Source: Elmis aenea
Taxonomy: Eukaryota > Arthropoda > Insecta > Coleoptera > Elmidae
Length of the DNA stretch: 64,000 nt
Assembly: GCA_947652605.1 (NCBI GenBank)
Contig: OX393577.1
Location: 67,046,108 to 67,110,107 of the forward strand
Direction: 5' to 3'
This document shows, one piece after another, positions 1-64,000 of this stretch (position 1 is its first letter; each line of letters starts with the position of its first letter). The position numbers and the translations under genes were made by a program. The notes beneath the pieces were generated by a model. That model did not search any database, was not told the origin of the DNA, and was given only the letters and a program-made list of their open reading frames with translations.

Positions 1-1164
1 AAATAATCGTGATAACTGCTCGAAAACACCGCATCAAACACGTTTCAACAATCACATCACACGAGATACCATGACCTTGCATTGAAAAGTACACAGATGT
101 TTACGATAAGCACAGAAATTTGGCGCATGCTTTTTAAACCATTAAATACAACTGTCTAACCAAAATGGCATCCGCCACAAAAAAATCTTGCGCGCAATTC
201 AAAAATAAATTGTTTTACCTATACTTAATCAACAATATTTGTATTTTAATTAAGTCAAATTATTATAGCAAATAAATTCACATTTACTACCGATACAAAT
301 TAAATTTATAAATAAGAGTACAAAAAAATTGTTTGAAATATGGTATCGATATTCCTAAAATTAAGAATAAATTATTTTTACTCTTGAACACACGTGTAAC
401 AACAATGCTAATCTTTTTATTTATACTTTCTTTTCTTCTTATTACTAAACACAACGTTGCAAGAAATAAGCTTCATATAAATATATATTTAGTTCTTGCT
501 TTTACAATATGCAGCTAAATATTACATACAGTAGGTACCATTCGTATAAAATAAACGCAACTCAGTTCCAACCATTGCACTACCTAAAGTGTTCTGTGAA
601 TACCGTTTATATCTTACTTATTTGTCTTATTGTGAAATTTATATCCACAATATGTGTAATATTTGCATTTTGGTAATAAATTTATGTTTATAGGACATGG
701 CGTCGGCTACTGGTAAACACATTTATGCAGGCAGCAGTTGTATATTTTAGTTATTACTTCTAGATTTTTTGTACACAAAACGGAGCTACAAGAGTTTGCA
801 GGATTATAAGAACAAAATCGTCTTGGAAAAGTGTATATAAGATTTCTCGACATTGCTTGCTGGCTTCTGTAAAATAAATATCAGTTTTGTTGACTTAATA
901 TTTAAAGTTTACTTAAATCAAAGAGTTCCAGTTCTTTGTTCCTGTGGTTAAAGATACATAAATGCTAAACAAACGTGTTTTTTTCTCAATAAATGTAGCT
1001 CTACCCTTGTATATAAATAGAAAGCTTGTTGTCCTGCCATACAGAACATAAAGTTTATAAAGGGTAATAGGTATTTCGCATGCTCGCCCAAAGATTTTTC
1101 TGTGAAGGAATGGCTCTATTGCAAAAATCGAATGAGGACGTTACATTATTTTAATTCTATTTTA
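1..1164. other. gene-free AT-rich stretch
   Basis: No coding region or recognisable repeat was found on either strand. The short open frames here lack domain features and have ordinary AT-rich composition. Confidence 0.5.
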
Positions 1165-2012
1165 GTCCTTCCACTGTTAGTTGTAGGACTGTTGAGTTGT
1201 GTTGTGCTGATTTTTTTTTCATATTTTTTTGTGTTCTAGCTTTTTTATATCTTTCTATTTGATGTTTATGTCCGTTGCTGCTTTTTTAACTTTGTCTTGC
1301 CAGGTTTTTCCCGGTCTACCTCTTCTGTATTTTCACTGTAATTTTGCTTCAAAGGCTTTTCTGGTTAACCTTTCTTCTTTCATCTTATAAATGTGACTCA
1401 ACCATCCCAGCTGTCTTTCTTGTATTTTTGTTTCAACTGATTTTAACTTTAATTGTTCTCTATATGTTTCATTTCTGATTCTATCATTTTTGGTTTCCCT
1501 GGTATTCTCTTAGAAACCTCATCTCTGCTGCATTCACTCGTCTACTATTTTTATTTGTGAGTGTCCACGTTTCACTTCCGTATAAAAGTGCCGGAGTTAC
1601 TATCGTTTTCCAATTTTGTTCGTTTTGGGACTATTTCCAAAAAATGTTGTTCTTAAACTGTTAAATATACCTACTTCGTAAATGTCCTGTCCTTTCGCTT
1701 ATTTCCTTGTCCATTCCTCCAGCTTTGTCTTTGATCACTCCTAAATATTTAAAGCTTTCTACCTGTTCCAATCTAAGTCCATCTAAAGTTATGTTATGCC
1801 CTTTGTTCTCTGTTGTAACGATCATAGTTTTAGTTTTTTTTCTGTAACTATTTCATCTTGGTTTTTTTCCAATTCCTGGTTTAGAGTTTCTAGATTATGT
1901 TGCAGATTCTTTTCTGTTTCCGCGACTAAGACCATGCCGTCTGCGAACATTAGCTCAGTTTTTTTCTATTTTCCAGTTGTCCAGTTGTTAGATCTATGCA
2001 TTAACTTTTCTA
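1165..2012 (-). mobile_element. LINE, RTE-like family A, copy 1 (3' end)
   Basis: Read on the minus strand this encodes the end of a reverse transcriptase, with many stops and frameshifts. In order there are an FADG box (a changed ADD catalytic motif) followed by MVLVAE, then a KYLGVI block, a SETWTLTNKN block, and a basic C-terminal stretch of the RGRPGKTW type. The 3' terminus (RC of plus 1165-1210) is shared with the copies at 5.9, 13.3, 34.8 and 58.9 kb. Family membership is clear from this repetition; the RTE label is an inference from motif order and the short simple-repeat tail of sister copies. It is a dead 5'-truncated copy that abuts a mariner relic. Confidence 0.85.
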
Positions 2013-2017
2013 GAGCT

Positions 2018-2302
2018 TTATAAAAATAATTCCGATTTGCCTTCAAAATATTTTTTTATTGTTGCTTGCAATAACTCATCATCGGTAAAACGCCTACCTC
2101 GAAGGTTCTTTTTGAAATCAGGAGACAGATAAAAATCTCCGGTAACAATTCTGTTGATAACGTGTACAGGAATAACTCCACAAAGCTCCAAGAACTGCTT
2201 GCAACACTTTTTTCGATGCGGTCTAATTGTAAGATTTTTAGGCATCCACTTTGTGTTGACTTTTTTAAACCTTTCTATGATTTCTCTGTTTTGATCAACC
2301 AT
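2018..2302 (-). pseudogene. mariner transposase relic with internal deletion
   Basis: This 94-codon frame joins two separated parts of a mariner transposase. Residues 1-55 correspond to the region ending in the first catalytic aspartate (QFLELCG then IVTGD). Residues 56-94 match the region after the third catalytic aspartate (FYLSPDFKKNLRGRRFTDDE, then YFEGKSELF). The DDE/D core between the two is missing, yet the frame is kept across the join. Known mariner transposases are near 340 residues. The product would be inactive. It lies directly next to the 5'-truncated LINE at 1165-2012. Terminal repeats were not identified. Confidence 0.75.
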
Positions 2303-3850
2303 TTTTCATAAAAGCATCCTCGACTTAAAGGACAATGTCATGTGTTGGAACGCTACTAGGTCTAACACTATAATCAGGGCCTTCTATTATCTACCTTTTT
2401 TAAATAAACGTGACCATTTAGTTTTATTAGAATAAGCATCTCCATAAACTGCTTGCATTTATTTAGGATGTTTTCTACACTTTTCCCTTGTTTTGTGAGG
2501 AATTTAATTACTGCACGAAACAGTATTCGACCTTTTCAGAAATATTGCCCAGATTAACTTATTCTTTTGACAATTGTTAATGAACTTGTACAAAAATTAA
2601 AACGAAATTTGGTTTTTATGTCTAAAAATTATTGTCTGATGCAACAAAAATATGTTTAGCTCGACCTTTTTTTATCTTCTGTCTCATTCTGCGAATACAA
2701 AAGAAAACCTCGTCAACGTAAAAGTTAAAATTGGATTGGGAATCGATAGGTTTTAATAATACCGGCTAACATTCATAACTGTTTTTTTTTTCTCGATCAG
2801 GAAACGGAAACCGCCGACACAAACAAACAATCGAGAAGGTATAATATCGCTATAATAAATAAGAAATCTCTGTTGCCGAGAAACTTTTAGCGGCTGTGTT
2901 GGCAAGCCCTTGTACAATAACTTCCAGCAATCTCGCCAACTCTCCAGAGGATGGCTGTATTTATAAAAGTCTATTGTCGAACGGCTCAATACCCATTGTA
3001 AGCACGCACACCACTCAATTTATACTACATTCTGTTCGATTGAGATTTCTCTGCGTCCCAGTATCTCAAAGCCGACCGGATTCGTCCGCCAGTACATTCT
3101 ATAGGCGCTAATTGATAGACAGGACGAGATCACTTTCTCATAATTGGTTTAATTTGACGAAAAATTCACTTTACAAGAGGAACGCAGAGGCACCAGAGTA
3201 ACTTGATTTATTTTCAGAAGGCACGTAAATTAAATTAGAATAAATTTGGAGAATTTACCGTAAAATAATTAAAAACCTGGCGGAATCGCGGACCGGTAAC
3301 GGTAATCCAGATAACGTAGCGGAACGTGAACCGCAAAAATATCCGTAATTTATACACATGCAGTGGTGTACGGAGAAATAAAATTGAAATAAAAAAAGTG
3401 TTTGCTTCATTAAAACGGACAGCTTGTATTATCTCCGGCGAAATTTATTATGAGCTTTAGTAACGATGGAATGTAACATTCGCGAAGTTAAATGAATGCT
3501 AATATCTCATTAAGCAAGATAATGAATTACGTATGCACTTAACAGTGACAGAAATTATTTTAGTTTAGATAGATAGATACCGGTAACTTGAATCTACATG
3601 CCCATAAAATTTAAAGCGCATTTATTCTCCACGACAAATCCACCTTTACTAAAGTGTTAAGCTAAAAGCGAATTTCAGAAGACTTTCAAATGTTGAATAA
3701 AAGTATTAATATGCCAGATGTACTAGAAGGAATCTACCAAGTTTTTTTTATACCCTTAGTTATTCATTTAATCTAGATCTGAGGTTCTAAACCAGATTCC
3801 ATCAATGTACCCCTTGGCTTTACCGGGAAGAGTCATTAACCCCCTGTCAA
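2303..3850. other. gene-free stretch with a GC-richer patch
   Basis: No gene was supported. Positions 2870-3120 and 3270-3340 are richer in G+C and CpG than the surroundings, and the first contains a TATAAAAG word near 2960. This could be conserved regulatory DNA or an untranslated exon, but no open frame with domain features or splice pair was found. Confidence 0.35.
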
Positions 3851-3854
3851 TTAG

Positions 3855-4690
3855 TTCATTTCAAAATAACTTTATTTATGCATAAAACAAACAGTGTAAA
3901 AAATATTTAGAGCGAAAATTGTTGATTCTTGCTTTCCAGCAATAATTTTTTCCGGGCATTGTATTTGACACATACCCCCTGTAGGAGCTTCACGTCCCCC
4001 TTGGGGGTCCACGAATCCCTGATATAGAACGCCTGTCTTACGGTATGAATGCTTTTATCCATATATGGGGTGTATATTGCAGAAGAGATACCGACGCTTG
4101 GGCGTCTTTTCTTAAAATTTACAAAAACGGCTTAGATTATGTTAGCTAACCATACCCAGATAATGTTAGAACTTAGAACCACGTGTTTAATAATTTTCTA
4201 GTTATTGTATCTTATGTAGCGTGTTGTCTTACGGTATTAATGTTATATGCGGTATATATTGCAAAAGAGATACCGACGCTTGGGCGTCTTTTGCTAAAAT
4301 TGACAAAAACGGTTTGACTATGTTAGCTAAACAAGACCAGGTCATTTAAGAACCACGACCAATCATCTTCTAGTTATTGTATCTTATACGGGTTTTTGTC
4401 TTGCGGTATTAATGTTATCATCCATATATGCGTTATATATTGCAAAAGAGGTATCGACACTTGGTCGTCTTTTGCTAAAATTGACAAGAACGGCTTCGAC
4501 TATTCGACATTTCACAAGAACTTTATGCATAAAACACGCAATGTAAAAATATTTAATGCAAAAATGTTTGGTTCTTGCTTTTCATCAATACATTTTCCCG
4601 GTCATTATGTATATGACATGTAACCCCTGTAGAAGTGTCACGTTCCCCTTGGGGGTTAATGAACCTCTGATGTAGAACTCCTGATCTAGA
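3855..4690. repeat. nested composite repeat: flanking modules around three tandem units
   Basis: Three imperfect units start at about 4037, 4228 and 4400 (spacing 191 and 172 bp). They share CTTACGGTATTAATG, GATACCGACGCTTGGGCGTC and an AAATTGACAAAAACGG stretch. They are bracketed by two copies of a second module (3858-4032 and 4507-4690) that share TTTATGCATAAAAC, a CCCCTGTAG word and CCCTTGGGGG. This is a decayed, unclassified repeat; the C/G-rich module resembles hAT-type ends but no terminal pair was found. Confidence 0.7.
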
Positions 4691-4699
4691 TCTTTTGAC

Positions 4700-5939
4700 A
4701 CCACCAATTAATCATTACCGGAAAATTTTGTTCCAAACCAAAATTTTGACACTGTCCTCAATTTTTCCAAAGTTCTCTAAATATATTTAAAAAAATGTAG
4801 GAGCCAGACCACACCAATTTTCTAGACCCTTATTTATAAGTATTGGATCTGATATTACGTTGTCTACTTTTACATACTTGTAGTGTTATATTTAGTTAGT
4901 ACATAAGCGAAATTTTTAAACAATTAGTATGAAACTAAAAGTGCAAACTTTTTTGCAAAGGACTTGGATCAAAAGCAAAAAACACTTATAGTAGTTCCTT
5001 TTTCATTGAGAAATCTTTTTTGCTTTATAAAACAGGAAAAGTATATTTAAAAAATGCTACACAAAACTTCGTTTAAAAATTGTTCGACAACGAGTTGCTA
5101 AATAAAATTAGGTCATTAAAAAAACTTTAATTAGGTTTTGTGGATGTTTTTAAAATTTTTAGGGTTTATTCTCTCAATATGAATAGTTCTATAAATAAAT
5201 TTTCGCTTTAAAAACCTGAAGAAGACGGAGAACATTTTTATTAGAGTGAACTAGCGCACCGAAGTTGGCAGAGTGTGCTATTAGGTCGCTTGACAGAACA
5301 TTTAGCCGAAGGCATATCCACCATCTTATTTTACAGTATGATGATCACAACCTACTAGATATACTTCAACTATTAATATTTCAGGTTAACTTAGTTTAAT
5401 CTTGATAATATCTGGTGCGCCACGAAAACACGAATTTTAAAACTATCCTTCCTGTAAACCAACGAAACGGTATTCGTTTTAAAGGTAAAAATCGTATATC
5501 ATTATTATATTAAAAGATATTCAGCAAATTCTCATGACTTACTAGGGTTTTACACAATTTTAATAAATTTTCAGTTTCATTAAAATCTCGTATCTCGTAC
5601 GTTTCCTGCGATATCTGGTTCCACTTGGCCTCATTTAAACGACTGTGTTTCGCCCAAGTTTAAGCGTTTCACTTTTAATTTATGCTAGACTTTATGGAAA
5701 TTACAAAGTTAATAAGCACACTATATCTAATGTACATTTTTTTGATAATTAGGTAGCATTAACAAGTTTACGCGTCAAGGATATTTTCGAGGACTCGTCG
5801 AAGTCCTTGAAATCTTTATATCTTTGCGCAATCCCACGATAAAATATTGCTGGTCAAACAAACTATTTTAAAGATGACATTTAACACTGATGTGCGACGA
5901 GGGCCAAGCTTTATTTATTTATTACCTATTATTATTATT
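4700..5939. other. gene-free AT-rich stretch
   Basis: No gene, RNA or clear repeat is supported here on either strand. Confidence 0.45.
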
Positions 5940-6497
5940 TATTTAGTCCTTCTACTGTTAGGTGTAGGACTGTTGAGTTGCGTTGTGCTGTCTTTTTTCC
6001 ATGTTTTTCTGTCTTGTGCTAGACTTTTTATGTCTTTCCATTTGACGTTTGCCAGGTTTTTCACGGTCTATTACTTTTGTTTTTTCCCTGTGAGCTGGCT
6101 TAATATGCTTTTTTGGTAAACCTTTCTTCTATCATCCTGTAAATGTGCCCCAACCATCCCAGCTGCCTTTCTTGTATTTTTGTTTCAACTGATTTCTTCT
6201 TTAATTGTTTTCTAATGTTTCGTTTCTGATTCTATCTTTTTTGGTTTTTCCTTGGATTTTTTTTAGAAAACTTATTTCTGCTGCATTTACTGGGCTATTT
6301 TTATTTGTGTGTCTATGTTTCACTTCCGCACAAAAGTGCCGGAGTTACTATCTTTTGACCACTTCCACTGTTTTTCGTTTTGGGACTTCTCTATTTTCAA
6401 AAAACGTTGTTCTTCAACTGTTGAATATTCTTCCCATTCCTTTCCATTATTTTTTTGATACCTCCTAAATATTTAAAGCTTTCTACCTGTTCCAAAA
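5940..6497 (-). mobile_element. LINE, RTE-like family A, copy 2 (3' end)
   Basis: Minus-strand 3' end of the same LINE as 1165-2012, aligned from the terminal CAACAGTCCTACACC word through the basic C-terminus and part of the FGN/KTV block, with deletions. The end nearest 5900 runs into ATAAATAA simple repeats, the tail of the element. Non-functional. Confidence 0.82.
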
Positions 6498-6499
6498 GG

Positions 6500-6888
6500 T
6501 TGGAAACCGCTGTATTAGACAACACTAATTGAGTGACAGAGGTTTAATTAATTGTCGGCTTCCATAGAAAATTTCTTAATAAAAATGTTTTGCCTTGTAG
6601 TAATTTTTGTATTCCACGCTACAGAGTAAGGTTTCTTGTTCGATATAGATATATAAAATATACCTAACATTTAAATATATCACAGAAATTAGATAATTCT
6701 TTTCTTCAGAGGAAAATTCGGGCTCCTAATTTTGTTTTTTTTATTTGTGGGCTATCGTCTACTGTTACCATACTTTTTCGCTTTTACAGAACTATGTTAC
6801 TTGACAGATTTTTTTAAAGTATAATGACTGTATTTGTCAGGTTGACACAATAACGCGATCTGTTTTGCTTATTTAAAACAGTTATCTC
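6500..6888. other. gene-free stretch
   Basis: Nothing supported between the LINE copy and the minisatellite. Confidence 0.45.
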
Positions 6889-7091
6889 AAAAGTATGTAC
6901 AAAATGGGTATAAATTTCTCATAAAAGTATGTAAAAAATGTATATGAATTTGTAATAAAGCCATGTGCAAAAAATTAATACAAATTTCTATTAAAACCAT
7001 GTAAAAAAAGATATAAATTTCTCAAAGCTATGTACAAAATGGTTATAATTTTCTCATAAAATTATGTAAAATTTTAATATAAATTTGTCAT
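6889..7091. repeat. minisatellite, about six units of 31-36 bp
   Basis: Six degenerate head-to-tail units, each built on AARNTATGTANAAAATG followed by TATAAATTTCTCAT-like sequence. It lies about 300 bp upstream of the SIAH-like frame. Confidence 0.75.
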
Positions 7092-7392
7092 AAATTTATC
7101 TTAACACAGATCACAAATGCTACTAGCACGTTAAATTTCAAACGATAACCATGGCAGCGTATAAATGAAGGGATTTCACAGTTAGTTTTGCTGTGTTGCC
7201 ATTATGTTAAGTGAGGCTTAGTTAATTTTCCTAGAAGGGAGAATGGTGCAATGTTTTCAGAATTTAAGAACACTTACTAAAGCGACAGATATAAGGAGGG
7301 GTGGTACAACTAGGCCTTAATCGAAACGCAAATCAATTTCTATTAGTATCTCCCGTAGATTCGTTACGTTAAGTACGTTTACAGAAAAAAAG

Positions 7393-8922
7393 ATGAGTTT
7401 CATAATCCCAGATTCTGTTTTACCAAAAGTAGTTTGTTTTGAGTGCAAATCTTACTTATCAGTGACTCCTGTTTGGTTAACAGCAGAAGGATGTAATGTT
7501 TGTGATCGGTGTGTGGCTGTAAAAGACTCCGAATCGGACGTCAATGGTCCAGAACCTGTGCGCAATGAAGCGTACGAAGAACTCGCCAAATTGTCCTTAT
7601 TTCCATGCAGCTATCGCCAGGAAGGATGTCCAGAAAACTTCAAGTTTAACAACAGCACCGAACACGAAAATGAGTGTCAATTTAGGACATATCCATGTCC
7701 TGCTGATCCAAAGCGAAAGTGCGAATGGACTGGAACTGCAAAGCAGATGGTCGAACACTACCAGCAAGAACACGAGGCACTTATCTTGCAGTAACCAACA
7801 TTCGAAATAAACATCAAGCAAAACATCGAAAACTATTTCTTGTATATTGTGCACCACTTGATATTTTTAATTCAGTTCAAGTGCTTGGTCGAGGAAGGAA
7901 AAATGTGGTTTGGTGTATTTCACGTGGGATCTACTAAAACAGCGAACGAAACTAATCATAAAATTACCTTAACGGGGACAGACAAAAATTTTAAAATTAA
8001 GGCCAAGAAAGCTTCTACCCTTACTTTAATGCACATAGAAAGTTCATATTCCACAGATATTAATTCGTTGCTTTCTTTTTTAAACAATCCCAACAAAATT
8101 ATTTGTCTAGTGCACATTAAAGTGCCTTTAAATATCGTAAAAGAGATGATTAATAATGATGATAATTCAAACGACGCCCGTAATCATCCTATTACTAACA
8201 GCAATAATTTGGAACGTAACCAATGTCCCCATTGTAGTATATTTATGGTTCCACCCATATATCAATGTCCTGAAGGACATATTACATGTGAGGAGTGTTC
8301 AACTTATAAGAATGATTATTGTAAGACGTGCGATAAAGATGATTTAAAACTATTCCGTAATAGTGAATTGGAACTAATTTCAGAGTCATGTGTTTATAAT
8401 TGTAGATGAAAGCATTGTAATCATCAGGGCTTTGATGATTACCATATAAGAATTCATGAAATGATATGTAGCAGGAGAATTTATAAATGTGTGTTTCATG
8501 ATGATTGTAAATATTCCAGTTCGTTTGAAAATTATAAACTGCACTTGATTGAAGATCACAAACTTGAATTATTAAAATCTACTTTTTTTCTTAAAAAAGA
8601 TCTTGATTATGGTGGTCAAAATGTGTTTATCCAAATTGACAACGAAGTAATATTATTAAAAGTAGAAAGTACGGAAACCGTTTTTAGATTGTCTTTTAAT
8701 CATTATGGGTTTCAAAACGTTTCTAAAATGTTTAATTTTAATGTTGATATTCACGGAAATGTAAATAAATCTCATAAGTTTAAACTAAGTGATGCTGTGG
8801 ATAACACATCATCATGTATGTGTTATTGTATGTGCATTTCTAAGTCATCGGTGTCATACTTTATCAAAATTACAGGTTTTTCTTTTGTAAACGGTAGCGA
8901 ATTGTATTTCAATTACGATTAG
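7393..8922 (+). pseudogene. tandem double SIAH/SINA-like RING E3 ligase, interrupted by two in-frame stops
   Basis: SIAH-family proteins are E3 ubiquitin ligases with an N-terminal RING, a SIAH-type double zinc finger and a SINA substrate-binding fold. One uninterrupted frame covers 510 codons holding two such units. Unit 1 (7393-8130) has a shortened RING with CFEC near codon 16, a zinc-finger region (FPCSYRQEGC, then YPCPADPKRKCEW, with HYQQEH) and a SINA-like beta region (LVEEGKMWFGVFHVGS). Unit 2 (8215-8922) has a fuller RING (CPHC, CPEGHITCEEC, YCKTC), then a zinc finger, then a SINA-like region. An in-frame TAA at 7792-7794 ends the zinc finger of unit 1, and a TGA at 8407-8409 sits in the zinc finger of unit 2. 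Each is one C-to-T change from CAA and CGA. No intron or frameshift is visible, so decay looks recent. Stop-codon readthrough is a less likely alternative. Confidence 0.8.
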
Positions 8923-8978
8923 ATGTTCCATTTTTTTAATTACTAATTTATACTTAAGTTCTACATACTAATTAATGC

Positions 8979-8984
8979 AATAAA
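8979..8984 (+). terminator. AATAAA polyadenylation signal of the SIAH-like locus
   Basis: AATAAA lies 57 bp after the last TAG of the double SIAH frame and is followed by AT-rich sequence. It fits the 3' end of a former transcript. Confidence 0.5.
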
Positions 8985-8999
8985 ATATTATTACTCTAA

Positions 9000-10390
9000 A
9001 AACATTATGAAAATTTTAAAACGATTGTTTCTACATCAACCTTGCTGCTAAAAACGCCGAATGATAGCCAATATCGTCGGTTTTGACGGAGGATTTCATT
9101 TGTGTCTCATGTATGCTCTCTGCTTAACAGCAATGGAGCGCTAATGTTTAAAATAAAACTCAATAAGTTTTACACGTTGTTTTGTTGTAAATTTATCGAT
9201 AATATATTTCAAAATTCTGTATTTTAAGAATGTGAAAACGGAATTAAATAAAATTTTACAGCAAAAATGTGATTTCATTTTTAAATGGTAAAGTGACTTT
9301 TGGCCCACCCTATGGTTGGTTGTACTGATTATGATTTATAACTCAAACTGATGGCTAAGTTAAAAAAATTGGAACTGCAACATTCATAATTTCTTTCATT
9401 TCTTAAGTTTATTGAAGAAGGTACTCCATCATGAACGTCATAGACCCAGATGTAGTTTAAGCTGTTAAGAAGTTCTTCCATCAACAATCAATATTTTTTT
9501 TAACCCTCTTTATCGCACCCTAATTATTTTTAATGAATATATGTTGTTAGTTTCATCAAGATTTGTCCTAACGGCAAAAAAGACATCCAGACATGTGAAC
9601 TCGTTTTTTGCTCATTTTGGAAAAAGCCTATTATGTTCACATCAGATTTTTTTTAATGTTACAAGCTTCGCATGGCTTTGAATAAATTTACATTCCCAAT
9701 TTTTATGAGCATTATATTTATTCATCAAGGCACGACGCTAAACTAATTTTCGTTGGATAAGAAGTATAAACAATGCCTTAATAAATACATCTAAAGTGTA
9801 CACACCGTTAGAGGAAATAAGTGAGTCTTGTACTCCTGCTTTTTACCCTATGGACTAACAGATTTATTATATTTGCTCCCCATGAGAAAGTTGGTCGTGC
9901 AGTCTATTGACAGCAAGCCGTTGTTCCCGCTGCGTGTTCGTTTTACCGCGATCTTTCACTAGAATAACCTTAACTTCTTGTTTGTATTTCATATATACTG
10001 TGACTCGACTCTCGTTCGAGACTTTTCCTTGGAAAATTTGTCAGGGAACGTCTTTTAAACATTTAATGAGTTGATATGCCTGAAATTTTGTAAGTGCTTT
10101 GATAAAAACATCCTGATAGCCATGTTGTATTAAAATAACTATTAAAAAAAAGTTTTAAAACCATCATTCGCCAATGTATTCTTTAAAACCAAAGATAAAT
10201 ATTTGCCGCCATTCCATCGTTTCCAAAATTGTTTAACACTATTTAAGCAATACATATTTTTCTTGAGTTTAATTAAAAATACTTCAGCACTTTTTTGGGA
10301 AACAATAAAACTATTTTAACACTAAAACATCAGCCAATTTCAATACTTTTTATAGAAAAATACATCTGGATTGAGTGAATCTGGTTTGGT
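9000..10390. other. gene-free AT-rich stretch
   Basis: No gene supported on either strand. Confidence 0.45.
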
Positions 10391-10394
10391 GAAA

Positions 10395-10520
10395 ATTGCT
10401 TGAAAATAATTACTCGAAAAAAAAATGCTAGAAAAATTGCTCCGCTAATGGAAAATTCCTCGAAAGCCTAGTTGCTCGAAGAACAATTTCTTCAAAAGAA
10501 AATTGCTCGAAATAATGAAA
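10395..10520. repeat. short dispersed motif cluster (AATTGCTCGAAA)
   Basis: The words TTGCTCGAA, TTGCTTGAA, TTCCTCGAA and TTACTCGAA recur about eight times in 125 bp with irregular spacing. Probably a decayed simple satellite. Confidence 0.5.
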
Positions 10521-10565
10521 TAAGTTACTTAAAAAAAAATTAAATTGATATAAATACAAAATAAT

Positions 10566-11417
10566 TAAATAATAATAATAATAATATACGGCTTTATTTC
10601 CACATTTTTAAATAAACAAAATACAACAAATAAAAAAGATTTTTTTTTGGGAAAATCGCAAGGCGGGGTTCAGCGTTGTCCACAAGACAGCTGTTCTGCC
10701 ACCCAACCTTGAAGCTGAATACAACAAGCACATAAACATATTGACGTGTTGCAGCACTGAACCGACGTGGCTTGACACTTACCAGCAAGAACTAGTTGAA
10801 TGGCGATAGCAGTAGGTGTTTATGAAATTTAATTTTAAATAAGTTCAAAGGTAAACCTTTAAATAAAGGGTCTATACTGTTATAAATTTTGGTAATTGTA
10901 TATGAAAAACACTTTTTGAAGAATTCTGTTTTATGGTGAGGAGGGGTTAGTGTACCTTTGAACCTAATATTTAAAGTATGTACATCTTCACGATATTTAA
11001 TTTTACTATAAAGATAAGGAGGCGTATGGGAAATAATCAACTTGTGATAAAAACATGCTACATGTAGCAGACGACGATTAAACATATTAAGCCATCTCAA
11101 GTCTTTCAACTTATGCGATATGGGACTATATTTCTTAATGCCAAAGATTAATCTCATGCACGAGTTTTGAATTTTTTGAATTTTTTGTTTATTGGTGCTA
11201 TCAATAAATGAACCATACACACTATCACAAAAATTAAAATGAGACAGTACCAATGAATTACACAATATCTTTTTTTGGCCTCTAGTTAAGAGGTATCTGT
11301 TAGCATATATTGTTGTTAAAGAGTTGTAGGCCATTTGTAAACATTTGTTAATATGAAAACTAAATTTTAATTGGTGATCTATAATGACACCTAAATTTTT
11401 TGCTTTAGCAAACTAGA
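10566..11417 (-). mobile_element. LINE, CR1/Jockey-like, 3' part with (ATT)n tail, copy 1
   Basis: On the minus strand the frame runs from an AKNLGVIIDHQLKF block (near 11400) through the long open frame 10792-11334. This is the C-terminal part of a LINE reverse transcriptase: SHFNFCDSVYG, then QKIQNSCMRLIFGI, RWLNM and YNSIDPL. Downstream come a 3' UTR, an AATAAA and a terminal (TAT)n run at 10566-10590, typical of a retrotransposed end. The coding part has few stops, so it is younger than most other relics here. The 5' part with the catalytic motifs is missing. Confidence 0.85.
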
Positions 11418-11419
11418 AA

Positions 11420-12040
11420 AGTTGTTTACATTTGTTTACACTTAGAAAAATATATTTAAATTTATTCACAAATACATGTACACTTACTCACTTTGTTTTT
11501 GAGATAAGCACTATAAATATTTAAAAATATTATATACTACATACGTAACTGCTGATTCTGACTATATTGTTGTTACCTTATGTTCAAATGTTCATAATGT
11601 TATATCTCCGTTATTGTTGTAAATATCAAAAACGTTTATAAACATTATTTTTAGATCCAACATCCAAATGGCAACAGGCGACCAAGTGTCAAATTAATAC
11701 AAAATTTAAGAAATTGACAAAAACAAATTGTCTCCAAGTATTCATATACTTAACACTGGTCGATTCTTAAGTGTGTAGGTGCATATCGTTAAATAGTTTG
11801 TAAACAAAGGCAACGGGCGGGTGTACAATAATTTAGGGGTTTTCAGAGTAACGTTTTCTCTCATTATTTAGTAACCCTCCGGTTGGTGGGTTACTTTTTT
11901 GTGCGTATAGTTGTTCGAGTTGGAATCTGTTACTCGGAGAGGTAGAAAATAGGTAGATATGTGTCTAGAGATCCGGGATGGGAATCTTTTTCCCTCGCAC
12001 CAGTCCCCAGGGGCTCGGAAAGACGGAGACGAACGCAACT
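11420..12040. other. gene-free stretch
   Basis: No gene supported. Confidence 0.45.
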
Positions 12041-12055
12041 CGGCGAAGGCGCGCG

Positions 12056-12214
12056 TATAAAGCGATACGACATTTTCAAGATTTGCCCAAGAGCCCTTAA
12101 GCACACGAAATCCATATAAACGTCTTGTTATATCCTGAAGAGGTGGTTCGAGTTTACCTTTCTGTGCTTACATCGCGGGTCTCTGCGATCCATCGACTTC
12201 TAGTTAACCTGGAG
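12056..12214 (+). promoter_or_regulatory. possible TATA promoter and untranslated first exon with splice donor
   Basis: A GC-rich patch (about 11,940-12,250) contains TATAAAG at 12056-12062. About 150 bp further on is a good donor, GAG|GTATGT, with the exon end at 12214. There is no convincing start codon between them, so this would be a 5' UTR exon of a gene continuing rightward. No matching acceptor or coding exon was found, so this is only a candidate. Confidence 0.25.
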
Positions 12215-12259
12215 GTATGTAACAGCGAGCGAGTGTTTGCCAACGTTTTTTTATAATTA

Positions 12260-13200
12260 CGTGCTCGAATCCGTTATATAAATAGGGAAAATCGCGTTAC
12301 GACGTACTTTTCAAGTTTAATTTACGTGTAACATCGGGTTTTTAAAATTCTTAAAGTAAACTGAATTTAACAGCTAGATTCTAGTCAGCTAACTTTTAGT
12401 ACGCATCAGTACTATGATAACAATTATTTTAATTTTAGTTCAGTTTCATTAACTTTTAAATGAATAACATGGAGCAAATACTGACGCATCGGTTACTAAA
12501 ACAAGTAACACTTCAAAAAGGCCAAGTTATGAGGATTTCAACTTTAGTAAAACACATTAAAGTTAAAATATTACAGTAGTTTCTTGGAGTACACTGTCAG
12601 TGTTTCGATTTAGACCATCAACAAACGATTTGTTGATAAATTTTGTGCATCACAAATAGAACACGCTACTCGTACAAACGTGCTTATGGAAACAAATGAC
12701 AAACATGCAACTACAAACTGCTATTCCAGCTATGGAGCTGGAAAATTAGTACGCATTGAAGGAATACCAAAAAAAAAGATCAGTTTAAAAAAATAGAAGT
12801 CAACTCTGTACTATCTGGGCTACAACCAATGATGTTGGGCTCAACATGCATCAGGTTAAAGACCTTAAATAAAAATTAAGACTGTGCACAGACAATTTAA
12901 AATCAATAGAGACTCTTGAATAAAATGATTTGGCTAACACAATATTCAAATCCGAGTGCTATGGAACTTGTAAGGTCCGAGAAAAACGTCCTTCGTCAAA
13001 AAAAGAGCTTTGAATTGCGTTTTCAAGAAACTAGAAGAGTATTTTACCAGTACAATAAAAAATCCGCATGGCAGGATTAGTAAAATTGGTCAATAAATGG
13101 AAATATGCCTGTTTTGAGGAAAAGTCTGTAAAACCACTATGATATTTTTAGTATTCTTGCTTTATTTGATATAATTTCAACTTTAATTGATATATTTTTA
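12260..13200. other. gene-free stretch, possible old repeat
   Basis: Contains scattered purine-rich sequence (12,450-13,090) that could be a very decayed coding relic, but no frame gives a recognisable domain. Confidence 0.35.
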
Positions 13201-13204
13201 TTAT

Positions 13205-13716
13205 TTACCCTCTGAAACCGTCCCTGGAGCTCTTGATTATTCACAAACAATCTTCTCTAGGCCATTTTTGTGAGTACGATTGATTTAATCAAAACCAAAA
13301 ATTAGGACTAGTTGCATCTAGCTTATTTATTATTATTTTATTTAGTCGTAAAACCTTCTACTAGGTGTAGGACTGTTGAATTGTGTTGTGCTAACTTTTT
13401 TCCATGTTTTTTTGTCTTGTGCTAGATTTTTTATGTCTTTCCATTTGATGTTTCTATCCTTTGGTGTTTTTTTAATTCGTCTTGCCAGGTTTTTCTCGGT
13501 CTACCTCTTTTGTTTTCCATGTGATCTTGCTTCATAGGCTTTTCTGGTTAACCTTTCTTCTTTTATTCTATAAATGTGACCCAACCATGCCAGCTGTTTT
13601 TCTTGAATTTTCGTTGCAACTGATTTTATCTTTAATTGTTCTCCATATGTTTCGTTTTTGATTCTATCTTTTATGGTTTTTCCTTGGATTTTTTTTAGAA
13701 ATCTAATTTCTGCTGC
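13205..13716 (-). mobile_element. LINE family A, copy 3, with 140 bp of duplicated flank
   Basis: 13346-13716 is the minus-strand 3' end of the RTE-like LINE, ending in TAAATAAAATAATAATAAATAA. The neighbouring 13205-13345 is unrelated to the LINE but recurs, inverted, at 16160-16300 next to copy 4. The two loci are therefore an inverted duplication that includes the insertion site. Confidence 0.8.
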
Positions 13717-13739
13717 ATACTTATTTTAACAAGTTTTAA

Positions 13740-15750
13740 TCATAGCCAATTAGAGCGCATTAGGTGTTAAAAAGCTGGCCCTGATATATTTTATTATTCG
13801 CAGACCATTCACAAGCGACGTCATTACCAGAGGAGATAGTTATCAAAGGTAGTGTGTTTGCCGTCTCCGTATGTATACAACAGCTCCCGTGGGTCCGCTA
13901 GTCCAATCTTGGTCTAAGTATGTACCGGTCATTATCTCACCGTAATGCAGCTATAAATTATCTGACTAATGACCTGCAAGTGTATATACACTTCCCTGTT
14001 TTTGGTCATAGTAAATGATACTACTTGTTGCAAATTTATGGAGAAACTGTTCGTGCTACCAAAAGTTTCAGATATATTATACCATAATTTGTAGTAATTT
14101 TTGACTAAAACGGAAGTTTGGATATTACAGTGCTACTGGGAATGTAGTGTTAATTATAGAAACACCAAATGTACGTTAACTTGAGAAGTAAATAATTGAA
14201 ATATCTTTGTGTCTAATTGATGTATGTAACGTGACGAATCTTTCTCTATTTTGTTGGGTTGAGATCGTCTCCTCCCTTTTTCTTATTTTAAATTTTATTT
14301 ATAACAATATTGGTTTTGTAGCGCCTCCCTACAAGACTTTATTAATAATTCTTAGTGAAATTATGGCCTAAGATTTCAGTGAAATTCCACATGGCATTTT
14401 TTCAAAAGATTTTGTGTGATTTTAATTAAACAACCAGAACTGAAAAATTCACAAACAAAATAAATTTATGTTGACTTCGTGTCCACATGTCTTTCGCTAG
14501 ATAAAATAAGAATGAAGAATATTACAGTACGCTCTACCGTCGAATACAAGCGCAACACTGCGAGAAAACTTTGCACCCGAAAAACTTGAAAATTCCAGAT
14601 GTTGAAATATTGTTCCAGTCCTTTGTGCACATTCGATTACAAAAGGAATTTAACCAAGTTTTCCAATAATATGATCAGAGCACTGAATCTCCCAATAGCC
14701 GATAAATCCCGTCTTATTCTATCATAAATCGCAGTCAGTCGTCCAACATTTACAAAGTTCTTCGTAACATTACACGCCTTTCGGGCGGATATGATCGTTT
14801 AAGCTCACTTAATAAAGTAAGTGTGGATTTTTTTGGGTGTACATTCGGTTTAATTTATTAAATCAAGATTTCTTGCGATCCATTTCTCGGCAGCTGTTGC
14901 GAAACCACGTTTCTTCGATTCACCGACGCACTGAGCGAGATTCAGAGACTGAATTTCCCCGAGGAATCCACCAATGTATCTTTCCCTGAAGCGCCAGTAT
15001 TTTTGCTACTTACAGACAATAACAAAATTGCCTACAATTTAAGGTAACCCTCTGGTAAAATGGAATGATTGATGAAGTATAAATTAAAGTAATGGACGAC
15101 CTCTATTCAGGTCAACTACAATGCGATGTAACTTATTTATTTCTTAATAAACTTTACATCATGGAACAAAAATAATGTTCGAATAATTTAAATATGCGCA
15201 AACACTACAATGCATTTCGCTTCCTGCTTCGTCTCTTACATAAACCTTGTAATTTGTACCCGCACCTACCACTAACAAACGATATCCTGTTCTGCCTCTA
15301 ATACTTTTTTATTATCCTGGCCTCCTATAAAACTACAAGGATATTCTCAACCTATTACTGGTTGAAACATTGCTTCAGGAAAAACTTTTTAAACAGTTTC
15401 TATAGGCTAAAAACGCTAGTATTTCAACACTAAATTGCAAAAAAATATTATTTTTAAAGTTATACCCTCTTCATTGAGAATCTGAAGTTGAATTCTGATT
15501 AATTAATTGTGCTTTGAAAAAATATCGTTATCGTAGTTCGAATTTCGTTCTTTGCAAAAAGTTAAACACTGCCGGTCAAAAGTTCAAGACCACCTCAGTC
15601 TTTCTAGAAAAGTGGAGTTAAATACAAAAAATATTGTTCAAACATAAAATAATTTTCACTGAATAGCATAAATAATACATATATGTTATTGAAATATTAG
15701 AAATTAATCACAAATTGGTTAAATATACTTCGCGGAAAGAGAAACAAATT
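13740..15750. other. gene-free stretch with two GC-richer patches
   Basis: No gene supported. 13800-13970 and 14870-15000 are richer in G+C and look less decayed. No splice-compatible frame with domain features was seen. Confidence 0.35.
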
Positions 15751-15756
15751 TGTAAC

Positions 15757-16300
15757 ATAATATAGAAACTCTAAACCTGGAATTGGAAAAAATTGATATG
15801 AAAATAAATACCGAAAGAACTAAAACTATGATCGTTACAGTTACAATTACAAGTTACAACAGAAAACTAAGGGCATAACATCACTTTAAATGGGATAGGT
15901 TGGAACAGGTAGAAAGCTTTAAATATTTAGGACTGATCACATAGAAAAATGGAGGAATGGACAAGGAAATAGGCGAAAGGACAGGAAATGTGGGAAGAAT
16001 ATTTAACAGTTTAAGAACAACATTTTTTGGAAATAGAGAAGTTCCAAAACGAACAAAAGTGGAAGTGGTCAAAAATTGAAACGTGAACACTCACAAATAA
16101 AAATGGAAAAAATCCAAGGAAAAACCAAAAAAGATAAAATCAGAAGGTTTCATGACAATAAAATAATAATAAATAAGGTAGATGCAACTGGTCCTAATTT
16201 TTGTTTTGATTAAATAGAACCTACTCACAAGAATGGTCCAGAAAAGATTCTTTGTGTGAATGATCAAGAGTTCTAGGGACGGTTTGCAGAGGGTGATCAA
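15757..16300 (+). mobile_element. LINE family A, copy 4, inverted partner of copy 3
   Basis: 15757-16140 reads on the plus strand through the LETLNLELEK-like stretch, the KYLGLIT block and the FGNREVPKR block, with stops, and then breaks off. The LINE 3' end is deleted and the sequence passes straight into 16160-16300, which is the reverse complement of 13205-13345. Confidence 0.8.
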
Positions 16301-16309
16301 GAGAGCACA

Positions 16310-17552
16310 TTGTAGAGAGTTTTTGGAAAAATAAGATCAGAGGTGACTTCTAGAATATTCGATGCCGTCAAATGGATGAAATTTGTTCATAGAGGTGATA
16401 TGGACATTTGTAAAATACCTAATGTATTTCAATTTATTACATTCTATTTGCAACTATCTAAAAAGTGTGTGCAATGTTATTTTTAAGCCCGTATATTTTA
16501 CAAGTCAAAAGTGAATTTTATTTCAGACAAGAATTGCAAACCGCACGTCAAAGGCAGCGTATAAATTCAGAGCAAATTTGTTAATTTAGCTTTGGAAACC
16601 CAAAATTAGCATGGGAGATTATTAATGCAAATCCGTCCACCTAATCTTTCTTACAATAATTAAGCAAAGCTGCTAATATCTCACAGTTTATGCATAAATT
16701 CGATTACAATACGAAACTCAATCTCCATTGGACGTCTGGCATTTTATATGAAGCTTATGATTAAACGTAATGTAATTATATTTTTAAAAAACTCCAACCT
16801 GTTTGGAATGTTCTCAAAATATAAAATTATTTAAAAATTTCAGTAAACGCTTACAAAATATTCATTTTTCTGTCTACCACTGTGGAGGTACCTAACATAA
16901 TTTTGTTATGATATACTTTTCAGCCTTTCCCTATTTTTGCAGTGTATTTATTTCTTTTTAATTGTCCCTCTTGTAGACTCAAATTAGTACAAATTATAGA
17001 TTAAACTTCATAAATAGTAATCCCATAATTTATAGACAAAAAACTCAGTCCGAACACTTAATCGTCACACTGTGTGAATCGGATTTTATTCCAATTATCA
17101 TAATTAGCTTCAATGTTATTGACAGTTTATTATGTTAATATACCGATACAATAGATTTCCTTTGTATCCTATTTTAAACCAACCATGAAATTATCAAAAT
17201 GAGAAATTCCCCAACGCTATAAATCTCATAGGTACGCAAATGTAAGCATGCAATTTCCTACGGAATTCGACATAGTTAAAACTGATTTGTCACACTGAAT
17301 GGTACAAACCGTAATATAAACATCAACGACAATAATATTGCGGAAGGCGAATGCAGTTGGCCATGTCAAACAAACAGCTGACGGCGCAACAGGATAACTG
17401 CCAAAGGCTGTACGATCATGATCAAATATGCAATTAACTCTTAGTGCACTTCCGTGCCGAGTATTTGCATTAAACACTTACCACAAGACACTTTCGTGTT
17501 TATTTTATTTTTGGACATTAATAAGGGAAATTAGATTATTAATTTGTGTTCT
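16310..17552. other. gene-free stretch
   Basis: No gene supported. A GTAAGTG donor-like word on the minus strand near 17,480 follows a short ATG frame, but no partner exon was found. Confidence 0.35.
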
Positions 17553-17746
17553 GTACAGGGTGGGCAATTTTTGATGTTTTCATAGGGTCAAAATATCGAG
17601 TGATCGGCGATAACTCGAAAACAGAAGACAACAACCAATTTTAGTTTTCACCATTAACTTTTTCGAGGAAGCGGGATCCGTTTTTTGATACCTCTTATAG
17701 TTACCGAGATTTCCTAAGAAAACATCGAAATTTGCCCACCCTGTAC
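17553..17746. mobile_element. MITE with CAGGGTGGGC termini and TA duplication
   Basis: The ends are TA-CAGGGTGGGCAA and TTGCCCACCCTG-TA. The inverted similarity continues inward through the GATGTTTTC word, giving about 29 bp with two to three mismatches. Length is 194 bp with the flanking TAs. A TA target duplication and short non-coding body fit a Tc1/mariner-type MITE. Confidence 0.88.
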
Positions 17747-17749
17747 ATC

Positions 17750-18515
17750 ATAGTTTATACATAAATTATTGTACAAATAGCTCCTAAAGTCAGTGGTAGA
17801 AAAATGTTTAGCATATTTATTGTGCTTATAAAACATTTATTCTCCTCTAACCATTTTCGAACATGGTTTGACTTCACGACTCGAGGTGCAGAAAAACTAA
17901 TGAGTAATTTAAATTTACCTTTATGGGCCATTACTCACATGCTTTAAACTTAAAAACCGAAAGTAGTTCCTGCAATGATATGGCTCATTATAAGTGTACG
18001 CGATATCCTCTAACATTGCATTAATAATTCATCGTGTAGTGGGTCAGCATTACCCCAAAAATTTCTCTTGTACTGCCATTAGTTTGCATAATTTATTTAC
18101 TCATAAATTACATAATTTGGTTAACCCTATTTAGGGATATTTTAGAGTTGTTGAGTCCCAGATTAACCATAATTCAAATGAACCTTGACGTAATTAAACA
18201 TTATTACACCAAATATGGTCTGTCTAAATGGTAATTTAAACGCGATATTATTACACTATGTGTACAAATGCATAGCTTTATTGATTTATTTAACGTTAAA
18301 TGACCTAAATTATGAGATATACACACTGCACTGCACTTGGACATCTATTGTGTAAACAGTGTTGTTATTATTCACAGTCCGATTAATAATTTGCTGAACA
18401 CTGCTGCATTTTTTGTGCGGAACACGTGCTCAAAAAAGGCGGATAATATTAAAAGTACTAGGGCTTAATGTTTTACAGCAATAGTTTACAAAAAGAATCA
18501 AGAAAGTGTTTAAAA
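17750..18515. other. gene-free stretch, 3' flank of the secreted-protein gene
   Basis: No gene supported. On the minus strand there is a possible ATTAAA at 18520-18525 and AATAAA words near 18,280, either of which could end the neighbouring transcript. Confidence 0.35.
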
Positions 18516-18589
18516 ATGCTTTAATTATAATGTTAAATAAATAAATAAACGTTAGAAAATTAACATATTTGTGAACAATGCTTAATGAA

Positions 18590-20147
18590 TTACTTACATG
18601 CGAACGCTTCACCGATAATTTGAGCAACCCTATCTTGATAATCAGTAAGGATTTTGTCGACACATTCGTTCGCATAGTTTCGAATGGTAATGGACCTCAA
18701 ATGCCCAGCCCTGTGGGTCGCTATAGCTTCCATTATCATATGTTTAATCGGTAAAACATCATTCTGTATAACCTTCTTGTAGCAGGTAATTTGTTGAAGG
18801 GCCGGTTTCTTCGAGCACGAACTCATAGTGTCTATAAACTCCTGTCCCTTGTTCATGGCGATCGTTATTATTTTACTTACGTCTCCTGAATTGTCCTGAA
18901 TGTCGCTCCTTGCTTGTGTAACGCATTGCTGTAGGAGGCTTTGACCTAGCTGGATGTCTTTCTGGATTCTTGGCTGCACACCGTAGGTGCAAATGGAATT
19001 GTTCGAGTTGCTAATACACGATAATTCTGCAAATATAAAAGCTGCTAAATCATCTGTTCGATAAAATAATGTTGCATGGATTTAAGACTGATTACATTTT
19101 ATGACCGGTATTTTTTCTGCATCCGGCCAGAAAATCAGTTGTTAGCGATAAATTTTTAGCCTGGAAAATACGTTTTCACTGGCCTAGGTCAGAAACTAAC
19201 TGGCTGCCATGGTAATAACAACTCTTTACCGGCCTATACCGGAAAGTACTTGGTTGCCATGGTGATGAGTTGTTTTGTTAATTTGCGTTATCAAACAAGC
19301 GTCATTATACCACCAAGCGAGTTTGCATCTATACTTTTTTGAGTTATTGTTTGATTATGGATGGTGACGATAGTGATTTTGGTATCAGTGGCGGACTAAG
19401 AAAAAATATTGTACGTAGCATACCCGTAAAGTGTCTTTACTGGACTCGTATCCTTTCAGGACTCGCCAAGGCTCGTCCAGTAAAGTATCACGTTCTTGTT
19501 ACAAAAATAACTATTACTTACTGACTAAGGCTAGTTCCTCGATTAAACTAAGTTGTTCCCGGCCTCTATGAACCAGTTTTTCCACTTCCTTCACAACATT
19601 TTCATCTGTTTGTTTTCCTTCTTCAACCACAGCAATTTTGACCCCTTGAAATATTTCTTGGACGCTAGATAGTAGATTTCCTTGTTCTTCTTTAGTAGGA
19701 ATATTCACAGCGGGAACTTGTGGGGGTGGTACACAAAGCACACTCTACAAGGAACGAAAGAAATACAAGATAAACTCAATTTGATATATTATATGTAATC
19801 CATTTTAAATATAAGTGTACGTAAGTTTAATTATAAAAACACTTACCATGACATTGTGTCAAAAACAATCAATTCTTGAAGAAAAACTATACCTGTTTCG
19901 AGACTCTTATCTTCTTATCAGCAAATCATTTCTTTCTTATGTAATAGAAGTATTAAATAAAAGAATAATCTATTGACGGAAACACGAGTCTCAAAACTGG
20001 TTTAAATATTCTTTAAGAAACAATTCTTCCATGACTTAAATACTTTTTTAATTACACTTGTTAAAACTTAGTGCGTAAACTAATGTTAGTTTAATAGTGA
20101 CTTACCTGAAGTGCAATTAGTGTAAATAAAATTGTTAATGAATGCAT
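18590..20147 (-). CDS. secreted cysteine-containing helical protein, TsetseEP/DUF725-like
   Basis: Three exons on the minus strand: 20147-20106, 19744-19522 and 19026-18590. Introns begin GTAAG and GTAAGT and end TTGTAG and TTGCAG. The joined product is 233 residues. Residues 1-18 (MHSLTILFTLIALQSVLC) are a signal peptide, so the protein is secreted. The rest is polar and helix-rich with cysteines at about 92, 101, 123, 159, 170, 210 and 232. The pattern LQQC, MSSC, ITCYKK, ANEC and a final Cys near the C-terminus resembles the TsetseEP (DUF725) family of insect secreted proteins, whose role is poorly known. That family call is a pattern match from memory and moderately sure. The stop follows GCATGTAAGTAA, which also looks like a donor; the terminal Cys argues for real termination. 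Confidence 0.8.
19100..19290. repeat. three diverged tandem units in intron 2 of the secreted-protein gene
   Basis: Three related units of about 65 bp share ACYGGCC, AGAAAnTnACTGG and GGTTGCCATGGTRATnA words. They are intronic and non-coding. Just downstream, 19431-19484 has 10-bp inverted arms (TTTACTGGAC / GTCCAGTAAA). Confidence 0.6.
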
Positions 20148-20170
20148 TATTTCGGCTGAATGAACTACAA

Positions 20171-20201
20171 TGAGTCTCTAAATATTATCACCGCTTATAT
20201 A
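20171..20201 (-). promoter_or_regulatory. TATA box and initiator of the secreted-protein gene
   Basis: On the minus strand TATATAAG (20201-20194) lies 30 bp upstream of TCATTG, whose A (20171) is a good start site. The ATG at 20147 follows 24 bp later. The spacing is canonical. Confidence 0.7.
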
Positions 20202-20204
20202 ATG

Positions 20205-20530
20205 CGAATTATGTAAACGCAGCAATAAATATGCCGACGATATTAGCTTTGTTAGTATTTGTTTTGTTTGTAAACATTATTATGAACTATACTGTCAATA
20301 TAAACAAAAATCTACTGACCCAAGTTTTTTTAGCAAGGTCCTTGGTTATAATTTTAGCAGCATTAAATTCTACGAACAATTTTCACATTTTGTTGTTCGT
20401 ATTTTTAAAAACCGTACAATAAATATTAACTCTTTTAATAATAATGTAGTTTATTTAGCGGTTTGCTAATGTTGTTTACATTTTATAACTTATGTACATA
20501 AATATATAAAAATTAAAACTTTCCCTTAAT
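20205..20530. other. intergenic stretch
   Basis: Nothing supported; upstream flank of the secreted-protein gene. Confidence 0.4.
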
Positions 20531-21700
20531 ATAATTACTGAGCTTACGTCTAAACCTTACAATTTTATTTTCATTTTTCAGTTAGCTTGTTAGATCGTTA
20601 TAACATTTCAGTCCTTTATAAAATAGAGACTTTTGAGTGTAATTTCGTGTCCTGAATAGCAATATAAAGTGTTTACAGTTTCTAGTCGGATACCTAATTA
20701 TAAATATCAGAGTTTTGGGTTATATATTTTAACAAAGAATTTGGAACCAGGTTATTTTTAATCTTGGAAATTAAAGTAATTGTATTAAAAATTATCCGTT
20801 GTTTAATACTAAGCCACTGTAGAGTACCTATCTAGTACTAGAGTAATTTTGATGTACAGTGGAACAGTACAAAATAATTCTCATAGCCCTATTTGCAATT
20901 TTTGAAGCCGGCCTAAATAATTTGTGTTCGCCGGAAATAAAATACAAAAGCAGTATTCGTAATGGGGTGCTATGATACTTTTCTATATTAAAATTTTAGT
21001 AAGGGCTGGAAGTTTACTGCTTAATCTACCAAGAAAACCTTCTTAACTATTTAATCATTATTGCTTTTTAAAATCAAGCTTATCGTCTATTATTATACCT
21101 TAATATTTAATTTCATTAACTCTATTTAATACTGCACCATCCAATTCTATGAGTTGCTGATTAAGCACATTCTTATTGTTTATCACCAAGTAGTTTGTTT
21201 TGTAAACATTTATTTTCAGTTTGTTAACCTTTAACCACGCTGCGACTCTACGTAGGTCAGTGTTTAATTTGATTACCATACTGTTAAAGTTATTGTCACA
21301 AATAAATATAAGAGTATCATCTGCAAATAAATTTATGACGCTGTTTCCGACATTTGCTTCAATGCCATGCATGTACTGTATGAACAACAAAGGCCCAAGG
21401 ACACTACCTTGAGGAACACCTAAATTATTCATTATCCTATTTCAGGTTTCATTTTCAAGTTTTGTAGTTTGATACCGAGATGTTAAATAATCTGCAAACC
21501 ATTTGTTTTCTTTGCCTGACTCCGTACGTTTCAAGTTTTAGTAATAAGCGTTGTCTATTAATAGTTTCGAAAGCTCTTTTTGGATCTAAAAATACTGCTA
21601 TGATAATGTCGTTGTTTTCAATTTCATCTTTCCAATCTGCTAGGAGAAGATTTATTGCAATTTCACAAGAATGTCCTACTAACTTTTACACTTGACTACA
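20531..21700 (-). mobile_element. LINE, CR1/Jockey-like reverse transcriptase, copy 2
   Basis: Minus strand. From 21,690 down: GHSCEIAINLLL, then AVFLDPKRAFETINR (RT block with its aspartate), then the frame 21100-21432 with GVPQGSVLGPLLF and FADDTL (intact catalytic ADD) and LKINVYKTNYLVIN. After stops, the C-terminal FYKGLKCYNDL and RFRRKLSNYI words appear near 20,600. It covers most of the RT domain but has several stops and is dead. Confidence 0.85.
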
Positions 21701-21719
21701 TTCTTAATATTTCATGTGT

Positions 21720-23105
21720 TTATTAATTAATTAATTAAATTCCCCACAACATACTGCACAATATACTTCGTTAATTGCAATTTTAAAATTCAGTATGCTT
21801 CTATTAAACCAAATCTTTTAAACTCATTTCATTAGACAACTCGCTTCTATCATTTTTCGAAAAATCATATGTAAATATGATAAAATATTCGTCCGCAGTG
21901 ATAAACATACAGAATTCCATCGAGAAAACATCAAAATTCAAAAGTTTGCCGGACTCCTTGCACCCTCTGACAGCTGAAAGTTTTCAATGTGACTTCAATT
22001 TTCAATTTTCCGTCTGACCTCACTGACTGTAAGTAATCAAGTCTGGACTCTTGCAGTTATGCACCACGTTTACTTTATGTAGAAAACTTGGAATATTCGA
22101 TAACATTGTCGTCAAATACTGCAGAAAAGTAGAAATATTTGCCCTGTGGCTGCTTCGGAATATCAATAAATACTGCAATAATGAAAACGAACTGTGACCC
22201 ACATATTTATGTTCATACTTCAAAGTTTTTATGTGAAATAAATAATTTGGAGCATTTTGTTTTTAAATTAGGTATAATACATATATTTATTTAACTATTT
22301 ACTCAAATAAGACTGCACAACTGCAACTAATGAGGAGACTAGAGTCTTAAAACAGAAGAAATATTTTTAAAAATAGACCAGTGATTTTTAATTTATTTAT
22401 ATGTAATTTATTTTTAAACCTTTGGTGTATTTTAAATCTAATTTTTAAGGTTCGCTCTTTAATTTGTATAGCAATGGCTTTGTCAATTCCGGAAGCAATT
22501 GACCTAAAAATATTAATCTGGCAATTCCACAGTACATTTCAATTCCTCATATTTATTGTTCAGCTGCAAGTTTCAAATAGAACGGTACTCAGGAGATCAC
22601 ACGATCTAACATATACAATCGTGCATAACTTATTGTTACAACTCGAGAGAAATTGTAGCCAGTTTGACACTGAAATAACGTTTACTTAGTCCTGCGGCAT
22701 TAACAAATATGCGTTATAATATATTCATATTATAACCTTCGTTAGCCTCAACAAACATTGTCAATCGGTCAGAAGTTTCCATCTGGTATTACTGAAAAAA
22801 CAAACCCGTTCTAAAATTGAGTTTACCGACTGTTTAACTTAATTATTAGACCGAAAATATTTTGTGTGAAATTTGGCTCGCTCCAAATCTCTTACATTTT
22901 CTGCATTGTTTATTTAAAAGAATACACAACCAATGTACATATAAGGCTAGAACGTGAAAGATTGGATAGAAAATCTAATTTCATCTTTTAGAATGACATA
23001 TACAAATTCAATAGTTTTTATACATGAATGTAGTGAATAAAATAATTGCTGTAATCATATTCGAAATTATTACTTACCAATAATCTAAATTATTCATCAG
23101 GCACT
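21720..23105. other. gene-free stretch
   Basis: No gene supported; open frames here have no recognisable features. Confidence 0.45.
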
Positions 23106-23111
23106 AAAAAT

Positions 23112-23395
23112 ATCGTTGGATTAGATAGCTGCAAAAGTTGAACCAATGGGCTACGAAACTTTGCCTTGTTCAGCTTACTCACCGGACCTTTCGCCTACTG
23201 ACTACGCTTTTTTCAAGTACCTTGACCGTTTTTTACAGAAGAAGGTCTTCAACAGTCAAGCTGCTACTGAAAATGCCTTCAAAAAATTCGTTAGCCCCAG
23301 AATTCCCGAGTTTCATGTTACTGGATTAATTAAGCTTGTTTCTTGTTAGCAAAAATGTGTAGATTTCAACGGTTTTAATGTCGATTAACAAAGTT
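23112..23395 (+). pseudogene. mariner transposase C-terminal fragment
   Basis: The plus-strand frame at 23,138-23,395 gives CSAYSPDLSPTDYAFFKYLD, containing the third catalytic aspartate (SPDL) and SPTDY motif, then FLQKKVFNSQAATENAF and IPEFHVTGLIKLVS. A TAG follows, then QKCVDFNGFNVD, the usual mariner end. The N-terminal two thirds, with the DNA-binding domain and first two aspartates, are absent. It is a different mariner type from the one at 2018-2302. Confidence 0.85.
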
Positions 23396-23399
23396 TATT

Positions 23400-24590
23400 G
23401 TGAGCCGACACATGTACTCTTAAGATAAAGCTTGAAAACCAACATTAATTTCTTACCAACCAGATTTTTATATTTTTGATGCTTATTTGTCACAAATATT
23501 GACATGTACACCTTCATACTTAATTTATTGCTGTAATATGACGTTTTCATGCAGTTTTGTGGACGTCGCCGCCACAGTATTAATACAAATCACGATTTTA
23601 ATATGAAGTCCGTGAATGAATTATAACCGTGCGGTTATGGATTTGATCGGTAGATGGAATCACGTACGAAAGCTCGTAGTTGTGCATTTGTAATAAACTG
23701 ACACCTCAATTTCAGATGTTACACTGCACTTACTTGTATTGTACGATTTGTTGGCGATGCTGCTCGGCTGGAAATCCAGCTTTATCTTACATGAATAATA
23801 TATATTTAAATAATTCGCCTTTGTGAAGTTTCTTGGGGGTTATCTGAAAATTGCTTCACTAAGCAGGTGCATTTTTCATTTCACGTTCTTAAACATTCGA
23901 TCGATTTTAATAATTTATGATGATAAAGTGTGGACTTTCTTTATAAGATCATATTGAAAATTGTAAAACAACTGGACAAATCGTAAATTTTTGAGTCTCT
24001 TCTTTTCCGTGGACAAATTTAGGGCACTTAAATGATTTCACTAAAATATTTTGAAACTGTTTTGACCAGAGACGTGCTAAGGCAGATCAGAATACGAGCA
24101 AAGACGAAAAGAGAGAGTAGTAACATTGTTAAAGTGGGATTTATTAAATTAATAATTGAAGGGAAGGAATGTAAATAGAACCAAGATAGGGAATTGATGA
24201 AAAAATCAAAAAACTAAACAGTGAACCTAGGATGGCTAACAGGAATTATGACCAGGCTATGACTAAGGGTATTAGAATGAAAAATGATAAACCTCTACAG
24301 CGTTAGATAGAAGAGGACTGATTTAAACTATACAACAAACAGGTTCTTAGTGATCATCGACAACTGACGAAATTGGATTCACCAAAATTTACGTTTCCTT
24401 GACATCATTCAGAAGTAAGAGAATATGAATGGTGGTAAATTTTACGCCAAGGCAGTTAAGTTCTTTGTAACCGTTTAGCTTGTACTAGTACATATCTATG
24501 GAATTACTCACTTTTCTGTATAAAACGTTTAATCAGGATTTAACTCTGAAGGGATTATTTTTAATTCTCAAAAAGACTTTCTAGAGATTA
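23400..24590. other. gene-free stretch
   Basis: No supported gene. 24,090-24,400 is purine-rich on the plus strand and could be an old coding relic, without a recognisable domain. Confidence 0.35.
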
Positions 24591-24594
24591 TTTT

Positions 24595-25365
24595 ATATAC
24601 TTCACAAAGTATATTTCTTGGATATAATAAACAGGACGCTAGCCATTGATAAAACCTTTGAAATGATAATTCCAATACCGGACCAATGGGAGCGTCAAGA
24701 AATAGAGCTAAATGACCTAGTCTGGAATACGGACGGGTCAAAAACGCAAAATAGCACAGGCTGCGGAATATGGGGAGCAGCACAACTGAGACAAGGCACA
24801 TCTGTAAGTCTTAAGACAGCGTGCAACCATATTTCAAGCCGAGGTGTACACTATGCACTTATATGCAGATACACTATTAGAAAGGTACATCCTATGGAAC
24901 AGCCAATCGGTGTCTTAATGACATATTAATACAAGGGCATAATGCTCATTGGAAAAAAGTTGCAGTACAAGCCCATTGCAATGGTCTCTAAAGAAAAGGC
25001 AAAAGAAATGCTTAGGATGAGCAGAACAGACATCAGAGCAGCCACAGGACTCGTCACAGGACACTGTGGGCTAAACAAACACTTGTACATAATAGGGCTC
25101 TCAGAGACCGATATATGCAGAGGATGTAGTGAAGAATAAGAAACTCCTCTTCACGTAATATGCCAGTGTGAAGGATTCACACACTATCGTCGTAGAGATC
25201 TGGTGATGGAGAAAGCCAACCTTAAAGAAAATCCTGGAGTTTTTCAAAAACACAGGACTTCTTTAAGGGGCCATCGCCAGAGGGTACAATAGACCAATAG
25301 GTCGCAGTACAGGAACCCGACCGCGGAAATAATTCTAGAAATTACTTAATATACTTCACAAAGTA
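24595..25365 (+). mobile_element. LINE fragment with RNase H and C-terminal zinc-knuckle region, with 17-bp target duplication
   Basis: The body (24612-25348) contains a start of an RNase H domain, NTDGSKTQNSTGCGIWG, with the first catalytic Asp. After frame breaks, the C-terminal AATGLVTGHCGLNKHL, ICRGCSEE and PLHVICQCEGFTHY (a C-x2-C...H...C-like pattern) follow, interrupted by one TAA. This is the end of a LINE of the I/Jockey group. It is flanked by a perfect 17-bp direct repeat, ATATACTTCACAAAGTA, at 24595-24611 and 25349-25365, the target-site duplication. Confidence 0.85.
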
Positions 25366-25369
25366 AAAT

Positions 25370-26440
25370 TCTTTTTTTTTTTTCAAAATTCACAATTACT
25401 TGAAACTTTTAAATGCATCAAAAAATCTTTTAGAATAATTAAAGTAACGATAAACTAAGTAACATCGTTATTTTTAATCATGTTGTGCTGGAGCTGCAAA
25501 TAGGATGCATTTTGAAACGTCTAGTATTTCCTTTGTAAATCGCATTTGTTTGTATGCAAAACGAAAACCGGTGTGTTGAAACAGGATATCGTTGTATTAG
25601 CAAGACTTGTTTGTATCGACGACAATAAAAAAAATGTTTTGCTCCAGATATGGCCATATATTTTTTCGGTGTCACGCATTACTAAAGAAATTTTGATTGA
25701 TGATGTTACAGCTGAAAAGTGTATCTTTCAGCTGGGGAACAGCAAGATTTCTTTTGTATTCTTGTCGGGCGCAACAGGAAATAAATCTACACAACTTTTT
25801 TTTGTTAATTTTCAAGTAATCGATGGAGTCACTCCGAACACACGGGGCCCTTTCGATTTGCCAGTATAGAGGTGCTACGAACTGATCCACACCCTGCGGC
25901 GTGATTTACGACCCTGATACTGGCACACATTAGTCATCTGACGGAACCCACGTGACGTCTCACGTGACCGGCCTGCGAGATCACGTTGTAAACCAATCCA
26001 GGAGCCTACTAATATATCGCAGCGATTTCCATATGTCAGCAAAGAATTGCGCTTTCGAATTTTGATTTCGCCTCTAACAAATTAGGGTCTATAGATTGAT
26101 TTAAATGTTTGTATGCTGAATTCTGATCTGCTCTTTATCTGTCCATTCGTATATTTTTCAAAACAGGAAATATTGCCAGTACTCCCTCCGAATCTATTGT
26201 GGAATATATAAAAAACAAACATTCCTAAAAATACGTTAGTATACGAGCAGTATGTAAAGAAATTTATTAACTGTCTTTATGGACAATAAAAAAACTGTTT
26301 TCCAGATTCAAAAACACATGAAAAATTTTGAAAATACTGTTCTCATATCACCAAAGTAACTCATACAGTTTAATTGTTAAAAAAACACTGATTTGCAAGG
26401 AGAATTTGTTCTTGAAAAATTGTATATCTACTTTATTTGA
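25370..26440. other. gene-free stretch
   Basis: No gene supported. A 107-codon frame at 25546-25869 has no recognisable features. At about 25,950 there is a short near-palindrome of two CACGTG words around a TGACGT core. Confidence 0.4.
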
Positions 26441-26615
26441 GACTGTGGTTAGGGATTGTAAATTTACCGACTTTTTGAATTACCGGTTATTCGGTAAAAC
26501 TATCAATCAAAACCGGTTTACCGGTAATTTACCGGTAAATCATATTATTATATATATTTATCTTATATTGTTTCTTTTTAGATTTTTTGCGGTTACTAAC
26601 ATTTTTAATGTAGTA

Positions 26616-26702
26616 GTTTTCGGAGTTTATCCGCGTCTCCCCTATAGTGAGATGCCGAAACGTCGAGCCAATTTAAATATTACCCGGATAAACTCCGAAA
26701 AC
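26616..26702. repeat. 18-bp perfect inverted repeat with 51-bp loop
   Basis: GTTTTCGGAGTTTATCCG and its exact reverse complement CGGATAAACTCCGAAAAC. The loop contains GATGCCGAAACGTCGAG. Non-coding and inside the hAT element. Confidence 0.85.
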
Positions 26703-26741
26703 CATATTAAAAATAAATATATTTATATACATTTATTTATT

Positions 26742-26791
26742 ATGAAACTGATTGAGATAGTTGAAGCCTAAACTATCCCAATTAGTTTCAT
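26742..26791. repeat. hairpin, 21-bp arms, 8-bp loop
   Basis: ATGAAACTGATTGAGATAGTT pairs with AACTATCCCAATTAGTTTCAT with two mismatches, about 40 bp right of the previous hairpin. Confidence 0.75.
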
Positions 26792-26849
26792 ACAATATAT
26801 TAGTTAACAGCCATTAACGTATCTAATATATTTTTATGTAATACAAGAT

Positions 26850-27375
26850 GGTTTACCCGGCGTTGCACGGGCGATTACAATTTTAATTACTGTTTTAGCT
26901 TGAATAAGCCCAATAATTCCAAATCATACACAAATGACATACTCTGATCAATCATCTTTTCATTTTCTTATAATTCCTTAAAAAATAACTATTTATTGCT
27001 TAAAAATTGAATAATAACTCAAATTTATTTTCTTTCGTCTTGTTTCAATTAAAAATGTACTAATAAAAATAATACTTCATGTACATTTATTACTAATTGT
27101 ATACAAAACAATCTTTACTTGTAAAATACACCGCGCCGTATCGTGTTATGACCAGGTATTTGCCGACGTAAGATCGAATCCCGTCCAAGTATTTTTTTTT
27201 TTTAAATTGGTAATATGTGCTTGTACTTAAAGTTTGGCGTTAGATCTGCAAGGTCCTAAATAGTAACTGTGCAAAATTTGGTCCCGATCGGTCAACGGAC
27301 CTAGGATTCTATAGCGAACAAACAAACAAACACACAAACAAACAAACAAACAAGCTCTTTTATATATATAGATTA
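26850..27375. repeat. interspersed repeat inserted in the hAT element, ending in (CAAA)n
   Basis: Begins near GGTTTACCCGGCGTTGCACG and ends with a CAAA microsatellite (27317-27352) and TATATATATAGATT. The class is not resolved: the simple-repeat end would suit a retroelement. A B-box-like word (GATCGAATCCC) at about 27,173 could hint at a SINE, without a clear A box. Confidence 0.55.
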
Positions 27376-27693
27376 AAGATTAATATAACACAATGTAAAA
27401 TGATAATATATAATATATAAAATAAAAATATTACAAAAAATATAATCCAGCATTACAAAAAACACATGGAAATAAAACTATTCTGAACAGAAAATATAAA
27501 ATGATTTAACATAATATACCTATGTTGTCAAACTATTAACAATAGTTTTTATTTTAAACTTTTCTTAAAAAATAACCACGTAGAAAATATAATTTATCTT
27601 AACTATCGTCTCCTAATTGCGACCTAATTTTTGTACAAAATAATCCATCCGCGGAAAAAGCTTTTTCGGATTCTACTACACTTGTTGATCGAG

Positions 27694-28090
27694 TAGTGAG
27701 TAAACAATCAAACAATCATATGCCATTAGTATGCTTTCCCCTTATTTTTTCTCTTTGAAAATACGTCAATTTTTTTCGATTATTTGATTTAGATTTTTAT
27801 CATGATTAGAAAGATATTGTAAAATTACCGCAATACCGGTAAAAAACTGGCAAATTACCGGTTAAATTTGAAGAGCATTTTTTGCGATTTATTACAATCC
27901 CTAGTCGTGTAGTGAGTAAACAATCATGCCATTTGTAAAATTTCCCCTTTTTTTCTCTTTGAAAATACGTCAATTTTTTTTTCATTATTTGATTTAGATT
28001 TTTATCATGATTAGAAAGATATTGTAAAATTACCGCAATTACCGGTAAAAAACTGGCAAATTACCGGTTAAATTTGAAGAGCTTTTTTTG
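27694..28090. repeat. tandem duplication of the hAT right end
   Basis: Two copies, starting TAGTGAGTAAACAATC at 27694 and 27910, run through AAAATACGTCAATTTTTTT and the GCAAATTACCGG stretch. The first copy ends with its own TTACAATCCCTA at 27892-27903, so the right TIR is present twice. Confidence 0.85.
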
Positions 28091-28200
28091 CGATTTACCG
28101 GTAAACAGGTAAACCGGTTTACCGGTAAACCGGTTTACCGGTATTACAATCCCTAACTGTGGTCTGTCTGTATGTCAAAAAATTATTATTTTAATATGAA

Positions 28201-28357
28201 CAGGGCCACCTTAGCCATAGGGCTAAATGAGCTATAGCCCCGCGGCGCCAGCCTTTTGGGGAGGCAATTTTTTTGCACTCAAATCAGTTTGACTTTTTCT
28301 AGTTCTGAAATTATTATTGTGTAGCGCACGGGCGCCAAATATCTTAGGACGGTCCTG
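28201..28357. mobile_element. hAT-type MITE, 157 bp, with 8-bp duplication
   Basis: Starts CAGGGCCACCTTAG and ends TTAGGACGGTCCTG, an imperfect TIR. The flanks are an exact 8-bp direct repeat, AATATGAA, at 28193-28200 and 28358-28365. It lies 37 bp right of the larger hAT element's target duplication. Confidence 0.85.
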
Positions 28358-28397
28358 AATATGAACAATAGAAATAGTTTTAACTAAGATTTACTTA

Positions 28398-28790
28398 CTA
28401 TTTCTTATGATAATCTCTTAAGGCAGTTATTCTCAACCTGTAGGCGTCCCCCCTTCCGGGGGGCGCGAAGATAAGTGGAAAACAAAGCAAAAAAATATTG
28501 AACAACAAATTACATTCGTAAAACAAAATATTACATTTTAAATACATTTTTACTTTGACAAAGTACGATGTTGGTAATGGCAAAAGTGTGCGAAAAGCTC
28601 TTGATTTTAGTAGACAAAATTCATTAACACCGGCTCAAAATTCAAACAGAAATTTTAAAGAAAGTTGTCTTCTGATTTCGCCACTTAATGTCAAATCTAT
28701 AAATTGTCTCTCTTCTTCAATTGATAGACCTCAAGGAGTAGGTCGTTTAAATTGGGTTTCTAATTTGTAATAATTAAAAATCAAACGTGT
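28398..28790 (-). pseudogene. hAT transposase C-terminal relic (ZBED/SCAND3-like)
   Basis: Minus-strand reading from 28,750 down gives SIEEERQFIDLTLSGEIR, then SRAFRTLLPLPTSY, the hAT C-terminal dimerisation region, with in-frame stops. The element end CAGTTATTCTCAACCTG at 28424 resembles the terminus of Charlie-like hATs (CAG...TTCTCAACC). The other terminus and the catalytic core are not found. Confidence 0.72.
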
Positions 28791-28799
28791 AACAATAAG

Positions 28800-29835
28800 T
28801 TTAGTTTAACATAAATTATGCTTATTAAAACAAAACTTTTTTTTTAAATAAGTGTTTCTCATTTAGTATGCAAGTTTTAACTCTAAATATTTCAGATATT
28901 CATTTTAAATATTTAAATATTAATTTAAAAATACATATAGGGTTTTTTGATCTATTAATGACCATGTACCACATCAATATTATGTAAAAATTATGTCATC
29001 AAATGCCCGTTTAATACCTATTAAAACTTTGGTTTTTATACCTGCGAAGTTTCTAAAATGAGAAATATTAGCAATAAAAGCATTTTTTTATGTACTAACT
29101 CAAGGGATGAAAAATTTGCACCTATAGCATAACTACGATTAATTCAAGTAAGCATTATGTGTTTAAAGCTAAATAAACTTATCCTGTAATCCAATAAGAC
29201 GCTTTTTTGCCTTTTACTAACCTTTTTCTTAAAACTCTTAAGCGTTGTTAATCTGGAATCATTATTATTGTGATTACTATTATATCTTTCATATTAATAG
29301 TCGGTGACCCAGAGGCCATAACAATAAATAATTTATCGGTAATATATTAGTGAATACTACCATAATAAACGACCACATACACATAATTTAATCAAGTTGT
29401 TGATACAATAAATTTAACATTACGTTACATAAAATCATATTAATTAGTTGCGTATCGCTCATTACAAACAACATAACACAATATTATTGCCATTAGTCGG
29501 CCCAGTATATTCATTATCATGATTTATTACCAGCTAGAAGACACCGCTATATAACGGCCCCTGTTTTCACGTTAAGACACTAACTGTATCAATTTTAAAA
29601 ATAAATAAATCTTTGTACTTAACAATTGATTAAACTCTTTTAAATTCATAAGTCTATTCCAATACTCTCTCGCTCCAACAACCAAAATATTTAAAATGTC
29701 AAGGTAGTGTCAAATAACTGTGCTTTTCTCCTTTTTTTTCTTCGAAATCTCTTGTACCTTTCGGTGTCGAGGTATGTTACAGTAACATTCAATGAAAAAA
29801 TCCTCTTTTATTACATTATAATCTAAATACATAGG
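28800..29835. other. gene-free AT-rich stretch
   Basis: No gene or clear repeat supported. Confidence 0.45.
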
Positions 29836-29839
29836 TACC

Positions 29840-29935
29840 TACTGTTAGTATTTAATTTGTGCTCATTTGTTCTTGATCAACTGTTTCCAACGTTTAGGCA
29901 TTGATTTAATCAGTTTTTCAATGTGGAATCAACAA
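29840..29935 (-). pseudogene. Tc1-like transposase C-terminal scrap
   Basis: Minus strand gives IEKLIKSMPKRWKQLIKNK followed by stop, the typical last residues of Tc1-type transposases (L-x-x-SMPRR-x-x-x-V-I). Nothing else of the element is evident. Confidence 0.6.
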
Positions 29936-29939
29936 AACC

Positions 29940-32800
29940 CAATCAGTTTAGCAACATATAGCTTAGAAGCAAAATATCTAAATACCTACTTATTTTAATA
30001 TTTTTAATCTTCATGGAATTTAGCACCTTTGCCAATATATAATAACCGATTTTCCTTGAATTTAAACACGTCATCGTATGATGACAAAGTTCAGAAAATT
30101 TTAGAGACACTGTTTTTTATAATTAATTATTGCTGTTTGTACACATGTTATTGGTTTTTCCAAATCATAAAACATTTCTATAAAGTATAATTGATTTTAA
30201 TACATTAAAATAATCTGCTTTTTGATTTCAATGCAACATTTAATTAAAATCAGTGTTTACATTTATTTCTGACGGTATTTAATAATAATTAATTTCATAT
30301 TTACATAAATATGTAAATCAATCTAGCAAAAGAGCAAATTTAGAAAAAAATAATTGGTTTACATTATTATAATACTAAATAACAATTTCAGGGCATGCGT
30401 TTCAGTTTTTAGGGTAAATTTGCTTAAAATGTTTTAAAACTAATTTTTTGTTGGGAAAGTTAAATTTTTTAAAAGCAGTATCCATTAAATTACAATGACG
30501 GTAATGTAAAATTTATTAATTTAAAAAAAGTTTTAAGCTAATTTTGATTGAATTCTGGTACACGGCTATTTTTAATACTTCTTCAAATACTTTCAACAGC
30601 TTATAACTTGACTGTTCGATATGTGAATTTAAAAGTAGTGTTAGCTAAAATGCAGTAGGTATTTGATATTATTTTTTTGTTATCTAATATAATTACACTA
30701 AGATTAAGAATCAGTAACATTATATATAAATATAAGGTAATATTCAGGAAAACTCATGCTAATACTCTGATGATCAAAAATAGTTTCTGCATTATTTTAA
30801 GCAATAATTCATAAATTATATTACATCATTTTAGGCTCTGTAAAAAAACATAAACCAAAGTTTTTTTCTTCTTAGACATTGCCTTTGTTTTAGGATATCT
30901 CTTTGGTATTGCATGGTCTTTCTGGATTTTTCTTATCTTCATGAATAGCACAGTAAGAATATCAAAATGTTGAAGCATTATCGAGAAATGAACGAGGAAA
31001 ATAAAAACATTTGCGTTTTTTATAGTTTTGCAGTTTTGCATTTTTAAAACACACCAGTTGGTTGCAACACTTGAGAGATGTTTTTATGTAATGGCAATTT
31101 CTTGTGTCGTTATCCGGATTGAGGTTCGAAACAACTAAAAAACAAAAAATATGTTGCAAAACCAATTTACAGCAATAGGTACTTAAATTGTTTAGTAATG
31201 AATAGTTCTTCAATAAAGCAAAACCCAAATTAGGAAATTCAATAGGTATTACGAAAACGGCAATCTCAAAAATATTGACATTTCTCATACCTTCGGCTAA
31301 GTATAATTCTTACTTATACGTATAACTTGTATTGTGGTATTACATTTTGACAAGCCTTTTGAAAATAAAATAAGTACTTTTATATATTAATGAACGAATG
31401 ACTTGAATAATCCAAACAAATTTCGAATCATTTAATACATTAACCTTGGAGAAACATAGAAATCGTCGTCAAAAAAGTTTTATGACTGCAAATATAATGG
31501 AAGTTCTTTCTTTACGATACGCCAAAGAATTTAATTTGAATTCTATAGCAACATATAAAAAATAGAATACTCACACGTGGTTTGTAGGAATTGGAAGAAT
31601 AATGCCCTGCAGGCCTGGCACACTCCGGTGATCACAGGACATTTTGTTACATTCCTTTGGTAAAAACCAACTATCTCCGACTTTGTAGCTTTTTTTAGTA
31701 TAAATGTCGATCCAACCTATATAGCGATTTGAAAAAAAAAAGCTAATGTGATGACGTTAAGAGTAAATAGTTGCTGATATGACCGCCTAATGGATTTTGA
31801 TATTGTTTTGTGTTCAGGATGTCGTAAAAAGTCTCAACAATTGTTTTACATTCCTGACACAATAACTGATAATTTAAACAAAGATTTTTATTTATTTTGT
31901 AACAAAAAAAAATTTATACAGTTTATAAACTAAGCAAATTAATATTACCCCAAGTTATAACTTGGAATTTAGATTTTTTTAACATTTTTGGGGAACAAAT
32001 AAATCTACTTTTAAAGCATTAATTACATAAAACTTTTGCTGGAATCGATGGTCATAAATTTCTTATTTGCATGGTTTAAAAAGACACTTACCTGAACCAA
32101 AATCGTCTCCTTTTATATATAACAGAAAACTAACCTTAAATAGAGACAAAAAGTTCATAGTTACAAATTAAAAAAGGAACATACTACATTACTTATGTTA
32201 AGGAGTGGTTATTAGATGTGGTTTTATTAACTAATTAAAGCTTATTATGCACATAATGAACAAAATTTTATTGATTAATTTAAACACAATATACAAGAAG
32301 CTGGTAAATTTAATTGTGTTTAAAATAAATGATGCTTTTTATTCACATACATAGACAAAGAATTTTCTTTTGCCACAACGTTATTTTTTTAATATCGTCA
32401 TAACAAGACTATAAATAGCATTAATAATGAAATTGTAATAGGTTTTCCAGTAATGTGGTTTAAACATATCGTACGAAGAGGAAAATAATATTCAATATCA
32501 CCATTTAAACCATCACTAATTTTCACTTGTTTGCAAATGGAAATGTAATAAACTCTCCCCCTTAATAGCAGATATATCAAGTTTTATTGAGATTGTTTTG
32601 CAAAACAATGATATTTTAAGCTCTGAAGTCAAACGTGGGTCGTGATCCATTAGGGTTACCAATTATTATTACTTAGGGTCTTGTATCAAGGCATATCTAT
32701 AAATAAATTAACATATTCAGATGTCGTTTAGCAATATATCTGAAATATTAAAAGCTGCAGGAAATAGCGTGTTTTACACAATTATTTGAAAAAACTGTTT
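29940..32800. other. gene-free stretch
   Basis: No gene supported. Two minus-strand frames at 30826-31288 have no recognisable features. 31195-31310 resembles 34495-34625, sharing a TTTCTCATACCTTCG-like end, so both are copies of an unclassified repeat. Confidence 0.4.
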
Positions 32801-32804
32801 TCCC

Positions 32805-33172
32805 TATGTTAAACGCCTATGCAAATCGCATATATTTAGTTATACAACTTCTCAAATCATAGCGCTTTTGCAGGGGTTTCGTTTTTGACGTTTTTCTCCG
32901 GAACCGTTTAAGATTTTTTCAAAAACTTTGCAACTCTATACTTGTAAAGAATGCGCGCATTGGTAAATAGAAGAATTTCGTTTTTATCTCTGACGGTTTC
33001 ATGGACAACGCGATCGCAAAAATTACCTTTATTATTCAACTTTTTAGTTTTTTCCCTATTTTTCGGAAGAAAATGGCCAGTGGCACGTACAACTCTGCAA
33101 AACAATTAGTTTAGATGTTTTTGATACAATAAACACAGTCTTGATCAGATTCTAGCGACAACATATCGTGAC
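32805..33172 (+). repeat. interspersed repeat R, copy 1
   Basis: About 365 bp including AGCGCTTTTGCAGGGG, TTTTTCTCCGGAACCGTTT, CTCTGACGGTTTCATGG, CAACGCGATCGCAAAAATTA and TTCTAGCGACAACATATCGT. The same sequence recurs at 40098-40398 in the same orientation and at 39965-40092 inverted. Class unknown. Confidence 0.85.
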
Positions 33173-33174
33173 CT

Positions 33175-34790
33175 TCCACGGTTAAATTTGACCGTTGTAT
33201 ATTTTACTTAAACCTTGTAATAATCATATTTAACATGCGTAATTATATTTATCGTTAGCAAATTCCTGGCTCATATTTTGGATTAAAACATCACGGTACA
33301 TACTGCAGCTGGTCAGCACTTACAGTAATTCGTTGACTTAATTAAATTCGCGATTGAGATGGTGCAAGGGGGCTTTTGCAATTTCGATGAATATTAATTG
33401 ACGTTTACCAGTTCCAATTAGAGAGGTATTGGACGCAATTTCCATACAAAAACCATTACTCCTTATCGGTATCTACGACAGAATCCTTATGTCCGTTTGC
33501 ATGAAGTAGATCGAAGGATATTTAAATATTTGAAAATGAACGTGCCAATCGCAAAATTCATCTTATGTATTAATTTTTAACAAAATTATGCAAGTAAGCA
33601 TTCGATCTTAAGCTTTAAATATTTTATATCATTCACTATCATCATTGCAAAACGATGCCCAAATTTTCTTTTTCCTTCAAAGCCGTTTCCATAGATGATA
33701 ACGTAACAGAGGGATGCTATTACTTATCAACAAGTAGATTTATTAAAAATAAAAAATAGTCTGCTGACGTGAGATGAGTCTCGAAACTAGATTATCTTAA
33801 AGCGATTCTGATGAAAAAGTGGTTTTTTTAAATTTTAATTAATTTATATATTTAAATTTTGCATGAATACCTAAGCAGTTTAAACTTTCGTACTTATTTT
33901 GTACGCAGTGTTTTTAATCGTGTTAATTTCCTTAAATGTAACCAAAAACGGTAAGCATTTTTTAGTCTAAATTTTATTTGGAAAAAGCTGGTGTTGGTGG
34001 TAAAACATTAACTGTAAAGTATTAATTTAGAAGAACAAAGAAACCATGCAAGAATTTTGAAACTAAGTCCTCAGAACCTTTGTTGATGCACCAACGTGCT
34101 TGGTTCTGCCAGTTGGATAACCCTGCCCTATACATTACAAATTTCAAATCGTGTAGGCTGCGACCTCTATCGGATACATACTCTACTTATATTTTGTACC
34201 AGGAGCACATAAAGGAGGTGGCAAGAACGCTACGACATATGCGACTGCTACAACCAACGTGTTAAAAAGAGATAAACAACGCCTTGCGTTTCTAAACTAG
34301 ATATAAGCACAACGTCCGATAGAAAATCTATCTCCTTCTAACCCAGCAACGATGTAGTGTGCATTTGATGTCCGTATTTTCAGCTTGTTTACATTCACTC
34401 AACCATAACAGCTGATCTTAAATGATTTGAAAAAGTTACATTTTAGCCTTAATAACGTCATTTAGGGTAAAACAAGAAATGTTTGCCCCATAAACTAAAA
34501 TAATCTTTCAATAAATGCAAAATTCCAAATAAATTAAGAAAAGTTTAGCGCTACGAAAAACGCGGTAATTTCAAAAATTAAAAACTACCTATAACTTTTT
34601 TCATACCTTCGACTATTTTTGAATAACAATTATTTACCCTCAGTTAGTTGAAGTAATTAAAGAGGTTTTAATAAAACGTGTGAATGGAATTTTATGCAAT
34701 TTCCTTGAATATTTTGGCTGCAGTCTTTCGGGATAACTTTGCAATTGCCTCCATATTATCTAAAAAATTTAAAGACACCTTAAATAATGC
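33175..34790. other. gene-free stretch
   Basis: No gene supported. About 33,740-33,790 resembles 19,940-20,000 (GAGTCTCGAAACT words), a small shared repeat. Confidence 0.4.
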
Positions 34791-34794
34791 AGTC

Positions 34795-34965
34795 CATCTA
34801 CTGTTAGGTGTAGGTCTATTGAGTTGTATGTGCTGACTTTGTTCATGTTCTTCTGTCTTGTGCTGATTTTATCTTTAATTTTCCTCTATATGTTTCGTTT
34901 CTGATTCTATATTTTTTTGTTTTTCCTTGGATTTTTCTTAGAAATCTCAATCCTGCTGCATTTTT
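34795..34965 (-). mobile_element. LINE family A, copy 5 (short)
   Basis: Minus-strand 3' terminus (CTACTGTTAGGTGTAGG on plus) joined by internal deletion to the block that in other copies lies 300 bp further in. Confidence 0.8.
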
Positions 34966-34974
34966 TTTTTTTAG

Positions 34975-35915
34975 TTGCCTAGGTGAAGTAATAACATACT
35001 AAAAATCATAATCTTAACGCAATAGATGCATCTAATATATTTAAAAGTATTGTGTAAGCAAATAATAAAAGATAGTGCTTTCGTGTAAGTTATTTAATTA
35101 ACACCTGAACGTTTCAAAGTAGTGATATATACTCTAAAAGTGCTATAAAGTTAAATAGTGATATATTTCTCCAGAGCTGTTATAAAGTTAAATAATGTAC
35201 GTACATGAAATACAAGGATTCGTAAAGATTTAACCTCTCTACATACATCTAATTGGGTTAAGTGGAACGCTTTATGTGAAGCATGAAATCAGTGATTCGA
35301 GAGAGAAGGGCCAGGACGAAAGTAAGACAGAATAATCTATCGGTAAAGGGGCTTTTACATGGCATTGACCGTTGTTAGTGAAATGTTGTTGGGATTAATC
35401 GAATTTTGTACTTTGTTGAAAGGCCATTTGGTCAGCGGTTTTACGTTCGCTTTTCTATATTTAAACGAAAAACGAATTTAGCAAGTTGCGGAATGTATTG
35501 TTGCTTTAGGAGAAGTAATCAGACTAGGAATTAAGTTTGGGTCGATAAAATCTGGAGATCTTCTTGCAAATAAAAATAAATTGTGCTACGTACATTGCGG
35601 AAAGTTCTGAATTGGTTGATGGATTTAAGTCTTCTATTGCGTTTCGGGTCTGTATGACCCAATAAGCATTTCAGTTGCTTATAACTTTTTTTACTTTTGC
35701 TTCCCAACCTTATTAAACTAGTTGGAGAAGTTTATTTTAACTTACGTGATTTTATAAACTATATTACTATGAAATAAAAACTGGGGTGAAAAATAATATT
35801 AAATTGTGTATGCCACCCTCAAAAAAAAAAATCTTAATCTTATTTAAATTATTGATATGATATGATGAACACGAATTATATAAAAGTAGATAATAGAAAA
35901 AAACTATCAAATCCA
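34975..35915. other. gene-free stretch
   Basis: No gene supported; 35,270-35,480 is slightly GC-richer. Confidence 0.4.
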
Positions 35916-35919
35916 ATCA

Positions 35920-36880
35920 CTCAATAACGAGGAGTGTTACAAGGAGATACCTTGAGCCCGAAACTATTCCTGGCATCTGTACAGGACCTGCCAGACTTTA
36001 TAAAAACGCACGAATCGTACTCCCCAATCTACGCACATGACCTAGTTATATACTCTAAAGACCTCCAACAACTTCAGGTAAGTTTGAACCGCCTCGGCCT
36101 TTGGTGCCATATAAATAAACTAGTCATTAACCACACAAAGAGCAAAATGATGAAATTTCGAAAAAGGGAGGTAGACTCAAAAATAACGACAAAGTTTACA
36201 TAAGAAACCAACACTCGACTTCATCAATGAATATGAATACCTAGAAGTAAACACTTCAAGCAACAGTAACCCTAACCAAACATATCAACGTAAGAAGTGG
36301 AAAAATGGCTCAAGTGATAGGATCTCTGAGGAATGTACAAAACCCAAGTCTAACCACTGCAGTTAAGCTATACAATATAAAGATCTGGCCTGCAGTAACA
36401 TATTGTTTCAAATCCTTGTGCACGATCCTAAAGGCAGGAGTGAAGGCAAGATACCTCAAGAAAGTTCTAGGCCTGCCGAAGAACGCATCTAATACTTTCA
36501 CTTTAGCAAAAACAAACACGACGGGAGAAGAGATTACAGGAAAATTTAAAAGCGTAACAACACAAGCTCAGGGAAAATACAGACAAATAGTAGAAGAGAA
36601 GAAAATGAAGTTTGTAGTCGAATGTTTCACTGATGGACCAGCTTTCGACTCTCAAGGATGGGCAGGTGCTAACCAGAAACAAAGACTCCTAATAACCGGT
36701 GTGACCCTTCATGGGTATCACCATCTAATATATGTAACAAACCACACTTCCATCATGCAGAGGAGGACTGTACTTACCGTCTGTCTAACCGCCCAGCAGT
36801 ACCACCTAATAAAATGTGAGAAAAGAAGGAGCCGGTCACAAACTCAATTCATTAAAGACTTATCCAAATAAATAAAATAC
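35920..36880 (+). mobile_element. LINE reverse transcriptase fragment, I/Jockey-like (type E)
   Basis: The first frame (35934-36203) holds LQGDTLSPKLFLASVQDLP and YAHDLVIYS; the catalytic YADD is changed to YAHD. The second frame (36305-36871) matches the following part: SLRNVQNPSLTTAVKLYNIK, then the KARYLKKVLGLPKNAS block. A frameshift separates them. The long second frame is relatively intact, but the changed catalytic box means no activity. Confidence 0.8.
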
Positions 36881-36889
36881 ATATAATAT

Positions 36890-37825
36890 TGTCCTTAAAA
36901 CAAAAGATATGTTATAATAGTAAGGTTTGTTATTATCTGCATCTATGTGAGGTTCAATAAAGATTTTTATTATTGAGAGGATTTAACAGTTATTTCATTT
37001 CCTGAAATTTTAATCTTCTCTAACTCATTTCTCCAATCGAACAGAAAAATGAGCTAAACACCCTCAAATTTCTAAACGCTTCATCCTGCACGTCAGACTC
37101 AAATTAAGTAGCAAAAAAGAAATTCTGCAATTTTCTGAAAACATCTCCGGAATCAATTTAAAAGGTTGACCTCGCAGATTGGTGTTCCGGCTTAACGTAA
37201 AGCAATTAACAGCGGTAAAGTAGTGGCCCTACAAGATTTTATACATTTGTACTAAATCTTCTGATGACCCGGGGTCGGCTGTAGCTTTTGCAACCGTTCG
37301 GGAAAACATAAATTTGCCAGAACAGGAAAACATTTCAACCCTTTATATCTATTCCATTGAAATAATATCTTTAATGCAAGAGAGGGACAAGGAACGTAAT
37401 AAAATGTGCGTTTCAGCAACGATTTTTTAAAAGAATTGAACGATTATTTATTTACCACAATATAAATTATTTTAAAAAAAAGTTTAATCCCGACTTCTGC
37501 AGTATTTTGTACGAGTTTCAACGAATATCCCAGAATTAAACATTGTAGTTTGATTGTTATGATACGGTTTAAAGTTTATTTTACTCTATTACATCTTCGT
37601 AAGAAAATGCGAATACAAAATGACATTTTAATTAAGTTTATCGATATTATTCATCAAAAAGCCGCCTTGCGTTTTTATCAGGGTTTCTTTATGTTGTTTT
37701 TTTTTTACTGATGATTTGTAGTACATATTTACCTATAGTAATTTTTGTCCTTAGCAATTATATAATAAATAAATATAAAATATAAAAATAGCAAAATAAA
37801 TATGCGACCATTTTACCTTGTTAAA
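36890..37825. other. gene-free stretch
   Basis: No gene supported on either strand. Confidence 0.45.
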
Positions 37826-37829
37826 TGGA

Positions 37830-38340
37830 GAATTAAAGAAGTAAAAATTACAGAGCCCATGTTTGCAGATAATGTGATGATAGTTGCAGAGTAAAAAAAG
37901 AATATAGGTAGGTACAATACTATCTGAACAATTTAGACGAAGAAAAGAAAGAGATTAGCATCAAGAGAGATGCGATACACTAGAAGGACAAAAAGTGAAA
38001 TTGGTGACAACTTTAACTATTGAGGAATAACTGTTAAAAGTAATGGAGGTATGGACAACGAAATAAATAAAAGAAATAAATAAGTTAAAAGATTATTAAC
38101 CATTTTAAGAACATACATTTTTGGAAATAGAGAAATCCCTGAATGGACAAATGTGGAAGTGATAATAAAGGTAGTTACCCCAACATTTATGTACTGAATT
38201 GAATCAAGAACACACAAACAGAACTAAAGCCGTCTTAAAAAAAAACAGGAGAAGTTAAAAGAATATTTAAGAGTATAAGGACATCAGTTCAGGATATAGG
38301 GAAATTCCAAAATGGACAACACCTGTAGTACAAGTAGTAA
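37830..38340 (+). mobile_element. LINE family A-related, copy 6
   Basis: Plus strand shows MFADNVMIVAE-like sequence, then NNLDEEKEI, a GITVKSNGGMDNEINKRN block and TYIFGNREIPEWT. All frames are broken. It is followed directly by the inverted minisatellite stub. Confidence 0.72.
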
Positions 38341-38350
38341 AAAATATCGT

Positions 38351-38410
38351 GCCCACAATTCTTCGCTCACAATTCTTCGCCCCCAATTCTTCGCCCACAT
38401 TTCTTGGCCT
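38351..38410 (-). repeat. short inverted stub of the GAAGAATTGTGGGC minisatellite
   Basis: About four units of CCCACAATTCTTCG, the reverse complement of the array at 38577-38764. Confidence 0.85.
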
Positions 38411-38576
38411 ACACAACATACGCTATTTATGTAGTAATTTTTAAACATAATATTAAAAGAAGAAGTATTTAATATACAAGAAACAACTTTAGGCTTATGT
38501 AAAATAATCTGTTAACATTACGTTATAACTAAAAACAATCACATTTACAAATAAAATTTGTGATATGCTTGTATGC

Positions 38577-38764
38577 GGCGAAGAATTGTGTAGGCAAAGA
38601 ATTGTGGGCGAAGAATTGTGGAGGCGAAGAATTGTGGAGGCGAAGAATTGTGGAGGCGAAGAATTGTGGGCGAAGAATTGCGGGCGAAGAATTGTAGGCG
38701 AAGAATTGTGAGCGAAGAATTGTGGGTGAAGAATTGTGGAGGCGAAGAATTGTCGGCGAAGAAT
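38577..38764 (+). repeat. minisatellite, about 13 units of 14 or 16 bp
   Basis: Units are GAAGAATTGTGGGC (14 bp) and GAAGAATTGTGGAGGC (16 bp), mixed along the array. Both strands stay open for long distances (plus 38618-38809, minus 38545-38877) only because the unit has no stop. It sits between two LINE relics. Confidence 0.92.
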
Positions 38765-38774
38765 GTTCCTATAC

Positions 38775-39110
38775 CAAAAAATATAGTAATCCCAACATTT
38801 ATATGCTGAATTGAATCATGGGCACTCAAAACAGAAACTGAAGGCGATATTTTTGAGAAAAATTGAAAAAAAAACAAAAAATATAGAATCAGAAACGAAA
38901 TATCTAGTGGCCAATTAAAGATTTAGGAGGTGGAAACAAAAAAATCAAGAAAGGCAGCTCGGCTAGGACACTTAAACAAAATGAAATAGTAGTGCCTAAC
39001 TATGAAAGCATAAGAAACAAGACCACAAGGAAAAGAGCAGAGGAGAAAGACCCAGAAAAAGCTTGCAAGACAAAATGAAAAAAGAAACAGCAACGGAAAG
39101 AAACATCAAC
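38775..39110 (+). mobile_element. LINE family A-related, copy 7
   Basis: Starts with the block also seen at 38,170-38,215 (CCCAACATTTATRTRCTGAA), continues through a polyA-rich stretch, and ends with a basic R-rich C-terminus (CAAGACAAAATGAAAAAAG). All frames are broken. Confidence 0.68.
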
Positions 39111-39114
39111 AATA

Positions 39115-39960
39115 TTTAAACAATGCACTTTTTTTACATATCTGTGTAAATATTTTTTTGTATAAAACAAGATAGCGCATTTAAAACTAAAAATGTTCAA
39201 TTATACTGATGGAAGGATGGAAGGTTTTGAAACCAGCCGTTCACTTTACCCAATTCATAAAGCGAAGTTCCGTTTTTGAACGTAGTTTACATTTGAACGA
39301 CGTGTAAGTAGCATAGCTGCCCGGAGGGTAACGGGGCTGAGAATGACCGGAAAAGACTGGAACCGAGTGGCCAACGATGTGGTTAGTTCTATTAACACGC
39401 TTCCAGGCACTATATCATCACAGTAATGGATCCAGAGGTCACTTACTACTCGCCAACAGCTTTATTATTTTCTACATTGATTCCGAAAGTTACCCTACAA
39501 TATATATAAATAACTGGGTTACAAATTTATGGTGCTTAGCTTTATCGACAAGTTATTGCGTGCGATATAAACGAATACGATTTTCCGATAACTGTTAATC
39601 AAAACAATAAGTATATTTGGTCGATCGACTTGAGAGTGGGAACCTGTTGGAAAATCTGCAGTGGCGGAGCAAGCAGAATTAATGGACTCTTCGGATAACG
39701 TTTTTACTTAAAGTAGATGTGTAAATGATAACTAGGTGGTCCAGAGCAGATTTTTTTTTTTAAATGTTGGAAATGTAGATTTTTTGCATTCTATGAGTGT
39801 TACGCAAAGCTGCACTGGAAAACTAACATTAGGAAAAAGAAAAAAACTTGGCATCACATATGGAAAAACGTACTGTACAATTACAAGGAGTTCCCCTATA
39901 TCTTTGCCAGTTACAAGGTTGTACAAAACAAAGCAATGCAAAATAATTGTTTTTAAACAA
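39115..39960. other. gene-free stretch with a GC-richer patch
   Basis: No gene supported. 39,230-39,440 is GC-richer and could be regulatory. Confidence 0.35.
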
Positions 39961-39964
39961 ATCT

Positions 39965-40398
39965 AAAACGGTTTCGGAGAAAAACGTCAAAAACGAAACC
40001 CCTGCAAAAGCGCTATGATTTGAGAAGTTGTGGTATATCTGTTGTAACTAAATCTACGCGACTTGCATAGGCGTTTAACATAGGGAAAACCGTTTTAACA
40101 AGGGCCTCGTTTTTCGCGTTTTTCTCCGGAACCGTTTAAGATTTCTTCGAAAACTTTGCACCATTTTAACTGCAAAAAAGCGCGAATCGGTAAATAGAAA
40201 AATTTCGATTTCATCTCTGACGGTTTCATGGCCAACGCGATCGCAAAAATTACCTTTATTATTCAACTTTTCAGTTTTTACTCTATTTTTTCGAAGAAAA
40301 TGGTCAGTGGCACGTATAACTCTGCAAAAAAATACTTTTGATGTTTTTGATGCAATAAACACAGCCCTGTTGAGATTCTAGCGACAACATATCGTATC
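39965..40398 (+). repeat. interspersed repeat R, copy 2, in foldback arrangement
   Basis: 39965-40092 is the reverse complement of 32805-32912, and 40098-40398 is the direct counterpart of 32880-33172. The locus is therefore head to head: about 36-bp arms at 39966-40001 and 40103-40138 around CGGAGAAAAACG / CGTTTTTCTCCG. Confidence 0.82.
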
Positions 40399-40469
40399 CC
40401 TAGTAAGAAAAAAGCCTCGTATGTTAGAAATAGTGATCCCATCGGGACCTGGAAATAAAAAGTGTAAAT

Positions 40470-40950
40470 AATTGTTTTGGGCCATTTTTAAACAAACTAA
40501 AGCTGGAATTGCAATGCTTAGGTTGTCTTTAGCATTTTTAGAAAATATAAAGACCATTCCAGTAAAATAGATTTTTTTCAGAATTGCAAGGTTATAATTT
40601 TGGAACTTGTTAAACATTTACAAAAAATTGTCTAAGGCCGTTTTTGAACAAACCAAAGATGAAAATGCATTGCTTGCGTTGTCTCTAACATGTTCAGTAA
40701 ATATAATGACCATTCCAAAAGAAATTGATTTTTTTCTTAATAGAATTACAGGGCTATAGTGTTGGAACTTTGAGGGCCTGTAAAAAAACTGTCTAAGGCC
40801 GTTTCAGACCAAACCAAAGATGGAAATGTATAGCTTAGGGTGTTTAACATTTTCAGATAGTATAAAAACCCTCCCAAAACAATCGATTTTTTTATAAAAC
40901 TGGAATTGTTTAAAATCTTGAAGAGTTGTAAAAAATTGTTGGGAAAAAAA
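40470..40950. repeat. three tandem units of about 155 bp
   Basis: Each unit carries AAACAAACYAAAG, a TTGCnTTGCTTRGGTTGT-like run, AATATAAnGACCnTYCCA and GATTTTTTTC. Units begin near 40,480, 40,635 and 40,795. Divergence is high, so this is old. Confidence 0.7.
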
Positions 40951-40954
40951 TCAA

Positions 40955-41405
40955 AAAATTTGCGAGAGTCGTGAAGAAAGAATCCACCAAAATGTGTATA
41001 ATACTGTAAAACGCTAATGCAGATTACAATACATGAAAACATCTTGTCGTAGAATAGTAATTACTATTTTATTACTTACATTTAAATATTTCAAATAAAG
41101 CAATGCTGGTACAATAATTCTAAAACAACTTAAAAATAAATCAAAGTGATACATCATATTTTGTATTTAATTACGCAAGAAAGGCTGTGCAAAGGAAATA
41201 AGAGAGACTGACAAAAAACAAACCCCTATAAAAAGCAAAGGCGTTAATATGGCGACATTTTAATGAACATTATCTGTAAACTTAATTAAAATGTCATTTT
41301 GTTGTCGCATTTTCTTACAAAAAATACACTTGAGTGAAATAAACTTTAAATTGAGTCTTAAGTATCAAAATCCATATTTTTATATCATGAATTTTCCTAA
41401 AAAAT
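40955..41405. other. gene-free stretch
   Basis: Nothing supported. Confidence 0.4.
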
Positions 41406-41410
41406 CAAAT

Positions 41411-41740
41411 GCAGTACTAAAAATGTTACGATTAGGTGTCTTAAGTTGTTTCAAAGCTAATTAAATTTGTTTTTTCTACGACCGCTAATGAAGATTACTG
41501 TTACCGTACAGCCTGCATGCATAGTAAGTGGATCCTTACGCACGGTAACCAAAAAGCACAGTTTTTTAAAGAATTGCAGTACTAAAAATGTTACGATTAG
41601 GTGTCTTAAGTTGTTTCAAAGCTAATTAAATTTGTTTTTTCTACGACCGCTAATGAAGATTACTGTTACCGTACAGCCTGCATGCATAGTAAGTGGGTCC
41701 TTACGCACGGTAACCAAAAAGCACAGTTTTTTAAAGAATT
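41411..41740. repeat. near-perfect 2 x 165-bp tandem duplication
   Basis: 41411-41575 and 41576-41740 are the same sequence with one visible difference (GTGGATCC versus GTGGGTCC). A diverged third partial copy with CCTGCATG and CGCACGGTAA follows at about 41,760-41,830. The duplication must be recent, or an assembly artefact. Confidence 0.95.
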
Positions 41741-41895
41741 GATCAAAGTAGACTCAAGTCAAACACTTCCTGCATGTCTAGTAAGTGAGTTATAACGCAC
41801 GGTAAACAAAACGCACACTTGTCTAGAAATGTCAAAGAAGGCTTACGTCAAAATTGACAGGACAACGTAATTACATGTGATAATTAGCCAAAAAA

Positions 41896-42073
41896 CTGTT
41901 AAAATCGTATGTGTTATGTGATCGTAGAAAAAGTAAGCTACATAACACGAGTTGTAAAGCAAATACGCACTCGTGGAAATACGCTACGCAACTGTTCCAC
42001 TCGTGCGTAATATGCTTCTTACAACTCTTGTTATGTAGCTTACTTTTTATACGATCACATATAATTTTAACAG
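41896..42073. mobile_element. foldback MITE, 178 bp
   Basis: Left arm CTGTTAAAATCGTATGTG... and right arm ...ATAATTTTAACAG are reverse complements over about 60 bp with few mismatches. They include AAGTAAGCTACATAACACGA and its counterpart. The centre (ACTCGTGG ... CCACTCGT) is also palindromic. Confidence 0.88.
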
Positions 42074-42079
42074 CTTTAC

Positions 42080-44470
42080 TATTTACTATTTACTATTAAA
42101 ATATCGTTGCTGAAATGTATATTTTATTGCATTGGTTGTTCCTTTTACAATGATTATATTGTATCAATGTAATAGATACAAAGGGTTGCTGTATTTTCCT
42201 TTACAGCCAAACTAAGATTTAAATATTACCAAAAGACGCTGATAAAAAAACGTTGATCTAATAGTAATGTGAATTTTAATGTAAAAAACGTATTACTAGT
42301 TTTTCTGTGGTTTTAAGGTTGTTGATCCACTGTAGGCCGATTTTTCGTTTTTTTTTTTTGGACTTTTCCCTTTAGCTTAACTATCTTGATTGCTTGGTAC
42401 GATGAATGAGTATTTTACATTCTTTAGTTCCTTTGTATGTCAGATGAATTCCCCAAGGCGAATATTTAAAGAACACGAACAGTATAGCGAAGGTATGCAA
42501 AGCAGACCCCAACCAATATGATCGCTTATACTTGCAACCCAACGCGAGCCCCGTATTACCAATATCCACCGATATTACCAACTTTCTTGAATATCCACTG
42601 CGTCACGTATGTACGTAGGTATGTGAATTCTCATAGCTTGCTTAGCAGGAGCTTTAAATATCGCTGAATTTAAGTTTAAAGTACATATTTATTGATGTAA
42701 ATGCATACTTTCTGTTGATGCACAATATGAAAAGTGCGTCTCTTGGGAGACTATTCAATACCAATGTTTTTTAGATTGATTACCGGTTGCTTTACATAAA
42801 TTACTACAATATTTCATACATTTACTCTGTATTTCTAAGTTGGATGTTACACTCAAAGAAAGTACTGTACTATTCTTGCAGAGGAAATCTAGTGTCCATA
42901 AGAGCCAGAACTGGCGCAAGAGTATCTGACGCCCCTAGGTTGAAGAAAATTTAGGAGCCCCTATACATTTTCGTGTAATATGTTTCTGGGGATTTACCCC
43001 AACGTCAAGCAGCAAATAAAAAATTTTTAACGAGGATAAATTCCCAAAAATATATTTATACTTAGAAAAATATTATCATTATGAACTTTAAAATACTTTT
43101 TTAATAATTAACATTGATACATTTGTACATTCAAACATTTGTACCTATGTGCTCATAATATCCTAATATTATTTGTGTAGGAAGAAAATTTGATTGGTCC
43201 GATTATAAATTAAGTGGGCACCAATACGGACAAATTTTTGTGACCTTCTCGAGTTTTGCCATTCTAAACCAGTTGTAGAAGAATCACACTCGAAAATTCT
43301 TTTTCATTGCAATGTTTTATCGCAACTCTGTTAACGTTAAAAAGTACATTAGTTGAACTGCGTAGCAAAACTAATTGAATTATTACTGCTTATAAAATGT
43401 ACATGCACAAAGTTAGAAATATTAGCAGCTTGGGATAATATGCGTTGGCCTGGCCATCACTGTCAACCCTTCGAAGCACACAGCAAATTTGCATATGTAA
43501 CTAGCTTGAAATGGCCTGTGCGACGCTACGTTCCCTTGGGTTTAAACAACACTATAAGCCCCCTTAGTGCAACTGAAAGTACTGCCACGAGTATATTGGT
43601 TTTACTAGCACTTATTCAATTGTCGATTGCTATTTTAACGTATTGAAAATATTCCTTATTGACACAACTTTCAAGTTGTGCCAACACGGCCACCATGCAT
43701 GACAATTTGCTAATTCCACGTCATGAAGTGTTTGATATTGTTGCAGAAGTATCACAGAATTTTATTTGTGAGTGGATGATGGTAACAAATTTACAGAAAA
43801 ACTTATTTAAACGTAAAATTCTACAAGTGAATACAATTACTTTTACTGGAAAATATTTTGTATTTGTATCCGTTGTGTATCTACATATGAAGGGCAAGTT
43901 CAATTTGTTTACAGTTTAAAAAAAAGGGCTTTATTTTCTAAGCTTAGCTTCTTGTTTTAATTGTGTCGATTTTCATTGTATTTATGATTTTAAAGAATTA
44001 TGTAAAAGATAATTTTAGTCTAAACTACTTTAAAATGTACTGCTCGTACAATGTCTTTCTGATAGTAAAGTTCATTTAACATTAACGCTGTAATGTTACA
44101 AACGATGACATTTTTAATTTACTTTAAAATTGAAACCTTGAAGGAAAATAAATAAAAAGGAAAAATCAAGTTCCATCCTCGAATGTTATGATGTACAAGT
44201 TTGGATGAGGGTGTGAAGAAACTCCTAATGATGCGATGAATATTTCATTAAAGTTACACTTTGATATAAAGGTTATGCTCGAGCTTAGACGGTGATGATA
44301 TCGTAAAAAATAAGTTGTAATCCACACACACAGAGAATAATAATATATAGAAGTAAATACTAAAGACGTAAGATATCATAAGTTTTATAAAAATTATGGA
44401 AGCATTAATTTTATTTAAATAGAAACTGTAGTAATAAAATACTTTTCTATTGAGGTTTAACCAACATCAA
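42080..44470. other. gene-free stretch
   Basis: No gene supported. Two adjoining plus-strand frames (43353-43646 and 43659-43919) show no recognisable features. 42,900-42,970 carries words like GGCGCAAGAG and GCGCCCCT, possibly a decayed hAT-type end. Confidence 0.4.
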
Positions 44471-44474
44471 AATT

Positions 44475-45085
44475 AAACCGGAATTAGAAGACACTCAAGC
44501 CGGTTTCAGAAAAGGAAGGAATGCCCAAGAGTGGATTTTCACATTGCGACAAATTAGCGAAAACATAATAAAAAAAGGGAGAAAATATATACACCATATA
44601 ACCAAAAAAACAAGGACGAGAGTTTTTAAAGCAGGGTACGTACCCATTCCCACGTACAGTTAGAAACTTGCGCACTAACTCAAAAACAAAAGCAAAGAAT
44701 ATAGGTACAGAAAATGAGAATTCTGAGAAGAATAGAGGGATGTAGACTGATCAATAAAATCAGTAACCAAAAAATTCGAAATAACCCAGGAGTAACAGAT
44801 ATTGGGAAAAAGAATGAGACGAATCAATTAAGATAGCTTGGACATGTACTACGAATGCCAGAAAGTAGATATGCGAAAATAGGATGGAGAATGAAGATGG
44901 GGGAAAAAGAAATAGAGGAAGACCAAGAATAAAATAGGGGGAAAAAGTGAGGCAGAGACTAGAAAAAAAGGAGTCAGCTGGAGAGATGTGCCACGATTAG
45001 CTAACAATAGGAAGGAGAGGAGAAACATAACACAGAAATAGAAAATCATACCTCGACACCGAAAGGTACGAGAAGAACCGATTAA
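44475..45085 (+). mobile_element. LINE type B, internally deleted copy
   Basis: The first part gives LEDTQAGFRKGRNAQEWIF and LRQISENIIKKG, an early RT block. The sequence then jumps to the C-terminal part: MRILRRIEGCRLINKISN, KIRNNPGVTDIG, LGHVLRMPESR and a basic tail. The catalytic centre between them is deleted. Confidence 0.82.
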
Positions 45086-45089
45086 GAAG

Positions 45090-46250
45090 AAGAAGATATA
45101 TGAAGTAAGTGTCGCATTTTGAAGTGACTGCTGCAACAAACGTCTGTTTGAAGAAGTTGAACAAATAGGCCTATAAGGATAGTATAAAGGCCCTTCAAAA
45201 TCGCTGAAAGAAGTGCAGTGGGCTACAAGGAGACTATAACAAAATATAAAGTAATTTTTTACTCAATTCTTTGTTGTTATTCCTCCTAGCTATACATCCT
45301 TTATTTGTATTCAGGTCAAGAACTGCTTGTTTTCTTTCATTTTCTGTATTATTCGTGGACGCATTATCACTTTTACGATCTGGTTAATAAACATTTTTCA
45401 TGTCGCGATGATAACCACAAACCAGAAACAAATAAGACGTTTGGAAGCGCAAACGTAAAAAAGCCAATAAAACCGGAATAAATTTAAAATAAAAGGCGCA
45501 ATGACGACGGCTTGCTCTTGTTTTGTTAAAAACATTATACGTTTTATGTCGAATATACAAGCCGAGCAAGGGACCAGGACAAGACTAATGCAAGGTATAA
45601 ATTTCTTCAAGAGATATGAAAGAGGGATCTTATGTAAATACCTGAAGTCACATTCTAGAGGCAATCTCGGCCCCAAGGTGCCTTATTAAAAAATCTGTTT
45701 GCTCGTTAACAGCGTAAGAAATAGCTCATCAGTCGTCGGCGCCGGGCGTTAATGAAACTGTACCGACTTCCTCACAGATCCTGCCGTACTTTGTGTCGCC
45801 TTGCTTCTTTTATATATGACCCGTTGAATAAGGATACATAACTTATTGCCTACTGTCGTCTTACAGTTGGAAATTTTATTAATAAAACTGGAGATGCGTA
45901 CTTCAGGTTTAATGCGTTTCAAACTGAAAAAGCAAAATGTACGCTACACGTTATTAAAACTTGAATTATCATTAATCTTTGAATTATTTACGTTTACATA
46001 TTTTGAACATGAATATACACAAAATTGTTTAAATATTCAATGGGAATACCGTTAGAAGACGCATCTTTACACATACGTACACTACATGATGCTAGCACGG
46101 AATTATAAAGACAATGAATATATGTAAAGAGGCCTTATATAAACCTTAAAAACAGAGATGGGGAGACCGGAGATGAATGTAAAATATGATACAATAACTG
46201 AAATAATAATATGATAATAATAAATAATAATAATTCTAGCAAATCGATTG
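45090..46250. other. gene-free stretch with a GC-richer patch
   Basis: No supported gene. 45,480-45,800 is GC-richer and looks less decayed; no splice-compatible coding exon was recognised. Confidence 0.35.
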
Positions 46251-46251
46251 A

Positions 46252-46620
46252 GCTGTGAAACAAAAACTTTTAGTAGCTGAAATGGATTTTCTTAGACGAT
46301 CTACCAGAAAGGCAAAAATAGAAAATAGCAGAAATGAGAAAATAAGAAGGATAGGTAGCAAGAGAAGGAATGTTATAGAAGAAATTCAAAAGAAGCAACT
46401 TGTTTGGTACGAGCCTACGAGCATGTCAGCAGGATTGGAGAAGAAAGATTACCCAAAATAACAATGAATGGAGATCAGTAGATAGACAAAACCGGCAATG
46501 CTTCAAAAAAACATGGAGAAGAGTTGTTTCAAAGTTATTGCAAAGGTAATAACATAAAGAAGAATGGAATTACAGGTGGCAATGGAATCGAGGAAAAGGA
46601 AAGTAACCACATTCGCTATA
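46252..46620 (+). mobile_element. LINE type B, 3' end
   Basis: Plus strand gives AEMDFLRRSTRKAKIENSRN, IRRIG and IEEIQKKQLVWY, then, in another frame, the GRRKRGRP-type tail area, ending near 46,600. Its last part recurs at 49,060 and 51,200. Confidence 0.82.
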
Positions 46621-46825
46621 AAATCTATTTTCAGGTTAGACCAACTTACTGAAATAATTCTTAATAAACTGCATACAACAAAATAATCGTAGTTTCATTG
46701 TTAAAATTGCAAAACTTAATAAAGGAGTATCAAAACTTCCGACAACTTTTGTCCAGTAATGCAAACCTTTGGATAATTAAGACTCTTTCAAATTAATTTT
46801 CATTTGCACTTTCATTGATTTATCA
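46465..46825. repeat. segmental duplication, copy A
   Basis: LINE 3' fragment plus 200 bp of flank (TTCAGGTTAGACC, AATAAAGGAGTATCAAAACTTCC, TTTGGATAATTAAGAC). Copies B (49062-49450) and C (51225-51600) match in the same orientation. This is the spacer that was multiplied with the pacifastin exons. Confidence 0.85.
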
Positions 46826-46971
46826 AAATGAAATGTAAAAATCACCATCAAACCAATTTATTTATTAATGAAGTTACTATTTTGTTACACAAAATAAAAT
46901 TATTTAGGACGATCGCACAGCCATTACAGGATTATAGTTTTAAATAAAAACGTTATCACAACGGTACAATA

Positions 46972-46977
46972 TTTATT
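46972..46977 (-). terminator. AATAAA signal, pacifastin gene A
   Basis: AATAAA on the minus strand, 97 bp after the stop at 47074, in a 3' flank that is shared with the gene at 51.8 kb. Confidence 0.55.
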
Positions 46978-47073
46978 TTCACTGGTCTCTAATAATACAA
47001 TTTAGTTCAAAATTATTTGATCTTGAATATGTTAGTACTTATATAGAAAATATAGAAACCGTAGTGGATCATT

Positions 47074-48314
47074 TTAACACCTGTGAGCGGTACAAATATA
47101 ATCATTATCTTGTAAACACCAACATTCGTTACATTTGTTCTTCCAATTTGATCCCTTAATGCAATTCTTCTTGTGTTTCATAAATTCGGCACTGAAAATA
47201 CATGAAATTACATTTGAATACTTTTCAGAACTTATTAACCAACAAAAACTCCGCGCGACTAAAAATATATAGCAAAAAAATAGAATCACTTTTACCATAA
47301 AATTTTCCCTTTAATAATAAAGGGTCTTTGTTTAAAGTGTTTCATCAATTAACGTTTAGATTCACAAGTGAAAATTAAATCGAATAGTCTTCAATACGAA
47401 TGAGCTCTAACGTTTTACAAAGTAACGCGATTTTATGAACTATTTGTTCAACTTTTAAATAAGTTCACATATACATTTTGTAACCACTTTTTACAGACCT
47501 TTTTATTTAAATAATTTCATTTAAAATACTTAATTTAAAGACTAAACTAAGTTTCTTGTAAGTTTTGATTTTAGTTGAATTGTGTCGCTTGGAGTAGTTC
47601 GTTAGGAAACAGTTGTTATTTACCATTCCATCCAGGTACAGCTACTTATTTTATTATTACCACAACTGCAATAATTGCAATCATTTTCCCGGTAAGATAC
47701 ATCATCTTTACAAACTGAAAAACAAATACCTAAGATGTTAGTTGGATGTGTGTAGTACAAAACCGAAAAGGCTCCTTGTTAAATGTAATACAAACACTTT
47801 TTAAATTTTTACACTGCGATAAATAATATTAACAAAATATATTCGTTTCAAAAATATTGCAACAAATTAATGTATGTGGGGTGTCAAAAACTTAAAAGTT
47901 TATAAATGAAAAATAAGTAAGCGTAAGAATATTTATTATATATATCATGTATCTATGTCAAAGTACATCTATAGCTTTTAATAAGTCATAATTATACGAA
48001 AATAATCAGAACAGTATTACTGACGACAACTACTGTAAACTATTCAAAGTAATGAAAAGTTGCAAAAATTACGCTGGTGAATCAATTTTAGCGCGTTTTT
48101 GTTTTGTAAATAAATATACTACTACTTAAATTCATCACAAATTTAATCACTATTATTGTATACTGACATAAAATTTTTAATTTCAAAAATGTAGGTGCAA
48201 CTGTTACATAAATAATAGTGTCTATAATTGGTTTAAATAATTTTTATCATTACCGAAATCTTCTCCAACAACCGCAACTATTACAAACAATGACAAAATT
48301 ACGCAAAATTTCAT
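47074..48314 (-). CDS. two-domain pacifastin-type serine protease inhibitor, gene A
   Basis: Three exons: 48314-48254, 47714-47624 and 47191-47074, joined in phase to an 89-residue secreted protein. Residues 1-18 are a signal peptide (MKFCVILSLFVIVAVVG). Domain 1 (residues 22-51) has cysteines at 22, 33, 36, 38, 46 and 51. Domain 2 (61-89) has them at 61, 71, 74, 76, 84 and 89. Both fit the pacifastin rule C-x9-12-C-N-x-C-x-C-x7-C-T-x3-C. Pacifastins block trypsin- or chymotrypsin-like proteases; P1 (second residue after Cys5) is Trp48 in domain 1 and Ala86 in domain 2, so the targets are probably not trypsin. The last Cys of domain 1 is completed by splicing (TG|GTAAAT ... TTTTCAG|T). Read unspliced, exon 2 ends TGG-TAA. 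The TATA box of the sister gene is altered here (TACAAA). Confidence 0.82.
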
Positions 48315-48550
48315 TGTTTAAGGTTGTTTTGTAATGCTTATAACAATTTTGATTAAAAGGAACATGCAGTGCAATTTGTAGGATAGGCCAAAAAAAAATT
48401 TTATTATCCAATTGTTTTACCCTATGTATTTGATAACCGATTGTTCCTAAACAATAGTCAATAAATGTATTTATTTGACAATTAAATTTTGTAGATTTGT
48501 GCCAATTAAAAAAGGTTTTAATATGTTGAAATTTATTAATGCAAATCATT

Positions 48551-48630
48551 TTCGCAACTTTTCCTACATTTTTAAAACACCAACAACCAATATTTTCTAA
48601 TTGTGCAATTTCGCATATAATCTTTATGGA
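48551..48630 (-). pseudogene. decayed pacifastin domain exon
   Basis: The minus strand retains CATAAAGATTATATG, then GAAAATATTGG and GTTGGTGTTTTAAAAATGTA, matching the exon at 50640-50742. The stretch with the second Cys and Asn codons is deleted. Confidence 0.7.
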
Positions 48631-48659
48631 AAAACAAAGTTTATACATTTTAATTAATA

Positions 48660-49055
48660 CTCTTTCGTTCTATAACCTTAACAACAATTCTACGAGACCA
48701 AAATTATGACTGCTTTACTGCAAAAATTGTAAAAGTTAATAGAAGAAAATTCAAAGTTCCGACAATTCAAGTGAAATAATACAAATTGAGATAATTTTGC
48801 ATTTAATTTTTGTTTGCACTGTTATTGATATTGATTCATCAAAATTAGCTGCAAGAATCGTAATCAAACAAAAATATTTATTTGTATACAGTTTTTTACA
48901 CAAATTAAATTATTCACGAAGACTGCACACTCCTTAAAAGATCATAGTTTAAAATGAAAACTTTATCACAATAGTACAATATTTTTTTTTGTCTTTAATA
49001 AGACAGTTTTGTTCAAAAATATTTGATCTTAAACATTAAAGTATTAATAAAAAAA
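48660..49055. other. duplicated flank of the pacifastin array
   Basis: Non-coding. 48,665-48,720 (CGAGACCAAAATTATGACTG) recurs near 49,620 and 50,790; 48,955-49,035 recurs near 51,110 and as the 3' flank of both complete genes. Confidence 0.7.
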
Positions 49056-49061
49056 CCAAAA

Positions 49062-49450
49062 TGAATAGAGATCAATAGATAGACAAACCGAAAATGCTCC
49101 AAAGAAACGTGGAGAAACGGTGCTTCAAAGGCATCGCAAAGGAAATAGATAACATAAAAAATAACGGAATCACAGGAGGCAATGAAAACAAGGAGAGAAA
49201 GGCAACCACTTTCCCTGTAATATTTTGTTTGAGGTAAAACCTACTTACTGGACACAATTCCTCATAAACTATATACAGCAAAATATTCTTAATTTTTTTA
49301 CTGTTAAAATTGCTAAACTTAATAAAGGAGTATCCAAACTTCCAACAATTCATGTCAAATAATGCTAATCTTTGGCTAATTAAGACACTTTAGCAGTTAA
49401 TTTTCATTTACACTTTTATTGACCCATCAAAATTATTTACGAAAATCGCA
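49062..49450. repeat. segmental duplication, copy B
   Basis: Same LINE 3' fragment (GAATAGAGATCAATAGATAG) and flank as 46465-46825. Confidence 0.85.
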
Positions 49451-49768
49451 ATCAAACAAAATGATTTAACAATATTTTTAATCATCAATATATTTATTAA
49501 TTAAAGATGGCAATATTTTAACAGCATTAGATTCCTTTATCACGAGTGTTGATATCATGATATTTATGAGAATTAAAAATGCTGATCAATTTTAATTGAT
49601 ACTCTTTCTTTCTATTGCCTTAACAATTCTACCAGACCAAAATTATGACTGCTTTACTGGCACTACTTTTGTATCCTGTCATAAGGTTTTTAATTTCAAA
49701 ATTTTGGTACAACTATTATACATAAAAAATTTGTGTCTATTAGAAGTTTTAATACTTTTATCCTTAAC

Positions 49769-49828
49769 AAAATTTTCTTCAGCAACCGCCGATATTACAA
49801 ACAATAACAAAATTACCCAAAACTTCAT
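49769..49828 (-). pseudogene. orphan pacifastin signal-peptide exon
   Basis: Minus strand codes for MKFWVILLLFVISAVAEENF, the same signal peptide exon as genes A and C. The donor is damaged (GTTAAG where the sisters have GTAATG or GTAAGT), and the phase at this site would be 0 rather than 1. No exon 2 follows within 1 kb, so this copy is not functional. Confidence 0.8.
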
Positions 49829-49932
49829 TCTTTTATTTTTTTTTGTAATATTTAACACTACAAACAATACTCTTGACTAAAGGGATCTTGCAGTTCAATT
49901 AATATGATTGTTGAGATCCAAACAATAGTTAT

Positions 49933-50053
49933 TTATGTACCAAGGCAGTAAAGTTAGACTTTTTATCACGAGTGTGGATATTATTTGCCGAGACGAATTT
50001 GATGCAAATAACCACGTGAGAGATAAAAAGGAACTTTACTGCCGAGGTGCATA
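49933..50053. repeat. foldback repeat, 121 bp
   Basis: Arms GGCAGTAAAGTT...CTTTTTATC and GATAAAAAGGAACTTTACTGCC, with inner ACGAG/CACGTG-like and TTATTTGC/GCAAATAA arms. MITE-like, within the pacifastin array. Confidence 0.78.
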
Positions 50054-50059
50054 TTAAAC

Positions 50060-50635
50060 TTTTTCTGCGATCGTCAAAGAAATAGCGAAAAATCAAGCAA
50101 ATACATAAATTTTTACTTCATCTGTCAGATTCTCATTCTCTTGTCAAATATCTTGTATCTTTGAACAAAAGCACGCTCAACTTTTTTAAATTCAACCAAT
50201 AAGCGTAGCGCATTTTACGATTGCAGAAAAAATAATTATTTTATTACCTTATTATTTTAGCCTAATTATTTGATAAACCATTGTTCCCTAAATAATAGTC
50301 AATAAAGTATATATTTGACAATTAAATTTTATAGACTTGGGCCAATTAAAAAAGGTTTTAATTATTTTGAAATTAATTAATGCAAATCATTTTCGCAACA
50401 GCTCAATTTGGCCTCTGCCCTAATTTGTAAATCCACAACAAATTATGCATGTGTATATTTAATCAGCACGTGTTATAGGCACATCTTTTAATAAATGCCG
50501 TCTGTACGTGTCATATATTATTATCTATATTTCTCATTTAAAAATCAGTAAACGATTACTAGTGGCAAAAAATACATTATTTTAAAAATATTAGATTCTT
50601 TAGATGTTTATGTAGTTGTAGTGTTAACAACAGCT
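50060..50635. other. array spacer
   Basis: Non-coding. 50,270-50,400 matches 48,425-48,550 and 53,340-53,480 (CCTAAATAATAGTCAATAAA words), the upstream flank shared by the array genes. Confidence 0.65.
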
Positions 50636-50639
50636 GCTC

Positions 50640-50742
50640 TTAAATTGTTTTGGCGATGCACGCTTTTCCTATATATTTAAAACACCAACATTTATTGCAT
50701 CCCTTTGTCCAATATTCTCCAATTAAGCAATCTTTATGAGTA
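50640..50742 (-). CDS. lone pacifastin domain exon (possible third or alternative domain)
   Basis: An acceptor CATCTTTAG precedes 50742. The exon begins in the same phase as exon 3 of genes A and C and codes for a domain with CLIGEYWTKGCNKCWC, then 7 residues, then Cys5 and AKTI-stop. Cys1 to Cys5 fit the pacifastin pattern; Cys6 is absent. It lies downstream of gene C (minus sense). It may be an alternative last exon spliced from TG| of gene C exon 2, or the remnant of another gene copy. There is no own signal peptide. Confidence 0.55.
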
Positions 50743-51224
50743 CTAAAGATGCTTATTAATTTTTCATTAATACTCTTTGTTTCTATTACGTTAACAACAA
50801 TTCTACGAGACGACAATTATTGTGACTGCTTTACTGCAAAATTTGTAAAACTTAATAAAAGAAAATTCAAATTTACGTTGAATTATACAAATCTTTGGTG
50901 AATTAAGATGCTTTTGCTTTTAATTTTCGTTTGCACGTTTATTGATTCATTAAAATTAGCTGCAAGAATTGTATTAAGCAAAAATATTTATTGGTATACC
51001 GTTTTATAATTAAATTGTCTAATTCACAAAAAAGTGCACAGTGAAATTATTTACGACGACTGTATAGCCATTACAGGATCATAGTTTTAAATAAGAACGT
51101 TATCACAATAGTACAAGGTTTATTTTTTTAGGTCTATGATAAGACACTTTAGTCCAAAAATATTTGATCTTAAACAATGAAGTATTTATAAGGAAACCAT
51201 AGAGTAGTAGAAAGACTACCCAAA

Positions 51225-51600
51225 ATAACTATGAATAGACAAACCGGGAATGCTCCAAAGAAACGTGGAGAAGAGGCGTTTCAAAGGTATATCAAAGCGA
51301 ATAACATAAAAAAAGAGCGGAATCACAGGAGGCAATGAAAACAAGGAGAGGAAGGCAACCACATTCCCTGTACTATCTTTTTTCAGGTTAGACCTACTTG
51401 CTGGACCTAATTCTTAATAAACTATATACAATAAAATATTCTTAGTTTCTTTACTGTTTAAATTGCAAAATTTAATGAAGGAGTATGAAAACTTTCGACA
51501 ATTATTGTCCAGTAATGCAAATCTTTGGCTAATTAAGACATTTTAGCAGCTAATTTTTATTTACACTTTTATTGAACCATCAAAATTATTTACGTAAATC
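51225..51600. repeat. segmental duplication, copy C
   Basis: Same LINE 3' fragment (AATGCTCCAAAGAAACGTGG) and flank as copies A and B. Confidence 0.85.
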
Positions 51601-51752
51601 GCAATCAAACAAAATGATTTATCAATATTTTTAGGCAAATTACATTGTGTAATCCACAAAGAAGTGTTCTTAAAATAATGTAGGACAGGATAACTGGACA
51701 GCCATAACAGGGCCATAGTTTTTAATAAAAACGTTATCATCATAGTCCAATG

Positions 51753-51758
51753 TTTATT
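51753..51758 (-). terminator. AATAAA signal, pacifastin gene C
   Basis: AATAAA on the minus strand, 55 bp after the stop at 51813, in a flank matching the 3' flank of gene A. Confidence 0.55.
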
Positions 51759-51812
51759 TTTACTGGTTTCTAATAACACAGTTTAGTTCAAAAATATTTG
51801 ATCTTAAATATT

Positions 51813-53218
51813 TTACTCTTCGTGCGGAAACCATTGTCGCTCATTTGGGCTGAGGTCAGTGCAAAAGTAATTGTTATTACCTACACACGTACAACTTTGA
51901 TCTATGTTTTCCCATGTTGAACCCTTAACGCAAGTCTTCTTGTGTTTCTCAGATTCGTTACTGAAAATACATGAAATCAACTTTGAATATCCGTCAAAAC
52001 TTTTACCAACAAAAACTCCGTGTGATAAAAATAATGAAATTACTATCACGATACAATTATCACATTTTTCTCTTTATTATATAGTGTCTTAATTAAAGAT
52101 GTTCCGTTAATTTACATATAGATTGACAAGTAAAAATTAAATCGTAGAATCTTCAATACGGTTGAGCCCCGACGTTTCCTAGACTAACGCGATTTTAAGA
52201 AGTTTGGACCAAATTTGAATGTTTTACTGGGTATCTAGGTTACCATAATAGTTATCGAAAATCTGTTATCAGGCTGTTGAGCTATTTTTTTGAGAAAAGA
52301 ACGCCTGTGTAATCAGATTTTTCATATCGCTTTTCATTTTGGCACTATAGACGAAAATTGAAATTTCATCATTTTTAAAATTTACTATAACTTCTTTATT
52401 TATTAAAATAAAACAAAATGTTAAATTTTTTTAAATAGAAACTCTAGTTAGCCATGACTTTATATAAAAGAGTTTATTTTTAGCTTTTTAAAAACACATC
52501 TATAAAGATCTGTGTAAAAAACCTTAATATCATTTTGTTGTTTGAATAAATAAAGAAGTTATGGTAAATTTTCAAAAATAATGAAATTTCATTTTTCATC
52601 TGCAGTGCCAAAATTGAAACGATATTAAAAATTTGATTACATAGGCGTTCTTTTCTCAAAAAAATAGCCTAATATATCTATATCACATTTTCGCTAATTA
52701 GGTAACCCAGATACCCTGTAAAACATTCGAATTTGGTATACCGAATTTGAAATCACTTTTTACAGGCAGTTTTATTTAAATGATTTTATTTAAAATTTTT
52801 AATTTAAAGCGCCGAAACTATGTATCTTGTAAGTTACGATCTTAGTTGAATTTAAATTGTGCCGCTTAATTCGTTAGGAAACAATTGTTATTTACCATCC
52901 CTTTCTGTCACAACCTCCTATTTTAGATTCAAAAGTACAAAAACATCCATTGCAGTCATTTTTCTTGTACGGTAAACCTGGTTGGCAAACTGGAAAATAC
53001 ACTTTTTTAAAAACCTAAGATGCTTAAGGTATTTAATTAAATGGAAATCATAAACTTTTAACCTTTAAAAAAAATTACAGAACCTTAATTTTACAAAATG
53101 GTTGTACATAAAAAATTTGTGTCTGTAAGAGGTTTGAGTACTTTTTATACTTACGAAAATCAAATTCATCAGCAACCGCAACTGCTACAAACAATGACAA
53201 AATTACCCAAAATTTCAT
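51813..53218 (-). CDS. two-domain pacifastin-type protease inhibitor, gene C, domain 2 lacking Cys2 and Cys6
   Basis: Exons 53218-53155, 52989-52896 and 51960-51813 join in phase to 101 residues. Residues 1-16 are the signal peptide (MKFWVILSLFVAVAVA). Domain 1 has cysteines 23, 34, 37, 39, 48 and 53 (the last made by splicing TG|T) and P1-P1' Arg50-Lys51, which predicts a trypsin inhibitor. Domain 2 keeps Cys63, 76, 78 and 86, equivalent to positions 1, 3, 4 and 5. Position 2 is Asp73 and position 6 is Pro91. In known pacifastins Cys2 pairs with Cys6, so one whole disulfide is lost and the other two (1-4, 3-5) could still form. A 10-residue tail (ERQWFPHEE end) follows. Intron 2 carries a foldback element. 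The TATA box is intact. Confidence 0.82.
52207..52737. mobile_element. foldback MITE in intron 2 of pacifastin gene C
   Basis: Arms of about 200 bp: left starts ACCAAATTTGAATGTTTTAC, then TGGGTATCTAGGTTACC; right ends with the counterpart GGTAACCCAGATACCCTGTA, then AAACATTCGAATTTGGT. The homologous intron of gene A is about 500 bp shorter and lacks it, an empty site. Confidence 0.88.
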
Positions 53219-53286
53219 TTTTTGAATTTATTTTTAATATGTAACACTGCTAATAACACTCTTGATTAAAAGGATCTTGCAGCGCA

Positions 53287-53293
53287 ATTTATA
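53287..53293 (-). promoter_or_regulatory. TATA box of pacifastin gene C
   Basis: CCTATAAATTGC on the minus strand, 75 bp upstream of the ATG at 53218. The homologous site upstream of gene A reads CCTACAAATTGC (near 48,380), and that upstream of the orphan exon at 49.8 kb is also altered. Confidence 0.6.
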
Positions 53294-53299
53294 GGATTT

Positions 53300-53980
53300 T
53301 TGAGGTCCAAACAACATAAATTATTTTATTATCCAATTGTTTTACTCTAATTATTTCGTAAACCATTGTTCCCTAAACAATAGTCGATAAATTTATATAT
53401 TTCCCATTAAATATTATATGTTTTTGCTAACGAAAAAACATTTTAATTGGTTTGAAATTAATTTATGCCAATAATTTTCGCAACAACAGAATTCGGACTT
53501 TGCCCTTAATTTTTAAATCCAGTACCTCATGTGTTTATTTAATTACGACTCATTATAAGCATTTGTGTATCAGATATTACTATTATTACTTCACATTTTA
53601 AAATAAGTAACGTTTATTAATTAAAGATAACAATATTTTAACAGAATTAGATTCCTTCAAATTCTAAGCAGTGACAATGTAATAGAGGAACAACGGCTTC
53701 TTATTTAATACATGCGTAAACTAATCTATCTAAAGGTGTTTACTGTACATAAACAGGATTCGAGAAATATGAGAAGATACTACTTGACAGCTGTGTTGAA
53801 ATTTGTCATCTTCCGTCGTAAACAATTCTCCATCTAAAGAAATGAGAATTCTAAACATTATTTTTATGAATACATATCATCAGCATTACCCCATATTATG
53901 CACAGACATTTATTCACAGAACGCCTGTAGATTTTAATTTCAAACTAAACAGTGCTTAAGTAAACCGATTATTGCACAAT
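53300..53980. other. upstream flank of the pacifastin array
   Basis: No gene. 53,340-53,480 is shared with the spacers at 48.4 and 50.3 kb. Confidence 0.55.
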
Positions 53981-53984
53981 TCGA

Positions 53985-54220
53985 TGAACTTGTTCTATGG
54001 TACCATGTTCTCCCCTAAACTCAAATTGGTGATCAGGTATGATGTGTTTTTCTTTTAGTGTGGGTCTGAACTTTTTCAGAATTTGTTTTGGAAATAGTTG
54101 TCATATTACTGGGTGAAGGCTAGGTGATCTACAAGAGATTACTTCACCAGGTGGTTTGCCAGGTTTCAGGATCATAATAATGTCAGCAACTTTCCATTGT
54201 CTAGGAAAGAGGCAAGTTAT
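53985..54220 (-). mobile_element. LINE reverse transcriptase scrap, Jockey-like
   Basis: Minus strand gives LPRQWKVADIIMILKPGKPP and, after a frameshift, IPDHQFEFRGEHGTIEQVH, the conserved N-terminal RT blocks of Jockey-type LINEs. Confidence 0.8.
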
Positions 54221-54226
54221 AATTTA

Positions 54227-54252
54227 TTTATTTATTTATTTATTTAATTCTT
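54227..54252. repeat. (TTTA)n microsatellite
   Basis: About six TTTA units. Confidence 0.9.
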
Positions 54253-54259
54253 TCTAACA

Positions 54260-55375
54260 GGGGGCTAACCCCTGCTAATGATAGCAATTGCCACTTCCTA
54301 GCCAAGTTTTTGTTGTTGTTTCATTTTGTAATCTATTGTTGTGCATTAGTCATCATCATCTTTGTATTCTTGCAATGGTTGATGTTTTCAGTTTGCCATT
54401 TTAATGACATTCCGGGTCGCTCATAAGCGGAAAAAGCTGAATTTTGCTGGTGTATTCTTATAGAACACTTCACCTACACATCATAGTCGTTCATCACAAT
54501 ATTTGCAATACGTTTGAACTACGAGACATATTACAAATGTTCCTGGATGTTTTAAAAAGTTATAAAATTTAAAACCAGTTTAAATGAAGTAGGTTTTGTC
54601 ATAAATCTGCCAATAAGGCTGAATTTACCAGAAATGGTGTTATGCGAGGAATTGTAAAAGATGAATTGTAGAAACTTGTAACCGAAACCGCTGGTATACT
54701 GCAACAAGAGCGAATATTGTTGCAGGCGTTGGATACCATCCCAAACGTGTAATTCTTGAATATAATGGATGAGATTACAATGCAAATTTACCTCAAGTAA
54801 TACAGTCAAGAACTTCTTAGATAATCCGACATAGATCTGATGATTTTGTTTTGATGTACATATTTTCAATGTAGGTTTTCGACGCACACTGTATAAAAGT
54901 CATTCAGCATTTGAGCTGGAAATAAAATGAAATAAAACCTATTCAAAATTTTCATAAGGATTAGAATGCAAATAAGATTGAAGAGGGATGACCCAAAGTT
55001 TATTAAAAACCGCCAAGGTAAACGACAGAACTGCGGAGGAAATTAAAATAATCTTAAAATATGCGTGGCTAGCTGCAATTTCTTTCATCTCATCCTCAAA
55101 GCAAGAAAACTAATTTACATTGTAGTATTCAGATATTTAAATCCTTGTGAAAGGATATTTGTGCTGAATGTATACGTTAAGAAATATGTAAAATACGTTG
55201 TAGCAGGTAATAGCAAACGGAAATCCGGTACAGTTTATTCTGCGCCCGTTTCAGGGATTACAAACTGTATTATGTCCATTATCTTTCATTCCAATTGATC
55301 CTGCATATACACACACGAGATTTTGATGCTAGTTTCATGTGTATCGCTTGTGCAGTGTTAGTGAAACTTTTGTAA
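54260..55375. other. gene-free stretch
   Basis: A 111-codon minus-strand frame (54552-54887) shows no recognisable domain and no splice context. It may be a decayed transposon end (ACAGTGTGCGTCGAA nearby). Confidence 0.35.
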
Positions 55376-55379
55376 ATAT

Positions 55380-56290
55380 TTCACTCACTTGCCTATCCAG
55401 ACCTCTTCTACCTTTCAGTGTAGAGAGGATTTGGAGTTAAGTTTTGGCTTTTCTTGCACTAGTCTTACAATTTTTTTCTGTCCTTTGCAACCTTGATGGC
55501 ACTGTTCCACTCCCTGTCTTCATTTATTAATATATCCAACACTTGATTATCCCATGTTTTTCTAGGGCGTCCTCTAACCTTTTTCTTCCCCTTAACTTCC
55601 CATACATTCTTTGCGGTTCTTGTGTCCGGCATCCTCACCATGTGTCCCCACCAACTTAATTGTTTTCTTTCTATCTTTTCTTGTAATGACTCTACTCCCA
55701 GGGGTTCTCTCATTACTTCATTCTTTATTCTATCCCTCTTTGTTACTCCTAATATCCCTCTCAGGAATTTCATCTCACAAGATGTCAGCATGGATTTATG
55801 TCTATCTGTTAGATTCCGGGACTCCGCTTCATAATATGTTAAACTGGTACCAAAACGGTATTGTAGATTTTCTTTTGTTGGCCTACTAACTACCCTCTTA
55901 TTTATAAAGGGCTTTAGCAATGAATTTGCAGTGTTTATGCGGTTGCTTATCTCCCTTTCCATGTATCCATCGTTTTCTATCATCGAACCTAGATATTTTA
56001 TGTTTTCACCTGATCTTATTGTAGCGTTCTCGATTGTTATCTGAGCGTCCAAGCCTTCATCACCAATCACCAATATTTCTGTCCTATTTGTGTTAATATT
56101 CATGCTATATTTAGCCAACTCTGTTTTCCAACGTCTTGTATTTTCTACCAGATTTCTTTTGGAAGTGGCGCATAGTATGAGGTCGTCCGCATACATTTAT
56201 TCCTTAACTTCAACTGGTTGTAAGTTTCTGTATCCTAGGGCCACTCCTTTTGCTTCATTTTTTACATCCTTTCGTCCATGATTGCAATAA
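55380..56290 (-). mobile_element. LINE type B reverse transcriptase, long open 3' part
   Basis: The 243-codon minus-strand frame 55465-56196 starts at the catalytic box YADDLILCA. It then has MNINTNRTEILVIGDEG, IKYLGSMIENDGYMEREISN, the thumb region (MKFLRGILGVTKRDRIKNE) and LSWWGHMVRMPDTR with RGRPRKTWD. Upstream (56,197-56,290) a further broken RT block can be read. Few disabling changes, so this is one of the younger LINE copies. 5'-truncated, without endonuclease. Confidence 0.88.
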
Positions 56291-56373
56291 ATAAAAGCTG
56301 GTAAATGTCTAAACTACTAAATAACGCTTCCAGCTTAAGAAAGATAGTCTAGCCAGAGCAGCGTTTTCCAATA

Positions 56374-57315
56374 GAGGCAAAGGTGGTAATATGGGCCCTG
56401 TTGGTAATATGAGCCCCCTCAATATCTCATTAATTACCTCGTGTATTTTGGCAACAGCGACGGAAATCAAGTGACGTGTGTTGATACTTTCGCTACAACA
56501 TCGTACAAACGTCAGTGCCTGCTGTCATAGTGGAGGTTAACTGTTTATTGTATTTTCGCCCTGAAGAAAGTTTTCAAGGTAATACTTTGTATCCATATTT
56601 CTGCACCGTTTTTTGACATTTATGTGTTTCAACTAGAGCTTTATATTAAACAAGTTGTAAAGATTGTATTAATTCAAATATTTTTTAATGTATGAATAAC
56701 ATTTGTAGATTATAAATTTTTTGTTTTTAGACAAGTTTGCGGTTAATATGAGCCCCCAAGGTGCCCATATTATGTTAGGGTCCCATAATACAACCATGTA
56801 ATTTTTTTTGTAGATGCCGCGAAAAGTTATAAATATACGCAAGACCAAGACGACGCAATGTGCCTATTTTGCGAAGGTCTTTTTTCAAACGACAATAAAG
56901 GAGAACTATGGGTGCAATGTCTCATTTGCGAAATGTGGGCACATAATGAATGTACCGGATGTGAGAAAGATAATTACGTTTGTGATTTTTGCAAATAATT
57001 TAAAGTTGTTTAAAATAAAAGTGATTACTATCTACACTAAACCATTTTTTATTTCTGGAATGCATTTTTATTTGCTTTAACTAAGGGGCTCATATTACCA
57101 GCACATTTCTGTTTTCTCAAAAAATGCACCATTCTGTAAAAAATATATTATCCTTTGACTTGAAGTCAATATCAGTATTTTTACTGCATAATTAGATCAA
57201 AAACATGTCGAAGTATATTTTCTGTAAAATTCAGGCTGAAATAATGTTTTCTCTGAAAGTTTCAACTCTTTCAACTAATAAACAAAATGGGGGCCCATAT
57301 TACCACCTTTGCCTC
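56374..57315 (+). mobile_element. pogo/Tc1-type element, 942 bp, non-autonomous, carrying a PHD-like exon
   Basis: Perfect 25-bp TIRs start GAGGCAAAGGTGG and end CCACCTTTGCCTC, flanked by TA at 56372-56373 and 57316-57317. The motif TAATATGRGCCC occurs at least six times in the two subterminal parts and centrally (near 56,387, 56,405, 56,745, 56,766, 57,088 and 57,292). Inside is a remnant gene: a donor AAG|GTAATA near 56,580 and a last exon at 56814-56998. The transposase catalytic part is missing. Confidence 0.9.
56814..56998 (+). pseudogene. PHD-like zinc finger, last exon of a deleted transposase
   Basis: After the acceptor TTTTTTTTGTAG the frame starting AT|GCC GCG codes for 61 residues. 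These contain MCLFCEGLF, then GELWVQCLICEMWAHNEC and CDFCK-stop. The C-x2-C, C-x2-C-x2-W-x-H-x2-C and C-x2-C pattern is a PHD-type finger as found at the C-terminus of some insect pogo/Tigger-like DDE proteins. The overlapping ATG frame (56814-57080) is a shadow. Confidence 0.75.
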
Positions 57316-57319
57316 TATG

Positions 57320-58900
57320 AGTTACAAGAAACCCAAAAAGATAAGCAATTTTTAATTAAACTCATTATTATTATTAAATAAATAGTTTTGTGCCTATGTA
57401 TTTTTAAATATTCAGGTATTATAAATAACAATATATATCTTATATAATAGGATTAATATAAATCTTGTTAAGTTGAATCCTAATTAGATAAACATGAAGT
57501 CTTTCATCAACCCGCATATTCGTTTTTACGAACGAATTGAATGATGTTTCTCATTTTATTGGAGTGATTGTAAAATGCATGACCAGTTCCGTTTGTCTCA
57601 TAAAACAGCGTCGGAATTTTCAAAGCAAATTGTGCCTTTGTACTAGATATCGCTGTTTTTGATGGTCGATGACGTGGCTTCATTCATAAATCGTATGGGG
57701 TTAAAAACAAATATTCTACAAGGCACTTACACCCGACAAAAGCCGAGTGAGAAAACAAAAGGTGATAAATCCCAAATACCAAATGAAATTTTAAATGTAA
57801 AACAATGCAGAAAAACATTTTTTTTTCTATGATATTTTACAAAAATTTTACAGATAAGTATTTCAATTAGTACATATTCAAAGAACTCGCTACATTACAC
57901 ACTAATGCAATGCAATTCTTAAAGCATAAACACGCCAAATTAATATATCTTGTTGATTCATGCCTCATATACACCTACACAACGCTAATTTAAAATTAAT
58001 TTCTGCTAATTCTGATACACATTCCTTCTCGTTCTTTCGTTTGAAAGCGCTTATGGCCGTCTCCCTCTTCAACGTTATCAGTTCTCACCAGGCTATATGC
58101 AGATTAGCCATAAGACATTAGAATTAACAAACAGACCAGAAGCACAAGCATGGCATTTTGTTGTCCTTGTCAGTTCGTGGAATGTAATAAGGATGGAGGA
58201 ATATATAGTACCATAGCCTTATAGACTCAATATTATTACTAGAGCTGGTCCCTCAGCTGCAGGAATCCAACCCCTCGGGCGTGAAAACGATTAAAGGGGG
58301 TTTATTTAGAAATTAGCTGTGTTTTGTTAGCGAGGGTGTCGACTAATGCATTTATTGCAGTTTTATTGTAAAGGGAAGTAGGGTTGCTTTGTTGTTTTAT
58401 TAATATCATCACGAAATTGTGATAACAGCTCAATTACATCGGTTTATTTATGTATAAGAGAAACTTCTTTGCAGATAAATTCACACTTTAGGAACTACTC
58501 AAAGATAATTTCTCTTTGTTGCTAGTTCACAAACTACAACAGAAACGATGCCGATTAAAAGTAATGTAAAAATTTTCATTTTTAATTTATTCTTTCAACT
58601 TTTTTAGACGTAAGCTAGGCCTTTGATAACTGTCCTCCTAGAGTCTACACGGCGGCCATGTTTTTACAAGAAAGAGATTGAAAATTTACACAAAATATGG
58701 CAAACTGTCGTTAATAATGATAGTAAATGCGCATTCGATTAAGAAACAAAAACTTTGTTGTAAGACTTGAGGTTTTCAACCAAATTAAAATAGTTAATTA
58801 CCCTTCCTGTAAACAACGAGCACAAGAATGTAATATGTATTTAATTAAGTATGGAGAAATTATAAAATTGTATGACAGAACGATTTTCGCTTCTTATTTA
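57320..58900. other. gene-free stretch with GC-richer patches
   Basis: No supported gene. 58,020-58,340 has CpG-richer sequence that looks less decayed than its surroundings. Confidence 0.35.
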
Positions 58901-58904
58901 TTTA

Positions 58905-60200
58905 TTTAGTTATGAGTCCTTCTACTGTTAGGTGTAATACTGTTGTGCTGACTTTTTTCCATGTTTTCCTGCTATGTGCTAGCTTTTTTATGTTTTTCCT
59001 CTTGATGTTTCTATCCGTTGCTGTTTTTTTTTACTGCGTCTTGCCAGGTTTTTCTCGGTATACCTCTTTTGTTTTTCCCCGTAATCTTGCTTCATAGACT
59101 TTTCTGGTTAACCTTTCTTTTTTCATCCTAAGAATGTGACCCAACCGTCCCAGCTATCTTTCTTGTATTTTTGTTTCAACTGATTTTATCTTTAATTGTT
59201 TCCTGTTTCGTTTCTGATTCTATCTTCTTTGGGTTTTCCTTGGATTTTTCTTAGAAATCCCATTTCGGCTGCATTCACTCGGCTACTATATTTTTTGTGA
59301 GTGTGAGTGAGCTTATTTCTTTGTCCATTCCTCCTTTTTTCTCTATGATAACTCCTAAATATTTAAAACTTTCTACCTGTTCCAGCCTAAGCCCATTTAA
59401 AGTGATGTCATGCCCTTTGTTCTCTGTTGTAACGATCATAAATATAGTTTTTTCGGTATTTATTTTCATATTCCATGTACATTCCTCCATTTTTTTTCTA
59501 TGATCACTCCTGTTCAAACCTAAGAAAGTGATGTTCTCTGTTGTAAAGATCACAGTTTTAGTTTTTTCTGTATTTATTTTCATATAATTTTTTTCCAATT
59601 CCTGGTTTAGAGTTTCTAGATTATTTTGCAGATTTTCTGTTTCCGCGACTAAGACCATGTCGTCTGCTCATTTTTTTTTTTTTTTTAGTTGTTTAGGTGA
59701 AACGCTCACTTTTTGTTTTACTTCTTTAATTACCCCATCTATAACTACTCAAAATAATAATGGACTGAGCACGCATCTTTGTTTCAAGCCCTCTTTTGTT
59801 TCAAACTCTTCCAATTCTACATTTTGGGTTCTTACAATATTCACCATTTTTTCGTATATCGCTTTTATTATGTCGAATGTTTCTATTTCTATTCCCTTTC
59901 TTCTTAGGCCTTTCCATACCTATTTTCTTTTGATTTTATCAAGTGCTTTTTCCAAGTCTATAAAACATTAATATACTAGCTAGTTTTTTGTTAAGCTCTT
60001 TTCGATTGTTTGTCTTAATATAAAAACTGGGTCCTTCCTCTTCTGAAACCGTATTGGGATTCTTCTGGTGTGCTTTCTATTTTTATCTTTAATCTGGCTT
60101 CTATTACTCTTCCGTATTTTACCTGGTACACTCATCAATGTTATTCCTCTACAGTTAGAATAATCCATTTGTCCCCTTTCTTGTATAATGGTAAAATTTT
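58905..60200 (-). mobile_element. LINE family A, longest copy (copy 8)
   Basis: Minus strand, 5' to 3': SNCRGITLMSVPGKI (about 60,160-60,110), several broken blocks, a poly-T run at about 59,670-59,690, the ADD box with MVLVAETE (59,658), and KYLGVIIEKKGGMDKEI near 59,330. The broken C-terminal region and the 3' end (58,915), next to TAAATAAATAA, follow. The segment MKINTEKT...TTEN is present twice (about 59,585 and 59,475), an internal duplication. Non-functional. Confidence 0.87.
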
Positions 60201-60209
60201 TGCTTTTAA

Positions 60210-61310
60210 TACCTTAAAAAGTTTAAAAATGAAGCAAAAATAATTTGGTTTTCAGTTTTCTTTTTTAATAACTGATAAACTGAGGATTTATCAATGTTTT
60301 TCTTGGGTTTTATTTAACATAAAATTACTTTCATTGGCCTTAAGATCGAATTAAGGGCATCATGTTTATCAGCAATAAGAAATAAACATGACCTATTTAG
60401 TTGCATGTAGTAAATAAACCCATACACATGTGCGCTGCAAGCTCTTTCGGTAGATAACAAGTAATACATTTTCTTGAGATTGTGAAGAGCTACACTAATT
60501 ACGTTCGTTTGAAAAGTACATGTAGCGATGGAACATCTCCGTTACACAATAGCCCGATCCTTTGGGGGGTACAAGGGGCCAAATAACTGAGAAAGGAGCT
60601 ATGGGGGCGTGGGAACTGTCCAGCCCCTACTGCTGAAGTGGAAACCCTTGTCGTCCTGCTAATAGCTTCGATATACTGTTTCTTACAGTATCTTGTCAAG
60701 GGTACGTCGCTATAAAACTGGCTACAGTAAAATAATTTCAGGCCCTCGTAATAATTAAGAAGGAAGTTTTGCGTTAGTATTAGCGTGATATTGATTTCTT
60801 TTTGGAAAATAATTAACGAATTTACACCAGTTACTCCCCTTTTTAATTACCTAGTTAATAACAAGCGTTTAACAATAATTATCAATTTACCTTCTTGCTC
60901 ACATTAACAACAAAAACAGTCGCACTAAGACGTTATTTGGTATTTAAATCGTCATAAACCTTTTACTTGCTCCAACTTTAGCAAAATTCGCTACAAATTA
61001 GCTTAATATTCAGGGAAATATGATAATGTTTCCAGCTTAAGGCGCTATAGAGACGAATAAGTTAGTTGAAATGCAGAATTCCTGAAAATAAGTTGCTTAA
61101 CTATTTATGAATACTTTATATAATCGGGAAAGGGAACATTTGTGATCAGAAAATCTTATTGAATCAAAAAAAAGATAGAGATTATGTTAATTTTAAAGTA
61201 TTTTGCACATTTGCTTGGATAAATTAAAACAGGTTTTTCCTGTGAACTCTTTTCAGTAAGTAATATAACAAGTGCGTTGAAAATTATCGATAATTTTTGG
61301 TAAATATGCC
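60210..61310. other. gene-free stretch with one GC-rich patch
   Basis: No gene supported. 60,490-60,720 is GC-rich, contains a TATAAAA word near 60,710 and has a 66-codon minus frame of no recognisable type. Confidence 0.35.
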
Positions 61311-61313
61311 CGA

Positions 61314-61383
61314 ATGCAAGTTGAGCTGAAAAAAACACGAGTGCACAAAGTGCACGAGTGATTTTTTTTTATGCAACTTGCAT
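61314..61383. repeat. 70-bp near-perfect hairpin
   Basis: ATGCAAGTTG ... CACGAGTGCAC AAA GTGCACGAGTG ... CAACTTGCAT. Almost completely self-complementary with a 3-bp centre; probably the collapsed core of a foldback MITE. Confidence 0.88.
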
Positions 61384-61441
61384 GAGTGAAGATTTGTCAA
61401 AAAATATAGATTATTTGCGATGTACGAGTTATATTTTATCA

Positions 61442-61895
61442 GAAAATTTCCTTCACCTAACCTACCTGTCCAATTAAATGTACGTTATGCCAAATTTTAC
61501 AAGTACTGTCATGGTGGTGCGTCAGGGGTGTGGTTTAATCTATATTAAAGTAACGCTACTGGTCGCCGAAATTCGTCAAAAAATTATCAAGACCAAAATA
61601 TTTAATTCCCTCTCCAAATTTATATTTTCGACCAATCACAAAATCAGATTTCTTAGAAACGACCAATAAACGCAAGAAAATCTGTTAATTGCGAAAAATA
61701 TATTATCAGCATATGATTATGTTTATTGGCCGTTTAAAGGAAATCTGAGTTTGTTATTGGTCGAAAACGAAAATTTGACAGGAGGATCAACATCTGACAG
61801 GGGAATGTAAAATTATTACCGTGTAATTATGCTCCTATTGGTAGTCTCTAGAAGATTTAAGATTAGTGATTGGTTGACAGTTGAAGGAAATTTTC
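61442..61895. mobile_element. foldback element, about 455 bp
   Basis: Outer arms GAAAATTTCCTTCA / TGAAGGAAATTTTC and inner arms 61616-61673 versus 61719-61776 (CGACCAATCACAAAATCAGA and its counterpart; CGACCAATAAAC / GTTTATTGGCCG). No coding content. Confidence 0.82.
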
Positions 61896-61899
61896 GAAG

Positions 61900-63030
61900 A
61901 AATCAAAAAGTTTGTAAATAAGAAACGCGTTATTTATAAGTAATCTTAATTATCTACCTTTAGCTGGTTTAAACTATAAATAAAAACACTTTCATAAACC
62001 CATTTTAATAATCCAATTATATTTATAGGAACAAATTAAGGAACCGTTCCACAAGTATTATAAAACAAATAAACTTAATAACTCCTTGTTTGCCCCAGAA
62101 ATGACAGAAATGGATTAATTAACTTCTTGTAACTTCGCTCAACCATAAATCTGAGGGTAAATTTATTGTTTCCTCATGCTGTCATAGACACTCCATCAAA
62201 CTTTCGAGCAACTTGCGTTTAATTTTTTAGACGCGGTAACAATGGAACAATTAATATCTGCAATAAGTTTCTTTGTATTGGATACATATCCACCACCAGT
62301 CGCTTAAGCACCTTTCCGGAGAGAACGAATACTGGTGCCTCTGGCGCCAAATCGAACAAAGGAAACGTCAGTGTGCCGGGTAAAGAAGATGTCTGCCCGG
62401 GACTTGAAGAGTGCTTCATCACTAATCTCATTTAACGTTGTCTGTTATATTGCTAGCCTCCGGTTAAAAGAATCCTGTTGTTTATCGAATGCCACTACAG
62501 CTTCTGTTCTAGTAATACGATGATCTCGTTAAACTCGGTACCTACTCTACAATTTCATAGGAAAACCTGTCTTTCACACAACATAAAACATCTTTTTTTT
62601 GTGAAAGTAATCAATTACTTAAACCATTTTATCATAGCTCACATCCTAAATTAAATGGAGCATTTAAATGTAGATCAGCAGCATTTACCAAAAATTACAA
62701 TGACTTTGGAGTCTAAGAAACAATTAAATTTTTTACATTTTTTACATTTTTTTGTACAAACTGCTTTATAACTCTCAAACCATTGCCTGTAGACAAAAAA
62801 TAAATTGCACTAATTTTGTAGAGAATTTCATACTCTATTAAAAAGCTTCAAGGTATTTCACGATAAAGTTGATATTTTCGGCTACAGAGTCTTATAAATG
62901 CAGAAGTGTAAAAAAATCAAGTAAGTGTTGATATCAGCTTAGCATTTGATTTTAGGAAAAAATTTTACTTGAAATTTTTTCTTAGAAAAAGATCCTCTAT
63001 CACCACTTAAAATATTCGCGGTGATAACGG
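61900..63030. other. gene-free stretch with one GC-richer patch
   Basis: No gene supported. 62,220-62,480 is GC-richer and open in two frames (minus 62219-62431, plus 62335-62523), but neither shows a domain. Confidence 0.35.
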
Positions 63031-63900
63031 GGACACCCTGTATATATACTTACAAATCCGAACAATATTAGTTAAAAGCAAAAAATCCAAACAAAACGAG
63101 GTAAATTATACCAAGGGATGCCTAAACCATCAGCAAAATAAGGGTCACAAATCTAGGTACTGTGAGAGGAGGAAGAAAGGATATGCAATCCTATTAAAGC
63201 CACTTTTAAATAAATTTCGAACTAATATAGACAGAAATTTAAGAGAATCCATGCACAAATATATCTGTTAAAATTTAATCAACTCCTGACTGATATTCTC
63301 TGTAGCTAATTAAATTTCCATAGCCCACTATCTTAGCGAGAAGCTCCAGCTCTGAGAAATTGTTAGACATTTGTTTCAACTCTCGAGTGCTTTACTTTGC
63401 CTCGCTGAATTTGTATACTGCGCTTAATTAATGCTTAAAAACTGCAATTTGTAATTAAATAATTGGATTAATTTATATTTGCTAGTGCAATTGTATTAGT
63501 GTATCTTTCGCAGCTTCTACAAACAGATTCGCCAATTACATTAATGTAATAGAACTACTGGCACAGAAATTCGAGTACATACCAGGACAAGTCAAATGGC
63601 ACTGCTAAATTTCTTTAGAATAGCCATAAACCTCATGCAATACAGTATGGCCTTTTTTCATCGATTATCACGTTTGTTTCCAACAAGCGATTTAAAACCA
63701 ATTCATGAATAAGTACATGAACTGGTTATTCGCATGAGTATTGACCAGTATTAGCCGTTGTTGGAACGGTTTTACGACTGGCCTAACTGTAAATGACATT
63801 AGTGTCTATTGGGTTCGTAGACATATGCGCATCACAAGGGTAAACACCTTAAGAATCCAGTAATAAATGGGATTGGGAAGGCGATGCATAGCTATCAGAG
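63030..63900. other. gene-free stretch; single MITE end
   Basis: GGGGACACCCTGTATATATA at about 63,034-63,052 resembles the ACCCTGTA ends of the TA-type MITEs elsewhere in the window. The partner end was not found. Confidence 0.35.
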
Positions 63901-63926
63901 CTCACGTGTTATGAACAGTGCATGCG

Positions 63927-63934
63927 TATAAAAA
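63927..63934 (+). promoter_or_regulatory. possible TATA box near the right edge
   Basis: GCGTATAAAAATCC in a CpG-richer patch, with an initiator-like TTCAC about 30 bp further. If real, the gene would start at the edge and continue out of the window. Confidence 0.25.
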
Positions 63935-64000
63935 TCCAAGCGCTAGTGCTTGCCTTCGTTCACGTACTGTTTTGACCGTACACTGACTAGTTCATGTATT

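Follow-up and report, generated by a model that had tools for sequence, protein, structure and literature searches.

Why would a beetle genome hold several copies of one small cysteine-rich gene side by side, some intact, some altered and some broken, with domain exons that differ more than the DNA around them? The question is raised by a locus in the window, the 64,000-nucleotide stretch of Elmis aenea DNA analysed here. With a probability of roughly 75%, the answer is an array of tandem genes for small secreted precursors of the pacifastin type, in which one gene (A) is complete, a second (B) is open with an altered domain 2, the other pieces are broken or superseded and the domain exons are fast-evolving. 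Exons that outpace non-coding DNA are a common pattern in genes engaged in an evolutionary arms race, and an array that combines intact, altered and broken copies with a transposon yardstick and fast-exon relatives makes such a drive testable.

Two genes with a split cysteine codon

Genes A (47074-48314) and B (51813-53218) each have three exons on the minus strand and are predicted to encode secreted two-domain pacifastins. Their parts are:

48375-48380: TACAAA at gene A, at the place of gene B's TATAAA
48254-48314, minus strand: gene A exon 1, encoding signal-like peptide MKFCVILSLFVIVAVVGEDF from its ATG, phase 1 end, GTAATG donor
47624-47714, minus strand: gene A exon 2, carrying pacifastin domain 1 with Trp-Met at P1-P1', 24.4 bits by itself
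47074-47191, minus strand: gene A exon 3, rest of Cys6, KK, pacifastin domain 2 and stop, 29.1 bits by itself
46972-46977, minus strand: AATAAA signal 3' of gene A
53288-53293, minus strand: TATAAA box 5' of gene B
53155-53218, minus strand: gene B exon 1, signal-like peptide MKFWVILSLFVAVAVADEFDF
52896-52989, minus strand: gene B exon 2, carrying pacifastin domain 1 with Arg-Lys at P1-P1' and a split codon for Cys6, 23.2 bits by itself
52208-52737, no strand: fold-back element (530-base inverted repeat) within intron 2 of gene B
51813-51960, minus strand: gene B exon 3, domain 2 lacking both Cys2 and Cys6, 11.1 bits by itself
51753-51758, minus strand: AATAAA signal 3' of gene B

The exons that the initial annotation had proposed for both genes were found where it placed them, and the exon design it described as shared is supported: all introns are GT-AG, the first in phase 1 and the second in phase 2, and the spliced reading frames stay open (89 aa for A, 101 aa for B). 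Domain 2 of gene A carries Ala-His at P1-P1', and exon 3 of gene B runs into a C-terminal extension beyond the position of gene A's stop. Exon 2 of gene A ends at its 3' side with the TG of the Cys6 codon, followed by a GTAAAT donor, and in both genes the six cysteines of domain 1 are present only once spliced (TG joined to T). Before splicing the domain-1 exons seem truncated because the phase-2 intron cuts the Cys6 codon. Exon 3 opens with T or C, the bases that can complete a split Cys codon, in 23 of 23 terminal exons examined and also in M4, one of four related genes located elsewhere (M1-M4). Such a split codon is a warning for gene finders, as an exon-wise reading makes domain 1 appear one cysteine short.

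Assignment to the pacifastin family

The predicted genes belong to a known arthropod protease-inhibitor family, the pacifastins, an identity proposed earlier and now backed by Pfam, PDB profile and fold searches, more firmly for A than for B. The suggested check of the joined proteins against Pfam PF05375, which we take to be MEROPS family I19, came out in favour of gene A at 43.1 bits (E 3.5e-11; curated cutoff 27.9 bits), whereas gene B as a whole stayed under that cutoff at 24.3 bits (E 2.6e-5), with its domain 2 at 11.1. Gene B is placed in the family because of its kinship with A (98/93). A profile built from 20 domain-1 sequences had 16 matches in PDB at E<=1 (best 5.8e-7), all of them named protease inhibitors or pacifastins. 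The predicted structure of A domain 2 alone (mean pLDDT 83.8, pTM 0.50) fits the small three-stranded fold of pacifastins, and the top 17 of 30 PDB matches to this model are pacifastin-family inhibitors, at E values that are 0.15 or weaker throughout the 30, with none under 0.001.

The pacifastin spacing Cys1-x9-12-Cys2-N-x-Cys3-x-Cys4 with Cys5-x4-Cys6 fits both domains of A and the spliced domain 1 of B; the set of six is incomplete in B domain 2 (without Cys2 and Cys6) and in a lone terminal exon, L3 (without Cys6). Two further features of a 2009 consensus are kept to different degrees: the Gly 3-4 residues past Cys4 is absent from that place in all three six-cysteine domains, and the Thr after Cys5 occurs in both A domains, with Asp instead in B domain 1. 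The first exons of A and B are hydrophobic by hydropathy, as expected of signal peptides. Another cysteine family was rejected, as the other Pfam names found (FnI_RECK, PSP94, OmpG porin and DUF5100) all fell under their own cutoffs, and a homologous-protein search returned one candidate and none at E<=1. At least 23 complete predicted genes of the two-domain design are present in the genome, A and B included, besides a multi-domain pacifastin cluster; the expansion shown is one within this genome.

Broken pieces and the order of duplications

Around the two genes lie further pieces, several of them sharing flanks and a LINE fragment:

50640-50742, minus strand: L3, a lone terminal domain exon with phase-2 acceptor, open frame and stop, E 9.98
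about 48551-48630, minus strand: decayed copy of L3, a terminal exon, with acceptor AG, Cys1 and frame lost
49768-49828, minus strand: orphan signal exon (MKFWVILLLFVISAVAEENF) belonging to unit C, its donor GT lost
46280-46702, plus strand: LINE 3' fragment adjoining gene A, the longest copy, starting at 46280 or earlier
49052-49296, plus strand: LINE 3' fragment, unit C
51206-51448, plus strand: LINE 3' fragment, unit B
50829-51203, minus strand: Bp, LINE-free 3' flank copy upstream of L3
48713-49050, minus strand: Cp, LINE-free 3' flank copy upstream of the decayed exon

The orphan signal, lone domain and decayed exons reported earlier are all present, and the three LINE fragments with their common flanks are real. 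Unit C, like both lone terminal exons, is a broken or superseded remnant. L3 and its decayed copy each follow a 3' flank that carries no LINE, and in a tree of 3' flanks these two LINE-free copies, Bp and Cp, group together (100/100), apart from the LINE-bearing flanks of A, B and C. The initial annotation had the LINE inserting before the duplications. This stands for the last tandem duplications and fails for an older one, which came before the LINE, as surviving copies of that 3' flank without the LINE show; the LINE brackets two duplication rounds. It cannot date the array, as had been proposed, and yields instead a relative order and a rough neutral yardstick. An origin of the LINE-free flanks as a long target-site duplication made by the LINE was rejected because the A copy extends further 5' (to at least 46280) than the B and C copies. 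None of the dispersed LINE copies listed outside the array extends beyond about 46622.

L3 matches the terminal exon found in M2 and M3, members of a related subfamily, and gene B may conceivably join exon 2 to L3 and bypass exon 3, keeping domain 1 and swapping the second domain. Its phase-2 acceptor is kept, the frame joined to gene B exon 2 is open, and Tribolium tcpp-1 uses alternative terminal domains with RT-PCR support (PMC2689174). Yet L3 has Ile in place of Cys6 and no AATAAA in the 100 bases downstream, whereas A and B each have one; its sister copy has decayed, its dN and dS relative to M2 and M3 are about equal, and its frame would remain open by chance in about 13% of cases (product 0.21 x 0.62). 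Such a switch is quite improbable.

A second alternative, somewhat less remote and still unlikely, is that gene B is a pseudogene early in decay and that A alone works. Its branch is long (1.81 against 0.28 for A), and its domain 2 has lost two cysteines and the usual stop. Against early decay, however, start, splice sites and frame are intact, each gap relative to A within coding exons spans 3 bases, domain 1 retains all six cysteines and the Arg-Lys reactive site, and TATAAA and AATAAA are retained. In neutral simulations of one lineage (distance 0.14 per lineage, indel rate taken from the non-coding alignment), ATG, splice sites and frame all survived in 0.6% of runs. The cysteines lost from domain 2 are the disulfide partners Cys2 and Cys6, which also speaks against decay; as a partner pair would be hit by chance in 3 of 15 cases, this coordinated loss was set aside as proof of function.

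Domain exons outpace their surroundings

The domain exons have diverged faster than the adjoining well-aligned non-coding DNA. Between A and B they differ at 35% of positions (37% in exon 2, 34% in exon 3), against 25% in intron 2, 24% in the 3' flank, 20% in the 5' flank, 17% in the LINE and 13% in exon 1. Intron 1 differs at 36%, level with the domain exons, but its alignment has 374 gap columns and is too poor to count; Fisher's test gave p 6e-4 without it and 0.004 with it. For this test and for the comparison of M pairs, shorter flanks were used, kept to the homologous 3' flank. M1 and M4 differ at 17% in domain exons and 7% in non-coding DNA (p 3e-6), and the excess recurs in six of six pairs among M1-M4, pairs that are not independent.

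Diversifying selection would account for this contrast, most clearly in the M genes. Codon maximum likelihood (omega from a grid, kappa set to 2, one base-frequency set) gave omega 3.45 for M1-M4 (p 0.04) and 4.43 for M1-M2 (p 0.02); of three M pairs analysed, these two, which share M1, fall at 3.5-4.4. Codon-only values for A-B (0.77) and M2-M3 (0.60) do not differ from 1, so selection is less clear for A-B; these pairs exceed 1 only when non-coding DNA sets the clock (1.85 and 2.69), and silent sites therefore look raised there too. Two other pairs in the family are under purifying selection (omega 0.37 for g01-g02, 0.25 for g05-g06), and in them non-coding DNA differs more than the domain exons. 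By a counting method, omega was 0.64 for A-B, 0.43 for M2-M3, 1.97 for M1-M2, 1.56 for M1-M3 and 0.30 for g16-g17 over full proteins. Several other pairs were saturated by this method.

Raised silent sites in the A-B domain exons, where 20 of 63 third codon positions differ, together with the free omega of A-B and likewise of M2-M3, are what one would expect if introns, flanks and LINE had been homogenised by gene conversion, or exons replaced, so that older exon differences remain. This explanation is doubtful: the same contrast is found in M1 and M4, which lie 5 Mb apart, and in M3 on another large contig, and of the 36 codons that encode the same residue in M1 and M2, only 1 carries a silent change. 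Returning to diversifying selection, a broader and tentative proposal is that one branch of this large two-domain family might be under toxin-like selection, with signal exon, introns and flanks alike, both domain exons including the reactive loop outrunning neutral DNA, and domain 2 shifted to a loop with mostly Asn at P1 that would target unusual or foreign proteases. For this toxin-like reading the LINE fragment in the window's array might, just as tentatively, serve as an internal neutral yardstick.

Proposed function

In the array as we read it, the signal, domain-1 and domain-2 exons would be joined, with splicing rebuilding Cys6 of domain 1. The predicted precursor would be secreted and may be cleaved at the KK ahead of domain 2. 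The Cys5-Cys6 loop of each six-cysteine domain would then dock into a serine protease and inhibit it in a substrate-like manner, domain 1 of A (P1 Trp) probably acting on chymotrypsin-like and domain 1 of B (P1 Arg) on trypsin-like enzymes. Pacifastins have variable reactive sites and their genes form clusters; to our knowledge, their in vivo targets are mostly unknown.

Comparison with known systems

The locust inhibitors PMP-C, SGPI-1 and SGCI/SGTI have in common with the array the six-cysteine spacing, the two-residue Cys5-Cys6 reactive site and the predicted fold. Unlike in these, the Gly after Cys4 is displaced from its usual place here, and domain 2 often has Asn or another non-classical P1.

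A parallel in gene design comes from another beetle. The gene tcpp-1 of Tribolium castaneum is reported to join the same first domain to TCPD-2 or TCPD-3, with RT-PCR support (PMC2689174). The likeness extends to a signal exon, a one-domain exon 2, an exon 3 with a stop past domain 2 and a further domain downstream; the difference is that the further domain here, L3, is its own exon about 1.1 kb off, past a LINE fragment and with Cys6 lost, and is a candidate only. The same source describes clustered pacifastin paralogues, as here, in the nvpp genes of Nasonia vitripennis, at least eight of them and some EST-backed (PMC2689174), compared with at least 23 complete predicted two-domain genes and a multi-domain cluster in Elmis aenea.

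Other parallels concern setting and tempo. Venom pacifastins of Platymeris rhadamanthus are reported to be secreted multi-domain precursors (PMC6891600), as predicted here, though the array shows no sign of being a venom. Reproductive tissue is, by analogy, another possible setting, as up-regulation of a pacifastin has been reported from the bursa copulatrix in one moth strain (PMC4007636). Exon-segment switching in snake venom proteins (PMC2711939) reportedly involves accelerated exon change as seen here, which in the M genes reaches the reactive loop too.

Two complete predicted pacifastin genes and the broken pieces among them

The initial annotation had placed two complete three-exon genes on the minus strand (47074-48314 and 51813-53218), and both are found, with GT-AG exon junctions and introns of phase 1 past the signal exon (E1) and phase 2 past domain 1 (E2). 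Because the second intron divides the Cys6 codon (TG closes exon 2 and T opens exon 3, the domain 2 exon E3), each exon 2 appears to end in Trp.

Features of the array
53218 to 51813, minus: gene B
50742-50640, minus: L3, a lone terminal domain exon
49828-49768, minus: orphan signal exon of unit C
about 48630-48551, minus: decayed exon, a broken copy of L3
48314 to 47074, minus: gene A
46439, 49052 and 51206: LINE 3' fragments, each adjoining a copy of one 3' flank

Membership in the family was judged against the Pfam domain Pacifastin_I (PF05375; cutoff 27.9 bits), with the divided Cys6 codon joined. A profile hit to both domains had been proposed as the check. The 89-aa protein of gene A scores 43.1 bits and its domain 2 alone 29.1; the 101-aa protein of gene B (24.3 bits) and its domain 2 (11.1 bits, E 0.35) stay under the cutoff. 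Domain 1 of A (24.4 bits) and of B (23.2 bits) are likewise under it, with E below 1e-4. A profile of 20 domain-1 sequences matched 16 PDB sequences (best E 5.8e-7) and one of 8 terminal domains matched 13 (best E 0.013), by name locust-type protease inhibitors or pacifastins. Modelled on its own, domain 2 of A takes a three-stranded fold (mean pLDDT 83.8, pTM 0.50), and the top 17 of its 30 Foldseek matches belong to the pacifastin family, at E 0.15 or weaker.

Other features share the window. Intron 2 of gene B holds a 530-base inverted repeat (52208-52737, arms 78% matching), a fold-back element with none in gene A. At 7321-8922 lie the open frames of a seven-in-absentia-like gene, the leading one matching a Sina zinc finger (PF21361, 2.5e-19). 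A minus-strand open frame at 18590-19081 has a weak DUF725 match (19.9 bits, slightly below the cutoff of 22), and minus-strand reverse-transcriptase fragments (PF00078) lie at 55465-56196 and 59275-59667, only the latter over the Pfam cutoff.

A dispersed family

Searched with the PF05375 profile, the genome (516 Mb, 302 contigs) gives 38 matches with E<=0.001, rising to 71 when the limit is relaxed to E<=10; the profile has none in 14 control genomes, which for an animal family says little. Complete predicted E1-E2-E3 models number 23 (22 including A and B, plus M4), their signal exons chosen by hydropathy and donor, and g04 and g18 are partial.

Locations of complete two-domain models
C2:67.90-67.95 Mb
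C2:32.53-32.58 Mb
C2:62.98 Mb
C6:28.25 Mb
the window, which spans C2:67046108-67110107

Outside these models lie an additional domain pair at C5:50.543 Mb, two more places at C7:28.91 and C7:28.93 Mb, and at C7:30.76 Mb a separate cluster of different design, in which each exon carries whole domains. The last is mostly repeated on the 114-kb contig C54, where its multi-domain loci L021-L022 recur as L023-L024 with near-identical domains; the C54 copy may be the other haplotype. The acceptor AG lies two bases ahead of the Cys1 codon in 21 of 21 listed domain-1 exons, themselves selected by their TG|GT end, and all 23 terminal exons start with T or C, their acceptors having been selected without regard to the first base. 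Terminal-domain exons resembling L3, without a good domain-1 exon close by, occur at C2:62981820 (L030) and C2:32535671 (L016).

In a tree of 22 rows, A and B form one group (support 98/93), with 11 of 19 inner branches unresolved. Matches to M1, M2 or M3, related genes elsewhere in the genome, cover the signal exons in B and C along with DNA upstream of all three units (A, B and C). For L3 and the DNA immediately downstream of it, the match is to the terminal exons of M2 and M3 and what follows them, so L3 looks like a terminal exon of M type. The same comparison turned up nothing of the kind for exon 3 in A or B.

Order of events

Two additional copies of the 3' flank, immediately upstream of L3 (Bp) and of the decayed exon (Cp), are LINE-free. 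They group together in the flank tree (100/100), as do B and C (91/90). Jukes-Cantor distances are 0.27-0.36 between LINE-free and LINE-bearing flanks, 0.23-0.27 between A and B or C, 0.18 for Bp-Cp and 0.12 for B-C; LINE copies differ by 0.16-0.26. The earlier view that the LINE preceded the duplications thus survives for the later tandem duplications and not for an earlier one. The order is a duplication, then the LINE, then tandem duplications, which is relative and not an absolute date. The fragment has at least 23 places in the genome, 21 of those listed being outside the array. Among these 21, four reach query bases 336-343 and stop there, with no other extending past that point, so the last 80 bases ahead of the flank that the copies share may be something other than LINE.

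Domain exons of A, B and the M genes differ more than their surroundings

Between A and B, the fraction differing is 0.13 in E1, 0.37 in E2 and 0.34 in E3, against 0.25 in intron 2, 0.24 in the 3' flank, 0.20 in the 5' flank and 0.17 in the LINE; intron 1 differs by 0.36 in a poor alignment with 374 gap columns. For the excess in domain exons, uncorrected p is 6e-4 against intron 2 plus flanks and 0.004 with intron 1 included.

Differences in domain exons and non-coding DNA, and omega (dN/dS) from free codon ML on six pairs (p uncorrected)
M1 and M4: 39/224; 64/944; omega 3.45, p 0.044
M1 and M2: 57/209; 142/941; omega 4.43, p 0.016
M2 and M3: 19/209; 34/945; omega 0.60, n.s.
A and B: 73/206; 237/1009 (297/1174 with intron 1); omega 0.77, n.s.
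g01 and g02: 52/215; 415/951, non-coding poorly aligned; omega 0.37
g05 and g06: 36/215; 729/1508, non-coding poorly aligned; omega 0.25

All six M pairs have the domain excess (p 0.0015 or less), although four genes do not make six independent tests; g01-g02 and g05-g06 run in the opposite direction. With time fixed from non-coding DNA, omega is 3.9 for M1 and M4, 2.7 for M1 and M2 and for M2 and M3, and 1.85 for A and B. From these exon contrasts and omega values we read diversifying selection in the M genes; for A and B it is likely, short of proof.

Reactive sites and comparison with known pacifastins

The Cys5-Cys6 loop of domain 1 has four residues in 21 of the 24 sequences entered, and 7-13 in M1-M3. 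Its P1 takes 12 different residues (Lys or Arg in 9 sequences); Lys or Met occupies P1' in 17. At P1 of domain 2, among 19 of 24 entered, Asn occurs 9 times and acidic or amide residues 11 times altogether, Asn counted; outside this tally are g05 and g06, whose loops are longer, and also M1 (Ser), B (Asp), L3 (Ala) and M4. Domain 2 of g05 and g06 (L011) carries two extra residues and an additional cysteine in the reactive loop (CTCPPKYC, CTCLPKYC). Neither domain of A, nor domain 1 of B, has Gly where the 2009 consensus places it.

The titles and abstract beginnings listed from the pacifastin literature (splicing, beetles, positive selection, clusters or duplication) yielded no report of exon-over-intron divergence, which is no claim of absence. 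Excerpts of other studies place pacifastins in assassin-bug venom (PMC6891600), lacewing venom (PMC12758981) and the moth bursa copulatrix (PMC4007636), and deal with an expansion in triatomines (PMC5921304) and domain count in weta (PMC5683631). A study of snake venom proteins treats exon-segment switching (PMC2711939). The 2009 survey, in the parts drawn on here, covers an alternative domain of tcpp-1, pacifastin clusters and reactive-site variability, puts acidic or amide-type P1 residues at 13% with specificity unknown, and states that the family evolves rapidly and adaptively (PMC2689174).
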